A stretch of 62,220 bases of DNA. Source: Firmicutes bacterium M10-2 (lineage in GTDB: Bacteria; Bacillota_I; Bacilli_A; Erysipelotrichales; Erysipelotrichaceae). The notes below the pieces were generated by a model. The model was not told the origin of the DNA. It saw only the letters and a program-made list of their open reading frames with translations, and ran no database searches. Shown here piece by piece: positions 1 to 62,220 of this stretch (its first letter is position 1; each line of letters begins with the position of its first letter). The stretch spans positions 1-62,220 of the forward strand of contig KE159702.1 of assembly GCA_000403415.2 (NCBI GenBank). The letters are read 5' to 3'. The position numbers and the translations under genes are program-made.

Positions 1-312
1 TCGACGTGATTCTTTTTCTCTCGTTCTTGTACGATTCTTTTTTCTTATTTCTATCAAGTTTTCAAAGATCATCCCTTGGCTGTTTTTCAACAGCTTTTGA
101 ATAATACCTCTTTGCCTTCTATTCGTCAAGCAGAATTCTCTTTTTTTCTGCTTTTTTTTCGGCTTCGCTTCTTATTCGTTCTGTCTTTTCTTTTTTAAAG
201 ACAGGCATTGAGGAACTGCTCTCCCTCAGTGCTCGTTTATATTACCTCTTTCTTCTTTATCTGTCAACTGTTTTATGCGATATTTTTTAATTTTTTTAGA
301 GGACAGATTGAA
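1..312 (-). promoter_or_regulatory. Promoter and leader of an rRNA operon running out of the window
   Basis: No protein gene is visible. On the minus strand a -35 box TTGACG (129-124), a 17-nt spacer and a -10 box TATTAT (106-101) form a strong promoter reading leftwards. The transcript would carry a small GCTGTT/AACAGC hairpin near 79-94 and then GATCTTTGAAAACTTGATAG (70-51), the type of sequence that precedes Firmicutes 16S genes. I therefore infer that a 16S gene begins just left of position 1. Positions 130-312 are pyrimidine-rich upstream sequence with no clear gene. Confidence 0.7.
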
Positions 313-353
313 TAAAAAAGAAACTCTATCCTACTTTTCGAATAGAGTTTCTT
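313..353 (-). terminator. Rho-independent terminator of the hrcA-grpE-dnaK-dnaJ operon
   Basis: A perfect 12-bp inverted repeat (318-329 with 342-353, AAGAAACTCTAT) lies just after the dnaJ stop codon. It is followed on the minus strand by a U-run. Confidence 0.85.
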
Positions 354-360
354 ATCTTTG

Positions 361-1518
361 TTACTTATCTTTATCGCCATCAAAAGCATCTTTTAATTTA
401 TCGAACACAGAAGCATGTTTTCCGCTTCGGATTTCCTCATAAAGTTCTCGCTCTTTTTTAGAAACCTTTTTCGGAATTTCCACTTTTACTTCAACAAATT
501 CATCGCCTTGTGCTTTTTTGGTCTTGATTCCTTTGCCTTTCAAGCGAAAACGCTGTCCCGGTTGAGTTCCTTCCGGAATTTTTAATTCAACTTTGCCATG
601 TACTGTCGGCACTTCGATTGTTGCCCCGATTGTCGCGTCGATTGCGCTGATCGGTACCGTTACATAAATATCATTTCCTTGACGTTGGAAAACAGGATCC
701 GGTTTGACAATAATTTCAATATAAAGATCGCCATTTGGTCCGCCATGTTCTCCCGGACCTCCTTTTCCCGGAATCCTGATTTGTTGTCCTGTAGAAATTC
801 CTTCCGGGATTTTGATATCAAGTTTTACCTTTCGATGCTCATACCCTGCACCATGACAAACATGACATTTGACTTTAATCTTTTCACCTTCGCCATGACA
901 TTCATCACATACCACTTGTTGCTGGATTGTTCCGAACGGAGTTTGCATTTGTTCCATAATCGTTCCGGTACCATGACATTTTTCGCAAACCTCAACATCT
1001 TCTTTTGATTCTGCACCTGTACCATGACAATGTTTACAAGTTTCATCTACATCCAACGAAATCGTTTCTGTCTTTCCGAATACAGCATCCATAAAGTTGA
1101 TGCGCATTTCCATATAGTGGTCTGCACCTTGGCGAGGACGTCTGCTTTGACGACGACTTCCCTGCGAAGAAAATCCTCCAAAGCCTGATCCGCCGCCAAA
1201 GAAGGATCCGAAAATATCCCCGAGATCATCAAAGCTGCTAAATCCTCCTTGACTGAATCCTCCAAAGCCTGATCCGCCGCCAAAACTTGGATCTACGCCC
1301 GCAAACCCAAACTGGTCATAATTGGCCCGCTTTTGCTCATCGCTTAACACTTCATACGCTTCATTGATTTCTTTGAACTTATCTTCAGCTCCCGGTTCTT
1401 TATTTACGTCAGGATGATATTTCATGGCCATTTTACGATAGGCTTTTTTGATTCGATCTTGGCTTGCACCTTTTTCCACACCTAGCACTTCATAATAATC
1501 TCGTTTGTTTTCTGCCAT
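361..1518 (-). CDS. dnaJ: Chaperone DnaJ (Hsp40)
   Basis: DnaJ is the co-chaperone that delivers unfolded clients to DnaK and stimulates its ATPase. The 385-residue product has the J domain at residues 5-70 with the HPD motif at 35-37. A Gly/Phe-rich linker follows, then four zinc-finger repeats of the CxxCHGxG type, then the C-terminal client-binding domains, so it is a full type I DnaJ. I start it at the ATG at 1518, preceded by GGAGGG at good spacing; a longer in-frame start at 1572 lies in an intercistronic hairpin and would add a non-homologous tail. It is the last gene of the heat-shock operon. Confidence 0.96.
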
Positions 1519-1535
1519 GTTATCCCTCCATACGT

Positions 1536-1570
1536 GAATAGAAGAAGTCCTTGCGAACTTCTTTCTATTC
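1536..1570 (-). other. Intercistronic stem-loop between dnaK and dnaJ
   Basis: Arms 1536-1548 and 1557-1570 form an almost perfect 13-bp stem with an 8-nt loop in the dnaK-dnaJ mRNA. It lacks a U-run, so it is more likely an mRNA stabiliser or processing site than a full terminator. It could set different dnaK and dnaJ levels. Confidence 0.6.
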
Positions 1571-1613
1571 ATGTCTTTTAAATTCTATTGAATCTTCACC
1601 ATTTGTCAATGGT

Positions 1614-3425
<1,812 letters not shown>

Positions 3426-3435
3426 TTATCCTCCT

Positions 3436-4020
3436 TTATTCGCTGACCTTTACTAAAGCCGGACGTAAGATACGATCTTTTAACATGTATCCTTTTTGAA
3501 GCACTTCTACGACCATGCCCGATTCGACACCATCCACTTTTTCTTGCATCAATGCCTGCATCGTGTTGTGGTCAAAAGGCTTGTCTTGTGCATCTATTTC
3601 CTTCACACCCTCGTTTTGCAGTGCATTTTCGAGTTGTGTACGGATCATTTCAAATCCTTTTACGAAGTTGTTTGCTTCTTCGTTTTCAGGAACCTGCGAC
3701 AACGCAAGATTCATTGAATCAAGTATTGGCAGGAATTCAAGGGCCGCAGATTGGAAACGATATTTCTTAGCCATATCGGTTTCCTTTTGAAGACGTTTCT
3801 TCATATTGTCCGTGTCTGCATACGCACGTGCGATATCAGTCTTCGCTTTATTCAATTCTTCTTTTAAAGCTGCGATTTCATTTTCTTTTTGTTCCATCGG
3901 ATCAATCACAACTTCCTCTTCGACAACAGGAAGCTCGTCATCTTCGGCAACAACTTCAATGTCTTCGTTTTCTATCGATTCATTTTGTTTTTCATTCATC
4001 GGTTTCTTCTGTTTGCTCAT
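3436..4020 (-). CDS. grpE: Nucleotide exchange factor GrpE
   Basis: GrpE releases ADP from DnaK. The product has an acidic, low-complexity N-terminus, a long coiled coil (ENEIAALKEELNKAKTDIAR) and the conserved C-terminal region ending VLQKGYMLKDRILRPALVKV. I choose the ATG at 4020 (194 aa) because AAGGAGGAG lies about 11 nt upstream; the in-frame ATG at 4044 would have this ribosome site inside its coding sequence. The gene overlaps the end of hrcA by 29 bp, which suggests translational coupling. Confidence 0.95.
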   Translation of the reverse strand: MSKQKKPMNEKQNESIENEDIEVVAEDDELPVVEEEVVIDPMEQKENEIAALKEELNKAKTDIARAYADTDNMKKRLQKETDMAKKYRFQSAALEFLPILDSMNLALSQVPENEEANNFVKGFEMIRTQLENALQNEGVKEIDAQDKPFDHNTMQALMQEKVDGVESGMVVEVLQKGYMLKDRILRPALVKVSE

Positions 4021-5053
4021 CGCACTTTTCTCCTCCTTCGCCAACTCCGAATACGCCCTCGATCACGCTTGACATATAATCCATAAGCGCAACCACTTTC
4101 GAATACTGCATCCGGTTTGGTCCGACAACCATCAGCTGACCTTCTTCGCTATCATTATAGTGAAACTTTGCGCTGATCACGGAACAATCTCCGATTTGAA
4201 TCAGTTCGTTTCGCCTTCCGATCGGGATCGCAATGTTGTTTTCTTGTTCGGTCCATTGCTTGAACAGTTCGCTATCCTCTAAGATTTTCATCAGCCTCTG
4301 CAATTTATTTATATCGCTGAATTCAGGCTGATACAGCATATTGCTACGTCCCGCTACAGCAACTTTCTCATTCGCAAATCGCATAAAAGCTTGAGCAAAA
4401 GCCTCAAAAAGCACTTCGTGACGAACTAATTTAGCGGCCATCAACGGTTCAAGTTCTTTTAACCGATCAACCACATGATCGATCGGCGTCCCTGTCAATT
4501 GATCGTTCATCAATTCAGTACAGTTTCTCAAATCTTCCACGGAAACATCTTCATCAAAATGGAACACTTTGTTTTCCGTATGCCCCGTATTGGTAATAAT
4601 GATGGCGACCGCACTTTTCGAATCAATCGGCACCAGCTGCACATGTGCAAGAACTTGATGACGACTGTCAGGGCCAAGCACCACACTTGTCAAATTGGTC
4701 ATTTCGCTTAAAATGCTGCAGCTTTTTTCAACCACTTCATCCAATGAGTAGTGACGTTGCGAGAAGATTGTCTGTAAGGATTGCTTCACCGGATCCTCCA
4801 ATGAAGTTTCCATCAGATTTTCCACATAGTAGCGATATCCGAAACGACTCGGAATTCGACCGCTTGACGTGTGGGTCTTTTCCAATAAACCCGCGTTTTC
4901 CAAAATAGCCATCTCATTGCGAATCGTTGCTGAAGAAATCGGAAAATCGAGCAACTGCATCAACGCTTTAGAGCCAACCGGTTCTGCGCAATATGTAAAT
5001 CGTTCAACGACTTTTTTGAAAATGAGCCTTTGTCTTTGGGTCAATTCCACCAT
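3992..5053 (-). CDS. hrcA: Heat-inducible transcription repressor HrcA
   Basis: HrcA represses class I heat-shock genes by binding CIRCE operators. The 353-residue product starts with the winged-helix domain (ELTQRQRLIFKKVVERF, then SSATIRNEMAILENAGLLEK), followed by the GAF-like domain and the C-terminal region typical of the family. It is the first gene of the operon, and two CIRCE-like sites lie upstream at 5069-5139, so autoregulation is expected. Confidence 0.96.
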   Translation of the reverse strand: MVELTQRQRLIFKKVVERFTYCAEPVGSKALMQLLDFPISSATIRNEMAILENAGLLEKTHTSSGRIPSRFGYRYYVENLMETSLEDPVKQSLQTIFSQRHYSLDEVVEKSCSILSEMTNLTSVVLGPDSRHQVLAHVQLVPIDSKSAVAIIITNTGHTENKVFHFDEDVSVEDLRNCTELMNDQLTGTPIDHVVDRLKELEPLMAAKLVRHEVLFEAFAQAFMRFANEKVAVAGRSNMLYQPEFSDINKLQRLMKILEDSELFKQWTEQENNIAIPIGRRNELIQIGDCSVISAKFHYNDSEEGQLMVVGPNRMQYSKVVALMDYMSSVIEGVFGVGEGGEKCDEQTEETDE

Positions 5054-5068
5054 ATCGTCAGCTCCTCT

Positions 5069-5095
5069 CTAGCACTCGATCGCTTCATCTGCTAA
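5069..5095. promoter_or_regulatory. CIRCE operator 1 (hrcA-proximal)
   Basis: The sequence reads CTAGCACTC, nine spacer bases, then ATCTGCTAA. This has the exact 9-9-9 geometry of CIRCE (TTAGCACTC-N9-GAGTGCTAA). One half matches at 8 of 9 positions; the other is more divergent. It lies downstream of the likely -10 box. Confidence 0.75.
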
Positions 5096-5125
5096 TAATA
5101 TTAACACGATTTTTAGCAGTGTCAA
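5096..5125 (-). promoter_or_regulatory. Promoter of the hrcA operon
   Basis: On the minus strand a consensus -35 TTGACA (5125-5120) is followed by AT-rich TAATATTAT, giving a -10 candidate at 16-19 nt spacing. The promoter is flanked by the two CIRCE-like operators, and the -35 lies inside operator 2. Confidence 0.65.
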
Positions 5126-5139
5126 CTGATGTGTGCTAT
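5113..5139. promoter_or_regulatory. CIRCE operator 2 (promoter-overlapping)
   Basis: TTAGCAGTG, nine spacer bases, then GTGTGCTAT. Both halves match the CIRCE consensus at 7 of 9 positions and the spacing is exact. The spacer contains most of the -35 box, so HrcA binding here would block RNA polymerase. Confidence 0.7.
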
Positions 5140-5219
5140 TTCTGACAAAATTATCTTGTCATATTCCCCTTTAATTTACGAATTATATGCTTATGAATTC
5201 ATAAACATTTTCCATAAAG

Positions 5220-5234
5220 TGCTACAATGAAGTT
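5220..5234 (+). promoter_or_regulatory. Extended -10 promoter abutting a start codon
   Basis: TGCTACAAT (5220-5228) is an extended -10 element. It ends only 6 nt before the ATG at 5235, so the transcript would start at or next to the start codon. No -35 consensus or Shine-Dalgarno sequence is visible. Confidence 0.5.
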
Positions 5235-5411
5235 ATGAAGAAAAAAACATCTCAATATCGTACTCTGGGCCTAATCACATTTGAAGGCCAGCCAATCGAA
5301 ATGCAAACAACAAAAAAGGGAGAATTACGATTTCTGAAGAATAAGAAAGAAATTACGGATGACCGAAAAATCGAAAAAATCCTCGCTTATTTAAAAGAAG
5401 CGAATCAATGA
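5235..5411 (+). CDS. Small basic protein of unknown function (58 aa)
   Basis: I do not recognise this gene. It encodes a 58-residue, lysine-rich, mostly hydrophilic product (begins MKKKTSQYRTLGLITFEGQP) with no membrane segment or signal peptide. It ends 12 bp before pgeF on the same strand, and the pgeF ribosome site lies just after its stop, so the two are probably one transcript. A -10 box ends 6 nt upstream of the ATG, suggesting a leaderless message. Confidence that it is expressed rests on spacing, frame and context only. Confidence 0.6.
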   Translation: MKKKTSQYRTLGLITFEGQPIEMQTTKKGELRFLKNKKEITDDRKIEKILAYLKEANQ

Positions 5412-5423
5412 AAGGAATATCTC

Positions 5424-6212
5424 ATGAAACAAATCGAATGGATCAACACTAATATTTACGGAGCTGTAACTTTAAAAGATACAACTGCTCCGGAACAAAA
5501 CAACATGGCGCTTCACGTATGTATCGACCCCGAACAAGTGATGAAAAACCGCACGCAGTTAAGCGAAATGATTCATCTGCCCTTAAAACAATGGGTACTT
5601 CCTTGGCAAAAACATACCGCAAATATCGTACAGGCAAAAAAAGAAGATGCCGGAAAAGGCGCGACAGATAAAAACACAAGCGTCATGAATGCAGACGCGA
5701 TCTACACGAAAGAACCCAATATATTGATCGGTGTATTCACGGCCGATTGCGTGGGGATTTTGCTATGTGACGAAACCACACCATGCATTTGTGCAATCCA
5801 CTCAGGATGGAAAGGTACTGCCCAAGCTATCACTTACCATACAGTTCATCAACTCATTGAGCAAAACGATCTTAATCCGGAAAGCACAAAAGCGTATTTT
5901 TCACCTTCCATACTTAAGGATTCTTTGGAAGTGGGAATGGAAGTTGTCAAACAAATCGAAGCGATGGGAAATGAGATCCACCTGGATACTTCTCCTTTTA
6001 TCCGCAAAGTCAGCAATGAAAAAGCGTATATCGATAACCAAGGTCTTAATATCGCTATGCTGGAAATGCTCGGGATCCACCAGAACTTCCCATCTTTATT
6101 GGATACAAAAAAAGAGCTCGCACAATGTTTTTCCTATCGAAACGACAAACAATGTGGCGAACACTTCACCTATGGCTATATTAAAGAAGTCGGTGCAGCA
6201 AGGACAGAATGA
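5424..6212 (+). CDS. pgeF: PgeF-family (YlmD/YfiH) multicopper oxidase-like protein
   Basis: The 262-residue protein has the family's conserved core: LPWQKHTANIV, FTADCVGILL and AIHSGWKGTAQAI, with metal-binding His/Cys residues, and CFSYRND near the C-terminus. Family members are described as peptidoglycan editing factors (removing wrongly incorporated L-Ser from the stem peptide) and as purine nucleoside-cleaving enzymes; the sequence cannot decide between these roles. It follows the 58-aa gene by 12 bp. Confidence 0.85.
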   Translation: MKQIEWINTNIYGAVTLKDTTAPEQNNMALHVCIDPEQVMKNRTQLSEMIHLPLKQWVLPWQKHTANIVQAKKEDAGKGATDKNTSVMNADAIYTKEPNILIGVFTADCVGILLCDETTPCICAIHSGWKGTAQAITYHTVHQLIEQNDLNPESTKAYFSPSILKDSLEVGMEVVKQIEAMGNEIHLDTSPFIRKVSNEKAYIDNQGLNIAMLEMLGIHQNFPSLLDTKKELAQCFSYRNDKQCGEHFTYGYIKEVGAARTE

Positions 6213-6249
6213 TCCACACACAAAGATCAAACTGCACCGGCTTGTATCC

Positions 6250-6290
6250 TTATTAAATAGGAAATCCGTCAAATTTCCTATCTTATCGAA
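6250..6290 (+). other. Hairpin in the pgeF-deoR intergenic region
   Basis: ATAGGAAAT and ATTTCCTAT form a 9-bp stem with a short loop, about 45 nt after the pgeF stop codon. No clean U-run follows, so it is at best a weak terminator. The rest of 6213-6380 shows nothing I can name. Confidence 0.35.
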
Positions 6291-6380
6291 GACTGTTGTT
6301 GAAAACAAAAAAAATATTTTTTGAAACATCCTTAAGTTCAGGTAAATATCCTTTGTTTTCAAGCTAGAAAAGAGAAAATT

Positions 6381-7139
6381 ATGACAAAAAAGAAAGAAGA
6401 AAGGCAAAATAGAATTTGTGAAATCTTACTTAAAAACGGAAAGATGAAAATCAAAGATCTTGCTGCCCAATTAAAAGTAACTCCCGAAACATTGCGTACC
6501 GACCTGAATACGATGGAGCTTGCCGGCTTGATCATCAAAGAACATGGATACACTCGGCTTCAAATGGGATTCAACGAATCTCCGGTCAGTTTGCGCAATC
6601 AAACCAATCAGGAAAAAAAGCGAAAAGCCATGAGCTACGCTCTTAGCTTGATCAAAGACGGAGAAGTCGTCTTTATCGATTCAGGCAGTACTGCCTATTC
6701 GGGATTGCCGGCATTGATCGGAAAGAAAGACTTAGTGATTGTCACGAATTCTTTGCCTTTAGCGAATGAATGCACAAAATTCAACATGAAGATTATCATG
6801 CTTGGCGGTTTTGTGTTCAACAACGGAATGCGTACTTACGGAAATTTCGCAACAGAAATTCTCGATCACCTCCAGATCGATATTGCTTTTATGGGTACAG
6901 ACGGTTTTAAAGACAGTTTAGGATTTACGACTCTAAACGAAAACGAAATGGGTCTTAAGCGTCATTTGATCGATCGCAGTAAAAAACTCGTTGTCGTCTG
7001 CGATCATTCCAAATTCGAAACCAGAGCGCCGATTTCTTTTTGTAAATTCAAAGAAATCGATATCTTAGTCACAAACTCTTTAACCGATGAACAAAGAAAA
7101 ATGGTAGAAGATATTCCTACCATTTATGAGATCGATTAG
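6381..7139 (+). CDS. DeoR/GlpR-family transcriptional regulator
   Basis: The 252-residue protein has an N-terminal DeoR winged helix (NRICEILLKNGKMKIKDLAA, then VTPETLRTDLNTMELAGLI). The C-terminal DeoRC sensor fold is marked by FIDSGSTAYSGLPAL, NSLPLANEC and DIAFMGTDGF. Family members usually repress sugar or nucleoside catabolic genes and respond to a phosphorylated sugar. No sugar operon adjoins it, so its target is unknown. Its stop codon overlaps that of the convergent CDF gene by 3-4 bp. Confidence 0.9.
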   Translation: MTKKKEERQNRICEILLKNGKMKIKDLAAQLKVTPETLRTDLNTMELAGLIIKEHGYTRLQMGFNESPVSLRNQTNQEKKRKAMSYALSLIKDGEVVFIDSGSTAYSGLPALIGKKDLVIVTNSLPLANECTKFNMKIIMLGGFVFNNGMRTYGNFATEILDHLQIDIAFMGTDGFKDSLGFTTLNENEMGLKRHLIDRSKKLVVVCDHSKFETRAPISFCKFKEIDILVTNSLTDEQRKMVEDIPTIYEID

Positions 7140-8305
7140 ATTCCCAAAGGATGGTCCACTTCGATATAAAGGTGGATCTTTTCTTTCGGATGGACCTTTT
7201 CTTTGATTAATCGGGTGAGTTCTTTTTCATGACGAGTTTCTGCATAAGGAACCACAAGATCAAAGAATACGTCAATGTGGTCTTTACGAGCTTCCACACG
7301 AAAGTCATGCATCGTCCATTGAGTATTTCCCAAAGCGTGAATTGCTTCATCGAACATCATGTAATATTGCTGAGTCAATTTATCATCCACCAAAACCGGG
7401 TCGACGTGAATCGATAAATTCACTCCTGTGCTTTCTTTAATTAGACGCTCCACTTGATCGATTTCTCCGTGTACTTCGAGAAGCGATCTTCTTGCATCGA
7501 CTACAACATGCGCTGTCGCATAATTTTGATTTGGCCCATATGAATGAATCAAAACATCATGAACAGAAATAGCAACCGGGCATTTCATAATCTGATTGGC
7601 CAGCAAATGAATCATTTCCGAATCAGGAGCTTTTCCTAAAAGCGAATTAATTACATCTCTCAACAAATCATAGGCACTGTAAAAAATAATGCCCGAAACA
7701 ATAAGCCCCATATATCCATCGAGCTGAAAATTCAACAATGGGGACAGCAACGTCGAAACAAATACACCAAAGGTTCCGATGATATCGCTTTTCGAATCCA
7801 TGGCATTGGCTAGCATAAGCGTTGAATTGTATTTCTTTCCGAATTTATTGTTGTAGAGGAACATCCAAAGTTTCACCAAGATCGAAAGAATCAAAACGAA
7901 CACAGCACTCCACTTAAAATCGATTGCTTCCGGGTGAAAAATCCGCGTAACACTTTCTTTTGCGGTTTCAAAACCTAAGATTGCGATTGCGATCCCGACA
8001 AGCATGGACGTAATAAGCTCTACACGTTCATGTCCGTACGGATGCCCTTGATCGGCCGGTTTTTCAGCCAACCGAAAAGAAATAATCGATACCACATTAC
8101 TTCCTGCATCCGTCAAATTATTAATCGCATCTGCTTGGATCGACACAGAATTCACAAGCATTCCAATCAAAAATTTTGCCAGAAAAAGCAAGGAATTCAA
8201 AACGATTCCGACATAGCCTAGAACTTTTCCTACCTTGGCTCGAACAGCCAATGATCTTGTATCTTCGCTGTTTTTTACAACTTTTTTTATCAATAGTCCA
8301 ATCAT
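7136..8305 (-). CDS. Cation diffusion facilitator (CDF) family metal transporter
   Basis: The 389-residue protein has an N-terminal membrane domain of about six helices followed by a cytoplasmic domain. CDF hallmarks are visible: ADAINNLTDAGSNVVSI in helix 2, GHPYGHERVE after helix 3 and AMDSKSDIIGTFGVF in helix 5, which carry the metal-site Asp/His residues. It probably exports Zn2+, Mn2+ or Fe2+ by proton antiport. The extended C-terminal part (after about residue 300) resembles the longer CDF proteins of Firmicutes. The ATG at 8305 lies 6 nt after a TATACT -10 box and lacks a ribosome site. Confidence 0.9.
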   Translation of the reverse strand: MIGLLIKKVVKNSEDTRSLAVRAKVGKVLGYVGIVLNSLLFLAKFLIGMLVNSVSIQADAINNLTDAGSNVVSIISFRLAEKPADQGHPYGHERVELITSMLVGIAIAILGFETAKESVTRIFHPEAIDFKWSAVFVLILSILVKLWMFLYNNKFGKKYNSTLMLANAMDSKSDIIGTFGVFVSTLLSPLLNFQLDGYMGLIVSGIIFYSAYDLLRDVINSLLGKAPDSEMIHLLANQIMKCPVAISVHDVLIHSYGPNQNYATAHVVVDARRSLLEVHGEIDQVERLIKESTGVNLSIHVDPVLVDDKLTQQYYMMFDEAIHALGNTQWTMHDFRVEARKDHIDVFFDLVVPYAETRHEKELTRLIKEKVHPKEKIHLYIEVDHPLGI

Positions 8306-8317
8306 GCTTTCAGTATA
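8306..8317 (-). promoter_or_regulatory. -10 box abutting the CDF start codon (probable leaderless mRNA)
   Basis: TATACT (8317-8312 on the minus strand) is followed by GAAAGC and then the ATG at 8305. The predicted transcription start coincides with the start codon. No Shine-Dalgarno sequence is present. Confidence 0.45.
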
Positions 8318-8389
8318 CCCATTCTTGGGTATTTTCTCTATCCCGAAGCTATCGATCTTGATTTTTTATCAATTATAGGCAAGAAATCT

Positions 8390-8407
8390 CCCACCTCTAT
8401 AGGTGGG
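8390..8407 (+). other. GC-rich hairpin upstream of the decayed toxin locus
   Basis: CCCACCT and AGGTGGG form a 7-bp perfect stem with the 4-nt loop CTAT. There is no U-run on either strand. It may be the 5' structure of the toxin message or a remnant of the antisense antitoxin RNA. Confidence 0.4.
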
Positions 8408-8428
8408 GATATTATCATTGTGTCGTCA

Positions 8429-8640
8429 ACCTCCAAAAACTTAAAGGAGGTGAAACTGTGGAGGTAGTGTCATTGTTATCGTATCTTCGATCATAGCAGA
8501 TGTAGCTTGCCATCTCATCTGCAAATGGCTGGCTCATTGTTATCGTGCCTATTCATATTCTAACATCTTGCTGATTAAAATCCAGAAAAACTCCTTTGAC
8601 CGCAACAAGTGTTTCTCCCTCTATTGGCTTCTTCATGGAT
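8429..8640 (+). pseudogene. Decayed holin-like type I toxin gene
   Basis: A strong ribosome site AAAGGAGGT (8443-8451) is masked by upstream ACCTCC (8429-8434) in a stem with an 11-nt loop, the SD-sequestering arrangement typical of type I toxin messages. It leads to GTG at 8458, which opens only 13 codons before a stop. Moving by two bases (an apparent GT insertion near 8466-8470) restores a hydrophobic frame reading VIVIVSSIIADVACHLICKW; the ICKWL ending is characteristic of small holin-like membrane toxins. No start codon serves that frame, so I call it frameshifted. After ICKWL the frame runs on with unrelated sequence. Confidence 0.45.
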
Positions 8641-8647
8641 AAGACCT

Positions 8648-8887
8648 TTAACCTTTTTCATGAAGCCTCGGCCAAAATCGGCCTTTGTTGTGGTCCAACC
8701 ATGAGGGCACGATCACAAAAACTCTCTCACTTTTTGATGAATTTATATCTTGCTTTGTTTTACCTGATCGATTTTCTCCTTTGAAATTTTCCTCGATCAT
8801 TCTCCGCAGACTTTTCAGCTTTCCTTCTTCGTATCCTCATCTTTTTTCTTCTTCCATAAATTGTTGCAAATACGCATCGAATCTCAT
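8648..8887 (-). pseudogene. Fragment with an in-frame stop, possibly a Rpn-family nuclease C-terminus
   Basis: A good ribosome site (GGAG) precedes ATG at 8887. The frame reads MRFDAYLQQFMEEEKR, stop (8839-8837), then GYEEGKLKSLRRMIEENF and about 40 further unrecognised residues to 8648. The stretch around the stop resembles the C-terminal tail of recombination-promoting (Rpn/YhgA-like) nucleases, but the match is short and impressionistic. The catalytic domain is absent. It is read as a relic in a gene-poor stretch; no other gene is seen between 8408 and 8912. Confidence 0.3.
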
Positions 8888-8912
8888 AATATTCTCCTTT
8901 TGTAATTATAAA

Positions 8913-10166
8913 TTATGAATTGTCTGAAATACTTTTCCATTCTCTTTGCCATTCGATCAATTCTTTCATAGCTTCCGTATCGGAATCATTCAGAGTTTGA
9001 TAGCGAAATTCGATCACACATCCAAGAAAAAATCGGTATATGTCTTGTCTGCCACACAAAACGCTTTGATGCCGCAAAGTTTTTAATGTGCGCTGAATGT
9101 TTTTACGACGATTGCGTATGAGATCTTCTACAAGAATAAAACTTGCTTTTATCCAAGAATCATTCGCTTTCGGCATAAGTTTTTGAAGCTCGATTGCTGA
9201 TTTTTCGAAATCACCCATTAAAAAATATCCCAACGGCAACAAGCTGAAATTTCCTTTCAATGCAGTTTCTTCCGTTCGATATTTTTTTATCAATTCGCAT
9301 GCTTTTTCAATTTCATTTTGCTGAAAGGCTAGCCAGATCCGTTGATCGATCACTTCATTAACCGGATAACCGGTATTTTTTTCTATACGCTCCAAAACTT
9401 CGGTCGCTTCCCTATATGCATTCATTTTTCCGAGAAAACACGCAATCTGGATATCCGCATCCAGGATCCGATTGAATTGATTTTCCTCTAAAAACAGCAT
9501 TTTTGCTTTTTGGGTCAATCGAAGACCTTCTAAACATTCACTTTCACCAATCGATACTTGTCCTAGCCATAAAAGAGCCAGGGATTCGATTTTTCGACAA
9601 TGAATTTGTCCTGCAAGTCGAAACGCTTCCAGAAGAAATTGTTTCGCTTCTTTTCCTTTCGGATCCCAAATTTGCTGATGTCCTGTCACACAATAAAAAA
9701 GAGCGAGTTCATAAGGATCATACACTTCCTGATTCTCCATAATAAACTCAAGATATCGTTTTTTCTTTTTTGGATCTTTGTCAGGAAACGTGCTATTCAC
9801 TAGAAATTCAAGCAATTGTTCATGAAACACTCCATAATCCAATCTGTCTTTCATTGTTGGCTGTAATTGCTGTGTGATCAACTCTTTTCTTTCATATAAA
9901 GCATCACAAAACGATCGAATTTTTTCTTTTACCTCACCTAGTCGATTTATATCGGCATCAAAAGGAACTTGATAATAATCCAAAATCTTTTCAAATGCTT
10001 TATCATTTATAATTTGAGTACCTTTTTCCAATTGAAATAAAGTGGTTTTCGAAATTGAAAGATCCATGGCTACATTTTCCAAAGAATAGTTCGCGTTTTT
10101 TCTCAGCATATGAATCAAATGACTCCTATACACATTTATACTTTTTTTCCACTCCCAAACATTCAT
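8913..10166 (-). CDS. XRE-type regulator with C-terminal TPR-like region (Rgg/PlcR-like architecture)
   Basis: The 417-residue protein has a helix-turn-helix near residues 15-70 (LRKNANYSLENVAMDLSISK, then TTLFQLEKG) followed by about 340 residues of helical repeats. This matches RRNPP-type regulators, whose TPR domain senses secreted peptides; whether this one binds a peptide is inference. It is divergent from the radical-SAM/precursor/ABC cluster, with only 67 bp between, so it is the likely local regulator. GAGGGGG precedes the ATG at 10166. Confidence 0.8.
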   Translation of the reverse strand: MNVWEWKKSINVYRSHLIHMLRKNANYSLENVAMDLSISKTTLFQLEKGTQIINDKAFEKILDYYQVPFDADINRLGEVKEKIRSFCDALYERKELITQQLQPTMKDRLDYGVFHEQLLEFLVNSTFPDKDPKKKKRYLEFIMENQEVYDPYELALFYCVTGHQQIWDPKGKEAKQFLLEAFRLAGQIHCRKIESLALLWLGQVSIGESECLEGLRLTQKAKMLFLEENQFNRILDADIQIACFLGKMNAYREATEVLERIEKNTGYPVNEVIDQRIWLAFQQNEIEKACELIKKYRTEETALKGNFSLLPLGYFLMGDFEKSAIELQKLMPKANDSWIKASFILVEDLIRNRRKNIQRTLKTLRHQSVLCGRQDIYRFFLGCVIEFRYQTLNDSDTEAMKELIEWQREWKSISDNS

Positions 10167-10179
10167 GAATTTCCCCCTC

Positions 10180-10207
10180 TTGAATCAATTTCTATCGATA
10201 ATACAAT
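10180..10207 (+). promoter_or_regulatory. Promoter of the radical-SAM/precursor cluster
   Basis: TTGAAT (10180-10185), a 16-nt spacer and TACAAT (10202-10207) lie in the 67-bp divergent region. AAAGGA then precedes the ATG at 10234. The regulator at 8913-10166 would be expected to bind here, but I see no obvious operator repeat. Confidence 0.5.
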
Positions 10208-10233
10208 AATATCACGAAAGGAAATAGTTTTAT

Positions 10234-11447
10234 ATGTATAATGAAAATTTCATAATAGACAAAATAAATAATAAAAAATATTTATATCATATTAATTCAA
10301 AAAAAATCTTTTATTTAGACGACCCTACTTTTAAAAGATATACGGCGGGCGGGTTAATAAATAGTGAGATTATTTATAAAGAAAACCCAAACTTATTACT
10401 CAATCATCCTTTAGAAAATAAAAAAATGGAGAATTTTATTCATTCTAAGACAATCAAAAAACTTGTTTTAATCATGACAAACAGTTGTAACCTTAATTGT
10501 GTTTACTGCTATGCTCATGGTGGAACTTATCAGAAAAAAGCAAAAACCATTTCAAAAGATATTCTTATAAAAACATTTGATTTTTTGAAAAGTAATTCTA
10601 TAAAAATAAACGAATTACAGTTTTTAGGTGGAGAACCTTTACTGGCATCAAAAGAAATAAAAATTGTTTTTGATTTATTAGAAAAATATAATATCTACCC
10701 TAAAAACATAAGCATGGTCACTACTCATTGGATGAAGTGGTTGAAAAAGACATTAATGATCTTCTCAGGAAAAATCTGTATTCAAAAAGTACATATGAAC
10801 TGATTTTAAAAAATATAAATTTATTTCGTAAAAAAGGTGGAATAATTTCATGTGCCGAAGCTACATACACCAAAGTACATCAAACTAAAAATTTTTCAAA
10901 AATCAACGTAATCGAATCTATAAAAAACAATCTAAATATAAAAGATGTCGTTATAAATGATGCAATTAATTCAGGAAATTTTTCTAATTCGAATATATTT
11001 ATCGACAATCGATCTGATGACAATTTTATAGATAAAACTCACTTACAACCTGATGATGTCTTTTTTATTCAGAAACTTTTCTTTACAAAAACAAGTCCTG
11101 TACATGTTTGCTCTGCTGGTTCTGAAATGCTTACTATCTTTCCTGATGGAGATATTTATCCCTGTCAATTATTAATTAGTGACAAATATAAAATAGGAAA
11201 TATAAATTCATTTCCTGAAGAAATTTCAAATTACCTAAGAAAAGTGAAAAAAAACAAATTAGACTATAAAATCGAATTTAATACATGCAAAGATTGTATT
11301 GCGCGAAATATTTGTAAAATGTGTCTTGCAAATAAAGAATTATCAAAGAAAGAAAATCTTTGCTCTGGTATAAGAAAAAATATGTTAATAAATCTAAATA
11401 AAATAATCGAAAAAAATTTACTTGAAAATATTCATAATTTAATTTAA
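10234..11447 (+). pseudogene. Radical SAM/SPASM peptide maturase, split by deletion and frameshift
   Basis: Two overlapping frames together make one enzyme. The first (10234-10803) has a roughly 70-residue N-terminal region, then the radical-SAM cluster motif CNLNCVYC (Cys 85, 89, 92) and QFLGGEP. The second, from about 10728, begins LDEVVEKDINDLLRKN and runs to 11447. It contains a SPASM domain: CSAGSEMLTIFPDGDIYPCQ and then CKDCIARNICKMC plus a final Cys. At the junction (10715-10735) the first frame reads MVTTHW where this family usually has an NG-containing strand, and the second resumes where the SLDG-type strand should end. About 20-25 residues appear deleted and the frame is shifted. 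Unless this is an assembly error, the enzyme is inactive. The region is much more A/T-rich than its neighbours, suggesting transfer. Confidence 0.75.
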
Positions 11448-11457
11448 ACCACTTCTG

Positions 11458-11513
11458 ATAATGACTAATTTATTTTACAGAAGAGAGTCTAACAAAAATG
11501 AATTAGTTATTAT
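11458..11513 (+). repeat. Inverted repeat upstream of the precursor gene
   Basis: Arms 11458-11472 and 11499-11513 match at 13 of 15 positions (ATAATGACTAATTTA with the complement of TGAATTAGTTATTAT), separated by 26 nt. It could be a regulator binding site or an attenuator between the maturase and the precursor. The 26-nt loop contains ACAGAAGAGAG (11477-11487), which is identical to the left arm of the terminator after the precursor. Confidence 0.55.
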
Positions 11514-11544
11514 ATAAAAGCAACCAAGAAAGAGGTAAAACAAA

Positions 11545-11649
11545 ATGAAAGAAATTATTATTACAGAAAAAGTTGTAAAAGATCTTAAAGAAAAAGAAGA
11601 ACTTCTTCATGGCGGAGCCATTGGAGCCAATTGTTCTTGCGAAATGTAA
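11545..11649 (+). CDS. Candidate RiPP precursor peptide (34 aa)
   Basis: The gene has a ribosome site (GAGGT) about 9 nt before the ATG. The peptide has a charged leader (MKEIIITEKVVKDLKEKEEL) and a short C-terminus, LHGGAIGANCSCEM. The HGG could be a double-glycine-type cleavage site, leaving AIGANCSCEM as core. The core contains Asn-Cys-Ser-Cys, i.e. the N-x-x-C spacing of substrates in which a radical-SAM enzyme joins Cys to Asn by a thioether; that assignment is inference. It sits between the maturase and an ABC exporter and has its own terminator. It is too short for most gene finders. Confidence 0.72.
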   Translation: MKEIIITEKVVKDLKEKEELLHGGAIGANCSCEM

Positions 11650-11679
11650 ACAGAAGAGAGCCATACTCTCTTCTGTTTT
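11650..11679 (+). terminator. Terminator of the precursor gene
   Basis: An 11-bp perfect stem (11650-11660 with 11666-11676; ACAGAAGAGAG/CTCTCTTCTGT) with loop CCATA and a short U-run starts right at the stop codon. Leaky termination here would let precursor mRNA exceed exporter mRNA, as is usual in RiPP operons. Confidence 0.8.
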
Positions 11680-11711
11680 GTATTGCCGATCTAGTTAAAT
11701 AAAAAATTATT

Positions 11712-11717
11712 TATAAT
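11712..11717 (+). promoter_or_regulatory. Possible -10 box for the ABC exporter
   Basis: A consensus TATAAT lies about 50 nt before the exporter's ATG, downstream of the precursor terminator. The -35 region is poor. A TAGTGA/TCACTA inverted repeat (about 11716-11752) follows in the leader, before the AGAAAGGA ribosome site. Confidence 0.4.
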
Positions 11718-11768
11718 AGTGAGCAAAATAAAGTTCAAACAAAAATTCACTAAGAAAGGAAATCAAAA

Positions 11769-13349
11769 ATGATTTATCGACTTTTCTCCCAGCAAAAACG
11801 CTTATTCATACAGATTTTAGCATGGATGATCTTAGGGGCTGTCGTAGAGCTCGGAAGCGCCATGATCTTTGGATTGCTCATCGATCAGATCCATGATTTG
11901 AATCATTTCCGTTTTTATGGAATTTGTGGCGGATTCATTCTCGTTCATTTCATTTCCCAATTTGGCAAAGAACGGGCAATAGAACAGGCAAAGCGTCAAA
12001 CTCGAATCACATTGATCAATGGTGCAGTACAAGCTTACTTATCCCAATCAAACACAGCCTTTCACCAATTGGATCTAAACACTTATATCAACAAATTATC
12101 TACAGAAATGGATACTCTGATGGACCAATATATGACCCCTTTGCTTCGAGCCATTGGTCTAGCTGTGAACTTTGTGTTTGGATGTGTGTATTTTTTCACT
12201 CTTTCCCCGCTTATTCTTTTCTTTTTATTAGCAGGGAGCATGATCATGGTTGGCTTTAATATCCTATTTCGATCAAAATTGAAAACAAGTCAGAAAGAGG
12301 TACTTTCTCAAAAGAAAAAATGGCTTTCAAGCATTCAGGAATTGTACACGAATTTTTCGGTGATCAAAAACTACGATCTCGAAACGATGGAATATGATAC
12401 TTTACGAAAAACGAATCAGTGTTGCGCAAATGCGATATATGAAAATAGTCTTTTGCTTGCGAAACTTGATGCGTTTAACTTTGAAATTGGTTATGTATTA
12501 TTTTTCGGCCAAGTCTTTTTATGCGGCTTCTTGCTTCATAATGGAGCAGCTGCCGGACTAGCCGTCAGCGCAATGCAAGTATCCAATACGATCACAAACC
12601 CAGTCATTAATTTTTCGACTTTACGCAACCGTCTAGTATCGAACGGCCCAATACTTGAATCGTTTCTTTCTCTTTGCGATCAAACAATTCCCCATACAAA
12701 AAATTCCGTACATGAAAAAATCGAACGGATTTCCGTAAAGATCGATCAATTCGCCCTTCATGAAAAAACGATCCTTCATGATATTGAAATTTCATTCTTT
12801 AGAAATGAAAAAATAATGATCATCGGACCGTCAGGGTGCGGAAAAACGACATTATTCAATATTTTAAAGGGAGAAATCGCTATGGATCCCCAACTACCCG
12901 ATTTTCATGATCAATGCTCGATCATCGAACAAGATGCACCGCTGTTTCCATGGAGCATAAAAGAGAATATTTGTTTAAATGCTCCCTACAACAAGATACG
13001 ATTGGACAAAATATTAAATATGGTTGGCTTATCCCACTTAGACATCGACCATATTTTACGGTTCGATCACGATACACTTTCCGGCGGTGAAAGGCAACGG
13101 ATCCAGCTTGCCCGCGCACTTTATCATGCCCGCCCTTGGATCCTTATGGATGAAGCGTTTTCCGCGCTTGATTCGGAAACGACAAAAAAAATCGAGCAGA
13201 TCTTCTTAGATCAGGATGAACAAGCTATGATTTCCATTTGTCATAAACCAGTTGCCGAAAATATATCCCGATATGATACGGTTCTTTATATGGACCATGG
13301 GACGATCACCCAGATCCTTCACCCGAAAAAGAAAAAAACACCTATTTGA
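11769..13349 (+). CDS. ABC exporter, fused permease and ATPase
   Basis: The 526-residue half-transporter has an N-terminal six-helix membrane domain (about residues 1-290) and a C-terminal ATPase. Walker A is GPSGCGKT (353-360), the signature LSGGERQRIQLARA (437-450), Walker B ILMDE (458-462), and the switch His lies in ISICHK. There is no N-terminal C39 peptidase domain, so any double-glycine leader must be cut by another protease. It is placed directly after the precursor and is the natural candidate to export it. Its base composition resembles the bulk chromosome rather than the A/T-rich maturase. Confidence 0.88.
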   Translation: MIYRLFSQQKRLFIQILAWMILGAVVELGSAMIFGLLIDQIHDLNHFRFYGICGGFILVHFISQFGKERAIEQAKRQTRITLINGAVQAYLSQSNTAFHQLDLNTYINKLSTEMDTLMDQYMTPLLRAIGLAVNFVFGCVYFFTLSPLILFFLLAGSMIMVGFNILFRSKLKTSQKEVLSQKKKWLSSIQELYTNFSVIKNYDLETMEYDTLRKTNQCCANAIYENSLLLAKLDAFNFEIGYVLFFGQVFLCGFLLHNGAAAGLAVSAMQVSNTITNPVINFSTLRNRLVSNGPILESFLSLCDQTIPHTKNSVHEKIERISVKIDQFALHEKTILHDIEISFFRNEKIMIIGPSGCGKTTLFNILKGEIAMDPQLPDFHDQCSIIEQDAPLFPWSIKENICLNAPYNKIRLDKILNMVGLSHLDIDHILRFDHDTLSGGERQRIQLARALYHARPWILMDEAFSALDSETTKKIEQIFLDQDEQAMISICHKPVAENISRYDTVLYMDHGTITQILHPKKKKTPI

Positions 13350-13363
13350 CGAAAATAGGTGTT
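13331..13363 (-). terminator. Terminator for tRNA-Ser, embedded in the exporter's 3' end
   Basis: Arms 13337-13347 and 13353-13363 (AACACCTATTT/AAATAGGTGTT) form a perfect 11-bp stem spanning the exporter's stop codon. The long U-run is on the minus strand, so it mainly ends the tRNA transcript. On the plus strand only a broken U-run follows, so it may act in both directions. Confidence 0.75.
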
Positions 13364-13372
13364 ACTTTCTAG

Positions 13373-13461
13373 TGGCGCAGTCGGTGGGATTCGAACCCAC
13401 GTGCCGGTTAAGGCAACTCGATTTCGAGTCGAGCTCGTTATGACCACTTCGATACGACTGC
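13373..13461 (-). tRNA. tRNA-Ser (anticodon CGA)
   Basis: The 89-nt minus-strand gene has acceptor arms GCAGTCG and CGACTGC, discriminator G and an encoded CCA. The anticodon stem CTCGA/TCGAG encloses the loop CTCGAAA, giving anticodon CGA (UCG codons). A long variable arm (TGCC/GGCA) confirms type II tRNA-Ser, and GTTCGAATCCC is the T-loop. Confidence 0.95.
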
Positions 13462-13519
13462 AATGAATTATAAGCTTATTTATCTTAGCAAAAAACCATG
13501 ATTCATGCAATCGAAATTT

Positions 13520-14752
13520 TTATTTTTCTTGCGGTTCCATCAAAAAGATCGGTTCAATGAAATTCCGATTGCGAACAAGCAGAAATTCGTACACAATCAA
13601 AAGAAACAATGAAATGGCCAAAATCAGCAAACGGATCGGGATCCACTCTCCCAGCACCCCAATCACAAGCTGAAAGATCATGGTCGAAAGAGCATATACG
13701 AATGCGACAAACGCATTAAGCTTGGCACGCATCGTATCCGGAATATAAGTCTGCACGCTGCTTGAGCGAATCGTGATCGAAGTAATGCCAAGCATACCCA
13801 CGATAAAGCGATTCACGCACATCAGCACAAATGGCAGGAACAGCAACGCTCCATCAAAGATCGCGTAGGTTATCATCACGAAAATATACATTGTAAACCG
13901 GTGGACACGGGAAACCGGAAAGCGATAATTGAGAGCACCGCTCAGCGTCCTTCCCGCAAATTCGATTCCCGAAAACAGCGAATATTTCATCATGCCAAGA
14001 GAAGGCGTCGAGGAAAAATACGCAATCATCAAGTTTCCGTTTCCCGAACCGACACCTTGGGATATCGCGATCGAAACATACATCGCCAAAAGACCTTTTT
14101 CACTTTTCAAATACGAAAAGCCGTTTTTCAGATCCTCCACATACGCTTTGAAATCAAACGATCCTTCAGCACGCTTTTCGTTTAGCCGGATCCTTGTTTC
14201 AAAAAGAGCTGCCGTCAAAAGAAGCATACCGTACACGATTGCGATCCATCCTACGCCAAAACGAACATACAACAAAGAAGCAATCGGTGTCATCACCATT
14301 GTAATTGTCGGATAGATCATGCTCGAAACCGTATATCCTTGCTCGTAAAATCCTTCCGGGATCAAATTCGGATACACACTTTCATACGCAATCTCATAAA
14401 CCGATCCGGTCGCTGCAATCACAAAAGAAAATACGATATATATCCCGAAAGAAAATGAAAACGCCAAACAATACATTCCGAACATCCCGTACAAGATCCC
14501 GTTCAGAAGATCGAGGCCAATGATCCACGGCATCCTCTCAAACCGATCCAGGACACTCGAAAGCAAGATAGGAAGAATAAACCGCGGAACAAATGAAATT
14601 GCCGCAAACAGTCCGGCCAGAAACGTCGACTGCGTCTGATCGAATACAATAAAGGACAGCACGAAATTCATCGCAACCGATCCAATCCCCGAAATGATCG
14701 TTCCTATCGTGATAATCGTAAAATTTTTCGTCCAAAGCGTTGGTTTTTTCAT
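13520..14752 (-). CDS. Major facilitator superfamily transporter
   Basis: The 410-residue protein is almost entirely hydrophobic, with about 12 predicted membrane helices. The fold and the VLDRFERMPWIIGLDLLNGI segment (an RxxR-type loop between helices 2 and 3) suit an MFS drug-efflux-like transporter. The substrate is unknown. It lies downstream of an XRE-TPR regulator on the same strand, separated by 170 bp with a terminator and a second inverted repeat, so it may be transcribed separately. Confidence 0.82.
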   Translation of the reverse strand: MKKPTLWTKNFTIITIGTIISGIGSVAMNFVLSFIVFDQTQSTFLAGLFAAISFVPRFILPILLSSVLDRFERMPWIIGLDLLNGILYGMFGMYCLAFSFSFGIYIVFSFVIAATGSVYEIAYESVYPNLIPEGFYEQGYTVSSMIYPTITMVMTPIASLLYVRFGVGWIAIVYGMLLLTAALFETRIRLNEKRAEGSFDFKAYVEDLKNGFSYLKSEKGLLAMYVSIAISQGVGSGNGNLMIAYFSSTPSLGMMKYSLFSGIEFAGRTLSGALNYRFPVSRVHRFTMYIFVMITYAIFDGALLFLPFVLMCVNRFIVGMLGITSITIRSSSVQTYIPDTMRAKLNAFVAFVYALSTMIFQLVIGVLGEWIPIRLLILAISLFLLIVYEFLLVRNRNFIEPIFLMEPQEK

Positions 14753-14775
14753 AAGATATCTCCCTGTTCACGATG

Positions 14776-14829
14776 ACAAAGCCGACCTTTGATTTTGAAG
14801 TTTATTAAGAGAAGATCAATCGGCTTTGT
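14776..14829. repeat. Inverted repeat resembling the left hairpin of the 191-bp element
   Basis: Arms ACAAAGCCGA (14776-14785) and TCGGCTTTGT (14820-14829) are perfect inverted repeats separated by 34 nt, upstream of the MFS gene. The arm GACAAAGCCGA is nearly the same as the arm of the hairpin at 24171-24201 in the mobile element. It may be a relic of a related element or an unrelated regulatory site. Confidence 0.45.
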
Positions 14830-14857
14830 TCATCTGTAAACAGCATAAAAAATTCCA

Positions 14858-14910
14858 TGCAAAAAGCCAATCTTCCGTTAATGAGAAAAAAACACAGCAA
14901 GATCGGCTTT
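14858..14910 (-). terminator. Probable terminator after the second XRE-TPR gene
   Basis: AAAGCCAATCTT (14863-14874) and AAGATCGGCTTT (14899-14910) pair at 11 of 12 positions, 11 nt after the stop codon. On the minus strand a short U-run follows. The loop is 24 nt. Confidence 0.6.
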
Positions 14911-14921
14911 AATATCAAATC

Positions 14922-16028
14922 TTATGAAAATGTGAAAAAATGTCGTTTCAAAAGCGCATACGCTTCTTTGTATTGTCTTCTTGTTTCAAGCACTTCAAGC
15001 ATATAACGCAAATGAAACAAGTAAAAGCCATGATGATAGTGTTCCTGCGCTTCAATCAGACAATCTTCAAGCAACGCTTTGTATTCATCCTCTCTTAAGT
15101 GATCCGGATGATCCAGACGATACGACACCGCATCGAAAAAAACAGAAGGCTCCATCTCCTGTGCCAGTTCGATATGCTTTCTCGCCAAATCCGTCTTTCC
15201 CTGCTTCTCATAGCAAAGCGCAATCTTATGATAAAGAAATGCGCTTTTCTTCTTGCATCCAAGCAGATGATCAAGCGCCTCATCGATACGATCTGCCTCC
15301 AGCAAGGACGCTCCGATATTGTAGGCAAGACTTTCCTGCACTTGATCGTCCTGCGTCATGATCGCCAATTGTTTCGCTTGTTCACCCACACGCTCCATCC
15401 CTTCGATATCACGCAGAATTCCCCGAGCCACCACTTCTCCCATCAACGCTTCAAGCATTTGTTCGATGTTCATTTTCTTTTGCGCGATATACAAGGCTTC
15501 GTGCCACAGATCCAAACTACGAAACAGCTCTTCATGACGATAACTCACTTCCGCCAAAAACGAATACGCTTCAAAATCATTATACCGGTCCAAAAACGTC
15601 TGCTCGCTTATTTCTTCTTTCCAAAACCGCAGCTCATCATATTTGCGACGCTGACGCTCATCAAAAAACGGCTCGAAGTATGTCAGAGAATCAAGCTTTC
15701 CATCTTGATAAGAAACAAGTTTCGCATCAATGACAGCAGTCGAGCTTTCCATCGAAGAAATTTCCTCTTGCGAAAACGAGACATGATGGTGATCGTAAAA
15801 CCGATCAAGCTTGCGTTCGATCTCGCTTTGCACCGAATCGCTCATCGAAAGACCAAGACGCCTGATTAGTTCTTGAGCAAGATCCGGTGTCGGAATGATC
15901 TTGCCGTTTTCGATCTTGGACAAATACGAAACAGCACAAAGACCTTTCGCTACGCTTTCCTGAGACCATCCAAGACGCTCTCTAGCCTGTCGAAGCAAAA
16001 CCGGCAAATACGCACTATCGCACTTCAT
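14922..16028 (-). CDS. XRE-type regulator with TPR-like C-terminus (second copy)
   Basis: The 368-residue protein opens with a classical helix-turn-helix (LLRQARERLGWSQESVAKGL, then YLSKIENGKIIPTPDLAQEL) and continues as helical repeats, the RRNPP-like architecture. It is only distantly similar to the regulator at 8913-10166. I start at the ATG at 16028; 16040 is possible. It overlaps the HAD gene by 14 bp and so belongs to the pseudokinase-HAD-regulator operon. Whether it controls the adjoining pilus operon is speculation. Confidence 0.8.
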   Translation of the reverse strand: MKCDSAYLPVLLRQARERLGWSQESVAKGLCAVSYLSKIENGKIIPTPDLAQELIRRLGLSMSDSVQSEIERKLDRFYDHHHVSFSQEEISSMESSTAVIDAKLVSYQDGKLDSLTYFEPFFDERQRRKYDELRFWKEEISEQTFLDRYNDFEAYSFLAEVSYRHEELFRSLDLWHEALYIAQKKMNIEQMLEALMGEVVARGILRDIEGMERVGEQAKQLAIMTQDDQVQESLAYNIGASLLEADRIDEALDHLLGCKKKSAFLYHKIALCYEKQGKTDLARKHIELAQEMEPSVFFDAVSYRLDHPDHLREDEYKALLEDCLIEAQEHYHHGFYLFHLRYMLEVLETRRQYKEAYALLKRHFFTFS

Positions 16029-16650
16029 CAAAATTTCCAATTGCCTCGCGATCGATATACGGCTCAGCTTTCGTCTTCATTCCAATAGCCGTAATCCCAA
16101 GACGATCAGCCGTCTCCAATGCGTATCGGCTGTCTTCAAAGAAAATCGTTTTTGACGTCGGTACATCGATGGCTTTTAACGCTTGCTCGAAAATCTGGGG
16201 ATCATGCTTGCTCAAACGCTGATCCTCCGCACTTTCGATCGTTATAAAATCATCATAGATTCCCAATCGTTGCAATACCGGTTTGACCAAAACCATCGGA
16301 CTGGAAGTGACCACAGCCATCCGTTTTCCGTCTTTCTTGCACCTTTTTACAAAGCCGACAGCCCCCTTCACTTCAAGAATTCGATTCGTATATGCATCCA
16401 ACAAGATCGAGTCGGCCAGCTTCTTCATTCCGACTTCATCCATTGGCGTATTCCATTTTTTGTGAATATGAACAAATACTTCCGATACCTTCATCGCGTG
16501 ATATTTTTTCATATCTCCGTTTACATCCGAATCAATTCCATTCGCATCGTAAATTGCTTTGACGACTTCTTTCCAAACATCCATTGAGTCCACCAGCGTT
16601 CCATCCAAATCGAATAGCACACCTTCATACTTATTCATATCTAAGATCAT
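16015..16650 (-). CDS. HAD-family hydrolase (beta-phosphoglucomutase-like phosphatase)
   Basis: The 211-residue protein has HAD motif I FDLDGTLVDSM (nucleophile and acid Asp), motif II VTSSP, a Lys in RLSKHDPQIF, and motif IV FFEDSRYALETA. A helical cap lies between motifs I and II. Substrate is probably a small phosphorylated sugar or nucleotide. The start at 16650 is preceded by GGGAGG and forms an ATGA overlap with the upstream pseudokinase gene, so the two are translationally coupled. Confidence 0.88.
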   Translation of the reverse strand: MILDMNKYEGVLFDLDGTLVDSMDVWKEVVKAIYDANGIDSDVNGDMKKYHAMKVSEVFVHIHKKWNTPMDEVGMKKLADSILLDAYTNRILEVKGAVGFVKRCKKDGKRMAVVTSSPMVLVKPVLQRLGIYDDFITIESAEDQRLSKHDPQIFEQALKAIDVPTSKTIFFEDSRYALETADRLGITAIGMKTKAEPYIDREAIGNFDEVR

Positions 16651-17243
16651 TGCTTTGCCTCCCACTGCCAAAGATCGCTTTGCACGATTTGCGATTTAAG
16701 ATCCGGATCTTCGACAAGATCAGCCAGTCCGTTCCAATCCGGCTCGTCGTTTCCGAAAAAATCATCCAGAACAAATTCGTTTTCCGCAACCACAAAAATA
16801 TTTTCCGGCTTGATCGCACAATGACCGACACCTGCCTTTTTCGCCTGACGCAAAGCAATACTTAATTGATCAATCAAGATTCTTTCTTCCTCTTTAGTAA
16901 GCGTATGAAACTTTTTCAGTTCAAAAAGCGACAACCGATACGGTTTAAGAATCTCGATCTGCCACCCAGTCCCTCCCGGAATTTTTTTGACTTCGTATTC
17001 TTCATACAGCGCAATGTGATCCTTTGCTTCTGCTTTGGCAAGCAAATCCAGACCATGCTGAGCTTCTTTACATTGGCGCAAATACTCTTCTTCCGCTTCT
17101 TTCATCGTAAGTCCGCGCGTCAGCAAATCAAACACATCGCCTTGCTTTTCGGGAAAGCGCAGCACTTGCACGATCTTTCTTTGATTGCCGCTGACCACTT
17201 CAATCGTTTTCAAGCTACGCTCAAGCGTCTTTGTATATTTCAT
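16647..17243 (-). CDS. Protein kinase-like protein lacking the catalytic Asp (pseudokinase)
   Basis: The 198-residue product carries a recognisable catalytic-loop region: HCAIKPENIFVV (from residue 141) matches the HRDxKPEN motif and LDDFFG (159-164) matches the DFG motif. The catalytic Asp of HRD is Ala, and the N-lobe is degenerate with no clear glycine loop. It is shorter than a full kinase, ending soon after DFG. I start at the ATG at 17243, preceded by CGGAGAAA. It is first in an operon with the HAD and XRE-TPR genes. Confidence 0.6.
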   Translation of the reverse strand: MKYTKTLERSLKTIEVVSGNQRKIVQVLRFPEKQGDVFDLLTRGLTMKEAEEEYLRQCKEAQHGLDLLAKAEAKDHIALYEEYEVKKIPGGTGWQIEILKPYRLSLFELKKFHTLTKEEERILIDQLSIALRQAKKAGVGHCAIKPENIFVVAENEFVLDDFFGNDEPDWNGLADLVEDPDLKSQIVQSDLWQWEAKQ

Positions 17244-17268
17244 CTTTTTTCTCCGTTTCTTTTTATTC

Positions 17269-17277
17269 ATTGTATCA
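17269..17277 (-). promoter_or_regulatory. Extended -10 promoter of the pseudokinase operon
   Basis: On the minus strand TGATACAAT is a TGn-extended -10 box, about 26 nt before the start at 17243. It sits directly downstream of the pilus operon's terminator, so this operon is probably independent of the pilus genes. Confidence 0.5.
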
Positions 17278-17278
17278 T

Positions 17279-17312
17279 GAAAAAACGCAAACAAAATTTC
17301 TTCTGTTTGCGT
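17279..17312 (-). terminator. Terminator of the pilus operon
   Basis: ACGCAAACA (17285-17293) and TGTTTGCGT (17304-17312) form a 9-bp perfect stem just after the lipoprotein stop. A U-run follows on the minus strand. Confidence 0.85.
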
Positions 17313-17318
17313 AGTCGA

Positions 17319-17747
17319 TCAATCATAAAGCGAAAAAGATAACCGTTCAAGAATAGGACGCACTTGCTCATGTTCCTGCAAAGAACTGAACACTAACGCC
17401 AGTCGCCCGTATTGAAGAGGACATAAAATCATGGTTTCTCCTTGTTCTTCACACCATTCGTAAACGAACGGGGCCTTCGCTTGTTCAAAAGAGTACCGTT
17501 CGCGCAAGCTGTTTAAAAAGTCTTCTACTCCTTCGCCGCTCACCAGCACACCTTCCATCTGAACTTGTTTATCGAGCAAAATCGTCAAAAGATCATCTCG
17601 ATATTTGATATCGTACCCATCGGTTGTATCTAAAGTAATTGTGACCTTGTCATCGAAACTAGTCACCAAGCTTAAACTTTTTGATGTCGTACAAGCACAC
17701 AACGTCAGCGACATAACCATCATGGACAAGTATTTGATCCATTTCAT
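17319..17747 (-). CDS. Small lipoprotein at the end of the pilus operon
   Basis: The 142-residue protein has a signal peptide ending in a lipobox (MSLTLCAC, cleavage before the second Cys). No known domain is recognised in the mature part. Its ATG overlaps the base pilin stop by 4 bp (ATGA), so it is translationally coupled to the pilus genes. It could be a pilus-assembly accessory or a surface anchor; the function is unknown. Confidence 0.7.
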   Translation of the reverse strand: MKWIKYLSMMVMSLTLCACTTSKSLSLVTSFDDKVTITLDTTDGYDIKYRDDLLTILLDKQVQMEGVLVSGEGVEDFLNSLRERYSFEQAKAPFVYEWCEEQGETMILCPLQYGRLALVFSSLQEHEQVRPILERLSFSLYD

Positions 17748-18643
17748 TGTTTATGTCCTTTCCACAGCAAGAATCCACCCAAAAGTCCGCTGATCAAAGC
17801 GAGCCATCCATACCATCCTAGCGTTTGCGCAATTCCTGTAGGAACAAACGCAAGAATCTTCTCGTTTTCATATTCGTAAGATACGACATTTTCGCGATCT
17901 TCTGCTGCGATTTCTCCATTGATCCGCACAACGCCGTTGTATTCTTCGACCTTGATCACCTCATCACTCAGTACATAGCCTTTAGGGGCCTTTGTTTCTT
18001 TGATATACATGACATCATGTGCAATCAAAAACTTTGTTGAACCGGTTTTTTGATCACCCGAAATGCTTTCGATCTTTTTCGTACAGTTTTCATCTTCATA
18101 ACTTGTAAATTCAAAGGAACGATCCAAAATCGGCGCTTTTGTCTGCGCATCCACTTTTTTTACCATTAATTCAATTAAATCATTTTGCTTCGGTTCGATT
18201 GTAACCGAAAAAATCATCTTTTTCTCCAAGTCGTCATACATCGGAACACTGACAATTGTCGGAGCTACGCTTCGATCCGAACTCCAGCACAAATACGCAC
18301 CAAGCTCAAGATCATCAAACACAATTTGATTGTTTCCATCACTTTCGCGAACAAAAATTTGTTCTTTCATTTCTTCTTGTCGGTCCAGCACTTCTTTTTT
18401 CAGAACCTGAGCCAATGAGCTAAGTTCCTGTTCATCGCGGATCGTATTGAGGTCGCTCGTTTTCCATTCCTCCTTCATCACAAACTGTCCGTCTTCGTAT
18501 TTTGCGATTTGCAGTAAGGACAACGTACATTCTTTTTCCAGATTCACGATAATTTCACCATTCTTTTCCTGTGCGTAAGCTATTGTGAACAATGGTCCCA
18601 TAGCCATCAAAGCACAAATGATCATTATGATTTTTTTCCACAT
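17744..18643 (-). CDS. SpaA-like minor (probable base) pilin
   Basis: The 299-residue secreted protein has a signal peptide (ending TIAYA) and Cna-B/SpaA-type beta domains. The E-box-like YIKETKAPKGYVLSDE near residues 210-226 supports intramolecular isopeptide bonds. The C-terminus has VPTGI followed by a hydrophobic helix and WKGHKQ, so the sorting signal is LPxTG-like but has Val for Leu. Position after sortase C and the single small subunit size suggest a base or anchor pilin. It overlaps the sortase gene by 19 bp. Confidence 0.78.
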   Translation of the reverse strand: MWKKIIMIICALMAMGPLFTIAYAQEKNGEIIVNLEKECTLSLLQIAKYEDGQFVMKEEWKTSDLNTIRDEQELSSLAQVLKKEVLDRQEEMKEQIFVRESDGNNQIVFDDLELGAYLCWSSDRSVAPTIVSVPMYDDLEKKMIFSVTIEPKQNDLIELMVKKVDAQTKAPILDRSFEFTSYEDENCTKKIESISGDQKTGSTKFLIAHDVMYIKETKAPKGYVLSDEVIKVEEYNGVVRINGEIAAEDRENVVSYEYENEKILAFVPTGIAQTLGWYGWLALISGLLGGFLLWKGHKQ

Positions 18644-19389
18644 TTCTTTTTTCCTTTTCTATTGACCAACGCAAGGATTACCAATCCGCATGGTATCATC
18701 ATCAAGATACCTTCCCGCAAAGAAGGCATTCGTTTTTGTGTACACGCTTCAAGCTTTGCCTCATTTACAGTCGTACGTTCCCCCGTTACGACCAAACGAT
18801 GCGTATTGATTCCATAAGGAGTGCAAGTCACCAGCGAAACAAGATCCTTATCGAATTCTGCTTTCAGTTTTTCCACCTCTTCGGGAGCAATCACTTCGAT
18901 ACGTTCCACTTCATACCAAAGAACTTCTTCATGCACCTGAACAGAAAACAAATCTCCTTTTTTAAGTTCGTCTAATCGAGTGAACATCTTATGATTCGAC
19001 AATCCGCGATGCCCGCTCAGCACGCTTCTTTGACCCCTCATGCCGCAAGGCAGATCCGACTCTTTCCAGTGTCCGATTCCTTTATTGAGAATTTCGCCGG
19101 ATGTTCCTGCATAAATTGGCAAATCGAGCGAAATACAAGGAATGCTCAGTCGTGCAATGATCCCATCGTTCTGAATCATTTCGTAAATCGAATCTTCTTT
19201 GGTCATGTTGTATTCAAGCCAAAGATCTTTCTTTTCCTGCTTTTCTTTTGAGGAACATTGCTCGCTTTGTTTTTGGAACGAAGAAAGCGTCCCCTTCATG
19301 ATCCATGCATTGATTCCGCTTACAATAAGCGGATACATGGCACAGAGCACCCCGAAAACAAACAAGATCTTATTTGTTTTCTTTTTCAT
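18625..19389 (-). CDS. srtC: Class C (pilus) sortase
   Basis: This transpeptidase polymerises pilins through Lys-LPxT isopeptide bonds outside the membrane. The 254-residue protein has an N-terminal membrane anchor, then LSIPCISLDLPIYAGTS and the catalytic residues His127 (SGHRGL), Cys189 (VTCTPYGINTHRL) and Arg198. TCTPYGxNTHRL is the class C hallmark. A C-terminal hydrophobic segment (ILMMIPCGLVILALV) is also typical. The start overlaps the major pilin end by 20 bp. Confidence 0.95.
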   Translation of the reverse strand: MKKKTNKILFVFGVLCAMYPLIVSGINAWIMKGTLSSFQKQSEQCSSKEKQEKKDLWLEYNMTKEDSIYEMIQNDGIIARLSIPCISLDLPIYAGTSGEILNKGIGHWKESDLPCGMRGQRSVLSGHRGLSNHKMFTRLDELKKGDLFSVQVHEEVLWYEVERIEVIAPEEVEKLKAEFDKDLVSLVTCTPYGINTHRLVVTGERTTVNEAKLEACTQKRMPSLREGILMMIPCGLVILALVNRKGKKKCGKKS

Positions 19390-21052
19390 CGTTTTTTTGT
19401 TTTTTCAATGCGTATAAAGCAAGCGCCGTACCGGACGACAACAAGATCAGGGACATACTCGAACCTGTCCGAGGCAATACAGCTCCTTTTTTATTGATGA
19501 CTTCAAGCTGTACCGATCCATCCGATCCATTTGTTTCCAAACCATGACTTCCATTCCAGCCGTCTTTTATGATTGCGTTGGCCTGCAAGTCTTTTAACAC
19601 TTGATCTCCTGCTCCATCTCCCTCAATATATTGATTTCTTTCTTCTGTAAATGTCGGAACGATCTCAATTTCGATCGGATCAAGCAACGGTCGATATCCA
19701 TCCGGTGCATTCGTTTCTTTCAAGTAATACGTTCCCTGATCCAAACCGCGAACGATAAACTGCCCTTGTTGGTCCGATACCATTTCAACGCCTTCTTCCT
19801 GGCTGACAATATACCCATTCGCCCCTTGTTTTACGAGTACTTCGTCCGTACACTCTTGATCACGGTACAATCGAAACTTCGCATTCTTCAGCTGAGTTCC
19901 GTCCTCATTGACTTTCGATCCGTCAATCTTGTATGTAAAACAAACAACCGTATCCCAAGGCGTTACACCGACTTCGCCTATCCCATTGGCATCCGGGTTG
20001 TTGGAGTAGACAAGACGTACCGAGTTTTCAAAACCGGGACGACCGGTTTGATCTGCTGCCTCGTCTTTCAAATACCCGTCATAACGAAGTGTAATTGTTT
20101 GTCCGTATTCATTGTGTCCCGTTTCATCCATTCCTTCCGGAAATTGCGCATCGACAAGTTTCTTCAGGTTTTCGATTGTCACCTCGAAACGGTGATTGTC
20201 CGGATCGTTATGAACATTCCATTCGCCTTGTTGCAAGACGTAAGATTTTTCCCCATCGGAAATCGTAATTTCTATCGAATCTTCATGCCAATCCATTGAC
20301 GGATCCATGCGATCCTCAAACACGAGTTTGTATGTATCGTATCCATTCATATCGGGAACAAAGGTTTCGTATTTGAACGGGATCGTTTGACCAATCTCGA
20401 AATCGGCAATATCATTCCACCCGATGTTATTGTCATCCTCTTCGATCTTCTTGATAATTTCCGGATGATCTGATTTGATACGGATCACGATATTTTCGTT
20501 TGCGGTCTGAGCCATGCAAAGTGAAGCTGCCGCATGATTGCCATGCTCGCTCATTTCATCAACAAGATAGTATCCATGTTCAAGCCCCGAAAGAACAGCC
20601 TCGTTTTGATCATTTGTCGATTCCACCTTGAAAACGATTTGCCCGTCTGAATTGGTTCTTTCGATTTCTGTACGTAGATCTTCGACAAAATAGCGCATTT
20701 GCGAATAATGCCCTTCTTCATTCAAGCCGGACATATAGTCAATCACCTCATATTCGGTGACAGAAGCAGCTTTTTTTCCCAGCGCTTTTCCAACTGTATT
20801 TTGCAAAGCGCTCTTATATACAGGATTCCATGAATAATCGACCGATTGACGATCCTCGGATGTGCGCACATCAAACAACTTATAAATATGAAATGTTTTT
20901 CCTACCAGTGTCTGATCCTGATTTCCGGCAATGGTGATCGATACACCCGTTTCCTGAGCTGTGGTCGGTATTGGTTGGAGCAAAGAAATCAGCGTAAACG
21001 CAGCAAACGGTAAAGATTTAATTCCGATCATTTTTTTCTTTTTTTTCATCAT
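19370..21052 (-). CDS. Major pilin, LPxTG-anchored SpaA type
   Basis: The 560-residue shaft pilin has a signal peptide, an N-terminal domain, a fimbrial D2-type isopeptide domain and a C-terminal Cna-B domain with E-box YYLKETNAPDGYRPL. It ends with the sorting signal LPRTGSS, a hydrophobic helix and a basic tail. A pilin-type Lys probably lies in the first domains (WNPVYKSALQ is one candidate). It lies between the tip adhesin (3-bp gap) and sortase C and is the expected substrate of that sortase. Confidence 0.92.
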   Translation of the reverse strand: MMKKKKKMIGIKSLPFAAFTLISLLQPIPTTAQETGVSITIAGNQDQTLVGKTFHIYKLFDVRTSEDRQSVDYSWNPVYKSALQNTVGKALGKKAASVTEYEVIDYMSGLNEEGHYSQMRYFVEDLRTEIERTNSDGQIVFKVESTNDQNEAVLSGLEHGYYLVDEMSEHGNHAAASLCMAQTANENIVIRIKSDHPEIIKKIEEDDNNIGWNDIADFEIGQTIPFKYETFVPDMNGYDTYKLVFEDRMDPSMDWHEDSIEITISDGEKSYVLQQGEWNVHNDPDNHRFEVTIENLKKLVDAQFPEGMDETGHNEYGQTITLRYDGYLKDEAADQTGRPGFENSVRLVYSNNPDANGIGEVGVTPWDTVVCFTYKIDGSKVNEDGTQLKNAKFRLYRDQECTDEVLVKQGANGYIVSQEEGVEMVSDQQGQFIVRGLDQGTYYLKETNAPDGYRPLLDPIEIEIVPTFTEERNQYIEGDGAGDQVLKDLQANAIIKDGWNGSHGLETNGSDGSVQLEVINKKGAVLPRTGSSMSLILLSSGTALALYALKKQKNDEKENK

Positions 21053-21055
21053 ATT

Positions 21056-23377
21056 TTATTTTCCTTTTCTTTGTCTTATATAGGCTATTGTCGCAATTAG
21101 CGTTCCGACCATTACCATCCATACCGCTGCCTTGCTTCCTGTTTCGGGAAGTTTAGGGCGTGCATGATTGATAATCGTCAATATGGCTTTTTTGATTCCT
21201 TCCTCTTCTTCGATTGAAACGATCTCATGATTTTTCACATTGTCGATGTACACATCAAATACATCATTGGCAGGAATCGACTCGATGCGGATCTCGTACA
21301 TTTCATTTGTCGGCAAACGGTACCCTTTAGGGGCTTTCGTTTCTTTTAGGTAATACGTTTTTCCGGCTTCCAATGTTGTAAATTTCGCTTTTCCAAGCTT
21401 ATCGGTTGTCACCGTTTCGACACACTTTGTTCCTTCCGGATCTGTGTAAACGCTGAATTGGGCCCCAGGTAAAACCTGATTGGAATCATTTTGTTTAAGG
21501 ATCTCGATCGTCGGCTTGATCACTCTGTTGTGCACGATCAGCGTACCGTTTTGCAAGGTTGCCTGATCTCCTTCAAGCAACTTGATTCCGGTTTCGCTTA
21601 CTTCAAAACGAATCGCATTGGAATCCATTTCATAACCGGGCATTACGTGTTTTTCCTTTAAGGTATGAATTCCGTTTTCCAATCCTGCCCATTGAAACCA
21701 CCCTTCCTCATTGGTTGTGATTTCCTTTTGAACACCATTTGGTGTCGTATGAATAAATACAGTGCCCGGAATAAGAGTATCCGTATTCAGCTGTTTCTTT
21801 TGAAGAAGCAGATGGTTGACTTTATTTGGGATTGTCATCATTTGAAAAGAAGAAATGGTTTCGGTTGTCCCGTTATCTGAAATAACTTGAGAATGAATGG
21901 TCGGATCAAGCAAATATCCATTCGGAGCTTTCGTTTCCTGAATTGTGATCGTTCCGATCGGAAGCACGACTTGCCCCTGCGTGTTTTTGAACAATTCATC
22001 ACCCGAGATCTTATACGTATCGTTCATGAATACTTGACCTTGCGCATCGCTTTTAAATACCCATGTGCGGAGCGGATCTTTCAGTTCCCCTTGGGTCTGG
22101 GTGTAATACTTGACGGTAAATTGCGCATTTTCAAGGCTTGGCTGATTGGCCGGTGTTCCCGAATTGCTTTCATGATCGACTTTTCGGATGATGAGATCGA
22201 CCGGATTTGATTGAGGAATATCCGAACAAGTAAGAACAACCCGTTCGTTTTGTTTGACATCCACTTTATGAATGGTCGGATCCAGCGCAAAGCCTTGCGG
22301 AGCTTTGATTTCTTTAATGTAGTATGTTTTGACATCTAAATCGGAAAGAATATTTGAAGATAAATTCGATTGAATAGTAAAGGTCCCGATTTGATTCGTT
22401 GCTTGGCTGTCTGTAAATAAACCGTATTGAGCATCGATCAAGGAATAATTGGGATTGTTTGAAGAAATTGATGAATTTGCGGTTGTCTTGCGAATCTGAA
22501 GCTCTCCTTTCGGAACGTATTGACCGTACACAAGGGGCTGAAGCGGAGCTGTTTGTCCGGCCCAGTTCACGCCTGTCCCCGAAGTATCCACCATGTAAAC
22601 AGCATAGTTTTTATCCTTGGGATCCGGCTTGGACTGGATTTCGTTATACAGCTGTTTTATCCATCCATTCCAGTGATAGCCGTCGGCCGCCTGGCTTCCG
22701 ACACTTTTTCCGGTCAAAGCATAAGATACAAAATCATTGGTTGCCACGATCATCTGCTCATTCGTGTATCCTTTGGCTTCCATGATATTTTCAGGTCCGT
22801 TAAATCCGTAATACAATGATTTTCGCACAGCTGCATTATCCACAATATACGGATCGCTTGTAGGTGTTCCTATGACCGGACTGGCATACATTCCGTTGGC
22901 ACAAAAAGCAAGTGCTTGATTGGATAAGCGCCAAAGTCCGTTATTGATTTGTCCGGCTCCCCAAAATGCACTGACGTAAGTCAGATCGATTACGCTCATT
23001 GCCCGTGGTGAAATAACTTCTTTGGCAATCAGCATTTCCTGAAGCTTTTTCTGATAAGCGGGCGTCTGATAGCGATCAAGAAGCATAAGTCTGCCGTACA
23101 TTACAAACTGCGGACTGTATGTCGTGTAAAAGGTTTCATTTAAAAAATAGTTTTCATCTACAAAGTTTTCTAAATTGTTTTCTTTGCTGATTTGCTTGCG
23201 TAACTCTCGAGCACTCTCAAGATCTCCTGCTTTATATTGTTCGAGGATTTGTCGATCGCTTCCCGAAAGAAAGAAATCTTTGCTTGTTTCTTCGGCCTGG
23301 ATCGGAATTTGGAATAAATTGCAAAACAGAACAGACATGAACGCAAGGAACGAAAAGACGCGGGTAGTAGTTTTCAT
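21056..23377 (-). CDS. Pilus tip adhesin with N-terminal thioester domain
   Basis: The 773-residue surface protein has a signal peptide (about 1-28), then a thioester-type domain. Cys159 in LAFCANG and Gln208 in NEQMIVAT are the probable Cys-Gln pair that can bond covalently to host or surface amines. Four or so Cna-B/SpaA repeats follow, each with KETKAPxGY-like E-boxes, and the protein ends LPETG, membrane helix and RQRKGK. I use the ATG at 23377 (MKTTTRVFSF); an in-frame ATG at 23395 is also possible. It is the first gene of the pilus operon. Confidence 0.85.
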   Translation of the reverse strand: MKTTTRVFSFLAFMSVLFCNLFQIPIQAEETSKDFFLSGSDRQILEQYKAGDLESARELRKQISKENNLENFVDENYFLNETFYTTYSPQFVMYGRLMLLDRYQTPAYQKKLQEMLIAKEVISPRAMSVIDLTYVSAFWGAGQINNGLWRLSNQALAFCANGMYASPVIGTPTSDPYIVDNAAVRKSLYYGFNGPENIMEAKGYTNEQMIVATNDFVSYALTGKSVGSQAADGYHWNGWIKQLYNEIQSKPDPKDKNYAVYMVDTSGTGVNWAGQTAPLQPLVYGQYVPKGELQIRKTTANSSISSNNPNYSLIDAQYGLFTDSQATNQIGTFTIQSNLSSNILSDLDVKTYYIKEIKAPQGFALDPTIHKVDVKQNERVVLTCSDIPQSNPVDLIIRKVDHESNSGTPANQPSLENAQFTVKYYTQTQGELKDPLRTWVFKSDAQGQVFMNDTYKISGDELFKNTQGQVVLPIGTITIQETKAPNGYLLDPTIHSQVISDNGTTETISSFQMMTIPNKVNHLLLQKKQLNTDTLIPGTVFIHTTPNGVQKEITTNEEGWFQWAGLENGIHTLKEKHVMPGYEMDSNAIRFEVSETGIKLLEGDQATLQNGTLIVHNRVIKPTIEILKQNDSNQVLPGAQFSVYTDPEGTKCVETVTTDKLGKAKFTTLEAGKTYYLKETKAPKGYRLPTNEMYEIRIESIPANDVFDVYIDNVKNHEIVSIEEEEGIKKAILTIINHARPKLPETGSKAAVWMVMVGTLIATIAYIRQRKGK

Positions 23378-23464
23378 TATGTTGTTTCCTTTCATAAGGG
23401 CATATACAATGCCATTCGCGTAATAAAAGTTATAGAATAGAAAGTACTAAGGAGTGATTAATAT

Positions 23465-24139
23465 ATGAATATTATGAAAGTCATGGAAGAACGCCATGCA
23501 GTACGTAAATATCAGGATCTTCCGATCAGCGATCGCGACGTTGCCTTGTTAAAAGAAGAAATTGCTGCATGCAATAAGGAAAGCGGACTGCACATTCAAT
23601 TGATCTTGAATGAACCGAAAGCCTTCGATCCGAAATACGGACATTTCGAAGGAGCGACAAACTATATTGCACTGATTGGTAAAAAAGGACCGGGCCTTGA
23701 TGAAAAATGCGGTTACTATGGTGAAAAGATCGTATTGTACGCACAATCGATTGGATTGAATACTTGCTTTGTCGGCGGAACGTATACTAAAGTAGATAAT
23801 GTTTTGGAAATCAATAAAGACGAAAAATTGGTTTGCATGATCACTGTCGGATATGGTGTAGATCATGGTCAACCTCACGCTTTGAAAGACGTTTCGAAAT
23901 TCAGCAATGAAGATCCGAATTCCCCGGAATGGTTTAAACTTGGATTGCAAGGTGTACGATTGGCACCATCTGCTTACAATGAACAAAAATGGCATTTCTA
24001 TTACGATGAAGAAAACGGTGTCGGAAGAGTTGATGCCCGTGTAGGCGGTACTGGCGAATTTGCCGAAATCGATCTTGGTATCGCAAAATACAATTTCGAA
24101 CAAGCGTCCGGAAAGGACTCATCCATTTGGATCAAATAA
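23465..24139 (+). CDS. Nitroreductase family protein
   Basis: The 224-residue flavoprotein begins with the nitroreductase signature MEERHAVRKYQDLPIS. It contains the LYAQSIGLNTCFVGG helix-strand segment and APSAYNEQKWHF, where FMN contacts lie. It would reduce nitro compounds, quinones or another NAD(P)H-linked substrate. It is divergent from the pilus operon with 87 bp between the starts. GGAG lies 10 nt before the ATG. A terminator that has received a copy of the 191-bp element follows. Confidence 0.88.
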   Translation: MNIMKVMEERHAVRKYQDLPISDRDVALLKEEIAACNKESGLHIQLILNEPKAFDPKYGHFEGATNYIALIGKKGPGLDEKCGYYGEKIVLYAQSIGLNTCFVGGTYTKVDNVLEINKDEKLVCMITVGYGVDHGQPHALKDVSKFSNEDPNSPEWFKLGLQGVRLAPSAYNEQKWHFYYDEENGVGRVDARVGGTGEFAEIDLGIAKYNFEQASGKDSSIWIK

Positions 24140-24143
24140 TCAT

Positions 24144-24161
24144 GAAGCCCGGAAGGGCTTT
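24144..24161 (+). terminator. Left copy of the nitroreductase terminator hairpin (target duplication)
   Basis: AAGCCC, loop GGAA, GGGCTT, flanked by G and T. This 18-bp segment is repeated exactly at 24353-24370. In this copy the U-run is cut short after three T by the inserted element. Confidence 0.85.
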
Positions 24162-24352
24162 CAGGCTGTTGACAAAGTCGATTTTTCAAATCGGCTTTGT
24201 CACAGCTTTTTATTTTTCTCCCACAAATGAATAAAAAAAGAGCAATTTGAGGTATTTAAGTACCTAATATTACTCTTTTTTTAGACCTTTTTACCCACTT
24301 TTATTTTATTGAAATTTAATTTTTTCAAAATAGGTAGTTTGTCAACACTCTG
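24162..24352 (+). mobile_element. 191-bp terminator-targeting miniature element, copy 1
   Basis: A non-coding 191-bp element, identical by eye to the copies at 36263 and 51343. Ends are CAGGCTGTTGACAAA and TTTGTCAACACTCTG, imperfect inverted repeats (13 of 15). Inside are a hairpin with 14-nt arms (24171-24184 with 24188-24201, one G-U wobble) and a compound hairpin, AAAAAAAGAG (24233-24242) with CTCTTTTTTT (24273-24282), enclosing AGGTA/TACCT. The latter has U-runs on both strands and should terminate transcription both ways. The element lies between exact 18-bp copies of the nitroreductase terminator. No transposase is encoded; a related full-length transposon elsewhere must supply one. Confidence 0.9.
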
Positions 24353-24375
24353 GAAGCCCGGAAGGGCTTTTTTTT
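24353..24375 (+). terminator. Right copy of the nitroreductase terminator, with intact U-run
   Basis: Exact repeat of 24144-24161 followed by the original eight-T run. This copy should be fully functional. Confidence 0.85.
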
Positions 24376-24394
24376 ACTCCGTGAATATTATTAC

Positions 24395-24426
24395 AATATC
24401 TTTTCGAATTTGAAAAGATATTTTTT
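24395..24426 (+). terminator. Additional strong terminator-like hairpin
   Basis: AATATCTTTTC and GAAAAGATATT form an 11-bp stem with loop GAATTT and a six-U tail. It is a third consecutive terminator after the nitroreductase gene. Confidence 0.7.
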
Positions 24427-24473
24427 CCATACCGCAACTTCTATGATGTTTTCGTAATAATTTGCAAACAAAA

Positions 24474-24498
24474 ACGGACCAAACGGCCCGTTTTATAT
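24474..24498 (-). terminator. Terminator of the 71-aa protein gene
   Basis: ACGGGCC and GGTCCGT (24491-24485 with 24480-24474 on the minus strand) form a GC-rich stem with loop GTTT, followed by UUUU. Confidence 0.75.
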
Positions 24499-24713
24499 TA
24501 TTCTTCGACAATCTCTTTTGCGGATTCCAATGCTTTTGTCAAAAGCTTCTTTAATTCTTCTTTATCATGTTTTTCCATATTTTCAAACAAACGATCGTTG
24601 ATAATATCTTCTTCTTTTGCATCTTTGATTGTATGGACGATTTGGATAAAATATCCTGTAATACTATCTTTGTTTACTTTGTCTTTTAAACATTTGCATG
24701 ATTTTTCTGCCAT
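24498..24713 (-). CDS. Small acidic protein of unknown function (71 aa)
   Basis: I do not recognise this gene. It encodes a hydrophilic, helical, Glu/Lys-rich protein beginning MAEKSCKCLKDKVNKDS, with a CxC pair near the N-terminus and no membrane segment. GGAGGTAAAGAAC precedes the ATG at 24713, a good ribosome site, so this start is preferred to an upstream one. It has its own terminator and appears monocistronic. Confidence 0.7.
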   Translation of the reverse strand: MAEKSCKCLKDKVNKDSITGYFIQIVHTIKDAKEEDIINDRLFENMEKHDKEELKKLLTKALESAKEIVEE

Positions 24714-24781
24714 GTTCTTTACCTCCAAATTCTAAATGTATTATAAATCATAAAAAAAGTAAGGCATATTGATGTGCCCTA

Positions 24782-25369
24782 CTAAGAATTTCTTTCGATT
24801 CGGATGATCCAGTACCCTTTATCCCGATCGATCCGTTCTACATGACAGCTTTTCTGCTCAAAATATTTCATAGCGCTTTCTGCTCCATGCTGTTTGCGCA
24901 TAACGATCCAGAGTCTGCCCTCTTTTTTCAAATGATCAATACACTGATCAAAAAGAGCATACATCGCTTTTTTTCCTACACGAATCGGCGGATTAAATAC
25001 AATACAGTCGAATTGTCCGTCCCTGATTCCGTCACTTTGTTCCACTCTTGCGCTTATACCGTATCTTTCTGCGTTCTTTTTCGCAAGTTCGACTGCTCTT
25101 GCGTTGATATCGAACATCGTGATATCGGCTTTAAAAAATGTGGCCAAAACAATTCCAACCGGTCCGATTCCGCAGCCGAGATCTAAAATCTGTTTCGGAT
25201 TGCTTTCGTGTTTGATAACATTTTCCAACAGAAGCCGGGTGCCTTCATCAAGTTTTTCCTTCGAGAACACGCCATAATTGGAATGGAGAGTAAACGATTT
25301 GCCCTGAATATCAAAATGAATATCGAATGGATGATCCTCTACTTGATCGTTTGTAAAATAATGTGCCAT
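24782..25369 (-). CDS. RsmC-like class I methyltransferase
   Basis: The 195-residue S-adenosylmethionine-dependent enzyme has motif I ILDLGCGIGPVGIVLA, an acidic residue ending strand 2 (ITMFDINARAVELA) and the N6/N2-type catalytic motif NPPIRVGK. The NPPIR motif places it with RsmC/YbxB proteins, which methylate guanine N2 in 16S rRNA. It is half the size of E. coli RsmC, as usual in Firmicutes. Its ATG shares a base with the stop of the transketolase subunit gene (TAATG), so it is translationally coupled to it. Confidence 0.88.
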   Translation of the reverse strand: MAHYFTNDQVEDHPFDIHFDIQGKSFTLHSNYGVFSKEKLDEGTRLLLENVIKHESNPKQILDLGCGIGPVGIVLATFFKADITMFDINARAVELAKKNAERYGISARVEQSDGIRDGQFDCIVFNPPIRVGKKAMYALFDQCIDHLKKEGRLWIVMRKQHGAESAMKYFEQKSCHVERIDRDKGYWIIRIERNS

Positions 25370-26295
25370 TATTCGTTTTCTGCCATATGCTGAATTGCTT
25401 TGGCATCAAATCCGAATTTACGATAAAGTTCATCCGGTTTTCCGCTTTCACCGAAAATATTTTGAACGCCAAGACGAATCAGTTTGGCATTTCCTTTCGA
25501 TTCTGCCATCACTTCCGCAACCGCCGAACCAAGACCTCCGGTAATCAAATGATCTTCCACTGTGATGATCGTATCATAATTTTGTTTCAGATCTTTGATC
25601 AATTGTTGATCAATCGGCGATATTGTATGGATGTTGACCACTTTCGGTTTCACTTTCATTTGATCGTACGCTTTCAGACATTCCTGGACCGAACTTCCTG
25701 TAGCGACCAAGACGACCTTCGAATCCGGATCGCCTTCTTTTAAAATGACACCTTTTCCAAATTCGAATTTATAGTTTTCGTCATTGACTTCATCGACACC
25801 GCTGCGCCCTAAACGAACATAAAACGGTCCATCCTGGTATGCGATGTATTTAATTGCCTGCAACGCTTCGTTATAATCGCACGGAACAATGACCCGCATC
25901 CCCGGAATTGTGCGCATCAAAGAAATGTCTTCGATACATTGATGGCTTGCCCCGTCTTCTCCGACACTTACTCCGGCATGAGAAGCGCAAACTTTCACAT
26001 TCAATGCCGGATAGGCGATCGAATTGCGGATTTGTTCATAGGCTCGACCGGTCGCAAACATCGCAAATGTGCTTGCAAACGCAATTTTTCCACTTGCTGC
26101 AAGACCTGCTGCCACAGCCATCATATTGCCTTCGGCAATTCCCATATCAAAATGACGTTCCGGAGCAACTTTCTTCGCTTCCGCACCTTTTGTACTTCCG
26201 GCAAGATCGGCATCGAGAGCAACGATATTTCGATCTTGCGCCATAAGTTGTTTTAATGCGTCGCCATACGCGACACGAGTAGCGATCTTTGCCAT
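25369..26295 (-). CDS. Transketolase, C-terminal subunit
   Basis: This 308-residue protein covers the pyrimidine-binding and C-terminal domains of transketolase. The start MAKIATRVAYGDAL is typical; FDMGIAEGNMMAVAAGLA contains the catalytic Glu that activates thiamine diphosphate. The partner subunit is encoded 4 bp upstream. A longer frame to 26394 would overlap the upstream gene and lacks homology. GGAGGAAA precedes the ATG at 26295. Confidence 0.94.
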   Translation of the reverse strand: MAKIATRVAYGDALKQLMAQDRNIVALDADLAGSTKGAEAKKVAPERHFDMGIAEGNMMAVAAGLAASGKIAFASTFAMFATGRAYEQIRNSIAYPALNVKVCASHAGVSVGEDGASHQCIEDISLMRTIPGMRVIVPCDYNEALQAIKYIAYQDGPFYVRLGRSGVDEVNDENYKFEFGKGVILKEGDPDSKVVLVATGSSVQECLKAYDQMKVKPKVVNIHTISPIDQQLIKDLKQNYDTIITVEDHLITGGLGSAVAEVMAESKGNAKLIRLGVQNIFGESGKPDELYRKFGFDAKAIQHMAENE

Positions 26296-26299
26296 ATAT

Positions 26300-27115
26300 T
26301 TATTTTTCCTCCAATTCAGCCAACGCGATGTCTTTTTGTTCTTTATTCGGAGCAACACCATGCCAATTGACTTGATTTTCCATGAACGAAACACCTTTTC
26401 CTTTCACGGTTTTGGCGATAATCACGGTCGGTTTTCCTTTATTGGCGCGAGCTTGTGCAAACGCATTGCGTATTTGATCGAAATCATGACCGTCAATGCA
26501 GATCACATAACATCCGAACGCTTTGAACTTTTCATCCAAAGGATAAACGCTCATAACATCATGCACATGACCATCGATTTGCAAATCATTGTTATCGACA
26601 ATGAGGCACAAGTTATCCAGCCCGAAATGCGAAGCTGACATTGTCGCTTCCCAAACTTCGCCTTCCTGGCATTCTCCGTCTCCCAAAAGCGCATATACGC
26701 GATGATCGGAATGATCCAATTTATTGGCTAATGCCATTCCCACCGCGGTCGATATTCCCTGACCGAGCGATCCGGTCGACATATCCACACCAACCAACGT
26801 TTTCATGCTCGGATGTCCTTGAAGAGGAGAGCCGATATGACGGAACGTAGGAAGCAGTTCTTTATCAATAAACCCTTTTTCGGCAAACACCCCATATAAC
26901 GCGGGGCTTGCATGCCCTTTACTCAAAACAAACCGGTCACGATCAGTCGTACCCAAATTTTCTGCGGTAATATCCATTTCCTCAAAATAAAGACTCGTCA
27001 TCAAATCCGTAGCACCAAGACTTCCTCCCGGATGCCCACTCTGGGCCGAATGCGTTTCAATAATAATATATTTACGAATATTGTTTGCATGCCTTGCCAG
27101 TTGTTCGTTTTGCAT
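26300..27115 (-). CDS. Transketolase, N-terminal subunit
   Basis: The 271-residue protein is the thiamine-diphosphate-binding half of a split transketolase. Visible motifs are SGHPGGSLGATDLM, KGHASPALYGVF, and GDGECQEGEVWEATM with VDNNDLQIDG (the GDG-N cofactor motif). The two subunits together interconvert pentose and hexose/triose phosphates. The start at 27115 is preceded by GGAG. deoC lies upstream but behind a terminator. Confidence 0.94.
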   Translation of the reverse strand: MQNEQLARHANNIRKYIIIETHSAQSGHPGGSLGATDLMTSLYFEEMDITAENLGTTDRDRFVLSKGHASPALYGVFAEKGFIDKELLPTFRHIGSPLQGHPSMKTLVGVDMSTGSLGQGISTAVGMALANKLDHSDHRVYALLGDGECQEGEVWEATMSASHFGLDNLCLIVDNNDLQIDGHVHDVMSVYPLDEKFKAFGCYVICIDGHDFDQIRNAFAQARANKGKPTVIIAKTVKGKGVSFMENQVNWHGVAPNKEQKDIALAELEEK

Positions 27116-27183
27116 TGTCGTTTTTTCTCCTTTATAGCTCACTTATTATATCAAACTTCTCCTCACATTGTGAACATTTCACT

Positions 27184-27231
27184 AAAAAACGCAAAAAGAA
27201 ACGATTCCCTTTCTTATTTTGCGTTTTTTTT
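27184..27231 (-). terminator. Terminator after deoC
   Basis: AAAAAACGCAAAA (27184-27196) pairs with TTTTGCGTTTTTT (27217-27229), with inner AGAAA/TTTCT pairing. It follows the deoC stop codon and separates deoC from the transketolase genes. Confidence 0.8.
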
Positions 27232-27243
27232 ACCTATCCTTTT

Positions 27244-27951
27244 TTAATGAAGGCCCAAAACAACCGGTACCGATCGATAGCCTACTCCCATGCGGTCAAT
27301 TCCCATATCGATCAATTTCAGGAAATGATCTCTTGTTCGGATGCATCCGCTTCCTTTGATCTTGATCTTTCCGTCCGCTTCTTCCATCATCCATGAAATC
27401 ACTTCCGGCGTGGCACCATGTGCCTCATATCCTGTTAAGAAACCTGTACTTGTCTTGACAAAGTCTACGCCTGCCTCTATGCATACATGAACCATTTTGC
27501 GAATTTGTTCTTCATTCAAAGCATCCGTTTCGAAAATAACTTTCAATTCTTTGTTGTATTGATGGGCAGCTTGCGCACACGCTTTCAGATCAGCAAGAAC
27601 TTCTTCGTATTTCCCTGCACGGATCTTTCCGAAATTGGCTACGATATCAACTTCTTTTACACTGTCGTATTTCGCGACTTCTTCGATTTGCTGAACACGC
27701 GATTTTGTGCTGCTCGTTCCGAACGGAAAATCAGTGACCGGACACAGCATAGTATTCGATCCCTTGACATACGGTTCGCAAAGATCCATGTATCCGGGGT
27801 TGATACAAATTGTCGCACAGCCCAAATTCACTCCGTCTTTTGTCAGTTCTACGATCTCATCTTCTGTAAACTCCGGTTTTAATACCGAATAGTCAATGTA
27901 TGCCGCAAGTTCGCGGGTATCCATTTCACTTGCCGATTTATTTGGTTTCAT
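27244..27951 (-). CDS. deoC: Deoxyribose-phosphate aldolase
   Basis: DeoC splits 2-deoxyribose-5-phosphate into glyceraldehyde-3-phosphate and acetaldehyde. The 235-residue protein has the Schiff-base Lys in FVKTSTGF, the second Lys in KIKGSGCIRT, and CPVTDFPFGTSSTKS. GGAG precedes the ATG at 27951. Its product can enter the pentose pathway through the adjacent transketolase, and deoD at 41965 supplies upstream steps of the same route. Confidence 0.96.
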   Translation of the reverse strand: MKPNKSASEMDTRELAAYIDYSVLKPEFTEDEIVELTKDGVNLGCATICINPGYMDLCEPYVKGSNTMLCPVTDFPFGTSSTKSRVQQIEEVAKYDSVKEVDIVANFGKIRAGKYEEVLADLKACAQAAHQYNKELKVIFETDALNEEQIRKMVHVCIEAGVDFVKTSTGFLTGYEAHGATPEVISWMMEEADGKIKIKGSGCIRTRDHFLKLIDMGIDRMGVGYRSVPVVLGLH

Positions 27952-28041
27952 ACTCCATGCTCCTTTTCTTATGCACTTTTATCATACAGCCGGAATATTC
28001 CTTTTTCAAGCAAAAATGAGCATAATTGAGCAAAAAAGAGT

Positions 28042-28069
28042 AAAAAAAAGAACGTTTGCACGTCCTTTT
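28042..28069 (-). terminator. Terminator after glgB
   Basis: On the minus strand GGACGT, loop GCAA, ACGTTC (one G-U pair), followed by a run of eight U. It lies just beyond the glgB stop codon. Confidence 0.8.
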
Positions 28070-28074
28070 TTCGA

Positions 28075-29913
28075 CTATTTTTTTTCTTCATTCACAACTT
28101 CGAAAATCTGCGCGCCTAAAGACGGAACATTGACTTCGATCATAAACGGAAAATTATTGCGTTTTAGGCGAAGCGCTTTTACGTTTTGCGCATCGTTGGT
28201 GGTTAGATAACCATTGTATTTTGCCCATTGTGTATTCATGACTTCTTTGTATTGACCTTTGTGCGGCACACCAAATTGCGCATTGTACGGATTGGTTGAA
28301 AAGTTCAAGATCGTCACAAACGTCTTATCCGCAGCTTTCCGCATATAGACATACATATTTCGTCCTGCATCATCTGCATCGATCCACTGGAAATTTAACG
28401 GATCGTATCCATAATAATACGCATCATTGTCAGCATAAAGCGCAGTCAGATCTTCAAAGAATTTACTGAAAGCATCATGCATTGGATATTGCAATAAGAA
28501 CCAGTCCGTTCCTTTTTGCTCATCCCATTCGCGAAGCATACCGATCTCATTTCCCATAAAGTTCAATTTCTTGCCCGGATGGGTAAACATATAAGTATAC
28601 AAGGCGCGGCATTGTGCAAACTTATCTTCATAAGTTCCCCACATCTTATCGACGATGGTTGCTTTTCCATGCACGACTTCATCGTGTGAGAACGGTAAAA
28701 TGAAATGTTCCGAATAAAAATAGGCCATAGAAAAGGTAATATCGTTGTGATGATATTGACGGTAAATCGGATCTCTTTTCAAATATTTGAGCGTATCGTT
28801 CATCCAGCCAAGATCCCATTTGTAGTCAAAGCCTAAGCCGCCATCCAAAGTCGATTTTGTGACATTCGGAAAATCAGTCGAATCTTCCGCAATGAGCATG
28901 ACTTTTCCTTGATATTTTTCATTGATCATGAAGTTTGTACGCTTCATAAAATCACAAGCGCCTTCATTCACTCCGCGATCTTTGTTTCCTTTCCAGAAAA
29001 TCGCATTGGAGATCGCATCCCAGCGAAGTCCGTCCATATGGTAAATGTCCAGCCAGTAATTCGCTGCCGACATCAAGAAAGAACGTACTTCTTCTTTCCA
29101 AAGATCAAAGTTCGCAGTGCCCCATTCCGAATTCGCGTTTTCAGGATCCGAGTACTCATACAACGGCGTCCCGTCAAAACGAGCCAGCGCAAAATTATCT
29201 TTGACAAAGTGAACGGGAACAAAATCCATAATGATCCCTATGTTTGCTTCATGCAATTTATTGACAAATTCCATCAATTCGGTATTTGTACCATAACGAG
29301 ATGTCGTCGAGAAGTATCCTGTATCCTGATATCCCCAAGAACCGTCGAAAGGATGTTCGCAAAGCGGCATAACTTCAACGTGAGAGAAATGATATTTTTT
29401 GCAATGATCAATCAGATCATCCACGATATCGAGATATTTCGGAAAATCATTCGGTCCCATTTCCTCGCTTCTCTTCCAAGAGCCCAAATGCAATTCGTAA
29501 ATGCTGATCGGATCATCAAATCCTTTTGTTCTTTCTTTCATCCATTTTTTATCCGTCCATCCTTTAAAAGTCAGATCGGCAATGATCGAAGCCGTATGCG
29601 GACGAAGTTCTGAATAAAAAGCGAATGGATCGATCTTATCAACCTCTTCTCCTGTGGATTGCACCACATGATATTTATATGATTGTCCGGGTTTTGCCCC
29701 TTTGACTTTCGCACTCCAAATACCTTGTTCATCTTTTACCATGAGATTTTTTTCAACATCCCAGTTGTTGAAGTCCCCAATCACGGAAATGCTTTTTGCG
29801 TGCGGAGCCCAAACTGCAAATCCAGTATATGTTTTCTTCGGATGTGCTCCGAAAATATTGTAAGCTTCAAGTTCACGTCCTTCAAAAAAGGCTTGTGTCT
29901 TTTTCTTATCCAT
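28075..29913 (-). CDS. glgB: 1,4-alpha-glucan branching enzyme
   Basis: The 612-residue enzyme introduces alpha-1,6 branches into glycogen. It has an N-terminal CBM48-type domain (FAVWAPHAKSISVIGDFNNW), the GH13 barrel with GLRWDAI (nucleophile Asp), IAEDSTDFP (acid/base Glu) and LPFSHDEVVHGK (third carboxylate), and a C-terminal beta domain. No other glycogen genes are nearby. A hairpin AAGGTTA/TAACCTT (29930-29946) abuts the AGGAGG ribosome site in its leader and may influence translation. Confidence 0.95.
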   Translation of the reverse strand: MDKKKTQAFFEGRELEAYNIFGAHPKKTYTGFAVWAPHAKSISVIGDFNNWDVEKNLMVKDEQGIWSAKVKGAKPGQSYKYHVVQSTGEEVDKIDPFAFYSELRPHTASIIADLTFKGWTDKKWMKERTKGFDDPISIYELHLGSWKRSEEMGPNDFPKYLDIVDDLIDHCKKYHFSHVEVMPLCEHPFDGSWGYQDTGYFSTTSRYGTNTELMEFVNKLHEANIGIIMDFVPVHFVKDNFALARFDGTPLYEYSDPENANSEWGTANFDLWKEEVRSFLMSAANYWLDIYHMDGLRWDAISNAIFWKGNKDRGVNEGACDFMKRTNFMINEKYQGKVMLIAEDSTDFPNVTKSTLDGGLGFDYKWDLGWMNDTLKYLKRDPIYRQYHHNDITFSMAYFYSEHFILPFSHDEVVHGKATIVDKMWGTYEDKFAQCRALYTYMFTHPGKKLNFMGNEIGMLREWDEQKGTDWFLLQYPMHDAFSKFFEDLTALYADNDAYYYGYDPLNFQWIDADDAGRNMYVYMRKAADKTFVTILNFSTNPYNAQFGVPHKGQYKEVMNTQWAKYNGYLTTNDAQNVKALRLKRNNFPFMIEVNVPSLGAQIFEVVNEEKK

Positions 29914-29955
29914 TTTATTAGTTCCTCCTAAGGTTATTTTAACCTTAAAGACCTA

Positions 29956-29997
29956 AAATAAAAAGCCCTAACAGCGAAAACTGTGAGCGCTTTACTT
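29956..29997 (-). terminator. Terminator after dus
   Basis: On the minus strand AAAGC and ACAG pair with CTGT and GCTTT around loop TTTTCG, with an internal mismatch, followed by an interrupted U-run. Confidence 0.6.
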
Positions 29998-30960
29998 TTT
30001 TTGAGACCGTTCAAATTGAGAGAGGATCCGTGTCAGATCTTCAAGAGTATTCATCTTTGAAAATGCGTCTTTATACACATGAGAATTCGGAAGTCCTTTT
30101 AAATACCAAGAGGCAATTCCCCGCATTTCTCGTATACCGGCAGTTTCCCCCTTCATTTCACACAGATCTTTTGCATGCTCGAAGCACAATGAAGTCCGAT
30201 CCGAAATTGTTACTTTATGTTCCCTTCCGTGAAGAGAATCAACAATTGCTTCAATCAAAAACGGATTCCCGATGATGCCTCGCCCAATCATTACAGCATC
30301 ACACCCGGTTTCTTCTTTCATACGATAGAAATCTTCGACTGTGCGCACATCCCCATTGCCAATAACAGGAATCGAAACCGCTTCTTTCACTTTTCTGATC
30401 CAGGTCCAGTCAGCTTGCCCATCATACATTTGGGTTTTCGTGCGTCCGTGCACACAAATTGCCGCCACACCGGCTTCCTCCATAGCCTGAGCCATTTCCA
30501 CACAATTGATATGCTCTTTGTCATAACCGATCCTCATCTTGACGGTGACCGGTTTATCGACAGCATCCACAATTGCTTTTACAACTTTTTTCGCATAATC
30601 GACATCTTTCATCAAATAACTTCCGGCCTTTGCTTTAATGACTTTTGTGACAGGACAACCCATATTTATATCAATGATGTCGCAATCCGTCTGCTGATCT
30701 AAAAATTTTGCTGCATACACAAGAGTATCCTCATCGTGTCCGAACACTTGAAAACTTACCGGATGATCATCGGGATCACTGTGGCACATTTTCAAAGTCT
30801 TTTCCGAATCGTAATATAAAGCTTTATCCGAAACCATTTCATTGCACATAAGACCTGCGCCGAACTTGCGGGCAATCTTACGAAACGCAAGATTGCTCAC
30901 TCCCGCAAGCGGCGCAGTAATTACTGGTTCGGCGATTTCAACATTGCCGATTTTAAGCAT
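29992..30960 (-). CDS. dusB: tRNA-dihydrouridine synthase (DusB-like)
   Basis: The 322-residue FMN enzyme reduces uridine in the tRNA D-loop. It has [12 protein letters not shown], the catalytic Cys in [33 protein letters not shown] and [14 protein letters not shown] for FMN binding. Placement after hslO, with 8 bp of overlap, matches the Bacillus hslO-dusB neighbourhood. Confidence 0.93.
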
Positions 30961-31816
30961 TCATTTCCTCCAAAATTTCTTCTAATTCCTCTTTTGAAAA
31001 ATTATAATGCTCGTTGCAGAAATTGCAAGTCACTTCGCATCCGGCATCGTCATCGATCATTTTTCGGATTTCTTCTTTCGATAGAGTCATAAGGATCTCT
31101 TTCGTTCTTTCCTTTGAGCAAGGGCATGAGAAGTGGATATCTGTGGTTTCCAAAACATTTGCATCATCAAAAAGATCGTATGCCAGCTGACTCATATCCG
31201 TGTCTGTGTATTCCTTGATGATCGTGGACATTGGTTTCAATCCTTCGACAACATGTTCCACGATTCGGATATCTGTATCTGTCGCATCCGGCATCATTTG
31301 GAGAACAAGAGCTCCGGCCCCTTCCACTTTTCCGTTTTGATCGCATGAAACACCTACCGATACAGCACTTGGCGTTTGTTCCGACAATGTAAAATAATAG
31401 GTGAAGTCATTTCCGATTTCGCCGGACTGCAGCTCGACTGTTCCGGTGAAATTTTCCACCATATTGAGATCTTTGATTACAGTCAGCGTTCCATCGGTTC
31501 CGACCGCTTCAGCGACTGTTTTCGTATTTACGTGCGGATCAGAAACAAATCCGCGGACATTTCCGTTTGAATAGGCATCCACTGTAATGCTTCCGATCGG
31601 TCCGTGTCCGTTAATGGAAATAGTCAACATTTCCTTATCGGATTTCAGCATACCTCCCATAGTAGACGCGACTGACAATACGCGTCCAAGTGCATCTGTT
31701 GCGATCGGGCCCATATCAAAACGATCTCTTGCTTCCTGAACCATTTCAGTGGTCCGCGCAATATAAATACGCACATGTCCATCCAAGGCTAGTGCTTTTA
31801 CCAATTCATCTTTCAT
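30953..31816 (-). CDS. hslO: Redox-regulated chaperone Hsp33
   Basis: Hsp33 becomes an active holdase when oxidised. The 287-residue protein has the C-terminal zinc site of four cysteines, CPC (in [10 protein letters not shown]) and CNFC (in [12 protein letters not shown]), and the conserved core [17 protein letters not shown] use the ATG at 31816 behind AAAGGAGATG. It overlaps dus by 8 bp. Confidence 0.95.
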
Positions 31817-31884
31817 TGTATACATCTCCTTTTTCTTTATTATCGTCTTTTCCTTTTTATTTTACTCCTTATATGCTTAAACCA

Positions 31885-31917
31885 AAAAAGAAGATAACAC
31901 CCGGCTATCTTCTTTTT
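31885..31917 (-). terminator. Terminator after ftsH
   Basis: AAAAAGAAGATA (31885-31896) pairs perfectly with TATCTTCTTTTT (31906-31917). The U-runs on both sides make it strong. It separates tilS-hpt-ftsH from hslO-dus. Confidence 0.88.
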
Positions 31918-31920
31918 ATC

Positions 31921-33891
31921 TTATTCGCCTTTTTTCTTGGTCAATTCGTTCATTGCCTCGTCAAGATCTTCTTCTGTCGCTTTTTTAGGAACCGGAGGAA
32001 CATCCTCTTTGACCTCTACGGCTGTTTCAATGACTGCCGGTTTTTCTTCTTGAGGTGCGTTCGGATCTTTTAACTGACCGTAATTCATCAAATTCGTGAT
32101 TTCTTCATTTGTTAATGTTTCGTTTTCATACAAATTCTTTGCGATCAAATCCAAAAGATCACGATTTTCTTCAAGGATTCGCCGACATTCCGTATGACAT
32201 TGATCAACGATCTTGCGAACTTCTTTATCGATTTCTTCAGCAACACCGACCGAGTAGTTTCCGCCTTGCGTATAGTCACGCCCGAGGAACACATTGCCTT
32301 GCGGATTGGCATATTGGATCGGACCTAAAGAGGACATACCGAATACCCGAACCATATTCTTTGCGATCGAAGTCAGTTTTTCGATATCGTTCACTGCTCC
32401 CGCGCTGATTTCGCCAAATACGATTTCTTCGGAAGTCCGACCTCCGAGCAATCCTGTAATTTGTGCAAGATATTCGGATTTTCTATGGAAGTATTTTTCT
32501 TCTCTTGGTGTCATCAAATTGTAACCGCCCGCTTCACCGCGAGGTATGATCGTTACCTTCTGCACCATATCGGCATCTTCCACTTTCAAACCAATTACCG
32601 CATGCCCTGCTTCATGATAAGAAACAAGCCACTTGTCTTTGTCACCGTATTTCTTGCTTTTTTTCGCAGGCCCCATCATGACACGGTCGATTGCTTCATC
32701 CAGGTCATCCATCGTAATAACATTTTCTTTATTACGTACTGCCAAGATCGCACCTTCGTTTAACACATTGGCAAGATCCGCTCCCGAAAAACCGGGAGTC
32801 CGTTTGGCAAGGTTTTCCAGTTCCACGTTCGGTGCCAAATGTTTATTGCGCGCATGGACTTCCAAAATAGCCCGACGACCGTGGATATCCGGCAAGTTGA
32901 CTGTAACTTGACGATCAAATCGACCGCTGCGAAGCAAAGCAGGGTCTAAAACATCCGGCCGGTTGGTTGCTGCGATAATCACAATTCCGTTATTGTCGAC
33001 CATACCATCCATTTCAACCAGCAGCTGGTTTAAGGTTTGTTCCCGTTCATCGTTGCCTCCGCCCATACCGGCGCCACGCTGACGGCCAACCGCATCGATT
33101 TCGTCGATAAAAATAATACACGGAGCTGCTTTGGCGGCATTTTTGAACATATCGCGTACACGGCTCGCCCCGGTACCGACAAACATTTCCACGAAGTCAG
33201 ATCCGGAAATCGAGAAGAACGGAACCCCCGCTTCTCCGGCTACCGCTTTGGCCAGCAAAGTTTTACCTGTTCCCGGAGGGCCGACCATCAAGATTCCCTT
33301 CGGAATATGCGCCCCCATATCGGTAAATTTTTTCGGAGAACGCAAGTAATCGATGATCTCCTTCACTTCTTCTTTTTCTTCGTCGCATCCCGCCACATCT
33401 TTAAAACGGGTCTTTACATTTGATTCGATACGAGCTTTTGATTTCGAAAACTCGAAGGCTTTGTTGTTGCCTCCCCCGCCCATTCGGGCAAACATGAAAT
33501 AAAAGAACACTCCCACTAAAATAAACGGGATGAGCTGTCCTAATACGTTGAGCCACACACTGCCTTGATTCGGATCGACGATCGAGATCTGACCGCCACT
33601 GTTCGTCAAAGTTTTATTGAGCCATTCCAAATTTGCTTCGGTATTTGGCACCAATACATTAAAGCTTGTCGCGTTGGCTTCGCTTTTGGAAGGATCTGTA
33701 TATGTTCCTTCCACATCAATAACGGTTGATGAAATCGTCATTGACGAATTGCCGAATTTTGCGCTTTCAGTTAACTTTTGAAATTCTGTGTAATTCATAT
33801 GCCGCATCGTTCCTTGTGCGCTGTACGCCAGCAGCGATACGATAATACAAACAATAAAAATTGTCGGAAGATAGTTGAGCCACTTCTTCAT
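31921..33891 (-). CDS. ftsH: ATP-dependent zinc metalloprotease FtsH
   Basis: The membrane-bound 656-residue protease degrades misfolded and short-lived proteins. It has two membrane helices (about 8-25 and 112-134) around an extracellular domain. Walker A is GPPGTGKT (204-211), Walker [11 protein letters not shown], the second region of homology [17 protein letters not shown], and the zinc site HEAGH (426-430). It follows hpt by 12 bp in the conserved tilS-hpt-ftsH order. Confidence 0.97.
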
Positions 33892-33903
33892 TCATTAAAC
33901 CCC

Positions 33904-34446
33904 CTATTCGTAAATTTCAGGTTTGAGTACACCGATATACGGTAAGTTTCGGTACTTTTGATTAAAATCCAATCCATACCCCACCACAAATTCATTTGGA
34001 ACCGTAAATCCAACATAATCGGCTTCGATATCTACAACGCGGCGCGAAGGCTTATCCAATAGTGAAACGATCTTTACATCTTCGGCCCCTTTATTCATGA
34101 ACATCTTCTTTACTTCTTTAAGCGTTCGTCCTGTATCGACAATATCTTCTACGACAAGGACACTGCGATTCTTACTCGAAAGATCCATGTCTTTTTCGAT
34201 CCGGACATCACCAATCGATTCGGTTCCATCATAAGAACTCACAGACATAAAATCGATCTCACAAGGGAAAGTGAAGCGCTTCATCAGCTCTGCCATAAAC
34301 GGTACACTTCCACGCAGCAATCCCACAATGATCGGAACGTTCCCCTCTTTTTCATAATCTTTTTCGATCTGTTCTGCCAATTCTTTGCAGCGTTGTTCTA
34401 TTTGTTCTTCTGTTAATAATACTTTTTCGATATCTTCGCTAATCAT
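33904..34446 (-). CDS. hpt: Hypoxanthine phosphoribosyltransferase
   Basis: This 180-residue enzyme salvages hypoxanthine and guanine to IMP and GMP. The PRPP-binding motif VLVVEDIVDTGRTL is intact, as are IVGLLRGSVPFMAELM and DFMSVSSY. It lies between tilS and ftsH, as in Bacillus. It complements deoD and the purine permease found elsewhere in the window. Confidence 0.95.
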   Translation of the reverse strand: MISEDIEKVLLTEEQIEQRCKELAEQIEKDYEKEGNVPIIVGLLRGSVPFMAELMKRFTFPCEIDFMSVSSYDGTESIGDVRIEKDMDLSSKNRSVLVVEDIVDTGRTLKEVKKMFMNKGAEDVKIVSLLDKPSRRVVDIEADYVGFTVPNEFVVGYGLDFNQKYRNLPYIGVLKPEIYE

Positions 34447-34470
34447 ATTTTTTGTATTCTCCTCTTGTGC

Positions 34471-35670
34471 CTATATTGGCAATTGTAACATAAAGCATGT
34501 TGGTTTAATAGAAAAATGTGAGATGTCACAACCAATCTGAGGCACGAAAATAACCGTTCCTTCGCCATTAGCAAGTACATACCACTGCTTGCGCAAAAGA
34601 TGCGGGATCTTTCGATCGATCCAAAACCGACGTAAAGATTTTCGACCAAAACGCAAAGTGATCCGATCGGATCCATGCGCAGGACGAAGTGTCAGCGGAA
34701 AATCTTTTTCGTTCAAAGTGATCCCTTCAATCATTTCTCCCTTATTATTAAACGAATATCTATAATTTCCCAAGTCTAATGATTGAAAATTTTTCAATTC
34801 TTCTTCATTGTCTATTGAAAAGGTAGGATATTGCGTTTTTTGTCCTATTAAAACCACATCATTGTGTCGCTCCAATTCATAATTTCCCAAATCGATGACA
34901 CAATTCGTATGCAGCTGCTCCACCAAAGAATTCAGATGTTTTCTCGATAAATGGCAGCCAATCTTCTCAGATAAGAAAAGATCGAGGTAAAACCAAGCGT
35001 TCGGATCCTCCAAAAGCGGAATCAACCCCTTTTGTTCGAGCGCTTGTTTTCCTTTTGAACGTTCTTGAACCCACTGCTCGTTTTCTTTGTCGATTCGAGC
35101 CTGAAGGCTGCATTTTTCCTCTTTCGACATATGCTCGATGATCGTATGTCGAATTTCGTTTCGCGTATAGTGATCGGTCAAATTCGATTCATCGATCCCA
35201 TAAAGGATGTCATGCTCAATACAATATTGTTCAAGCTCTTTTTTCTCATATCGAAGCAGCGGACGATAAATTGTCAGATCGCGAAATGAAGAAGAAGCAA
35301 CAAGCCCGTAGTGATCGCAGAGCATCTTTCTTCGTTTTTGAAATAAATACGTTTCAAGACTGTCATCCAAATGATGTGCGACATATAAATCCCGAACTCC
35401 TTCCTTTCTGGCAATTTGTTCAAAAAAATCATATCGCACTTTTCTTGCCCACGCCTGAAAGTTCCCTTCATTGTTGTAGTGCGGATCAAGCACAAAACAA
35501 GCGATCCCGTACTTTTCGCAATATGTTTTTACATATCTTTCATCTCGCAAAGCGCTATCCCGCTGATGATAGTTCACATGCGCGACTACGATTTCTTTTC
35601 CTTTTTTTCTTTCCATATCGAGCAAAGCCATGGAATCCGGCCCACCCGAACACGCAACAATAATCTTCAT
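34471..35670 (-). CDS. tilS: tRNA(Ile)-lysidine synthase
   Basis: TilS converts C34 of tRNA-Ile(CAU) to lysidine and is essential. The 399-residue protein has the N-type ATP pyrophosphatase loop SGGPDSMALL near the N-terminus, YVAHHLDDSLETYLF, and the C-terminal TilS domain (LRPAHGSDRITL, then RRFWIDRKIPHLLR). I start at the ATG at 35670 (MKIIVACSGG); the upstream ATG at 35688 has no ribosome site. Confidence 0.93.
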   Translation of the reverse strand: MKIIVACSGGPDSMALLDMERKKGKEIVVAHVNYHQRDSALRDERYVKTYCEKYGIACFVLDPHYNNEGNFQAWARKVRYDFFEQIARKEGVRDLYVAHHLDDSLETYLFQKRRKMLCDHYGLVASSSFRDLTIYRPLLRYEKKELEQYCIEHDILYGIDESNLTDHYTRNEIRHTIIEHMSKEEKCSLQARIDKENEQWVQERSKGKQALEQKGLIPLLEDPNAWFYLDLFLSEKIGCHLSRKHLNSLVEQLHTNCVIDLGNYELERHNDVVLIGQKTQYPTFSIDNEEELKNFQSLDLGNYRYSFNNKGEMIEGITLNEKDFPLTLRPAHGSDRITLRFGRKSLRRFWIDRKIPHLLRKQWYVLANGEGTVIFVPQIGCDISHFSIKPTCFMLQLPI

Positions 35671-35703
35671 AGGCCTAGGATACCACATTTTTCATGAACG
35701 GTT

Positions 35704-35709
35704 TATAAT
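35704..35709 (+). promoter_or_regulatory. Consensus -10 box abutting the SdpI-like start (probable leaderless mRNA)
   Basis: TATAAT ends 7 nt before the ATG at 35717. No Shine-Dalgarno sequence lies between. The -35 region is poor. Confidence 0.45.
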
Positions 35710-35716
35710 TAAAAGC

Positions 35717-36082
35717 ATGACAAGTATACCTTATGTTTTTATAGCATTGATCATTCCGATCATGATGTTGATCTACGGAACGATCTTTACGACTCATCCT
35801 CCGAAAAATCGTCAGGCACTGTTTGGATTTCGTACCCCTCGCTCCATGGAGTCCCAAGAAAATTGGCTTACCGCTCAAAAAGAAATGGGAAAACTATGGA
35901 GCCGTATCGGTCTGATCGAAATCATTCTCGTGTTTGTGCTCGAACTTTTCTTTACAAAAACAGGAAATCCTGTATTGATTGTTTACGGATCGCTTGGCAT
36001 GATGGCGGTTCAAGTCATTCCGCTTATCGCAAGTTACATCATCATAGAAAGGAAATTAAAAAATGCAGACAAAAAGAAATGA
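35717..36082 (+). CDS. SdpI-family membrane protein
   Basis: The 121-residue protein has three hydrophobic helices and the SdpI-family motif GFRTPRSMESQENWLTAQK after the first. SdpI protects Bacillus from the SdpC toxin, but most family members have no known partner and none is visible here. It is divergent from tilS. The 3' end overlaps a small downstream gene by 20 bp. Confidence 0.8.
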   Translation: MTSIPYVFIALIIPIMMLIYGTIFTTHPPKNRQALFGFRTPRSMESQENWLTAQKEMGKLWSRIGLIEIILVFVLELFFTKTGNPVLIVYGSLGMMAVQVIPLIASYIIIERKLKNADKKK

Positions 36083-36230
36083 AAAAGAAAAGAAAATCAC
36101 CAACGAGCAAATGGCATCCGAATTGAAACAGCTTCCCAAACTTCTAAAAAACGATGCTGTCCTTCGCGCGAAAAAAGGCTATATTATCGTTTCCACTATA
36201 GCTCGCGATCTTTTGCATAAAAACAAATAA
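36063..36230 (+). CDS. Small basic protein of unknown function (55 aa)
   Basis: I do not recognise this gene. It encodes a Lys-rich 55-residue protein (begins MQTKRNEKEKKITNEQMASE; ends IARDLLHKNK). AAAGGAAATTAAAA before the ATG is a good ribosome site inside the end of the SdpI-like gene, so the two are coupled. It is followed directly by a terminator that carries copy 2 of the 191-bp element. Confidence 0.62.
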   Translation: MQTKRNEKEKKITNEQMASELKQLPKLLKNDAVLRAKKGYIIVSTIARDLLHKNK

Positions 36231-36238
36231 CACAAGAC

Positions 36239-36262
36239 CGGAAGGAAAGAAATTTCCTTCCT
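36239..36262 (+). terminator. Left copy of the duplicated terminator hairpin at element copy 2
   Basis: GGAAGGAAA, loop GAAA, TTTCCTTCC, flanked by C and T. This 24-bp segment recurs exactly at 36454-36477. Confidence 0.85.
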
Positions 36263-36453
36263 CAGGCTGTTGACAAAGTCGATTTTTCAAATCGGCTTTG
36301 TCACAGCTTTTTATTTTTCTCCCACAAATGAATAAAAAAAGAGCAATTTGAGGTATTTAAGTACCTAATATTACTCTTTTTTTAGACCTTTTTACCCACT
36401 TTTATTTTATTGAAATTTAATTTTTTCAAAATAGGTAGTTTGTCAACACTCTG
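36263..36453 (+). mobile_element. 191-bp terminator-targeting miniature element, copy 2
   Basis: Same sequence, length and orientation as copy 1 (24162-24352), with ends CAGGCTGTTGACAAA and TTTGTCAACACTCTG. It is flanked by exact 24-bp copies of a 9-bp-stem terminator hairpin. The longer duplication than at copy 1 (18 bp) follows the longer hairpin. Confidence 0.9.
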
Positions 36454-36484
36454 CGGAAGGAAAGAAATTTCCTTCCTTTTTTAT
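36454..36484 (+). terminator. Right copy of the duplicated terminator, with U-run
   Basis: Exact repeat of 36239-36262 followed by the original run of T, so termination of the SdpI-like operon is preserved. Confidence 0.85.
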
Positions 36485-36516
36485 GAAAAAAAGGAAAGAT
36501 CAAACTTTCTTTCCCT
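36484..36516 (-). terminator. Probable terminator overlapping the tagO stop codon
   Basis: On the minus strand GGAAAG and CTTTCC can pair around a loop of about 10 nt, followed by a seven-U run. The stem is short. Confidence 0.5.
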
Positions 36517-37621
36517 TAGTATTTTCCAAATGTTCGTTCTTTCTTTTTTTCTTTTGCCTTTTATTTTTTCTTATCCTTTCGAAAAGTCGCTGTATTCGAT
36601 GCCATAAGCCGAGCATCGGATGAAATTTGGCTGAAATCATCGCGGATTTTTCGATAAACAATTCAATAAAGAACAATAAGATAAGGATTGTCAAAAACCC
36701 TAAATTTCGATTGATCATATATACATATGCGCTCAATCCGAACAATGCTGTCATCGTACACATGATAATCACTGTATTGCGATGACCAAACTGATTCATA
36801 AGCAAATGATGCAGGTGGCTCTTATCTGCTTGAGAAAACTTCATTCCCTTCAAGGTTCGGCGCACAATCGCCGACAATGTATCGATGATCGGCAGCATCA
36901 GCAGCAAGATCGGAAGCGCAAGCGTCAGGATCGTACTCGATTTGAATCCCATCAACGAAATCGCCGAGATCATAAATCCTAAAAACAGCGACCCGCAATC
37001 TCCCATGAAAATGCTTGCCGGATGAGAATTGTATACTAAAAAGCCAAGTGTACTGCCGGCCAGGATAAAAGCAAGCGAAATAATATCCGGGCGCCTTTCG
37101 ATTAATGCCAAACACCCTGTAACAATTAAAATGATCACGCTCATTCCTCCGGCAAGACCATCCAGACCGTCAATCAAATTCACTGCATTGGTAATACCGG
37201 CGACCCAAATGATCGTAAACAAAAAAGATACAATCCCAAAGTCGATTTTGATTCCGAAAGGAAGCCGTATAACATCCACCATGACACCGAAATAAATAAG
37301 GACCACAGCAGCTACCAGCTCGAAAAACAATTTAACAGGTGGTTTGATATCGATCAGATCATCCACAAGGCCGGTGAAAAACATGATCGAACCTCCGATC
37401 AAGATTCCCGTAATGGCCCGGTCCACTTTCATATACACGGCCATGGTAATCATGAATGCCAGATAAATCGCCACACCGCCAATCCGCGAAATCTTTCCAT
37501 GATGGACCGTTCGTTTATTTTCTTTTGCGTAGGTCTTAGCCGGTACTGAATACCACTTGACAAGCGGTGTCAATCCTACCGAAATCAAAAACGGCAAGAC
37601 CATTACGTACAATTCTTTCAC
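36500..37621 (-). CDS. tagO: Undecaprenyl-phosphate GlcNAc-1-phosphate transferase (TagO/WecA/MraY superfamily)
   Basis: The enzyme puts the first sugar-phosphate on undecaprenyl phosphate for wall teichoic acid or other wall glycans. The 373-residue protein has about 11 membrane helices and the family motifs GLVDDLIDI (Mg2+ Asp pair), NLIDGLDGLAGG and MGDCGSLFLGF. It ends a seven-gene operon and starts one base after the MreB-like gene stops. A basic tail (KNKRQKKKRKN) is unusual but plausible. Confidence 0.92.
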   Translation of the reverse strand: MKELYVMVLPFLISVGLTPLVKWYSVPAKTYAKENKRTVHHGKISRIGGVAIYLAFMITMAVYMKVDRAITGILIGGSIMFFTGLVDDLIDIKPPVKLFFELVAAVVLIYFGVMVDVIRLPFGIKIDFGIVSFLFTIIWVAGITNAVNLIDGLDGLAGGMSVIILIVTGCLALIERRPDIISLAFILAGSTLGFLVYNSHPASIFMGDCGSLFLGFMISAISLMGFKSSTILTLALPILLLMLPIIDTLSAIVRRTLKGMKFSQADKSHLHHLLMNQFGHRNTVIIMCTMTALFGLSAYVYMINRNLGFLTILILLFFIELFIEKSAMISAKFHPMLGLWHRIQRLFERIRKNKRQKKKRKNEHLENTKGKKV

Positions 37622-38551
37622 TTATAAATACTCCTTTGCCTTCTTGAGCATATCATATTCGGGATCTCTTGAACAAACAACAAGACAGCCCAAAGATTCC
37701 GAAAGCAAGTGAGAAAGCCCGAAAAGAGGGGCCAATCCTCCCATGAGCCGTACTCCATGTGAAGCAATCTTCTCCTGCGCCGGAAGAGGAATCGTTTCAA
37801 ACAGTGATTTTGCCCACCACGCGATTTGTTTTTCAACCTCCAAAAAACAAGGCCAAAGATCATTGCTTTGAATTTGCACATTGACAAATTTCTGATACCG
37901 ATCGAAGGCCGCTGCATTCAGAACACCGCTTTTGTGTTCGGAAAACAAAGAAGATGCCGTAACCATCAGCGCATTGGCGTCTTCATAGGAAATCAGACAA
38001 TTTGTTTTTTTCGCCACACACATTTGAATGGCCTCACCGACTTGTTTTCCGGCAAAAGGGATCGACTTGCGGATCACACAATTGCCTTGAATAAAAATTG
38101 CCATCTCGCAGATCGTATGGCCCACCGAAATAAAAAACTGACTTTCCAAATCTTTTTCGCCCAGATCGATCATCGTAATAAATCTTACTTTTTTAACCCC
38201 TTGCGAAAGTAGGATATCGTTCCATTTTTCCCTTTCGCTTTCCGGAAGCGAAAAAGGAACCAGCACCAAAAGACTCGGTTTCATCAACCGCTCATGAGCA
38301 TGAGCCCTTTTGAGCCCTTCATGAACAAGGATCCCCAGATCATGCATCAAAAAGCCGTCCTCCAATGGATAATGTACCTTGTATTTGCGTTGATCTTTGT
38401 ACACATACTGCATTGCTTCCTTGCCGACCTTTTCCACTTTTCCTTCGCTTACACTGTAGCATGCTGGAAAGCGAATCATCTGATCTTCCTTCATGTCGTA
38501 TAAGCGAAATGTATGGGCTCCCACGTCAAGAATGTACCATCTTTCGAACAT
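37622..38551 (-). CDS. Divergent MreB-like actin-family protein
   Basis: The 309-residue protein follows the MreB layout: phosphate-1-like ILDVGAHTFRLYD, VGKEAMQYV, PLEDGFLMHD, LVLVPFSLPESERE, phosphate-2-like ISVGHTICEMAIF and adenosine-like RLMGGLAPLFGL. In each motif the usual Gly/Thr/Asp residues are partly replaced, so nucleotide binding may be weak or lost. Its position between DUF1146 and tagO suggests a role in envelope growth, perhaps as a scaffold; that is inference. Confidence 0.65.
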   Translation of the reverse strand: MFERWYILDVGAHTFRLYDMKEDQMIRFPACYSVSEGKVEKVGKEAMQYVYKDQRKYKVHYPLEDGFLMHDLGILVHEGLKRAHAHERLMKPSLLVLVPFSLPESEREKWNDILLSQGVKKVRFITMIDLGEKDLESQFFISVGHTICEMAIFIQGNCVIRKSIPFAGKQVGEAIQMCVAKKTNCLISYEDANALMVTASSLFSEHKSGVLNAAAFDRYQKFVNVQIQSNDLWPCFLEVEKQIAWWAKSLFETIPLPAQEKIASHGVRLMGGLAPLFGLSHLLSESLGCLVVCSRDPEYDMLKKAKEYL

Positions 38552-38552
38552 A

Positions 38553-38762
38553 CTAGCCCCCGAATCCGTTGTAAATGGTCAGTTCCAAAACGGCCTGACT
38601 TGTCAAGTACGCAAGCGCAAGCGATATCAAAAACAGCATCACTACAACTTTTCGCGGCTGATGTACCTTCATAAACTTTTCAAACTGCACAGCAGAACAA
38701 GCATAAAAGCTCGCTCCGAAACAAACAAGAAAGATCAAAAATTTTAACACGGAATAGGACAT
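38553..38762 (-). CDS. DUF1146-family membrane protein
   Basis: A 69-residue protein with two membrane helices (about 6-27 and 40-62) joined by a basic loop containing HQPRKVV. This size and pattern match the YwzB/DUF1146 family, common near wall or ATP synthase genes in Firmicutes. Function is unknown. Confidence 0.7.
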   Translation of the reverse strand: MSYSVLKFLIFLVCFGASFYACSAVQFEKFMKVHQPRKVVVMLFLISLALAYLTSQAVLELTIYNGFGG

Positions 38763-38774
38763 CTTGTTTCCCCC

Positions 38775-39611
38775 TTATCCCGCTTGTACAATTTGTACGA
38801 ACGGATATTTTTTCTTCATTTCTTTTTCGATCCTCTGCAAGACCGATCCCGACTTCGAAAAAATCATGACTGCCGACCCTGATCCGGTCATCATTGCCCG
38901 GTCTGCCCCAAGCTTCAAAGCCAAACATTCGATATCGGCAATTTCAGGGACCAATTCGATGGCTGCTTCTTCCAATGCGTTGACCATGGAGTTCATCAGC
39001 TGATCATGATCCTTGACGATCATCGCTTGTTCGATCGCATCCACATTCCATTGCCGGCGATCCCCTTCATCCCATTTTTTGAACGCAAGCGGAGTCGATA
39101 CTCCTTTGTTTGGTTTGACAAGCAGAAAATCGAAACACCAATCCGTATCGATTCGGGTGATTTTTTCTCCGATTCCCTGCACTCGCGCGCTTTCGTTGAT
39201 CAGGCAGAAAGGAACATCTGCCCCCACCTGCTGTCCAAGCTCAATTAATTCCGATTTTGAAAGGTCCAATCCTTCAAGCTCGTTGATTGCCGATAACACA
39301 GCGGCCGCATCCGCACTTCCTCCTGCAAGACCGGCTTGTTCGGGAATGTTCTTGACCACTTTGATCGTATAGTGATGGGTGATCTTACACTTTTCGCGCA
39401 ATAATCGAAGCGCTTTAGTAACCGTATTTTCATCCGGTACGCAAAGATCGATAAACTCCACATCATCTTCTTGTGCGTTATTCAACTCGATATCGATCTC
39501 ATCGCAAAGAGATAAAGGAACCATGATCATGTCAAGGTCATGGTAGCCTCGATCGTTTACGCCATTGACATTAAGAGCCAGATTCACTTTTGCGGGTGCA
39601 AATTTTTTCAT
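38775..39611 (-). CDS. ispE: 4-diphosphocytidyl-2-C-methyl-D-erythritol kinase
   Basis: IspE is a GHMP kinase of the MEP isoprenoid pathway. The 278-residue protein begins FAPAKVNLALNVNG, has the GHMP phosphate-binding motif AGLAGGSADAAAVL, and ends with the MTGSGSAVMIF motif. I start at 39611, preceded by GAGGAAAATT. It overlaps ksgA by 41 bp, consistent with the ksgA-ispE pair common in Firmicutes. Confidence 0.94.
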   Translation of the reverse strand: MKKFAPAKVNLALNVNGVNDRGYHDLDMIMVPLSLCDEIDIELNNAQEDDVEFIDLCVPDENTVTKALRLLREKCKITHHYTIKVVKNIPEQAGLAGGSADAAAVLSAINELEGLDLSKSELIELGQQVGADVPFCLINESARVQGIGEKITRIDTDWCFDFLLVKPNKGVSTPLAFKKWDEGDRRQWNVDAIEQAMIVKDHDQLMNSMVNALEEAAIELVPEIADIECLALKLGADRAMMTGSGSAVMIFSKSGSVLQRIEKEMKKKYPFVQIVQAG

Positions 39612-40452
39612 AATTTTCCTCATATAAACGAATAAAATCTTCCAGATCCAATTGCTGAGCGCGAATTTGCGGTTCGATCTTTGCCCGACTCAACATTTCC
39701 TGCACAAGTTCTTTATCCTGTAACCAAACCTGCAAATTATTCAAAATCGTTTTACGCCGCTGCACAAAACAAGCTTTTACCATTTCGAAAAACAAAGGCT
39801 CGTTCTGAACGTGGTAGCGGTCATGAAACGTAAACTGAATGACCATCGAATCCACATTCGGCTTAGGCATAAATACATGTCTTGATACATCCATCACTTT
39901 TTTCACATCGCAGCGATATTGAGTGATCACACTCAAGCCGTTGTATTCTTTACTGGAGTGCTTGGCCAGAAAGCGATCGGCCACTTCTTTTTGCATCATG
40001 ACCGTGATCGTATCGGGATGTGTATGTGCTTCGAACAATTTGAACAAAATCGGTGTTGTGATGTAGTAAGGAAGATTGGAAACAAAATCGACTCTCTGTC
40101 CTTCTTTTCGTCTTGTTTCGATGACTTCGTCAATATCCGTTTCCAAAAAGTCTTGCAGGATAATTTCCAAATGCTCATCACCGATTTCTTCATATAAAAT
40201 ACGTGGTAATCTTTCATCGATTTCGAATGCGATTACATGATTGCTTTTTTCACAAAGAAATTGAGTCAGTGCCCCGATTCCGGGACCAACCTCGATCACA
40301 AGATCGTCTTTCGAAGCAATTGCGGCATTTGCAATTTTTTCGACTACCTTCGGTTCAATGATAAAATTTTGTCCAAACGCTTTTTTGGTCTGCACGCCGT
40401 ATTTTTCCTGAATGCTTCGCGTTTTTTTGATCGTTGCGATCGCTTCTTTCAT
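39571..40452 (-). CDS. rsmA: 16S rRNA dimethyladenosine transferase
   Basis: RsmA (KsgA) dimethylates two adjacent adenines near the 3' end of 16S rRNA. The 293-residue protein has motif I VIEVGPGIGALTQFL, the acidic strand-2 end AFEIDERL, and the catalytic NLPYYITTPI. It overlaps rnmV by 4 bp and ispE by 41 bp. Confidence 0.96.
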   Translation of the reverse strand: MKEAIATIKKTRSIQEKYGVQTKKAFGQNFIIEPKVVEKIANAAIASKDDLVIEVGPGIGALTQFLCEKSNHVIAFEIDERLPRILYEEIGDEHLEIILQDFLETDIDEVIETRRKEGQRVDFVSNLPYYITTPILFKLFEAHTHPDTITVMMQKEVADRFLAKHSSKEYNGLSVITQYRCDVKKVMDVSRHVFMPKPNVDSMVIQFTFHDRYHVQNEPLFFEMVKACFVQRRKTILNNLQVWLQDKELVQEMLSRAKIEPQIRAQQLDLEDFIRLYEENYEKICTRKSESGS

Positions 40453-40982
40453 GCCTTTTCCTCCAATATTTCCAATAAATCTTCTTTTTTTATGTTCATT
40501 TCATTCAACCGTTTGAAGCATGTTTTCGCATTGCATGGTCCGATTTTCATTTTCAAACACACTTTATGCCGAAGTGTGCGATCCCCCACAAGGCCGAAAT
40601 CGACAAAATCCGTCCATTGCAGAGATTGATTGTCCGGTATAAAAGTCACGCTATGTTTCAAAGCATCCCAAAGATCGTTCTTGGAAGCATGCTCGACCCC
40701 GACCTTTTTTTCGGTGCGTGCTTTTTGTTTTTCGATAAACGCATGTTTCGCTTCCGGAACATAGGCTTTGATCAAGCGCCGTATATGTTCGCCGGGCGAA
40801 TCGGGATCTGTAAAAACGATTACGCCTCTTGTTTGCTGAAGATTTTTGATTCGTTCGAGTGTTTGCTCATTGACCTGATCTCCGCCCGTTTCGATCGTAT
40901 CACAGTCAAAATACATCTTTAAAGTGCTTGTATCGTGCTTCCCTTCAACCACGATTACTTCTTTGATCTTTTCCTTTTTCAT
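40449..40982 (-). CDS. rnmV: Ribonuclease M5
   Basis: RNase M5 matures 5S rRNA in low-GC Gram-positives. The 177-residue protein has the Toprim Glu in EVIVVEGKHDTSTL and the Asp pair in IVFTDPDSPGEHIRR. The adjacency to ksgA is the Bacillus arrangement. Its ATG overlaps the yitT stop (ATGA). Confidence 0.95.
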   Translation of the reverse strand: MKKEKIKEVIVVEGKHDTSTLKMYFDCDTIETGGDQVNEQTLERIKNLQQTRGVIVFTDPDSPGEHIRRLIKAYVPEAKHAFIEKQKARTEKKVGVEHASKNDLWDALKHSVTFIPDNQSLQWTDFVDFGLVGDRTLRHKVCLKMKIGPCNAKTCFKRLNEMNIKKEDLLEILEEKA

Positions 40983-41872
40983 TCCACAAATCCTCGACTA
41001 AATCCTTCTCCGCGTACCGAATGGACATTGTTTACGATCATGAAGGCGTTTGGATCAAGCGAATTAACAATACGTTCCAATTCAGGATACTGCTGCTGCA
41101 TGATCACGCACATCACCACAGGACGGTTTGTCTGTTTGTAGCCACCTTTTGCTTCAATCAATGTCACTCCACGCTCGAGATCTTTCATCAATTCCTTATT
41201 GATTGTTTCCCATTGATCCGAAACAATCATCACATTCATGGCTGCCTGCGCACCTAGCATGATCATTCGATTGATCATGATTCCCGAAACGATTACCGAG
41301 AGCACCCCGACCAGCGCATCTTCCAAACCATAGGTGTAAAGGCCAAGCATAACGGTCAGGATATCGATGATCATAACACTGTTTCCTTCATCGATTTTTG
41401 CGTATTTATGAAGCATTAAAGCAAGAATATCCATTCCTCCGGTACTGGCATCTACGCGAAAAACCAAGCCAAGACCGACACCCATGCCAAATCCCGAGAA
41501 GCCTGAAGCAATGATCGGATCGAGGGTAAATGTCTGTGGCGGAAATAAAGTGACCGTCCATGAAAAAAAGGTAATAAGCATTGGATAAATGATGGATGAC
41601 AAAACGGTTTTGAGCGCAAACTTCTTTCCTAAAAAGATGGCCCCGACAATAAAAAGACCAATCGTCAAACCGTCAATGACCCATACCGGATCAATCGGAA
41701 AAATCGGCTGCAAAGCAACCGCAATACCGGCTACTCCTCCGGAAAGGATATCATTGGGCAGCACCAAATACGCTACAGATGCAGCGAGGATAATATTACC
41801 TAATAAAATGTAAATGAGTTGTTTTAGGGGACTTACGTTTTTTTTCATTTTGAAAAACTTCCTTTTTTTCAA
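40979..41872 (-). CDS. YitT-family membrane protein (DUF161/DUF2179)
   Basis: The 297-residue protein has five or six membrane helices (YitT_membrane) and a C-terminal DUF2179 domain (VTLIEAKGGYKQTNRPVVMC, PNAFMIVNNVHSVRGEGF). Function is unknown. I use a TTG start at 41872, because GGAGGTGAT lies about 9 nt upstream; the ATG at 41848 has a weaker site. It is the first gene of the operon that runs to tagO. Confidence 0.85.
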   Translation of the reverse strand: MKKRKFFKMKKNVSPLKQLIYILLGNIILAASVAYLVLPNDILSGGVAGIAVALQPIFPIDPVWVIDGLTIGLFIVGAIFLGKKFALKTVLSSIIYPMLITFFSWTVTLFPPQTFTLDPIIASGFSGFGMGVGLGLVFRVDASTGGMDILALMLHKYAKIDEGNSVMIIDILTVMLGLYTYGLEDALVGVLSVIVSGIMINRMIMLGAQAAMNVMIVSDQWETINKELMKDLERGVTLIEAKGGYKQTNRPVVMCVIMQQQYPELERIVNSLDPNAFMIVNNVHSVRGEGFSRGFVE

Positions 41873-41964
41873 ATTATATCACCTCCTCTATACATGAAAA
41901 AGCAGAAACCTTTCATTGAGTTTTTTCACGCATTTCGATAAGCTAAAAAAGAGGAGAATTTTTT

Positions 41965-42678
41965 ATGTCTACACCACACAACGAAGCCGCAAAACAGGAG
42001 ATCGCAAAAGTAGTTCTTATGCCGGGAGATCCGCTGCGTGCAAAATACATCGCCGATACGTATTTAAAAGATGCCAAGCCGTTTAACACAATCCGCGGCA
42101 TGCTCGGCTTTACAGGAACTTACGAAGGAAAGCGTATTTCTGTGATGGGAAGCGGAATGGGGATTCCAAGCATCGGCATTTATTCATACGAATTGTTTAC
42201 CGAATACGATGTAGATGCCATAATCCGGATCGGTTCATGCGGAGGATATACAAAAAATCATCATCTTTTCGATATCGTCCTGGCTGATTCAGCATACAGC
42301 GAATCTACATATGCCCTTACTATGTCAAATGACGAAAATATGATCCAGTTCCCCGATCCGGAATTAAACGATCTCATACGACAAGCTGCCGAAAATCTCA
42401 AACTTCCGATTTCCGAAACAAGATTTCACTCAAGCGATGTATTTTACAATCAAGAACAGCAACCGGTCCAAGATGCGAAAGCACTAGGATGCACCGTTGT
42501 CGAAATGGAGAGTTTCGGACTTTTCCATAATGCGAAAGCATGCCGTAAAAAAGCGGCTGCCATCTGCACAATTTCCGATTCTTTCGTATTCGAAGAAAAA
42601 GCGACCCCTAAACAAAGGGAACAAAACTTCGACCAAATGGTGCTTCTTGCGTTAAATGCAGCCGCAAAACTCGCCTAG
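41965..42678 (+). CDS. deoD: Purine-nucleoside phosphorylase, DeoD type
   Basis: DeoD splits purine (deoxy)nucleosides to base and (deoxy)ribose-1-phosphate. The 237-residue protein has VVLMPGDPLRAKYIA, RIGSCGGY and the MESFGLF/SDSF residues of the hexameric family. AGAGGAG precedes the ATG. With deoC, hpt and the purine permease in the window, it makes a nucleoside-salvage set, though not one operon. Confidence 0.95.
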   Translation: MSTPHNEAAKQEIAKVVLMPGDPLRAKYIADTYLKDAKPFNTIRGMLGFTGTYEGKRISVMGSGMGIPSIGIYSYELFTEYDVDAIIRIGSCGGYTKNHHLFDIVLADSAYSESTYALTMSNDENMIQFPDPELNDLIRQAAENLKLPISETRFHSSDVFYNQEQQPVQDAKALGCTVVEMESFGLFHNAKACRKKAAAICTISDSFVFEEKATPKQREQNFDQMVLLALNAAAKLA

Positions 42679-42706
42679 CCAAGATTTTCTCTTGGCTTTT
42701 TATTTT
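42678..42706 (+). terminator. Terminator after deoD
   Basis: GCCAAGA (42678-42684) pairs with TCTTGGC (42690-42696), loop of 5 nt, followed by TTTTTATTTT. Confidence 0.88.
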
Positions 42707-42715
42707 AGAATTTTT

Positions 42716-42724
42716 TGGTATAAT
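42716..42724 (+). promoter_or_regulatory. Extended -10 promoter for addB-addA
   Basis: TGGTATAAT is a TGn-extended consensus -10 box about 31 nt before the addB ATG, with AGAAAGGAG as ribosome site. Confidence 0.6.
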
Positions 42725-42754
42725 TAGACAAAAAACACAGAGAAAGGAGTTTTT

Positions 42755-45217
42755 ATGATTCAAATTCCTGACCGATCGATCATCCTCGCCCCAAGTTCTC
42801 TGCACTTGAACTTGTATGAAACGATCTATCAACAAAAAGGAAATTGTCTGAATATTCAGATCAACTCGATTGGCACCTATATTCGATCCTTGATCCAAAA
42901 AGAAGCAAAGACCGAAATCGAGATTTTATACACATATAGGGAGGCTTTGCGCAATTTGCCCGAATCGAATGCTTTCGCGCGTTCAAAACAAGATCTCGAT
43001 TTTTTGAAAACTTGTTTAGGATTCATGAAGCAGGTAAAAATGTATGGTATCAAGACATTTCCGAACACAACAAAAAAAGAACAAAACCTAAAGGAAATTC
43101 TTGATCTTCTTTTGCCGATCGACATCGACCAATCCACTATCGAAGATCTTTCCCATTGCGTTTTTCATCCCGAAAAGATCTATATTTTAAAGACCGAGCT
43201 TTCGCAAGACGAAATGTATTGGGCAAATTATTTGATTGAACAAGGTGCTCATTGGCTCGACAATCCAAAAGAGAAAGAAGCACCCCAATATTTGGCGTGC
43301 GCAAATACCCGCAAAGAAATGGAAGTATGCGCTCAGGAAATTCTGAATGAAAATTTACGCGCCGAAGATGTGTTTATCGCTTTGGCAGATCCGAACGATC
43401 AGGAAGTTCTCTGTCAGATTTTCGATGCGCACAATATTCCTTATACTTTGCTGCACCCTTTTTCAACCACAACAATACCTCAGCAGTTTATTGCCTGTCT
43501 TTCTTTTGTGATCGACGCGTCCAAAGATACTTACATGACGATGATCAAAACACTTTTCAAAGAAGAAAGTGCACCGGTTTGCCGTTACTTGGAACAATTT
43601 GATCAGGTGGATCTATCGGCTGTTTCATACGAAGACAACGCTTTGATCAGCGAGAAGCAATTTATTCAATGGCAGCAGGAAGAAGCTCAAGCCAAAGCGT
43701 GGATCGACAAACACGATGAGTTTCGGTCATGGACCATTCACGATATGGAATCGATTGCGCAGTATATCCAATCTCTGACAAAGGATCCAAGTCAGGAAGA
43801 TCTCGATGCTTTCGATACGATCTTGAAAGAATATGTTTCGATTATGGACCGTATAAAAGAAAAGCAGGATCTTTCGTTATTCCTGCAATTTTTGACAAGG
43901 CAAAATTTTACGCCGAATGTGCGCAGTTTATCAGGTGTGCTTGTCGGTAGCCGCAAAGAAATGAGCGCTCTGCGTCCAAAGACTTTTTTTCTTGGGGCGC
44001 ATGCCAAGCTGTTTCCGGCCCTTGCTACGTATTCGGGAATTTTTGACGAAAATTATGTAGCGCATACTTCTCTGCCATCGTTGAAAGATCGACTGCTCGC
44101 TCAGCGGACCATGATTTTTTCCGTCCTTGATCAACTTCCGCAGCTCACCATTATCGTGGGTCAATCGGACTATAGCGGAAAAGCACTTGAAACGAGCGCT
44201 GAAATGGATGCTTGGGTCGGCAGCCGCGCCCGATTTGTCAACTTGACCGATCGCTCGATCGCCAGCGTCCCCTCTTTTCGTTTAAACGCAAATCAAGCAC
44301 GCTCGCTCTTTTTCAAGAACAATCAGCATAGTGCTTCGTTTTCAAAAGTGAATACGTTTGAACAATGTCCGCTACGCTACTATTTGCGTTACGGTCTAAG
44401 CTTAGAGCGCAAACGTGAAAACAAGGATATTTCCGTTAACGGACAGCTGCTGGCTCGTATTCTTCAAAAAGCAAAACTGCTTCACGAAAAAAACTATGCC
44501 GAACTTTCTTATGAAGATGTGCATAATCTTGTCGAAAAAGAATTTTCATTTGCGAAAACGATTTTCCCGCAAAAAAGCGGCTGGTTCGACAGCTTGATTT
44601 ACGAGTACGCCAATCGGATCCATGAACTGATCAAAACTTTGGATGTATTCGAAAGCCGCCTGCATCTTTCCTTATTGAACAAAGAATACGAGCTCAATCA
44701 CGGATTTCAATGGGAAAACATGAATATCGAAATGAAAGGATCTCTAGAAGGGTACGATCCGATGAAAGTATCTTTTCTGGTCATGGATCCTGCATTGGAA
44801 GAAGCCGGGATCTTCGACGATAAGGGAGGGCTTGGCGTATTTGACCTTTCTTTAAAACAGATTGCTTCCACACAGGACGCATTCAAGGTGAGCTATCGTT
44901 CAACCCAGCCGGAAGCGTTCATGGTCAGCGAAAAACAAAAAAACGAACAAGTACTCATGGATCGTTTTGTGGATGGTTGGATGGTTCAGGATCTTCCGGA
45001 AACAGTTCAAGACGAATGGCTTGCCAAAGTTGTCAAGAAAAAACCGACTTATGCGCAAAAAGAAGAAGCGCTTCAAGAACATACGGAACAAGTTCTTTCT
45101 CAGCTTGCACAAGGAGAAATATTGCCTATTCACGAAAAAAGCGCGTGCGTGTACTGTCCTTATAAATTGGTATGCCGCAACGGTGCTATTCCGAAAGAGA
45201 AAGGAGAGAAAAACTAA
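42755..45217 (+). CDS. addB: AddB/RexB-like subunit of the recombination exonuclease
   Basis: This 820-residue protein is the AddB partner of AddA in double-strand-break repair. The C-terminal iron-sulphur frame is present: Cys in FEQCPLRYYLRYG and CVYCPYKLVC. It is shorter than Bacillus AddB (about 1,160 residues). I find no Walker A (the N-terminus reads SIILAPSSLHLNLY) and no DYK-type nuclease motif; the expected region reads EMKGSLEGYDPMKVSFLVMD. So both catalytic centres appear degenerate. The stop overlaps addA by one base (TAATG). Confidence 0.82.
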   Translation: MIQIPDRSIILAPSSLHLNLYETIYQQKGNCLNIQINSIGTYIRSLIQKEAKTEIEILYTYREALRNLPESNAFARSKQDLDFLKTCLGFMKQVKMYGIKTFPNTTKKEQNLKEILDLLLPIDIDQSTIEDLSHCVFHPEKIYILKTELSQDEMYWANYLIEQGAHWLDNPKEKEAPQYLACANTRKEMEVCAQEILNENLRAEDVFIALADPNDQEVLCQIFDAHNIPYTLLHPFSTTTIPQQFIACLSFVIDASKDTYMTMIKTLFKEESAPVCRYLEQFDQVDLSAVSYEDNALISEKQFIQWQQEEAQAKAWIDKHDEFRSWTIHDMESIAQYIQSLTKDPSQEDLDAFDTILKEYVSIMDRIKEKQDLSLFLQFLTRQNFTPNVRSLSGVLVGSRKEMSALRPKTFFLGAHAKLFPALATYSGIFDENYVAHTSLPSLKDRLLAQRTMIFSVLDQLPQLTIIVGQSDYSGKALETSAEMDAWVGSRARFVNLTDRSIASVPSFRLNANQARSLFFKNNQHSASFSKVNTFEQCPLRYYLRYGLSLERKRENKDISVNGQLLARILQKAKLLHEKNYAELSYEDVHNLVEKEFSFAKTIFPQKSGWFDSLIYEYANRIHELIKTLDVFESRLHLSLLNKEYELNHGFQWENMNIEMKGSLEGYDPMKVSFLVMDPALEEAGIFDDKGGLGVFDLSLKQIASTQDAFKVSYRSTQPEAFMVSEKQKNEQVLMDRFVDGWMVQDLPETVQDEWLAKVVKKKPTYAQKEEALQEHTEQVLSQLAQGEILPIHEKSACVYCPYKLVCRNGAIPKEKGEKN

Positions 45218-48200
45218 TGGAATTTTCCCCAGCTCAAATTCGAACGATTGAATCCCGGAATAAGAATGTGGTCGTTTCCGCAAGTGCCGGATCCGGAAAA
45301 ACCTCGGTCCTTGTAGAGCGCCTATCCCGTCTTGTGATCGAAGATCAGATTTCCATTGCTTCCATACTGGCTATGACATTTACCGAGGATGCCGCAGCCG
45401 AAATGAAAGCACGACTGAAAGTCCGTCTCTCTCAGCTAGAACAAACGCCTTACGTCCTTGATCAGCTGGCGCTCCTCGAGCAAGCGGATATTTCCACAAT
45501 CGACAGCTTCTGCTACAAGATCGTGCAGACATATTACTATAAGATTCCGATTTCTTATACGATGAGCCAACACGTGGACAACGGAACGTATCGCAATCAG
45601 GCATTCGAACAAGCTTTGCAAAAAGCGAATGCAGCCATGGATCCGGAAGATCTTGCGCAATTAAATTTATATTTTCACGCTTTTCAATCGAGTGACGAAA
45701 ACTTCTTAACGGCTATCGAACGCTTTCTTGCGTTTGCGAACGCAAAGCCGGATCCCTTAAAATGGATGACATCTTGCAGCACCCAAAACCCTCATACCGA
45801 AAAGTGGTTTTTATCCTTTTTCAAAGAGCGGATCAAAGCAATGTACGATATGGCGTGCGAAATGTTTGACTGGGTGCACGAGATGGAGTTTTCGAAGATC
45901 AAGACTCAGCAGGATAACGAAGAATTGTTTTTATCGAAGCAAATGTTTTTAAAACGTTGCCTGGAAGATCTTGAAAATGAAGATTATCCGGTATTTCGCG
46001 ATCATATGATTGATATGATTGATCACACCAAACGGTTCCCGAAATCGATCAATAAGCACAGCTGCAAAGAAATTGCCGAAGAATATAAAGAAATGGAAAC
46101 GGAGATCGTAGAGTGTTTATTTTCCATGGAGCAATTTAAAAGCGATGAAGAAAGCAATCAGAAGATACGAAATTTATTTATTCGCCTTTGTATTCTCGTT
46201 TACAAATTTTTTCAAGAGGAAAAACGCACTCTTGAAATTCTGGATTTCAATGATATGGAACATTTTGCCTATGACTTGCTTCAGGATCCGTTAATTCAGG
46301 AAGAAGTTCGCTCTAAATACGAAATGATTTTGGTTGATGAATTTCAAGACACCAACGAACTTCAGGAAAGCATCATTGCCTGCATCGAGCGCGGCAACAA
46401 CGTATTTCGTGTCGGTGATCTTAAACAATCCATCTACGGTTTCCGGCAAGCTAAACCTTCCATCATGCTTGCCCATATGAAAAAAGAGGATGAAAAAAAC
46501 GAAACACTTGTATTAAGCGACAATTACCGCTCATCGGCTTCAATCATTGCTTTTAACAATGAATTTTACGAAAAAATCATGAACACATCGTTTTTGGAAT
46601 CACAGTTTTCAAGTCAGGATATTGCTCACATAGGAACGTCCAAACAAAACGAGGATCCGCAATATCCGGTCCGTTTTCTTTTTACCCAATACGAACCGTA
46701 TGCAATTGATCATGGATTGTCCAAGATCGAAGCAAAAAAACAGCATCGTCGGCATCGGGTGGATCTGATTGCGAATGACATTTTGAAACATCATGCGAAA
46801 GGGGTTCCATATCGATCTATGTGCATTTTGACACGTACTCATAGTAGTCACGAAATGCTGAAAGAAGGTTTGGAAGCATATGGGATTCCGGTGCTTGCGG
46901 AAATCAGCCATGGATTTTATACGAATCATGCTATACAAATTATTTTGGCTACTTTGCAGGCTATACTGGATCCGGCAAACGATATTGCTCTTGTCGGTAC
47001 TCTTTGTTCGCCTTTATGCCAAGTTCAACAGGAACAGCTTGCCCGTCTTTGCACTAATAAAGAAAAAGGTGTTCCGATCTATCATTTTGTCAAAGATGAA
47101 TCGTTTATGGAAGCATTCTTCGATTTGAGATCGTTTGCTTCTTTGCCTTTGCCGACGTTGCTGCGCCGTCTTTACAACTACAATTCATTTTATTATCAAT
47201 TTACATCGGGACAGGATAAAACGAATTTAGACCTTTTATTAGAGAAAGCGATACAATATCCAAATGCTCATGATCTTGCCGGTTTTATTCGGGAAATCAG
47301 CCAGGAAGCGGATCTCGATAAAACGAGCGAAGCTTTTTCTTACGGAAAAGAGGAGGATGTTGTCAAAATCAAAACAATGCATCACGCCAAAGGTTTGCAG
47401 TTTCCTATCGTATATATTCTTTCCCAGCAGGAAAGCCGAGATATGAATGCCGGAACTCCGATCTTATTTGATGAGCAGCTCGGTATTGCTTTACGGTCTT
47501 TAAACAAGGATCGATCGATCAGTCGCCCATCCAGAGAAACGATTGCGTTCCAAACGAAAAAGTTTCACGATGAATTAGCGGAAGAAATGCGAGTTTTGTA
47601 TGTAGCGACTACAAGAGCAGAAGAAGAGCTGATTATTGTAGATTCGATCAAATCTTTGGATATGTATCGTTATCCTCTTAACGAAAGAGCGCTGCTGCAA
47701 AAAAGGAGTTATACAAGTTGGCTTCTGCACACCTATTTAAATGAGCCAAGTCGTGTATTTGTGCTTGACGAGATCAAGGATTTATACGTACGTGAACAAA
47801 TCAAGAAGAAAAAAGGATATGCGTCGCCTTTAAAGCTGTACGAAAAAAAAGAAACGCCTATTTTTTCCCAAACGGCTTCCCAAGCAAAAACCGAAACCCA
47901 TTGGATGCCTGTTTCTTTGAAGAAAAACACGAGAACTTTACGTGGAACACTGCTTCATGAAATTGTAGGAAATATTCCTTATCCGTATGAAAAAGAACGG
48001 ATCCTGGCATTTGCCAAAACGAGAAACCAGACTCTTTCGGCGTTAGACATGGAACAAATTCTTTCATTAAACGAAAACGACCTTTATCGACAATGGATGA
48101 AAGAAGAGCATGAGTTCGAATGCGCGTATTCGGTTATGGAAAACGATCAGATTATTCACGGATATATGGATTTGGTGATTTTCGAAAAAGAAGCAACCAT

Positions 48201-48372
48201 TATCGTGGATTTCAAGAGTGACTATGTACAAGAAGAAAAAGAGCTGATTGCACGCTATATTCCGCAGCTGAGCGTATATCGACACGCGATGAAGCAAATT
48301 ATTGTCAATCGGCCGGTCAAGACGTTTATCTATTCGTTTTATCTGCAAAATATGTGTGAAATATGTGAATGA
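45217..48372 (+). CDS. addA: AddA/RexA helicase-nuclease
   Basis: The 1,051-residue protein is the UvrD-type helicase and nuclease subunit. Walker A is SASAGSGKTSVL (around 21-32), Walker B/motif II LVDEFQDTNELQ, motif IV-VI regions VKIKTMHHAKGLQFP and LYVATTRAEEELI. The C-terminal PD-(D/E)xK nuclease has GYMDLV and IIVDFKSD, so it is intact. I start at the ATG at 45217 behind AAAGGAGAG. The pair would process DNA ends for RecA. Confidence 0.94.
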   Translation: MEFSPAQIRTIESRNKNVVVSASAGSGKTSVLVERLSRLVIEDQISIASILAMTFTEDAAAEMKARLKVRLSQLEQTPYVLDQLALLEQADISTIDSFCYKIVQTYYYKIPISYTMSQHVDNGTYRNQAFEQALQKANAAMDPEDLAQLNLYFHAFQSSDENFLTAIERFLAFANAKPDPLKWMTSCSTQNPHTEKWFLSFFKERIKAMYDMACEMFDWVHEMEFSKIKTQQDNEELFLSKQMFLKRCLEDLENEDYPVFRDHMIDMIDHTKRFPKSINKHSCKEIAEEYKEMETEIVECLFSMEQFKSDEESNQKIRNLFIRLCILVYKFFQEEKRTLEILDFNDMEHFAYDLLQDPLIQEEVRSKYEMILVDEFQDTNELQESIIACIERGNNVFRVGDLKQSIYGFRQAKPSIMLAHMKKEDEKNETLVLSDNYRSSASIIAFNNEFYEKIMNTSFLESQFSSQDIAHIGTSKQNEDPQYPVRFLFTQYEPYAIDHGLSKIEAKKQHRRHRVDLIANDILKHHAKGVPYRSMCILTRTHSSHEMLKEGLEAYGIPVLAEISHGFYTNHAIQIILATLQAILDPANDIALVGTLCSPLCQVQQEQLARLCTNKEKGVPIYHFVKDESFMEAFFDLRSFASLPLPTLLRRLYNYNSFYYQFTSGQDKTNLDLLLEKAIQYPNAHDLAGFIREISQEADLDKTSEAFSYGKEEDVVKIKTMHHAKGLQFPIVYILSQQESRDMNAGTPILFDEQLGIALRSLNKDRSISRPSRETIAFQTKKFHDELAEEMRVLYVATTRAEEELIIVDSIKSLDMYRYPLNERALLQKRSYTSWLLHTYLNEPSRVFVLDEIKDLYVREQIKKKKGYASPLKLYEKKETPIFSQTASQAKTETHWMPVSLKKNTRTLRGTLLHEIVGNIPYPYEKERILAFAKTRNQTLSALDMEQILSLNENDLYRQWMKEEHEFECAYSVMENDQIIHGYMDLVIFEKEATIIVDFKSDYVQEEKELIARYIPQLSVYRHAMKQIIVNRPVKTFIYSFYLQNMCEICE

Positions 48373-48377
48373 AATGT

Positions 48378-48406
48378 TTGAAATCTCAGTTCATCTATAA
48401 TACAAT
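48378..48406 (+). promoter_or_regulatory. Promoter of the purine permease gene
   Basis: TTGAAA (48378-48383), a 17-nt spacer and TACAAT (48401-48406). An overlapping TATAAT (48396-48401) is an alternative -10. The leader to the ATG at 48433 is too short for a purine riboswitch. Confidence 0.55.
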
Positions 48407-48432
48407 TATCGACGTAACGAAAAGGAGATTTT

Positions 48433-49767
48433 ATGAATAGCTTAAACAAATTCTTCAAGCTTGAAGAAAAACACACAAATGTAAAGACTGAGTTGCTTGC
48501 CGGTCTGACAACGTTCCTTGCGATGGCGTATATTCTGGGCGTCAATCCAAGTGTTCTTGGCGATGCAGGAATGGATGTTCCTTCTGTGTTCATGGCAACT
48601 GCACTTTCTGCGGCTGTTGCTTCGATCTTGATGGGATTAATCGCAAACTATCCGGTAGCTCTTGCAGCCGGTATGGGTGTGAATGCATTATTTGCTTATA
48701 CAATTTGCGGCCAAATGGGAATGAGCTGGCAAGCTGCTTTGGCTGGGGTCTTTTTGAGTGGTTTGATTTTCGTTGTGATCTCGGTAACGGGAATCCGCAA
48801 GAGGATCATTGACGCGATTCCGGTCCAATTAAAACTTGCGATCGGTGCCGGTATCGGATTCTTCATTGCGTTTGTCGGATTTAAGAATGCAGGAATCATT
48901 GTGGCAACTGAATCGACAGCTGTCGGATTGGGAAACTTCGCAGATCCTACGGTACTGCTGGCTGTTGTCGGTCTGTTGATCACAATTGCCCTTGTGGTTA
49001 AGAAAGTTCCTGCAGCTGTATTTGTGAGCATGGTCATCACAGCAATTATCGGAATCATTTGCGGTGCATTTGGTATTGACGGAATGCCGGCATTGCCTGA
49101 TTCTTGGACATTGAACTTTAATATGAGCACAGCGGGTGCATTTGCCAGCGGATTCGGTGAACTGTTTGCCAATCCGATGAATGCGATTGTGATCATTTTC
49201 TCTTTCTTGTTTGTCGATTTCTTCGATACGGCCGGTACGCTCGTTGCGATCGGAAACGAAATCGGTCTTGTCAATTCAAAAGGTGAACTGGAAGGAGCGG
49301 AACAAGCGCTTCTTGCCGATTCGATCGGTACTGTATTCGGTGCTGTATTAGGTACTTCAACGGTAACCAGTTTCGTTGAATCAACTTCCGGTGTCGGTGT
49401 CGGCGGACGCACAGGTCTTACCGCAATTACGGCCGGTGTATTGTTTGCTTTATCGATCTTTATTTCTCCTCTGCTGCTTTCAGCGATCACGAATGCAGTG
49501 ACTGCTCCGGCTTTGATCATTGTCGGTGTTATGATGGCGCAGCAGTTGAAAGGAATCGAATGGAACGATATGATTTATGCTGTATCTACATTCATCACAG
49601 TAATCGGCATGATCTTAACATACTCGATTTCAAACGGTATCGCATTCGGATTTATCGCTTACGCAATCGCGATGCTTGCTTCAGGAAAAGCAAAAGAAGT
49701 TCATATTACAGTTTGGATCCTTCTTGTGATCTTTATTCTGTACTTTGCAACTCCATACTTTATGTAA
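48433..49767 (+). CDS. Purine permease, NCS2/AzgA family (PbuG-like)
   Basis: The 444-residue protein has about 13 membrane helices and family motifs LLAGLTTFLAMAYILGVNPS, GMGVNALFAYT and DFFDTAGTLVAIG. AzgA-type members import hypoxanthine, guanine or adenine by proton symport. It would supply bases for hpt. AAAAGGAG precedes the ATG. Confidence 0.92.
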   Translation: MNSLNKFFKLEEKHTNVKTELLAGLTTFLAMAYILGVNPSVLGDAGMDVPSVFMATALSAAVASILMGLIANYPVALAAGMGVNALFAYTICGQMGMSWQAALAGVFLSGLIFVVISVTGIRKRIIDAIPVQLKLAIGAGIGFFIAFVGFKNAGIIVATESTAVGLGNFADPTVLLAVVGLLITIALVVKKVPAAVFVSMVITAIIGIICGAFGIDGMPALPDSWTLNFNMSTAGAFASGFGELFANPMNAIVIIFSFLFVDFFDTAGTLVAIGNEIGLVNSKGELEGAEQALLADSIGTVFGAVLGTSTVTSFVESTSGVGVGGRTGLTAITAGVLFALSIFISPLLLSAITNAVTAPALIIVGVMMAQQLKGIEWNDMIYAVSTFITVIGMILTYSISNGIAFGFIAYAIAMLASGKAKEVHITVWILLVIFILYFATPYFM

Positions 49768-49770
49768 CAA

Positions 49771-49800
49771 AAAAAGCTCCGACTCGGAGCTTTTTATTTT
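49771..49800 (+). terminator. Terminator after the purine permease gene
   Basis: AAAGCTCC (49773-49780) pairs with GGAGCTTT (49786-49793), loop GACTC, followed by TTTTTATTTT. Confidence 0.88.
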
Positions 49801-49828
49801 CTTACGTGCACTTCACGATTCGATTCGT

Positions 49829-49834
49829 TATAAT
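49829..49834 (+). promoter_or_regulatory. -10 box of rho
   Basis: A consensus TATAAT lies about 75 nt before the rho ribosome site. The -35 region is weak. The leader carries the palindromic TAATGATCATCATTA (49887-49901) next to the AAAGGAGGG ribosome site. Confidence 0.5.
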
Positions 49835-49916
49835 GTACAAGAAGAATTAATATTTCTTTTCATCTTTCTAATTTTTGTTTTTCAAATAATGATCATCATT
49901 AAAGGAGGGTTTTTCC

Positions 49917-51326
49917 TTGATTCAAATTGAAGGGACATTGGAAACATTTCATCAAGGGTTTGGTTTTATCCGGACGGAAGAGGGGGATGTTTTTACAGAT
50001 AGCGCTTTTATCGTAGCGTATCATTTAAAAAATCATGATTATATCGTGGGTGAGGCAGAAATGGATCCGGAAGGCCGTTCGAAATTCATCCTCAAACAAA
50101 TTACCAGCGTCAATCGCATCCATGTGGAACAAATCGATATTGCCAAAGCGCAAAAAGAACTGCAAGAAAAGAAAAACCGCGAACGGGAACATGCACATGG
50201 AATCTTAGAAGTTATGGATAAAGGTTTCGGCTTTCTGCGTCAGGAAAACTATTTATCCGGAGAGGATGATGTATATGTTTCCGAATCCAAGATCAAGGCG
50301 CTGAAATTGCGAACAGGAGATGCGATCGAAGGTGTCGCTTCTCCAAAACACGGTCAGAATGCACGGGCCTTGGAAAGTGTTTCCAAGGTAAATAATCATA
50401 CAGTCAAAGAATGTTTGAGCCGCAAACGTTTTGACCAGTTGACACCGATCTTTCCGAATGAAAAAATCAAGCTCGAAACACTCAAAAACAACTTTGCCGG
50501 CCGTATCGTCGATTTGTTTGCACCGGTAGGCTGCGGACAGCGTGGAATGATTGTTGCGCCTCCGAAAGCCGGAAAAACGACTTTGCTGGAGATGTTCGCA
50601 CAATCGATCTTAAAAAACCATAAGAATATTTATTTGATCGTTTTGCTTATTGACGAAAGACCGGAAGAAGTCACAGCATTTAAAGAGATGGTGCTTGAGG
50701 CGGCCGGAGAAAATAAAGACCATGCAGAAGTTATTTATTCGACTTTTGACGAACAGCCTTCTCACCACAAAAGAGTGGCCGAAATGGCTTTGGCCAGAGC
50801 GAAATCTCTTGTAGAGTTCGGTGAAGATGTAGTTATCTTGCTTGATTCGATCACTCGTCTTTCCAGAGCGTACAACTTAATCGTTCCTTCTACGGGAAAA
50901 GTTCTGTCCGGTGGTCTGGATCCAAATGCGCTCTACGGTCCGAAACGATTATTCGGTGCGGCACGAAATTTACGTGAAGGCGGTTCTTTGACTGTAATCG
51001 CCAGCGCATTGGTCGATACAGGCAGCCGTATGGATGAAATGATCTTTGAAGAATTTAAAGGAACAGGCAATATGGAATTATATCTGGATCGTACATTATC
51101 GGAACGTCGTATTTATCCGGCAATCAATATCCAGCGTTCCTCTACACGTCATGATGAGCTTCTTTTAAGCAAAGATGCGTATACTGTCGAAGAAATGATC
51201 CGTCGCGAATGGCTGACCGGGAATGTCGTTGACGATACGATAACCGTTTTAAAAGGATTGAATTCGACGCGTTCGAATAGCGTGCTCTGCAAAGCTCTTT
51301 TGGAATCCAAAAAAACAAAAAGTTAG
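49917..51326 (+). CDS. rho: Transcription termination factor Rho with two N-terminal cold-shock-like domains
   Basis: Rho is the hexameric RNA helicase that ends transcription at unstructured RNA. The 469-residue protein has the ATPase core with Walker [12 protein letters not shown] (about 214-224), [26 protein letters not shown] and the secondary RNA site in [17 protein letters not shown]. The N-terminus is odd: the usual helical Rho_N domain is absent and residues 4-48 ([20 protein letters not shown]) repeat the canonical cold-shock domain at 93-142 ([17 protein letters not shown]). The start is TTG at 49917, 7 nt after AAAGGAGGG. Confidence 0.95.
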
Positions 51327-51342
51327 AAATTTTTCTAACTTT
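51320..51342 (+). terminator. Left copy of the duplicated rho terminator hairpin
   Basis: AAGTTAGAA, loop ATTT, TTCTAACTT, plus one T. This 23-bp segment recurs exactly at 51534-51556. The A-run just left of it gives a U-run for leftward transcripts, so this copy can serve the convergent kinase-like gene. Confidence 0.85.
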
Positions 51343-51533
51343 CAGGCTGTTGACAAAGTCGATTTTTCAAATCGGCTTTGTCACAGCTTTTTATTTTTCT
51401 CCCACAAATGAATAAAAAAAGAGCAATTTGAGGTATTTAAGTACCTAATATTACTCTTTTTTTAGACCTTTTTACCCACTTTTATTTTATTGAAATTTAA
51501 TTTTTTCAAAATAGGTAGTTTGTCAACACTCTG
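51343..51533 (+). mobile_element. 191-bp terminator-targeting miniature element, copy 3
   Basis: Same sequence, length and orientation as the copies at 24162 and 36263. It lies between exact 23-bp copies of the rho terminator hairpin, in the gap between the convergent rho and cytidylate-kinase-like genes. Confidence 0.9.
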
Positions 51534-51560
51534 AAGTTAGAAATTTTTCTAACTTTTTTC
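51534..51560 (+). terminator. Right copy of the rho terminator, with U-run
   Basis: Exact repeat of 51320-51342 followed by the original run of T. It overlaps the last codons of the convergent kinase-like gene. Confidence 0.85.
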
Positions 51561-52160
51561 TTTTTGATAATAAAGACCTGCCAAAAATTCAATGGCTTCC
51601 TGGGGAGTCTTTTTCGACGTATTGATCAATACATCATAATCATCCACATCTCCCCATTTTCGGTTCGTGTAATATTCGTAAAACCGCGCTCTTCTTCGAT
51701 CCGTATCAAGTACTTCCTTTCGCGCACGATCGGCAGGTACATTGTACTCTTCGATAACGCGCTTGACGCGATCTTCCAGATCGCCGTAGCAGTATACGGA
51801 AATCAAATTCGGTTCATCTTTTAAGATGACGTTTGCACACCGTCCGACGAGCACCATGCTCTCTTTTTGGGCAAGATTTTTCATGATTTCCTTTGCGGTA
51901 TCGAATACTTTCGTCGAAAGACTCAGTTCGGTCAAAAATTTAATTCTATGCTGCATTTTCCCACTCAAAGAATACAATCCGGCTTCATTAAGGTTTTGAT
52001 CGGTAAAAAAAGTCGGGGATACATTCAACTTTTGGGCCACTTGTTCTAATACTTCCTTGTCATAGTAGGGAATATGCAGTTTTTTTGCAAGTTGACGACC
52101 AATCTCCCGTCCGTAAGACCCATATTCGCGAGAAATAGTCACAATGATCTTCTTATCCAT
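51549..52160 (-). CDS. Cytidylate kinase-like family protein
   Basis: The 203-residue protein opens IIVTISREYGSYGREIGRQLAKKL, the modified P-loop of the cytidylate-kinase-like family, and contains VLVGRCANVIL and RARFYEYYTNRKWGD. Members are common in Clostridia and Erysipelotrichia, often without a defined substrate. GAGGATGG precedes the ATG. It converges with rho, and its 3' end lies in the duplicated terminator of element copy 3. Confidence 0.85.
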   Translation of the reverse strand: MDKKIIVTISREYGSYGREIGRQLAKKLHIPYYDKEVLEQVAQKLNVSPTFFTDQNLNEAGLYSLSGKMQHRIKFLTELSLSTKVFDTAKEIMKNLAQKESMVLVGRCANVILKDEPNLISVYCYGDLEDRVKRVIEEYNVPADRARKEVLDTDRRRARFYEYYTNRKWGDVDDYDVLINTSKKTPQEAIEFLAGLYYQKEKS

Positions 52161-52364
52161 AATCCATCCTCAAAAACTAAATTTATATTACCATTTTATC
52201 ATAAATAATTTATTCTTTTTCGTAAAATTCAATAATATGGATAAGAAACAATAAGAGGATAAGGAAAGTTGATTTTCATGCGATGGAGATTCATCGCCTT
52301 GCATGGTCATCTGATCGCAATCGAATAAACAGAGGAAGAAAAAGTTGTTTCCTCTTTCCACGAA
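52161..52364. other. Intergenic region without a supported gene
   Basis: I see only small stems, such as GCGATG/CATCGC (about 52280-52297) and GAGGAA/TTCCTC (about 52332-52354). Short reading frames here have no convincing ribosome site or family resemblance. Confidence 0.5.
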
Positions 52365-52409
52365 AAAACACATAAAGAAACTTTTTTAAGTGTTTTCTTT
52401 ATGTGTTTT
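52365..52409 (-). terminator. Strong bidirectional terminator
   Basis: A 16-bp perfect stem (52365-52380 with 52394-52409; AAAACACATAAAGAAA) with U-runs on either strand. It lies 117 bp beyond the 100-aa protein gene on the minus strand. Confidence 0.8.
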
Positions 52410-52525
52410 CAACTTGTTTAACCTCAGCAGATCTTTTATGGAGCTGATCTAAATGCTGATTTTCGATATATTTATGTATCCCTTTGCGAAGCAGTTTGAT
52501 AGCGATATTCAATCAAACCGAAATT

Positions 52526-52828
52526 TTAAACTTTTTGATTGGCTTGCGCGTATGTTCTACGTTCAGGACTTAAGTTATCGACATAATACCGGATGGTCAG
52601 TGCGCCGGCTACTTTCGTACGAATTTTCGGCTCGACGATATATCCGTCCCCTTCAAGCATTGAGGCAACCATGGCTCTGCAGCAACTATTTAAGTTTTTT
52701 ACGCCAGGTTCACATTCATTCATAAACTCTTTTGCATTCAATTCAATATAAAGCCACATTTTATCATGTGCTTCTTGTTTACATTCCTGAATACGGTTCA
52801 TATACTGGTCTTGCGTCCATTTTTCCAT
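52526..52828 (-). CDS. Hypothetical protein, 100 aa
   Basis: I do not recognise a family. The 100-residue soluble protein (begins MEKWTQDQYMNRIQECKQEA) has four cysteines, including NSCCRAM, and a C-terminal part with VAGALTIRYYVDNLSPERR. GGGAGGAACG precedes the ATG, a good ribosome site. It is separated from proA by about 100 bp with no clear promoter motif beyond an AT-rich stretch. Confidence 0.7.
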   Translation of the reverse strand: MEKWTQDQYMNRIQECKQEAHDKMWLYIELNAKEFMNECEPGVKNLNSCCRAMVASMLEGDGYIVEPKIRTKVAGALTIRYYVDNLSPERRTYAQANQKV

Positions 52829-52926
52829 ATCCGTTCCTCCCTTTCCGCACTATAATACACATTTTTATTGGGTTTGGCAAATTCGGGCATATACACAAAA
52901 TTTGAAAGCGTTTTTTGTCGCTTTAT

Positions 52927-54174
52927 TTATGGTCGAACTTGTCCGTTGCCTAAAATAATAAACTTTGTGGTTGTCAAAGCCAACAATCCCATTGGCCCTC
53001 TTGCGTGCAGTTTCTGAGTGCTGATTCCGATCTCAGCCCCAAAGCCGAATTCAAAGCCATCTGTAAATCTTGTCGATGCGTTCACATACACACAAGCTGC
53101 ATCGATTTCATTTAAAAATTTTTGCGCATGCTCGTAATTATTGGTTAGGATCGATTCTGAATGTCCTGTATTATAATGGTTAATGTGCTCAATGGCTTCA
53201 TCCACACTCTTAACCGTTTTGATAGATAGCTTTAATGCCAAGTATTCCTTACCCCAATCTTCCTGCGTGGCGCAGGCAATGGTCGGATCAAAAGACACGA
53301 TGATTTCATCTCCGACTAGCTCTACTTCTTTTTCGCGAAGTCTTTCGATCAATTTAGGCATTAACGCATCAATTATATTTTCATGTACGACGAGCGATTC
53401 CAAAGCATTGCATACACCAATACGTTGTGTTTTCGCATTAAGGATAATTTCAATGGATTGATCAAGATCGGCACTTTCATCCACGAAAATATGACAGTTT
53501 CCTGTTCCTGTTTCAATGACAGGGACTGTACTGTTCTCCACAACTGCACGAATCAGTCCGGCGCCTCCACGAGGAATGAGGACATCCAAATATCGATCTT
53601 GTTTCATCAGCTCGATCGTTGTTTCACGAGAAGTATCTTCCACTAAAAGCAGGCAGTCCGGGTCGATTTCCATATCGGCCAAAGTTTGACGTAAACAGCG
53701 AACAATCGCCTGAATGGAATGAATCGCATCTTTGCCTCCTTTTAAAATCACGACATTTCCGGTCTTGAAACAAAGTCCGAAAGCATCGGCCGTTACATTG
53801 GGGCGAGCTTCGTATATGATCCCAACTACGCCAAGAGGAACGCGCTTCTGACCGATCATCAAACCATTCGGCCTTTTTTTCATTCCAAGCACTTCTCCAA
53901 TCGGATCATCAAGCTTTGCGATTTGTTCAAGACCGATTGCGATCTGATCGATACGTCCTTCATCCAAATATAATCGGTCCAATAGTCCGGCATTCATTCC
54001 GTGCTCTTTTCCCATCTCCATATCGATCTTATTCGCCTCTATGATCATAGGTGCTTTTTCACGCAGATCGCAAGCTGCTTTTTTTAATGCTTCGTTTTTT
54101 GTTTCAGTCGGCAATGAAGCCACATGTTTTTTTGCCTTTTGAGCTCTTTGTCCCAAATTTTCAATTTCTGTCAT
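52927..54174 (-). CDS. proA: Gamma-glutamyl phosphate reductase
   Basis: ProA reduces gamma-glutamyl phosphate to glutamate semialdehyde for proline synthesis. The 415-residue aldehyde dehydrogenase-like enzyme has GVVGIIYEARPNVT, VILKGGKDAIHSI, and the catalytic Cys in TQRIGVCNALESLVVH. I use the ATG at 54174 behind AAAGGAG; a TTG two codons upstream overlaps the proB stop. No proC is present nearby. Confidence 0.95.
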   Translation of the reverse strand: MTEIENLGQRAQKAKKHVASLPTETKNEALKKAACDLREKAPMIIEANKIDMEMGKEHGMNAGLLDRLYLDEGRIDQIAIGLEQIAKLDDPIGEVLGMKKRPNGLMIGQKRVPLGVVGIIYEARPNVTADAFGLCFKTGNVVILKGGKDAIHSIQAIVRCLRQTLADMEIDPDCLLLVEDTSRETTIELMKQDRYLDVLIPRGGAGLIRAVVENSTVPVIETGTGNCHIFVDESADLDQSIEIILNAKTQRIGVCNALESLVVHENIIDALMPKLIERLREKEVELVGDEIIVSFDPTIACATQEDWGKEYLALKLSIKTVKSVDEAIEHINHYNTGHSESILTNNYEHAQKFLNEIDAACVYVNASTRFTDGFEFGFGAEIGISTQKLHARGPMGLLALTTTKFIILGNGQVRP

Positions 54175-54176
54175 TT

Positions 54177-54989
54177 TCAAGCTCCTTTCTTAAAAAATGT
54201 CCCCAGATTTTCTCCATCAATCAGTTTATGAATGATATGAAAATCCTTTCCATTTGCGATAATCATATCACAACCATGATCCATACACATTTGGGCCGCT
54301 TTGATTTTTGTGGACATACCTCCTGTTCCCACATTTGATCCGGTTGTTCCTTTCGCCATGTTGAACAACGATTCATCCAGTTGTTCAACAAATTCAATAA
54401 ATTGTGCATTCGGGTCAGTGTGAGGATCGTTCGTAAACAATCCGTCAATATCCGATAATAAGATCAATAGATCGGCTTGAGAGAGCCGGGCCACCGTAGC
54501 ACTAAGCGTATCGTTATCCCCGAATTCGATTTCTTCCGTAGCAACCGTATCGTTTTCATTGACGATTGGAATCACATTCAGCTTTAAAAGTTCATCAATC
54601 GTATTCCGTGCGTTTTTTCTTGAAATCGGATCGCTTGTCGTATAATTTGTCAGAAGAATTTGCGAAGCGGTTTGATTGTATTCATTGAATAGCTTTTGAT
54701 AGATCATCATCAATTTTGCCTGACCAATGGAGGCACACGCTTGTTTTAAAGCGAGATTATCCGGTTTCTTATCGAATCCCAAAAGTCTTGATCCAACCAT
54801 GATGGCTCCTGAAGAAACGAGGATAACTTCTTTTCCGCGATTGAGCAAGTCACTTAGTTCCCGCACCAAAACTTCAATTTTGATAAGGTCCAAATGGCCT
54901 GTTTCCGGATGAGTCAGAGAGGAAGATCCGATCTTGATCACGATTCGTTGTTTTTCTTTTAAATTCTTTCTTGCATCTATATTTTCCAT
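54177..54989 (-). CDS. proB: Glutamate 5-kinase
   Basis: ProB phosphorylates glutamate in the first step of proline synthesis and is usually feedback-inhibited by proline. The 270-residue protein is the amino acid kinase domain alone (IVIKIGSSSLTHPETG, VSSGAIMVGSRLLG, SDIDGLFTNDPHTDP, GTGGMSTKIKAA); the C-terminal PUA domain is absent. It starts 9 bp after the GH3 gene, so it is in the same transcript. Confidence 0.95.
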   Translation of the reverse strand: MENIDARKNLKEKQRIVIKIGSSSLTHPETGHLDLIKIEVLVRELSDLLNRGKEVILVSSGAIMVGSRLLGFDKKPDNLALKQACASIGQAKLMMIYQKLFNEYNQTASQILLTNYTTSDPISRKNARNTIDELLKLNVIPIVNENDTVATEEIEFGDNDTLSATVARLSQADLLILLSDIDGLFTNDPHTDPNAQFIEFVEQLDESLFNMAKGTTGSNVGTGGMSTKIKAAQMCMDHGCDMIIANGKDFHIIHKLIDGENLGTFFKKGA

Positions 54990-54998
54990 ATTTTTACC

Positions 54999-57317
54999 TT
55001 ATGTATTTTCTTGTATAAATTTTTTGATTTCCGATTGGTTGATTTTCTTAAATCCTTTAAGATAGTGTCCGTTGAATACCTCGAGCATCCCTTCTCGTGT
55101 TTGCTTGCTGATGTTGTTCATCTTCAATATGCGAAGTGGAGCGGTTTTTAAAAGTTCGATTTGATCCGTCAACTTGTACAATTGCTTTGCGATCATCCGA
55201 TACATCCACGAAGAATTCATTAAATCAAGCAGGCAAACATTTTGATCAAAAGGTCGTTGAAGATTTTTTTCGTTTCTTTCCACATTGCACAATTGCGCAA
55301 AATCTTCTCTTGTCAATAACGGCACATTTTCTGCACCTTCGTAAGCCAAAGGAATGTGCTCAACCGTTTTCCCTTGAACATGAAAAGAAAAGACATGATG
55401 GAAGTTTCTCGAACTGGATCCAACAGCAATCATCCATTCGCCTTGCCGCACTATCCATTGATCGAAATACTCTTTAAAATCTTCTTCTTTGATGTCGTAT
55501 CGAATTTCGACACTTTTGTGAGGATCAAGCTTCACCTTTTTAAAATCAAGAAGTTTCTTCGTTGAAAAAGGCAAAGAAGAAAAAGTATAAAACTGCACGA
55601 TTTCGGTTCCTTTTCTTTCTCCTGTATTCGTCAATGTACATGTGATCGTATGATCATGGAAACTGAAATTCGAATACGAAAAGGTCGTATAGGATAGTCC
55701 ATATCCGAATTCATAAGCCACATCGATATTCGCTTGATCGTAGTATTTATATCCTGTATAAACGCTTTCTATGTATTCGCTCGTTTTAGGATCAAACATA
55801 CGTTCGAATATCGGAATTTGATCGATTGTTTTTGGGAATGTTTCGGCCAGACGTCCTTGTGCATCGCACTGACCGGTCAGCACATTTGCCAAGGCGCTTT
55901 GACCGTAACTTCCGCCAAGATACGTATAAACGATTCCTTTTACTTGATTGATCCAAGGCATTGTTATAGAGGAGCCACACATGACACAAACAACGACATT
56001 TTTATGATGTTCTGCGATTGTATGAATTGTTTGATTGATTCCTTGAGGAAGTTCTAAACTTTTTCGATCGAATCCTTCAGATTCTTCGTCAGTAGGCAGT
56101 GCAGCACAAATCAAAACGGTTTCACTTTTTTTTGCCAATTGAAGTGCTTCTTCTAAAAGCACTTCATTTGTATGCCCTTGCTCGTCAAATCCTTTGGCAT
56201 AATATGCATGATCCAAGTGATCAAGCAAATTTTCCACTTCGATCGGATTGACTTTCGAGCTTCCGGTACCTTGAAATCGAGGATATTTCGCAAAGGAACC
56301 AATCACAGTGATCGAATTGTTTTTCAATGGTAAAATTTGTTCTTCGTTTTTAAGCAGCACGATTCCGCTTTCTGCAATGGATCGGGCAATCGTTTTTCTT
56401 TGTTCGAATGCTACACGCCTTGGCTTGTGCTTAAGAATATGCTCATGTTGAATAAGCAATTCGACAATTGGCAAAATTCTTTGATCGAGTTCTTCTTCAT
56501 TCCATTGTCCTTTTACGATGGCGTTTTCGATCATTTCGCTTATTTCCCCGGTTGTTCCCGGCATTTCCAAGTTCAATCCTGCTTGAAAGCTATGCAAAGA
56601 ATCATTGACGGCTCCCCAATCGCTGATATACGCACCATCAAAACCAAAAGTGTGCCCAAGCTCAAGAAGATCTTTGTTTTCCGAGCAATATATACCATTG
56701 AGCCGATTATAAGCTGTCATAATTGCCGGACAATGCGTCTTTTCGATGATCCTTCGAAAAGGATAAAAATATATTTCGGATAGTGCACGTTCATCGACGA
56801 TCGAATTGCTGATCATGCGGCCGGTTTCCTGATTGTTGCATGCATAATGCTTCAAACAAGGAGCGATTCCTTTGCTTTGAATGCCTAAGATCAAATAACT
56901 GGCGATTTCAGACGAAAGATAAGGATCTTCGCTGTAATATTCAAAATTACGTCCTGCTAAAGGAGATCGCTTATGATTCACTCCCGGTGTCAGAAGCATT
57001 GCAACATCTTGATCGAGGCAATCACTGCCAAGAGATTCTCCTAATTGATAGATTAAACTCCGGTCAAAGGTGGATGCACAAGTAACGGGTGCCGGATAGC
57101 AAATACTCGGTTCACTTTCATGAATTCCGAAATAATCGGGTTCATGAAGCTGTTGGCGCAAGCCGCTTGGGCCGTCACTGATCATATAAGGATGAAATTT
57201 TCCGAGATCATTGATATGCCAATAATCTTTTCCGGAAAGTAAACAGCACTTTTCATGAAGTGTCAGCGATTTTACAATTTTTTTCGCTTCTTCTTTTTCT
57301 TTTTCTGTGATAAACAT
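54999..57317 (-). CDS. Glycoside hydrolase family 3 beta-glycosidase
   Basis: The 772-residue enzyme probably releases sugars from beta-glucosides or related glycans. It has the (beta/alpha)8 domain with KHYACNNQETGR and the nucleophile Asp in YISDWGAVND, the second alpha/beta domain, and a fibronectin III-like C-terminal part (EFGYGLSYTTFSYSN). There is no signal peptide, so it is cytoplasmic. The ATG at 57317 lies 6 nt after a -10 box and has no good ribosome site. It heads a GH3-proB-proA transcript, an unusual pairing. Confidence 0.9.
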   Translation of the reverse strand: MFITEKEKEEAKKIVKSLTLHEKCCLLSGKDYWHINDLGKFHPYMISDGPSGLRQQLHEPDYFGIHESEPSICYPAPVTCASTFDRSLIYQLGESLGSDCLDQDVAMLLTPGVNHKRSPLAGRNFEYYSEDPYLSSEIASYLILGIQSKGIAPCLKHYACNNQETGRMISNSIVDERALSEIYFYPFRRIIEKTHCPAIMTAYNRLNGIYCSENKDLLELGHTFGFDGAYISDWGAVNDSLHSFQAGLNLEMPGTTGEISEMIENAIVKGQWNEEELDQRILPIVELLIQHEHILKHKPRRVAFEQRKTIARSIAESGIVLLKNEEQILPLKNNSITVIGSFAKYPRFQGTGSSKVNPIEVENLLDHLDHAYYAKGFDEQGHTNEVLLEEALQLAKKSETVLICAALPTDEESEGFDRKSLELPQGINQTIHTIAEHHKNVVVCVMCGSSITMPWINQVKGIVYTYLGGSYGQSALANVLTGQCDAQGRLAETFPKTIDQIPIFERMFDPKTSEYIESVYTGYKYYDQANIDVAYEFGYGLSYTTFSYSNFSFHDHTITCTLTNTGERKGTEIVQFYTFSSLPFSTKKLLDFKKVKLDPHKSVEIRYDIKEEDFKEYFDQWIVRQGEWMIAVGSSSRNFHHVFSFHVQGKTVEHIPLAYEGAENVPLLTREDFAQLCNVERNEKNLQRPFDQNVCLLDLMNSSWMYRMIAKQLYKLTDQIELLKTAPLRILKMNNISKQTREGMLEVFNGHYLKGFKKINQSEIKKFIQENT

Positions 57318-57323
57318 ATATTT

Positions 57324-57352
57324 AGTATAGCCTTTCAAATTCTTTTTCGCAA
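57324..57352 (-). promoter_or_regulatory. Promoter of GH3-proB-proA, abutting the start codon
   Basis: TTGCGA (57352-57347), a 17-nt spacer and TATACT (57329-57324) on the minus strand, then 6 nt to the ATG. The best-formed of the probable leaderless promoters in the window. Confidence 0.55.
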
Positions 57353-57432
57353 TTTGTGCTTTTTTGTTTCCTTTTATGGAAATAAACGCCATAATACAAA
57401 AAAGGCAACATTTATTAAAGGAGGATTCATTT

Positions 57433-58161
57433 ATGAGTCAAAAAGTTTGTGTTGTAACAGGAGGAACCCGAGGAATCGGATTCGAAACAGTAAAAGCGTT
57501 TGTAAACGCCGGCTACTTTGTCGTATTGTACGGCTCAAGGGAAGAAACGGTACAAAAAGCTTTGAGTGAATTAAACAATGAAAACGTAAGCGGAAAATGG
57601 ACAGATCTGACAGATCTTGAAAAAATCTCCGATGATTTCAAATCCATTGCAGAAGAACACGGATCATTCGATGTTTTAATCAACAATGCGGGAATGTCGG
57701 ATTCAACGCATTTTGACGCTTATACACCGGAACGTTTCGATCAAGTAATGAAACTGAATGTCAAAGCGCCTTTCATATGTACAAAAGCTGCGTTCGAAAT
57801 CATGAAGGATCAGAAACATGGTGTAATCTTGAATACAAGTTCAATGGTTGGTACCTATGGGCAGCAAAGCGGTGTAGCATATCCTACAAGTAAATTTGCA
57901 ATTAACGGGATGACAAAATCATTGAGCCGTGAACTGGGAAAATACGGTATTCGTGTCAATGCGGTCGCGCCTGGAATCACAGAAACAGATATGGTTAAAG
58001 CGTTGCCAAAAGAGATGATTCAACCATTGATCAACATGATTCCGATGCAGCGTGTCGGACAACCTGAAGACATCGCAAAAGCATTCCTCTTTTTAGCCAG
58101 TGATGAAGCCAGTTACATTACAGGTGCCATTCTTCCGGTAGATGGCGGACAAGTTCAATAA
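57433..58161 (+). CDS. FabG-like short-chain dehydrogenase/reductase
   Basis: The 242-residue SDR enzyme has the cofactor motif VVTGGTRGIGFE, NNAG, the catalytic Ser in LNTSSMVGTYG, and Tyr-x-x-x-Lys in YPTSKFA. The overall pattern matches 3-oxoacyl-ACP reductase, but it is not in a fatty-acid operon, so another NAD(P)H-linked substrate is possible. AAAGGAGG precedes the ATG at 57433. Confidence 0.88.
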   Translation: MSQKVCVVTGGTRGIGFETVKAFVNAGYFVVLYGSREETVQKALSELNNENVSGKWTDLTDLEKISDDFKSIAEEHGSFDVLINNAGMSDSTHFDAYTPERFDQVMKLNVKAPFICTKAAFEIMKDQKHGVILNTSSMVGTYGQQSGVAYPTSKFAINGMTKSLSRELGKYGIRVNAVAPGITETDMVKALPKEMIQPLINMIPMQRVGQPEDIAKAFLFLASDEASYITGAILPVDGGQVQ

Positions 58162-58170
58162 AAGAAAAAC

Positions 58171-58198
58171 AAAAAGAGCGTTTTCGCTCTTTTTACTT
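58171..58198 (+). terminator. Bidirectional terminator between convergent genes
   Basis: AAAAAGAGCG (58171-58180) and CGCTCTTTTT (58185-58194) with loop TTTT give U-runs both ways. It ends the FabG-like gene and, in reverse, the small TPR-like gene. Confidence 0.85.
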
Positions 58199-58459
58199 TT
58201 CCAGCAGTTTAATGATTTTTTGCGATTCTTTTTCATAGTTTTCGGCTTTTTCATGGTCCTGCATCCCTTCGTAGCATTGCGATAATAGTTTATAGCACTT
58301 TGCCAGAAAGATCGTTTTTTCACTTCCGTATTCCAGACTTTGGATCGGTCTTTTTAAGGCTGTGATTGCCGGCTTGTACTTTTTTAATAGATAAAGCTGC
58401 CGAGCTTTTTCATAGCCGTTCCTGATTCTTAAAAATTCTTTTGTGGTATAGTTTTTCAT
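58193..58459 (-). CDS. Small TPR-like helical protein (88 aa)
   Basis: The 88-residue protein consists of helix pairs (YEKARQLYLLKKYKPAITAL; YKLLSQCYEGMQDHEKAENY) that look like two TPR repeats. No catalytic motif is seen. The ATG at 58459 lies 28 bp after the upstream membrane protein gene and has only a weak ribosome site. The two probably form an operon. Confidence 0.62.
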   Translation of the reverse strand: MKNYTTKEFLRIRNGYEKARQLYLLKKYKPAITALKRPIQSLEYGSEKTIFLAKCYKLLSQCYEGMQDHEKAENYEKESQKIIKLLEK

Positions 58460-58486
58460 CAAAATTATCTTACAGGAAAAGCACGA

Positions 58487-58948
58487 TCAGGCAAAGGAAT
58501 ATACGCATATGGCCCCGATCACGATTATTGCTATCAGCATTTCAATGCTCAGCGGTTTGAAAATAAGAATACCAGTCGTAAGCGCAAGTCCGATCATCCA
58601 GTACAAGGCAGTCATTGAAAAAGATGTACAATACAGAATCGCACTTATTACAAAAGCAATCACGATCAATGCCGTCAAAAAATTCATGATCAGAAAGTAG
58701 TACCGGATCATCGGATCAAGAGTCGTAAAATGGATCACATTTTTCGGATCGCGTATTCGATATGCCCATATGCCTAGTTCGGGAAATTGTGAGCGTTCAT
58801 CATAAATAACAATACTTGATGATGCAAGATTGTTCAGCTCTTTTCGATCGGTAAAGATATGGATATTCCCCGATCCGACTTTCGCGCAAAATTTACGATA
58901 ATCCGGACAGTCGGATAAAGAATTCTGAATGTAATACTGCCGTTTCAT
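58487..58948 (-). CDS. Membrane protein of unknown function (153 aa)
   Basis: I do not recognise this gene. The N-terminal half is soluble (KFCAKVGSGNIHIFTDRKEL), and the C-terminal half carries three hydrophobic helices (FLIMNFLTALIVIAFVISAI and the following segments). AAAGGGA lies about 11 nt before the ATG. A TATAAT at 58988-58983 is a plausible -10 box. Confidence 0.65.
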   Translation of the reverse strand: MKRQYYIQNSLSDCPDYRKFCAKVGSGNIHIFTDRKELNNLASSSIVIYDERSQFPELGIWAYRIRDPKNVIHFTTLDPMIRYYFLIMNFLTALIVIAFVISAILYCTSFSMTALYWMIGLALTTGILIFKPLSIEMLIAIIVIGAICVYSFA

Positions 58949-59034
58949 GTAGGTTTCCCTTTCTAATCTAGTTGTTAATTTTATTATAACCTACAATTTA
59001 AAATATACTCACATATTTTTAATGTTTTTCTGCC

Positions 59035-59161
59035 AAAAAAAAAAGACCCGGCAACGTGCTATTTTCGCAGGCGCAAGGCCAACTATCGTCGCCGCTGGGG
59101 TGCTTAACTGCTGAGTTCGGAATGTATTCAGGTGTCTCCATCCCGCCTTCGTCACCGGATC
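59035..59161 (-). rRNA. rrf: 5S ribosomal RNA with terminal U-run
   Basis: The minus-strand gene (mature part about 59161-59047) reads ATCCGGTGACGAAGGCGGGA at the 5' side, then ACACCTGAATACATTCCGAA and CTCAGCAGTTAAGC, all conserved 5S elements, and ends TTGCCGGGT. Ten U follow at 59044-59035 and provide termination of the rRNA operon. Confidence 0.95.
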
Positions 59162-59236
59162 TTCTTTTGCTCGATCCCTCAAAACCGACATCCACTCTTC
59201 TCTCTTACACTTCTTTCGTCTCTTTGGCAAGTCGCG

Positions 59237-62158
<2,922 letters not shown>

Positions 62159-62220
62159 TCAGTTGGTTCTCTTGTTTCTTGTGCTTTCTTCAAGATCTTT
62201 CTAAACTGTTCACTGTTTTT
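62159..62220 (-). other. Part of the 16S-23S spacer
   Basis: About 60 nt upstream of the 23S 5' end, A-rich on the minus strand (AGATCTTGAAGAAAGCACAA). It contains no tRNA in the visible part. The 16S gene should lie right of the window. Confidence 0.7.

What the first reader, a model, noticed from the sequence alone, without database searches (positions are those of the whole stretch)
24144..24375. A 191-bp non-coding element that inserts behind terminators and duplicates the whole hairpin (copy 1 as type locus)
Three copies, identical by eye, occur at 24162-24352, 36263-36453 and 51343-51533. All have 15-bp imperfect inverted ends (CAGGCTGTTGACAAA / TTTGTCAACACTCTG). Each sits exactly behind a Rho-independent terminator hairpin, in the same orientation relative to it, and the full hairpin plus one flanking base is repeated on the other side: 18, 24 and 23 bp. 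The duplication length tracks the hairpin size (stems of 6, 9 and 9 bp, all with 4-nt loops) instead of being constant as with most transposases. This suggests that the folded hairpin is the target. Some insertion-sequence groups are known to favour terminators; I cannot name the parent of this one from sequence alone.
Basis: partly seen in the sequence, partly recalled or inferred. Interest (0 to 1): 0.88.

Follow-up and report, generated by a model that had tools for sequence, protein, structure and literature searches.

The report
Jumping element that duplicates terminator hairpins
A 191-base non-coding mobile element, present about 59 times in this 2.4-Mb bacterial genome, inserts beside DNA hairpins that end transcription and copies the whole hairpin to its other side, which indicates that its transposase (IS1182 family) recognises the shape of the target and not its sequence.

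Summary
The genome holds 59 copies of the element: 56 resolved ones are identical at 191 bp and two are 189-bp variants. Of 58 copies with both flanks readable, 52 are bounded by a direct repeat of 18-32 bp that is a complete stem-loop. The same holds for 8 of 10 boundary pairs of a resident 1646-bp insertion sequence (five intact transposase genes, NCBIfam IS1182) and its deletion derivatives. The repeat is centred on the hairpin's dyad to within 1 bp in all 60 cases. Its ends lie one nucleotide outside the stem: pairing steps from about 0.5 to 0.9 there. Relatives in Bacillota and Gammaproteobacteria do the same; plasmids with and without three of these elements show one hairpin before and two after. 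Best reading: an IS1182-driven MITE whose transposase attacks each strand 1 nt outside the 5' foot of an extruded hairpin. IS1272, of the same family, is published as deleting its target hairpin; duplication was only a predicted alternative in that paper.

The parts
24144..24161 (+). Left copy of the duplicated target hairpin (18 bp, GAAGCCCGGAAGGGCTTT)
24162..24352 (+). MITE copy 1 (191 bp), non-coding, ends CAGGCTGTTGACAAA / TTTGTCAACACTCTG
   Evidence: no ORF of 80 aa or more inside
24170..24202 (+). Element-internal terminator-like hairpin at its left end (15 pairs, then CAGCTTTTTA); part of the terminal repeat lies in its stem
24232..24283 (.). Central near-palindrome with A-tract and T-tract, able to form a terminator-like hairpin on either strand
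   Evidence: self reverse-complement match of query 71-122 at 85%; folds
24353..24370 (+). Right copy of the duplicated hairpin; keeps the original T-tract (24371 onward)
36239..36262 (+). Left copy of duplicated hairpin 2 (24 bp)
36263..36453 (+). MITE copy 2 (191 bp, identical)
36454..36477 (+). Right copy of duplicated hairpin 2
51320..51342 (+). Left copy of duplicated hairpin 3 (23 bp), behind the gene whose sister-species homologue reads as transcription terminator Rho (name recalled from sequence, not searched)
51343..51533 (+). MITE copy 3 (191 bp, identical)
51534..51556 (+). Right copy of duplicated hairpin 3

Best explanation
The 191-bp element is a MITE moved in trans by an IS1182-family DDE transposase; the resident 1646-bp insertion sequence, with five intact genes, is the likely source. 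The target is a DNA stem-loop, usually an intrinsic terminator, probably extruded as a cruciform. The element's two 3' ends are joined to the two target strands one nucleotide outside the 5' foot of each hairpin. The gap that each joined end leaves spans the whole hairpin, and host repair fills it, so the element ends up between two copies of the hairpin. Insertion thus keeps a hairpin plus the original T-tract on one side, and the element's own left-end hairpin is terminator-like, so transcription termination at the site is probably preserved. Shown here: structure-centred duplication, the 1-nt offset, and conservation in relatives, including empty sites with one hairpin. Inferred: cruciform (not single-stranded) target, trans-mobilisation by this particular IS, strand polarity, and preserved termination.
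For: There are 59 copies in 2.41 Mb. 52 of 58 MITEs and 8 of 10 IS boundary pairs have hairpin repeats of 18-32 bp with unrelated sequences. The dyad coincides with the repeat's centre in 53 of 60 and lies within 1 bp in all. Watson-Crick pairing is 0.35-0.57 at and outside the outermost repeat base and 0.85-0.92 at the next seven positions inward. The transposase scores 400 bits against NF033551, IS1182, cut-off 270, and five full-length intact copies are present. The IS ends CAGACTGTTGACAAA differ from each MITE end by one base, and IS, deletion derivatives and MITE all show the same hairpin duplication. Relatives at 36-59% identity show hairpin repeats of 19-27 bp. Empty versus filled plasmid sites of E. 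raffinosus and E. faecium, and a diverged Providencia site, show one hairpin before and two after. The sister-species site for window copy 1 holds one hairpin. Wan et al. 2017 (PMC5678879) predicted that joining at the 5' feet would duplicate the stem-loop.
Against: No transposition was observed, and no conspecific strain with an empty MITE site was available. Six of 58 MITEs lack a full hairpin repeat: two are rearranged, three duplicate only part of the hairpin (L015, L033, L035), and L012 has a 9-bp repeat with no clear hairpin. The MITE's interior is not derived from the resident IS (only the ends match), so another IS1182 transposase may have moved it. The other examined sister-species sites hold single terminators that are not sequence-alignable.
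Confidence: 0.86

Rival explanations
1. The transposase targets transcription terminators through the transcription machinery (paused RNA polymerase, R-loop or T-tract), and the duplication of the hairpin is a by-product of where the machinery stalls.
For: Most targets look like intrinsic terminators with T-tract or A-tract.
Against: The repeat is centred on the dyad to within 1 bp and spans stem plus 1 nt, and 9 of 60 sites have neither tract. There is no orientation bias (18 versus 16), although transcription is directional. IS1272, in the same family, is reported to hit stem-loops within coding regions too.
Confidence: 0.06
2. The hairpin is recognised on single-stranded DNA (for example lagging-strand template at forks), as with IS200/IS605 elements, not as a double-stranded cruciform.
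For: A single-stranded hairpin has the same stem-loop shape and would give the same footprint. Many targets are short terminator hairpins (stems of about 6-12 pairs), for which extrusion from duplex DNA may be costly (general knowledge).
Against: The enzyme is DDE type with terminal inverted repeats, not HUH. A flanking duplication needs two strand-transfer events on opposite strands, which a single-stranded target does not directly supply.
Confidence: 0.2
3. The element is not mobile: it is a conserved 3' regulatory RNA or terminator cassette spread by recombination.
For: Strong fold (z -8.9), internal terminator-like hairpin, and a conserved 190-191 bp length at about 70% identity in other genera.
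Against: 56 identical copies at unrelated sites, nearly all with their own target duplication; the full-length IS shows the same duplications; empty sites for relatives.
Confidence: 0.02
4. The duplicated hairpins are assembly artefacts of a repeat-rich draft genome.
For: The assembly has N gaps inside several copies and two flank-exchanged copies on C16.
Against: 60 different duplications match site by site. The same pattern appears in complete Enterococcus and Providencia plasmid records with element-free counterparts.
Confidence: 0.01

Closest known systems
IS1272 / TnSha1 of staphylococci (IS1182 family; Wan 2017 PMC5678879, Furi 2016 PMC4923244)
   Same: Same IS family; targets stem-loops (21-38 bp in the GN genomes, 21-85 bp in the database sets) of unrelated sequence, often terminators
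   Different: Reported to replace (delete) the stem-loop and leave no target duplication; here the stem-loop is duplicated. The duplicating outcome appears in Wan et al. only as hypothetical pathway b
ISEfa7 and related enterococcal IS1182 elements
   Same: 43-46% identical transposase; CAGACTGTAGAC ends; hairpin duplications found here
   Different: Full-length IS; no MITE burst seen. Several plasmid copies sit between two different hairpins. No published account of hairpin duplication was found in the held library
ISCfr1 / ISPmo1 branch of IS1182
   Same: Same NCBI family name; palindromic target
   Different: Only a very short palindromic overlap (GGCC / CGGCCG) at the insertion, no stem-loop duplication
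PATEs of Haloquadratum (IS605-derived)
   Same: Transposase-free repeats linked to palindromes
   Different: Palindromes belong to the element, no terminal repeats, no target duplications, IS605-type enzyme (PMC3119063)
IS elements that target REP palindromes (PMC1525189, seen)
   Same: Palindromic, intergenic targets
   Different: Specific for a repeat family's sequence; here targets share structure only

Membership tests
IS1182 family (the full-length resident IS) | Transposase scores above the curated cut-off of the IS1182 model | tested here: met
   NF033551, 400 bits against cut-off 270; DDE_Tnp_1, DDE_Tnp_1_6 and DUF772 domains
IS1182 family (the full-length resident IS) | Single ORF between terminal inverted repeats, about 1.3-2 kb | tested here: met
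   475-aa ORF in 1646 bp with CAGACTGTTGACAAA inverted ends; five copies with the intact gene. The size range is from memory.
IS1182 family (the full-length resident IS) | Targets palindromic or stem-loop sequences (some members) | tested here: met
   precedent
IS1272-type stem-loop replacement | Target stem-loop deleted, no target duplication | tested here: not met
   Hairpin present on both sides in 60 of 68 boundary pairs; empty sites of relatives hold one
MITE | Short, non-coding, terminal inverted repeats related to a resident transposon | tested here: met
   191 bp, no ORF of 80 aa or more, each end one mismatch from the IS ends; interior unrelated
MITE | Multiple copies with target duplications of the same kind as the parent | tested here: met
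   59 copies; same hairpin duplications as the IS
MITE | Mobilised in trans by the parent transposase | not testable with these tools
   Needs a transposition assay
IS605 / PATE type | HUH transposase, no terminal inverted repeats, no duplication | tested here: not met

The most novel reading that the evidence does not exclude
A widespread branch of IS1182-family DDE transposases reads DNA secondary structure alone. It strand-transfers one nucleotide outside the 5' foot of both hairpins of a four-way junction, duplicating any stem-loop whatever its length, while IS1272 attacks the opposite feet and deletes it. The choice of junction strand pair, not a fixed stagger, therefore sets the target-site outcome in this family.
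Probability: 0.6. Interest if true: 0.78.

Novelty: new variant of a known kind. Interest (0 to 1): 0.66.

Why it matters
DDE transposases are usually described by a fixed stagger that sets the target duplication. Here the duplication is set by the target's own fold, with base precision, in 60 boundary pairs of one genome and in relatives from two phyla. The paper on IS1272 named this outcome as a possibility and reported the opposite one, so the two together make the question of how a DDE transposase engages a cruciform directly testable. It also suggests a host-benign strategy: insert beside terminators and leave a hairpin on each side. A structure-addressed integrase would also be a new kind of tool.

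Tried and rejected
PATE / IS605-type explanation: rejected on enzyme class and presence of duplications. REP-sequence targeting: rejected because targets share no sequence. Fixed orientation relative to the T-tract: rejected (derived). Derivation of the 191-bp interior from the 1646-bp IS by internal deletion: not supported, only the ends match; the true internal deletion derivative is a separate 557-bp element (L066). A possible larger parent with CAGAGT ends on both sides (L068) is most likely an assembly gap inside the element's own palindrome, not a new element. Rfam gave nothing near a gathering score; PDB had no sequence relative. IS reviews recalled from memory were not held, so what ISfinder already records about IS1182 direct repeats could not be read. 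An E. coli search for strain-level empty sites found only one partial relative. No structure prediction was run, since it would not settle cruciform recognition.

Full report
OBSERVATION. The three window copies are identical over 191 bp (24162-24352, 36263-36453, 51343-51533) and are flanked by direct repeats of 18, 24 and 23 bp, each a hairpin. The window is contig C22 of a 2,407,520-base, 22-contig draft genome. A left-end pattern finds 59 copies, 57 with the main sequence and two with one base changed. With flanks retrieved, 56 copies are letter-identical at 191 bp and two are a 189-bp variant; copies interrupted by N gaps were left out of the MITE flank census.

DUPLICATION RULE. For 68 boundary pairs (58 MITE, 10 IS or IS derivative), 60 have a direct repeat of 18-32 bp. 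The best dyad within the repeat lies at its exact centre in 53 and within 1 bp in the other seven. Watson-Crick complementarity across the centre is 0.35-0.57 for positions at and outside the outermost repeat base and 0.85-0.92 for the next seven inward. The repeat therefore is, as a rule, the stem-loop plus one nucleotide on each side. Shifting the register by 1-4 bp drops mean pairs from 5.92 to 1.8-2.3 of 7. Loops are 3-9 nt. Sequences at different sites are unrelated.

EXCEPTIONS. L009 and L071 have different flanks on the two sides and look like one rearranged or mis-scaffolded pair on C16. L015 and L033 duplicate the 3' arm plus one base of a terminator hairpin, and L035 the 5' arm, loop and two bases; L012 has a 9-bp repeat and no convincing hairpin. 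Two IS pairs cannot be judged (N flank in L061; rearranged L063).

PARENT. The same 15-bp ends, with one mismatch, bound a 1646-bp insertion sequence encoding a 475-aa DDE transposase, assigned to IS1182 (NF033551, 400 bits against 270; DDE_Tnp_1, DDE_Tnp_1_6 and DUF772). Five intact copies are present. Its hairpin duplications match the MITE's, as do those of its 557-bp internal deletion (L066). The MITE interior shows no relation to the IS, so trans-mobilisation by this IS is inferred.

RELATIVES. Diverged MITEs of 190-191 bp at about 70% identity occur in other genera of the family and also sit between hairpin repeats (L082, L083, L086). IS1182 relatives at 39-59% identity in Erysipelotrichaceae and other Bacillota genomes carry hairpin repeats of 19-27 bp. 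Enterococcal elements at 43-46% and a Providencia element at 36% do too. Some lack a matching repeat but have a different hairpin on each side, as expected after recombination between copies (L090, L091, ISEfa7). The ISCfr1/ISPmo1 branch shows only a GGCC/CGGCCG palindrome. On a 31-sequence tree the hairpin-duplicating group needs one change, with weak support (63/63), and long branches limit it.

EMPTY SITES. E. raffinosus plasmids: filled NZ_CP104765 has TGGTATATCCATCGGATATGC on both sides; the counterpart NZ_CP072889 has it once in otherwise matching flanks. E. faecium: filled NZ_LR135245 against empty AP026606 and NZ_LR135332, two against one copy of AATAGAGCTTTTCAGCTCTATT. Providencia: two copies of AGGCAACCTCTTGGTTGCCT against one diverged hairpin in NZ_MT813046. 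For window copy 1 the sister species G142 has a single hairpin at the syntenic place, followed by the same TTTTTACTCCG. At other syntenic places examined it has single, sequence-diverged terminator hairpins and no element. The other two window sites could not be aligned.

MECHANISM. A DDE transposase joins the element's 3' ends to target 5' phosphates (established knowledge). Duplication of the whole hairpin requires joining at the 5' foot on each strand, here one nucleotide outside. This is pathway b of Wan et al. 2017 (PMC5678879), which they offered as a hypothetical alternative while IS1272 itself follows deletion at the 3' feet; Furi et al. 2016 (PMC4923244) also report blunt deletion of the stem-loop. 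The dyad-centred symmetry fits attack on a four-way junction. Cruciform against single-stranded hairpin is not settled.

EFFECT ON HOST. The element's left end is itself a terminator-like hairpin with 15 pairs, and the element with its flanking hairpins folds far better than shuffles (z -8.9; element alone as DNA, z -7.3). The right hairpin copy keeps the T-tract. Preserved termination is inferred, not measured.

NOVELTY. Structure targeting in IS1182 is known; hairpin deletion is published. Hairpin duplication with a 1-nt rule, at this copy number, in a MITE and across two phyla, was not found in the held library. My memory that ISfinder lists long or variable direct repeats for IS1182 could not be checked, which holds the novelty claim at 'new variant'.

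CAVEATS. Draft assembly with gaps in repeats, so copy identity may be partly a consensus effect. No experiment. The family name Erysipelotrichaceae for the window's host is inferred from the titles of relatives' records.

Noticed in passing
G000 C16:231788-233916 and C16:249876-250064 (L073, L071): Two element copies with exchanged flanks, one next to a 10-N scaffold gap; a rearrangement between copies or a scaffolding error.
   Followed up: partly
L066:522-1078 (G000 C12:455321-455877): 557-bp internal-deletion derivative of the IS1182 element with a hairpin duplication at its site.
   Followed up: yes
L083, L086, L082 compared with window:24162-24352: The MITE keeps 190-191 bp and internal features (left-end hairpin, central hairpin, CCCAC motifs) at about 70% identity in other genera; constraint beyond the ends is unexplained.
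   Followed up: partly
L141 (Salmonella enterica plasmid CP053580): An IS1182 element sits at the centre of a long inverted duplication, with the target hairpin present once in each orientation.
   Followed up: partly
L177 (E. faecium NZ_LR135255): An ISEfa7 copy whose hairpin repeat abuts the end sequence of another copy, as if inserted beside an older insertion.
   Followed up: no
L144 and L149 (Pseudomonas plasmids): Two different IS1182 elements inserted at the same GGCC spot near a class 1 integron and a recombinase gene.
   Followed up: no
L015, L033, L035: Three copies with partial hairpin duplication (3' arm plus 1 base twice, 5' arm plus loop once), possibly asymmetric attack on the hairpin.
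   Followed up: partly
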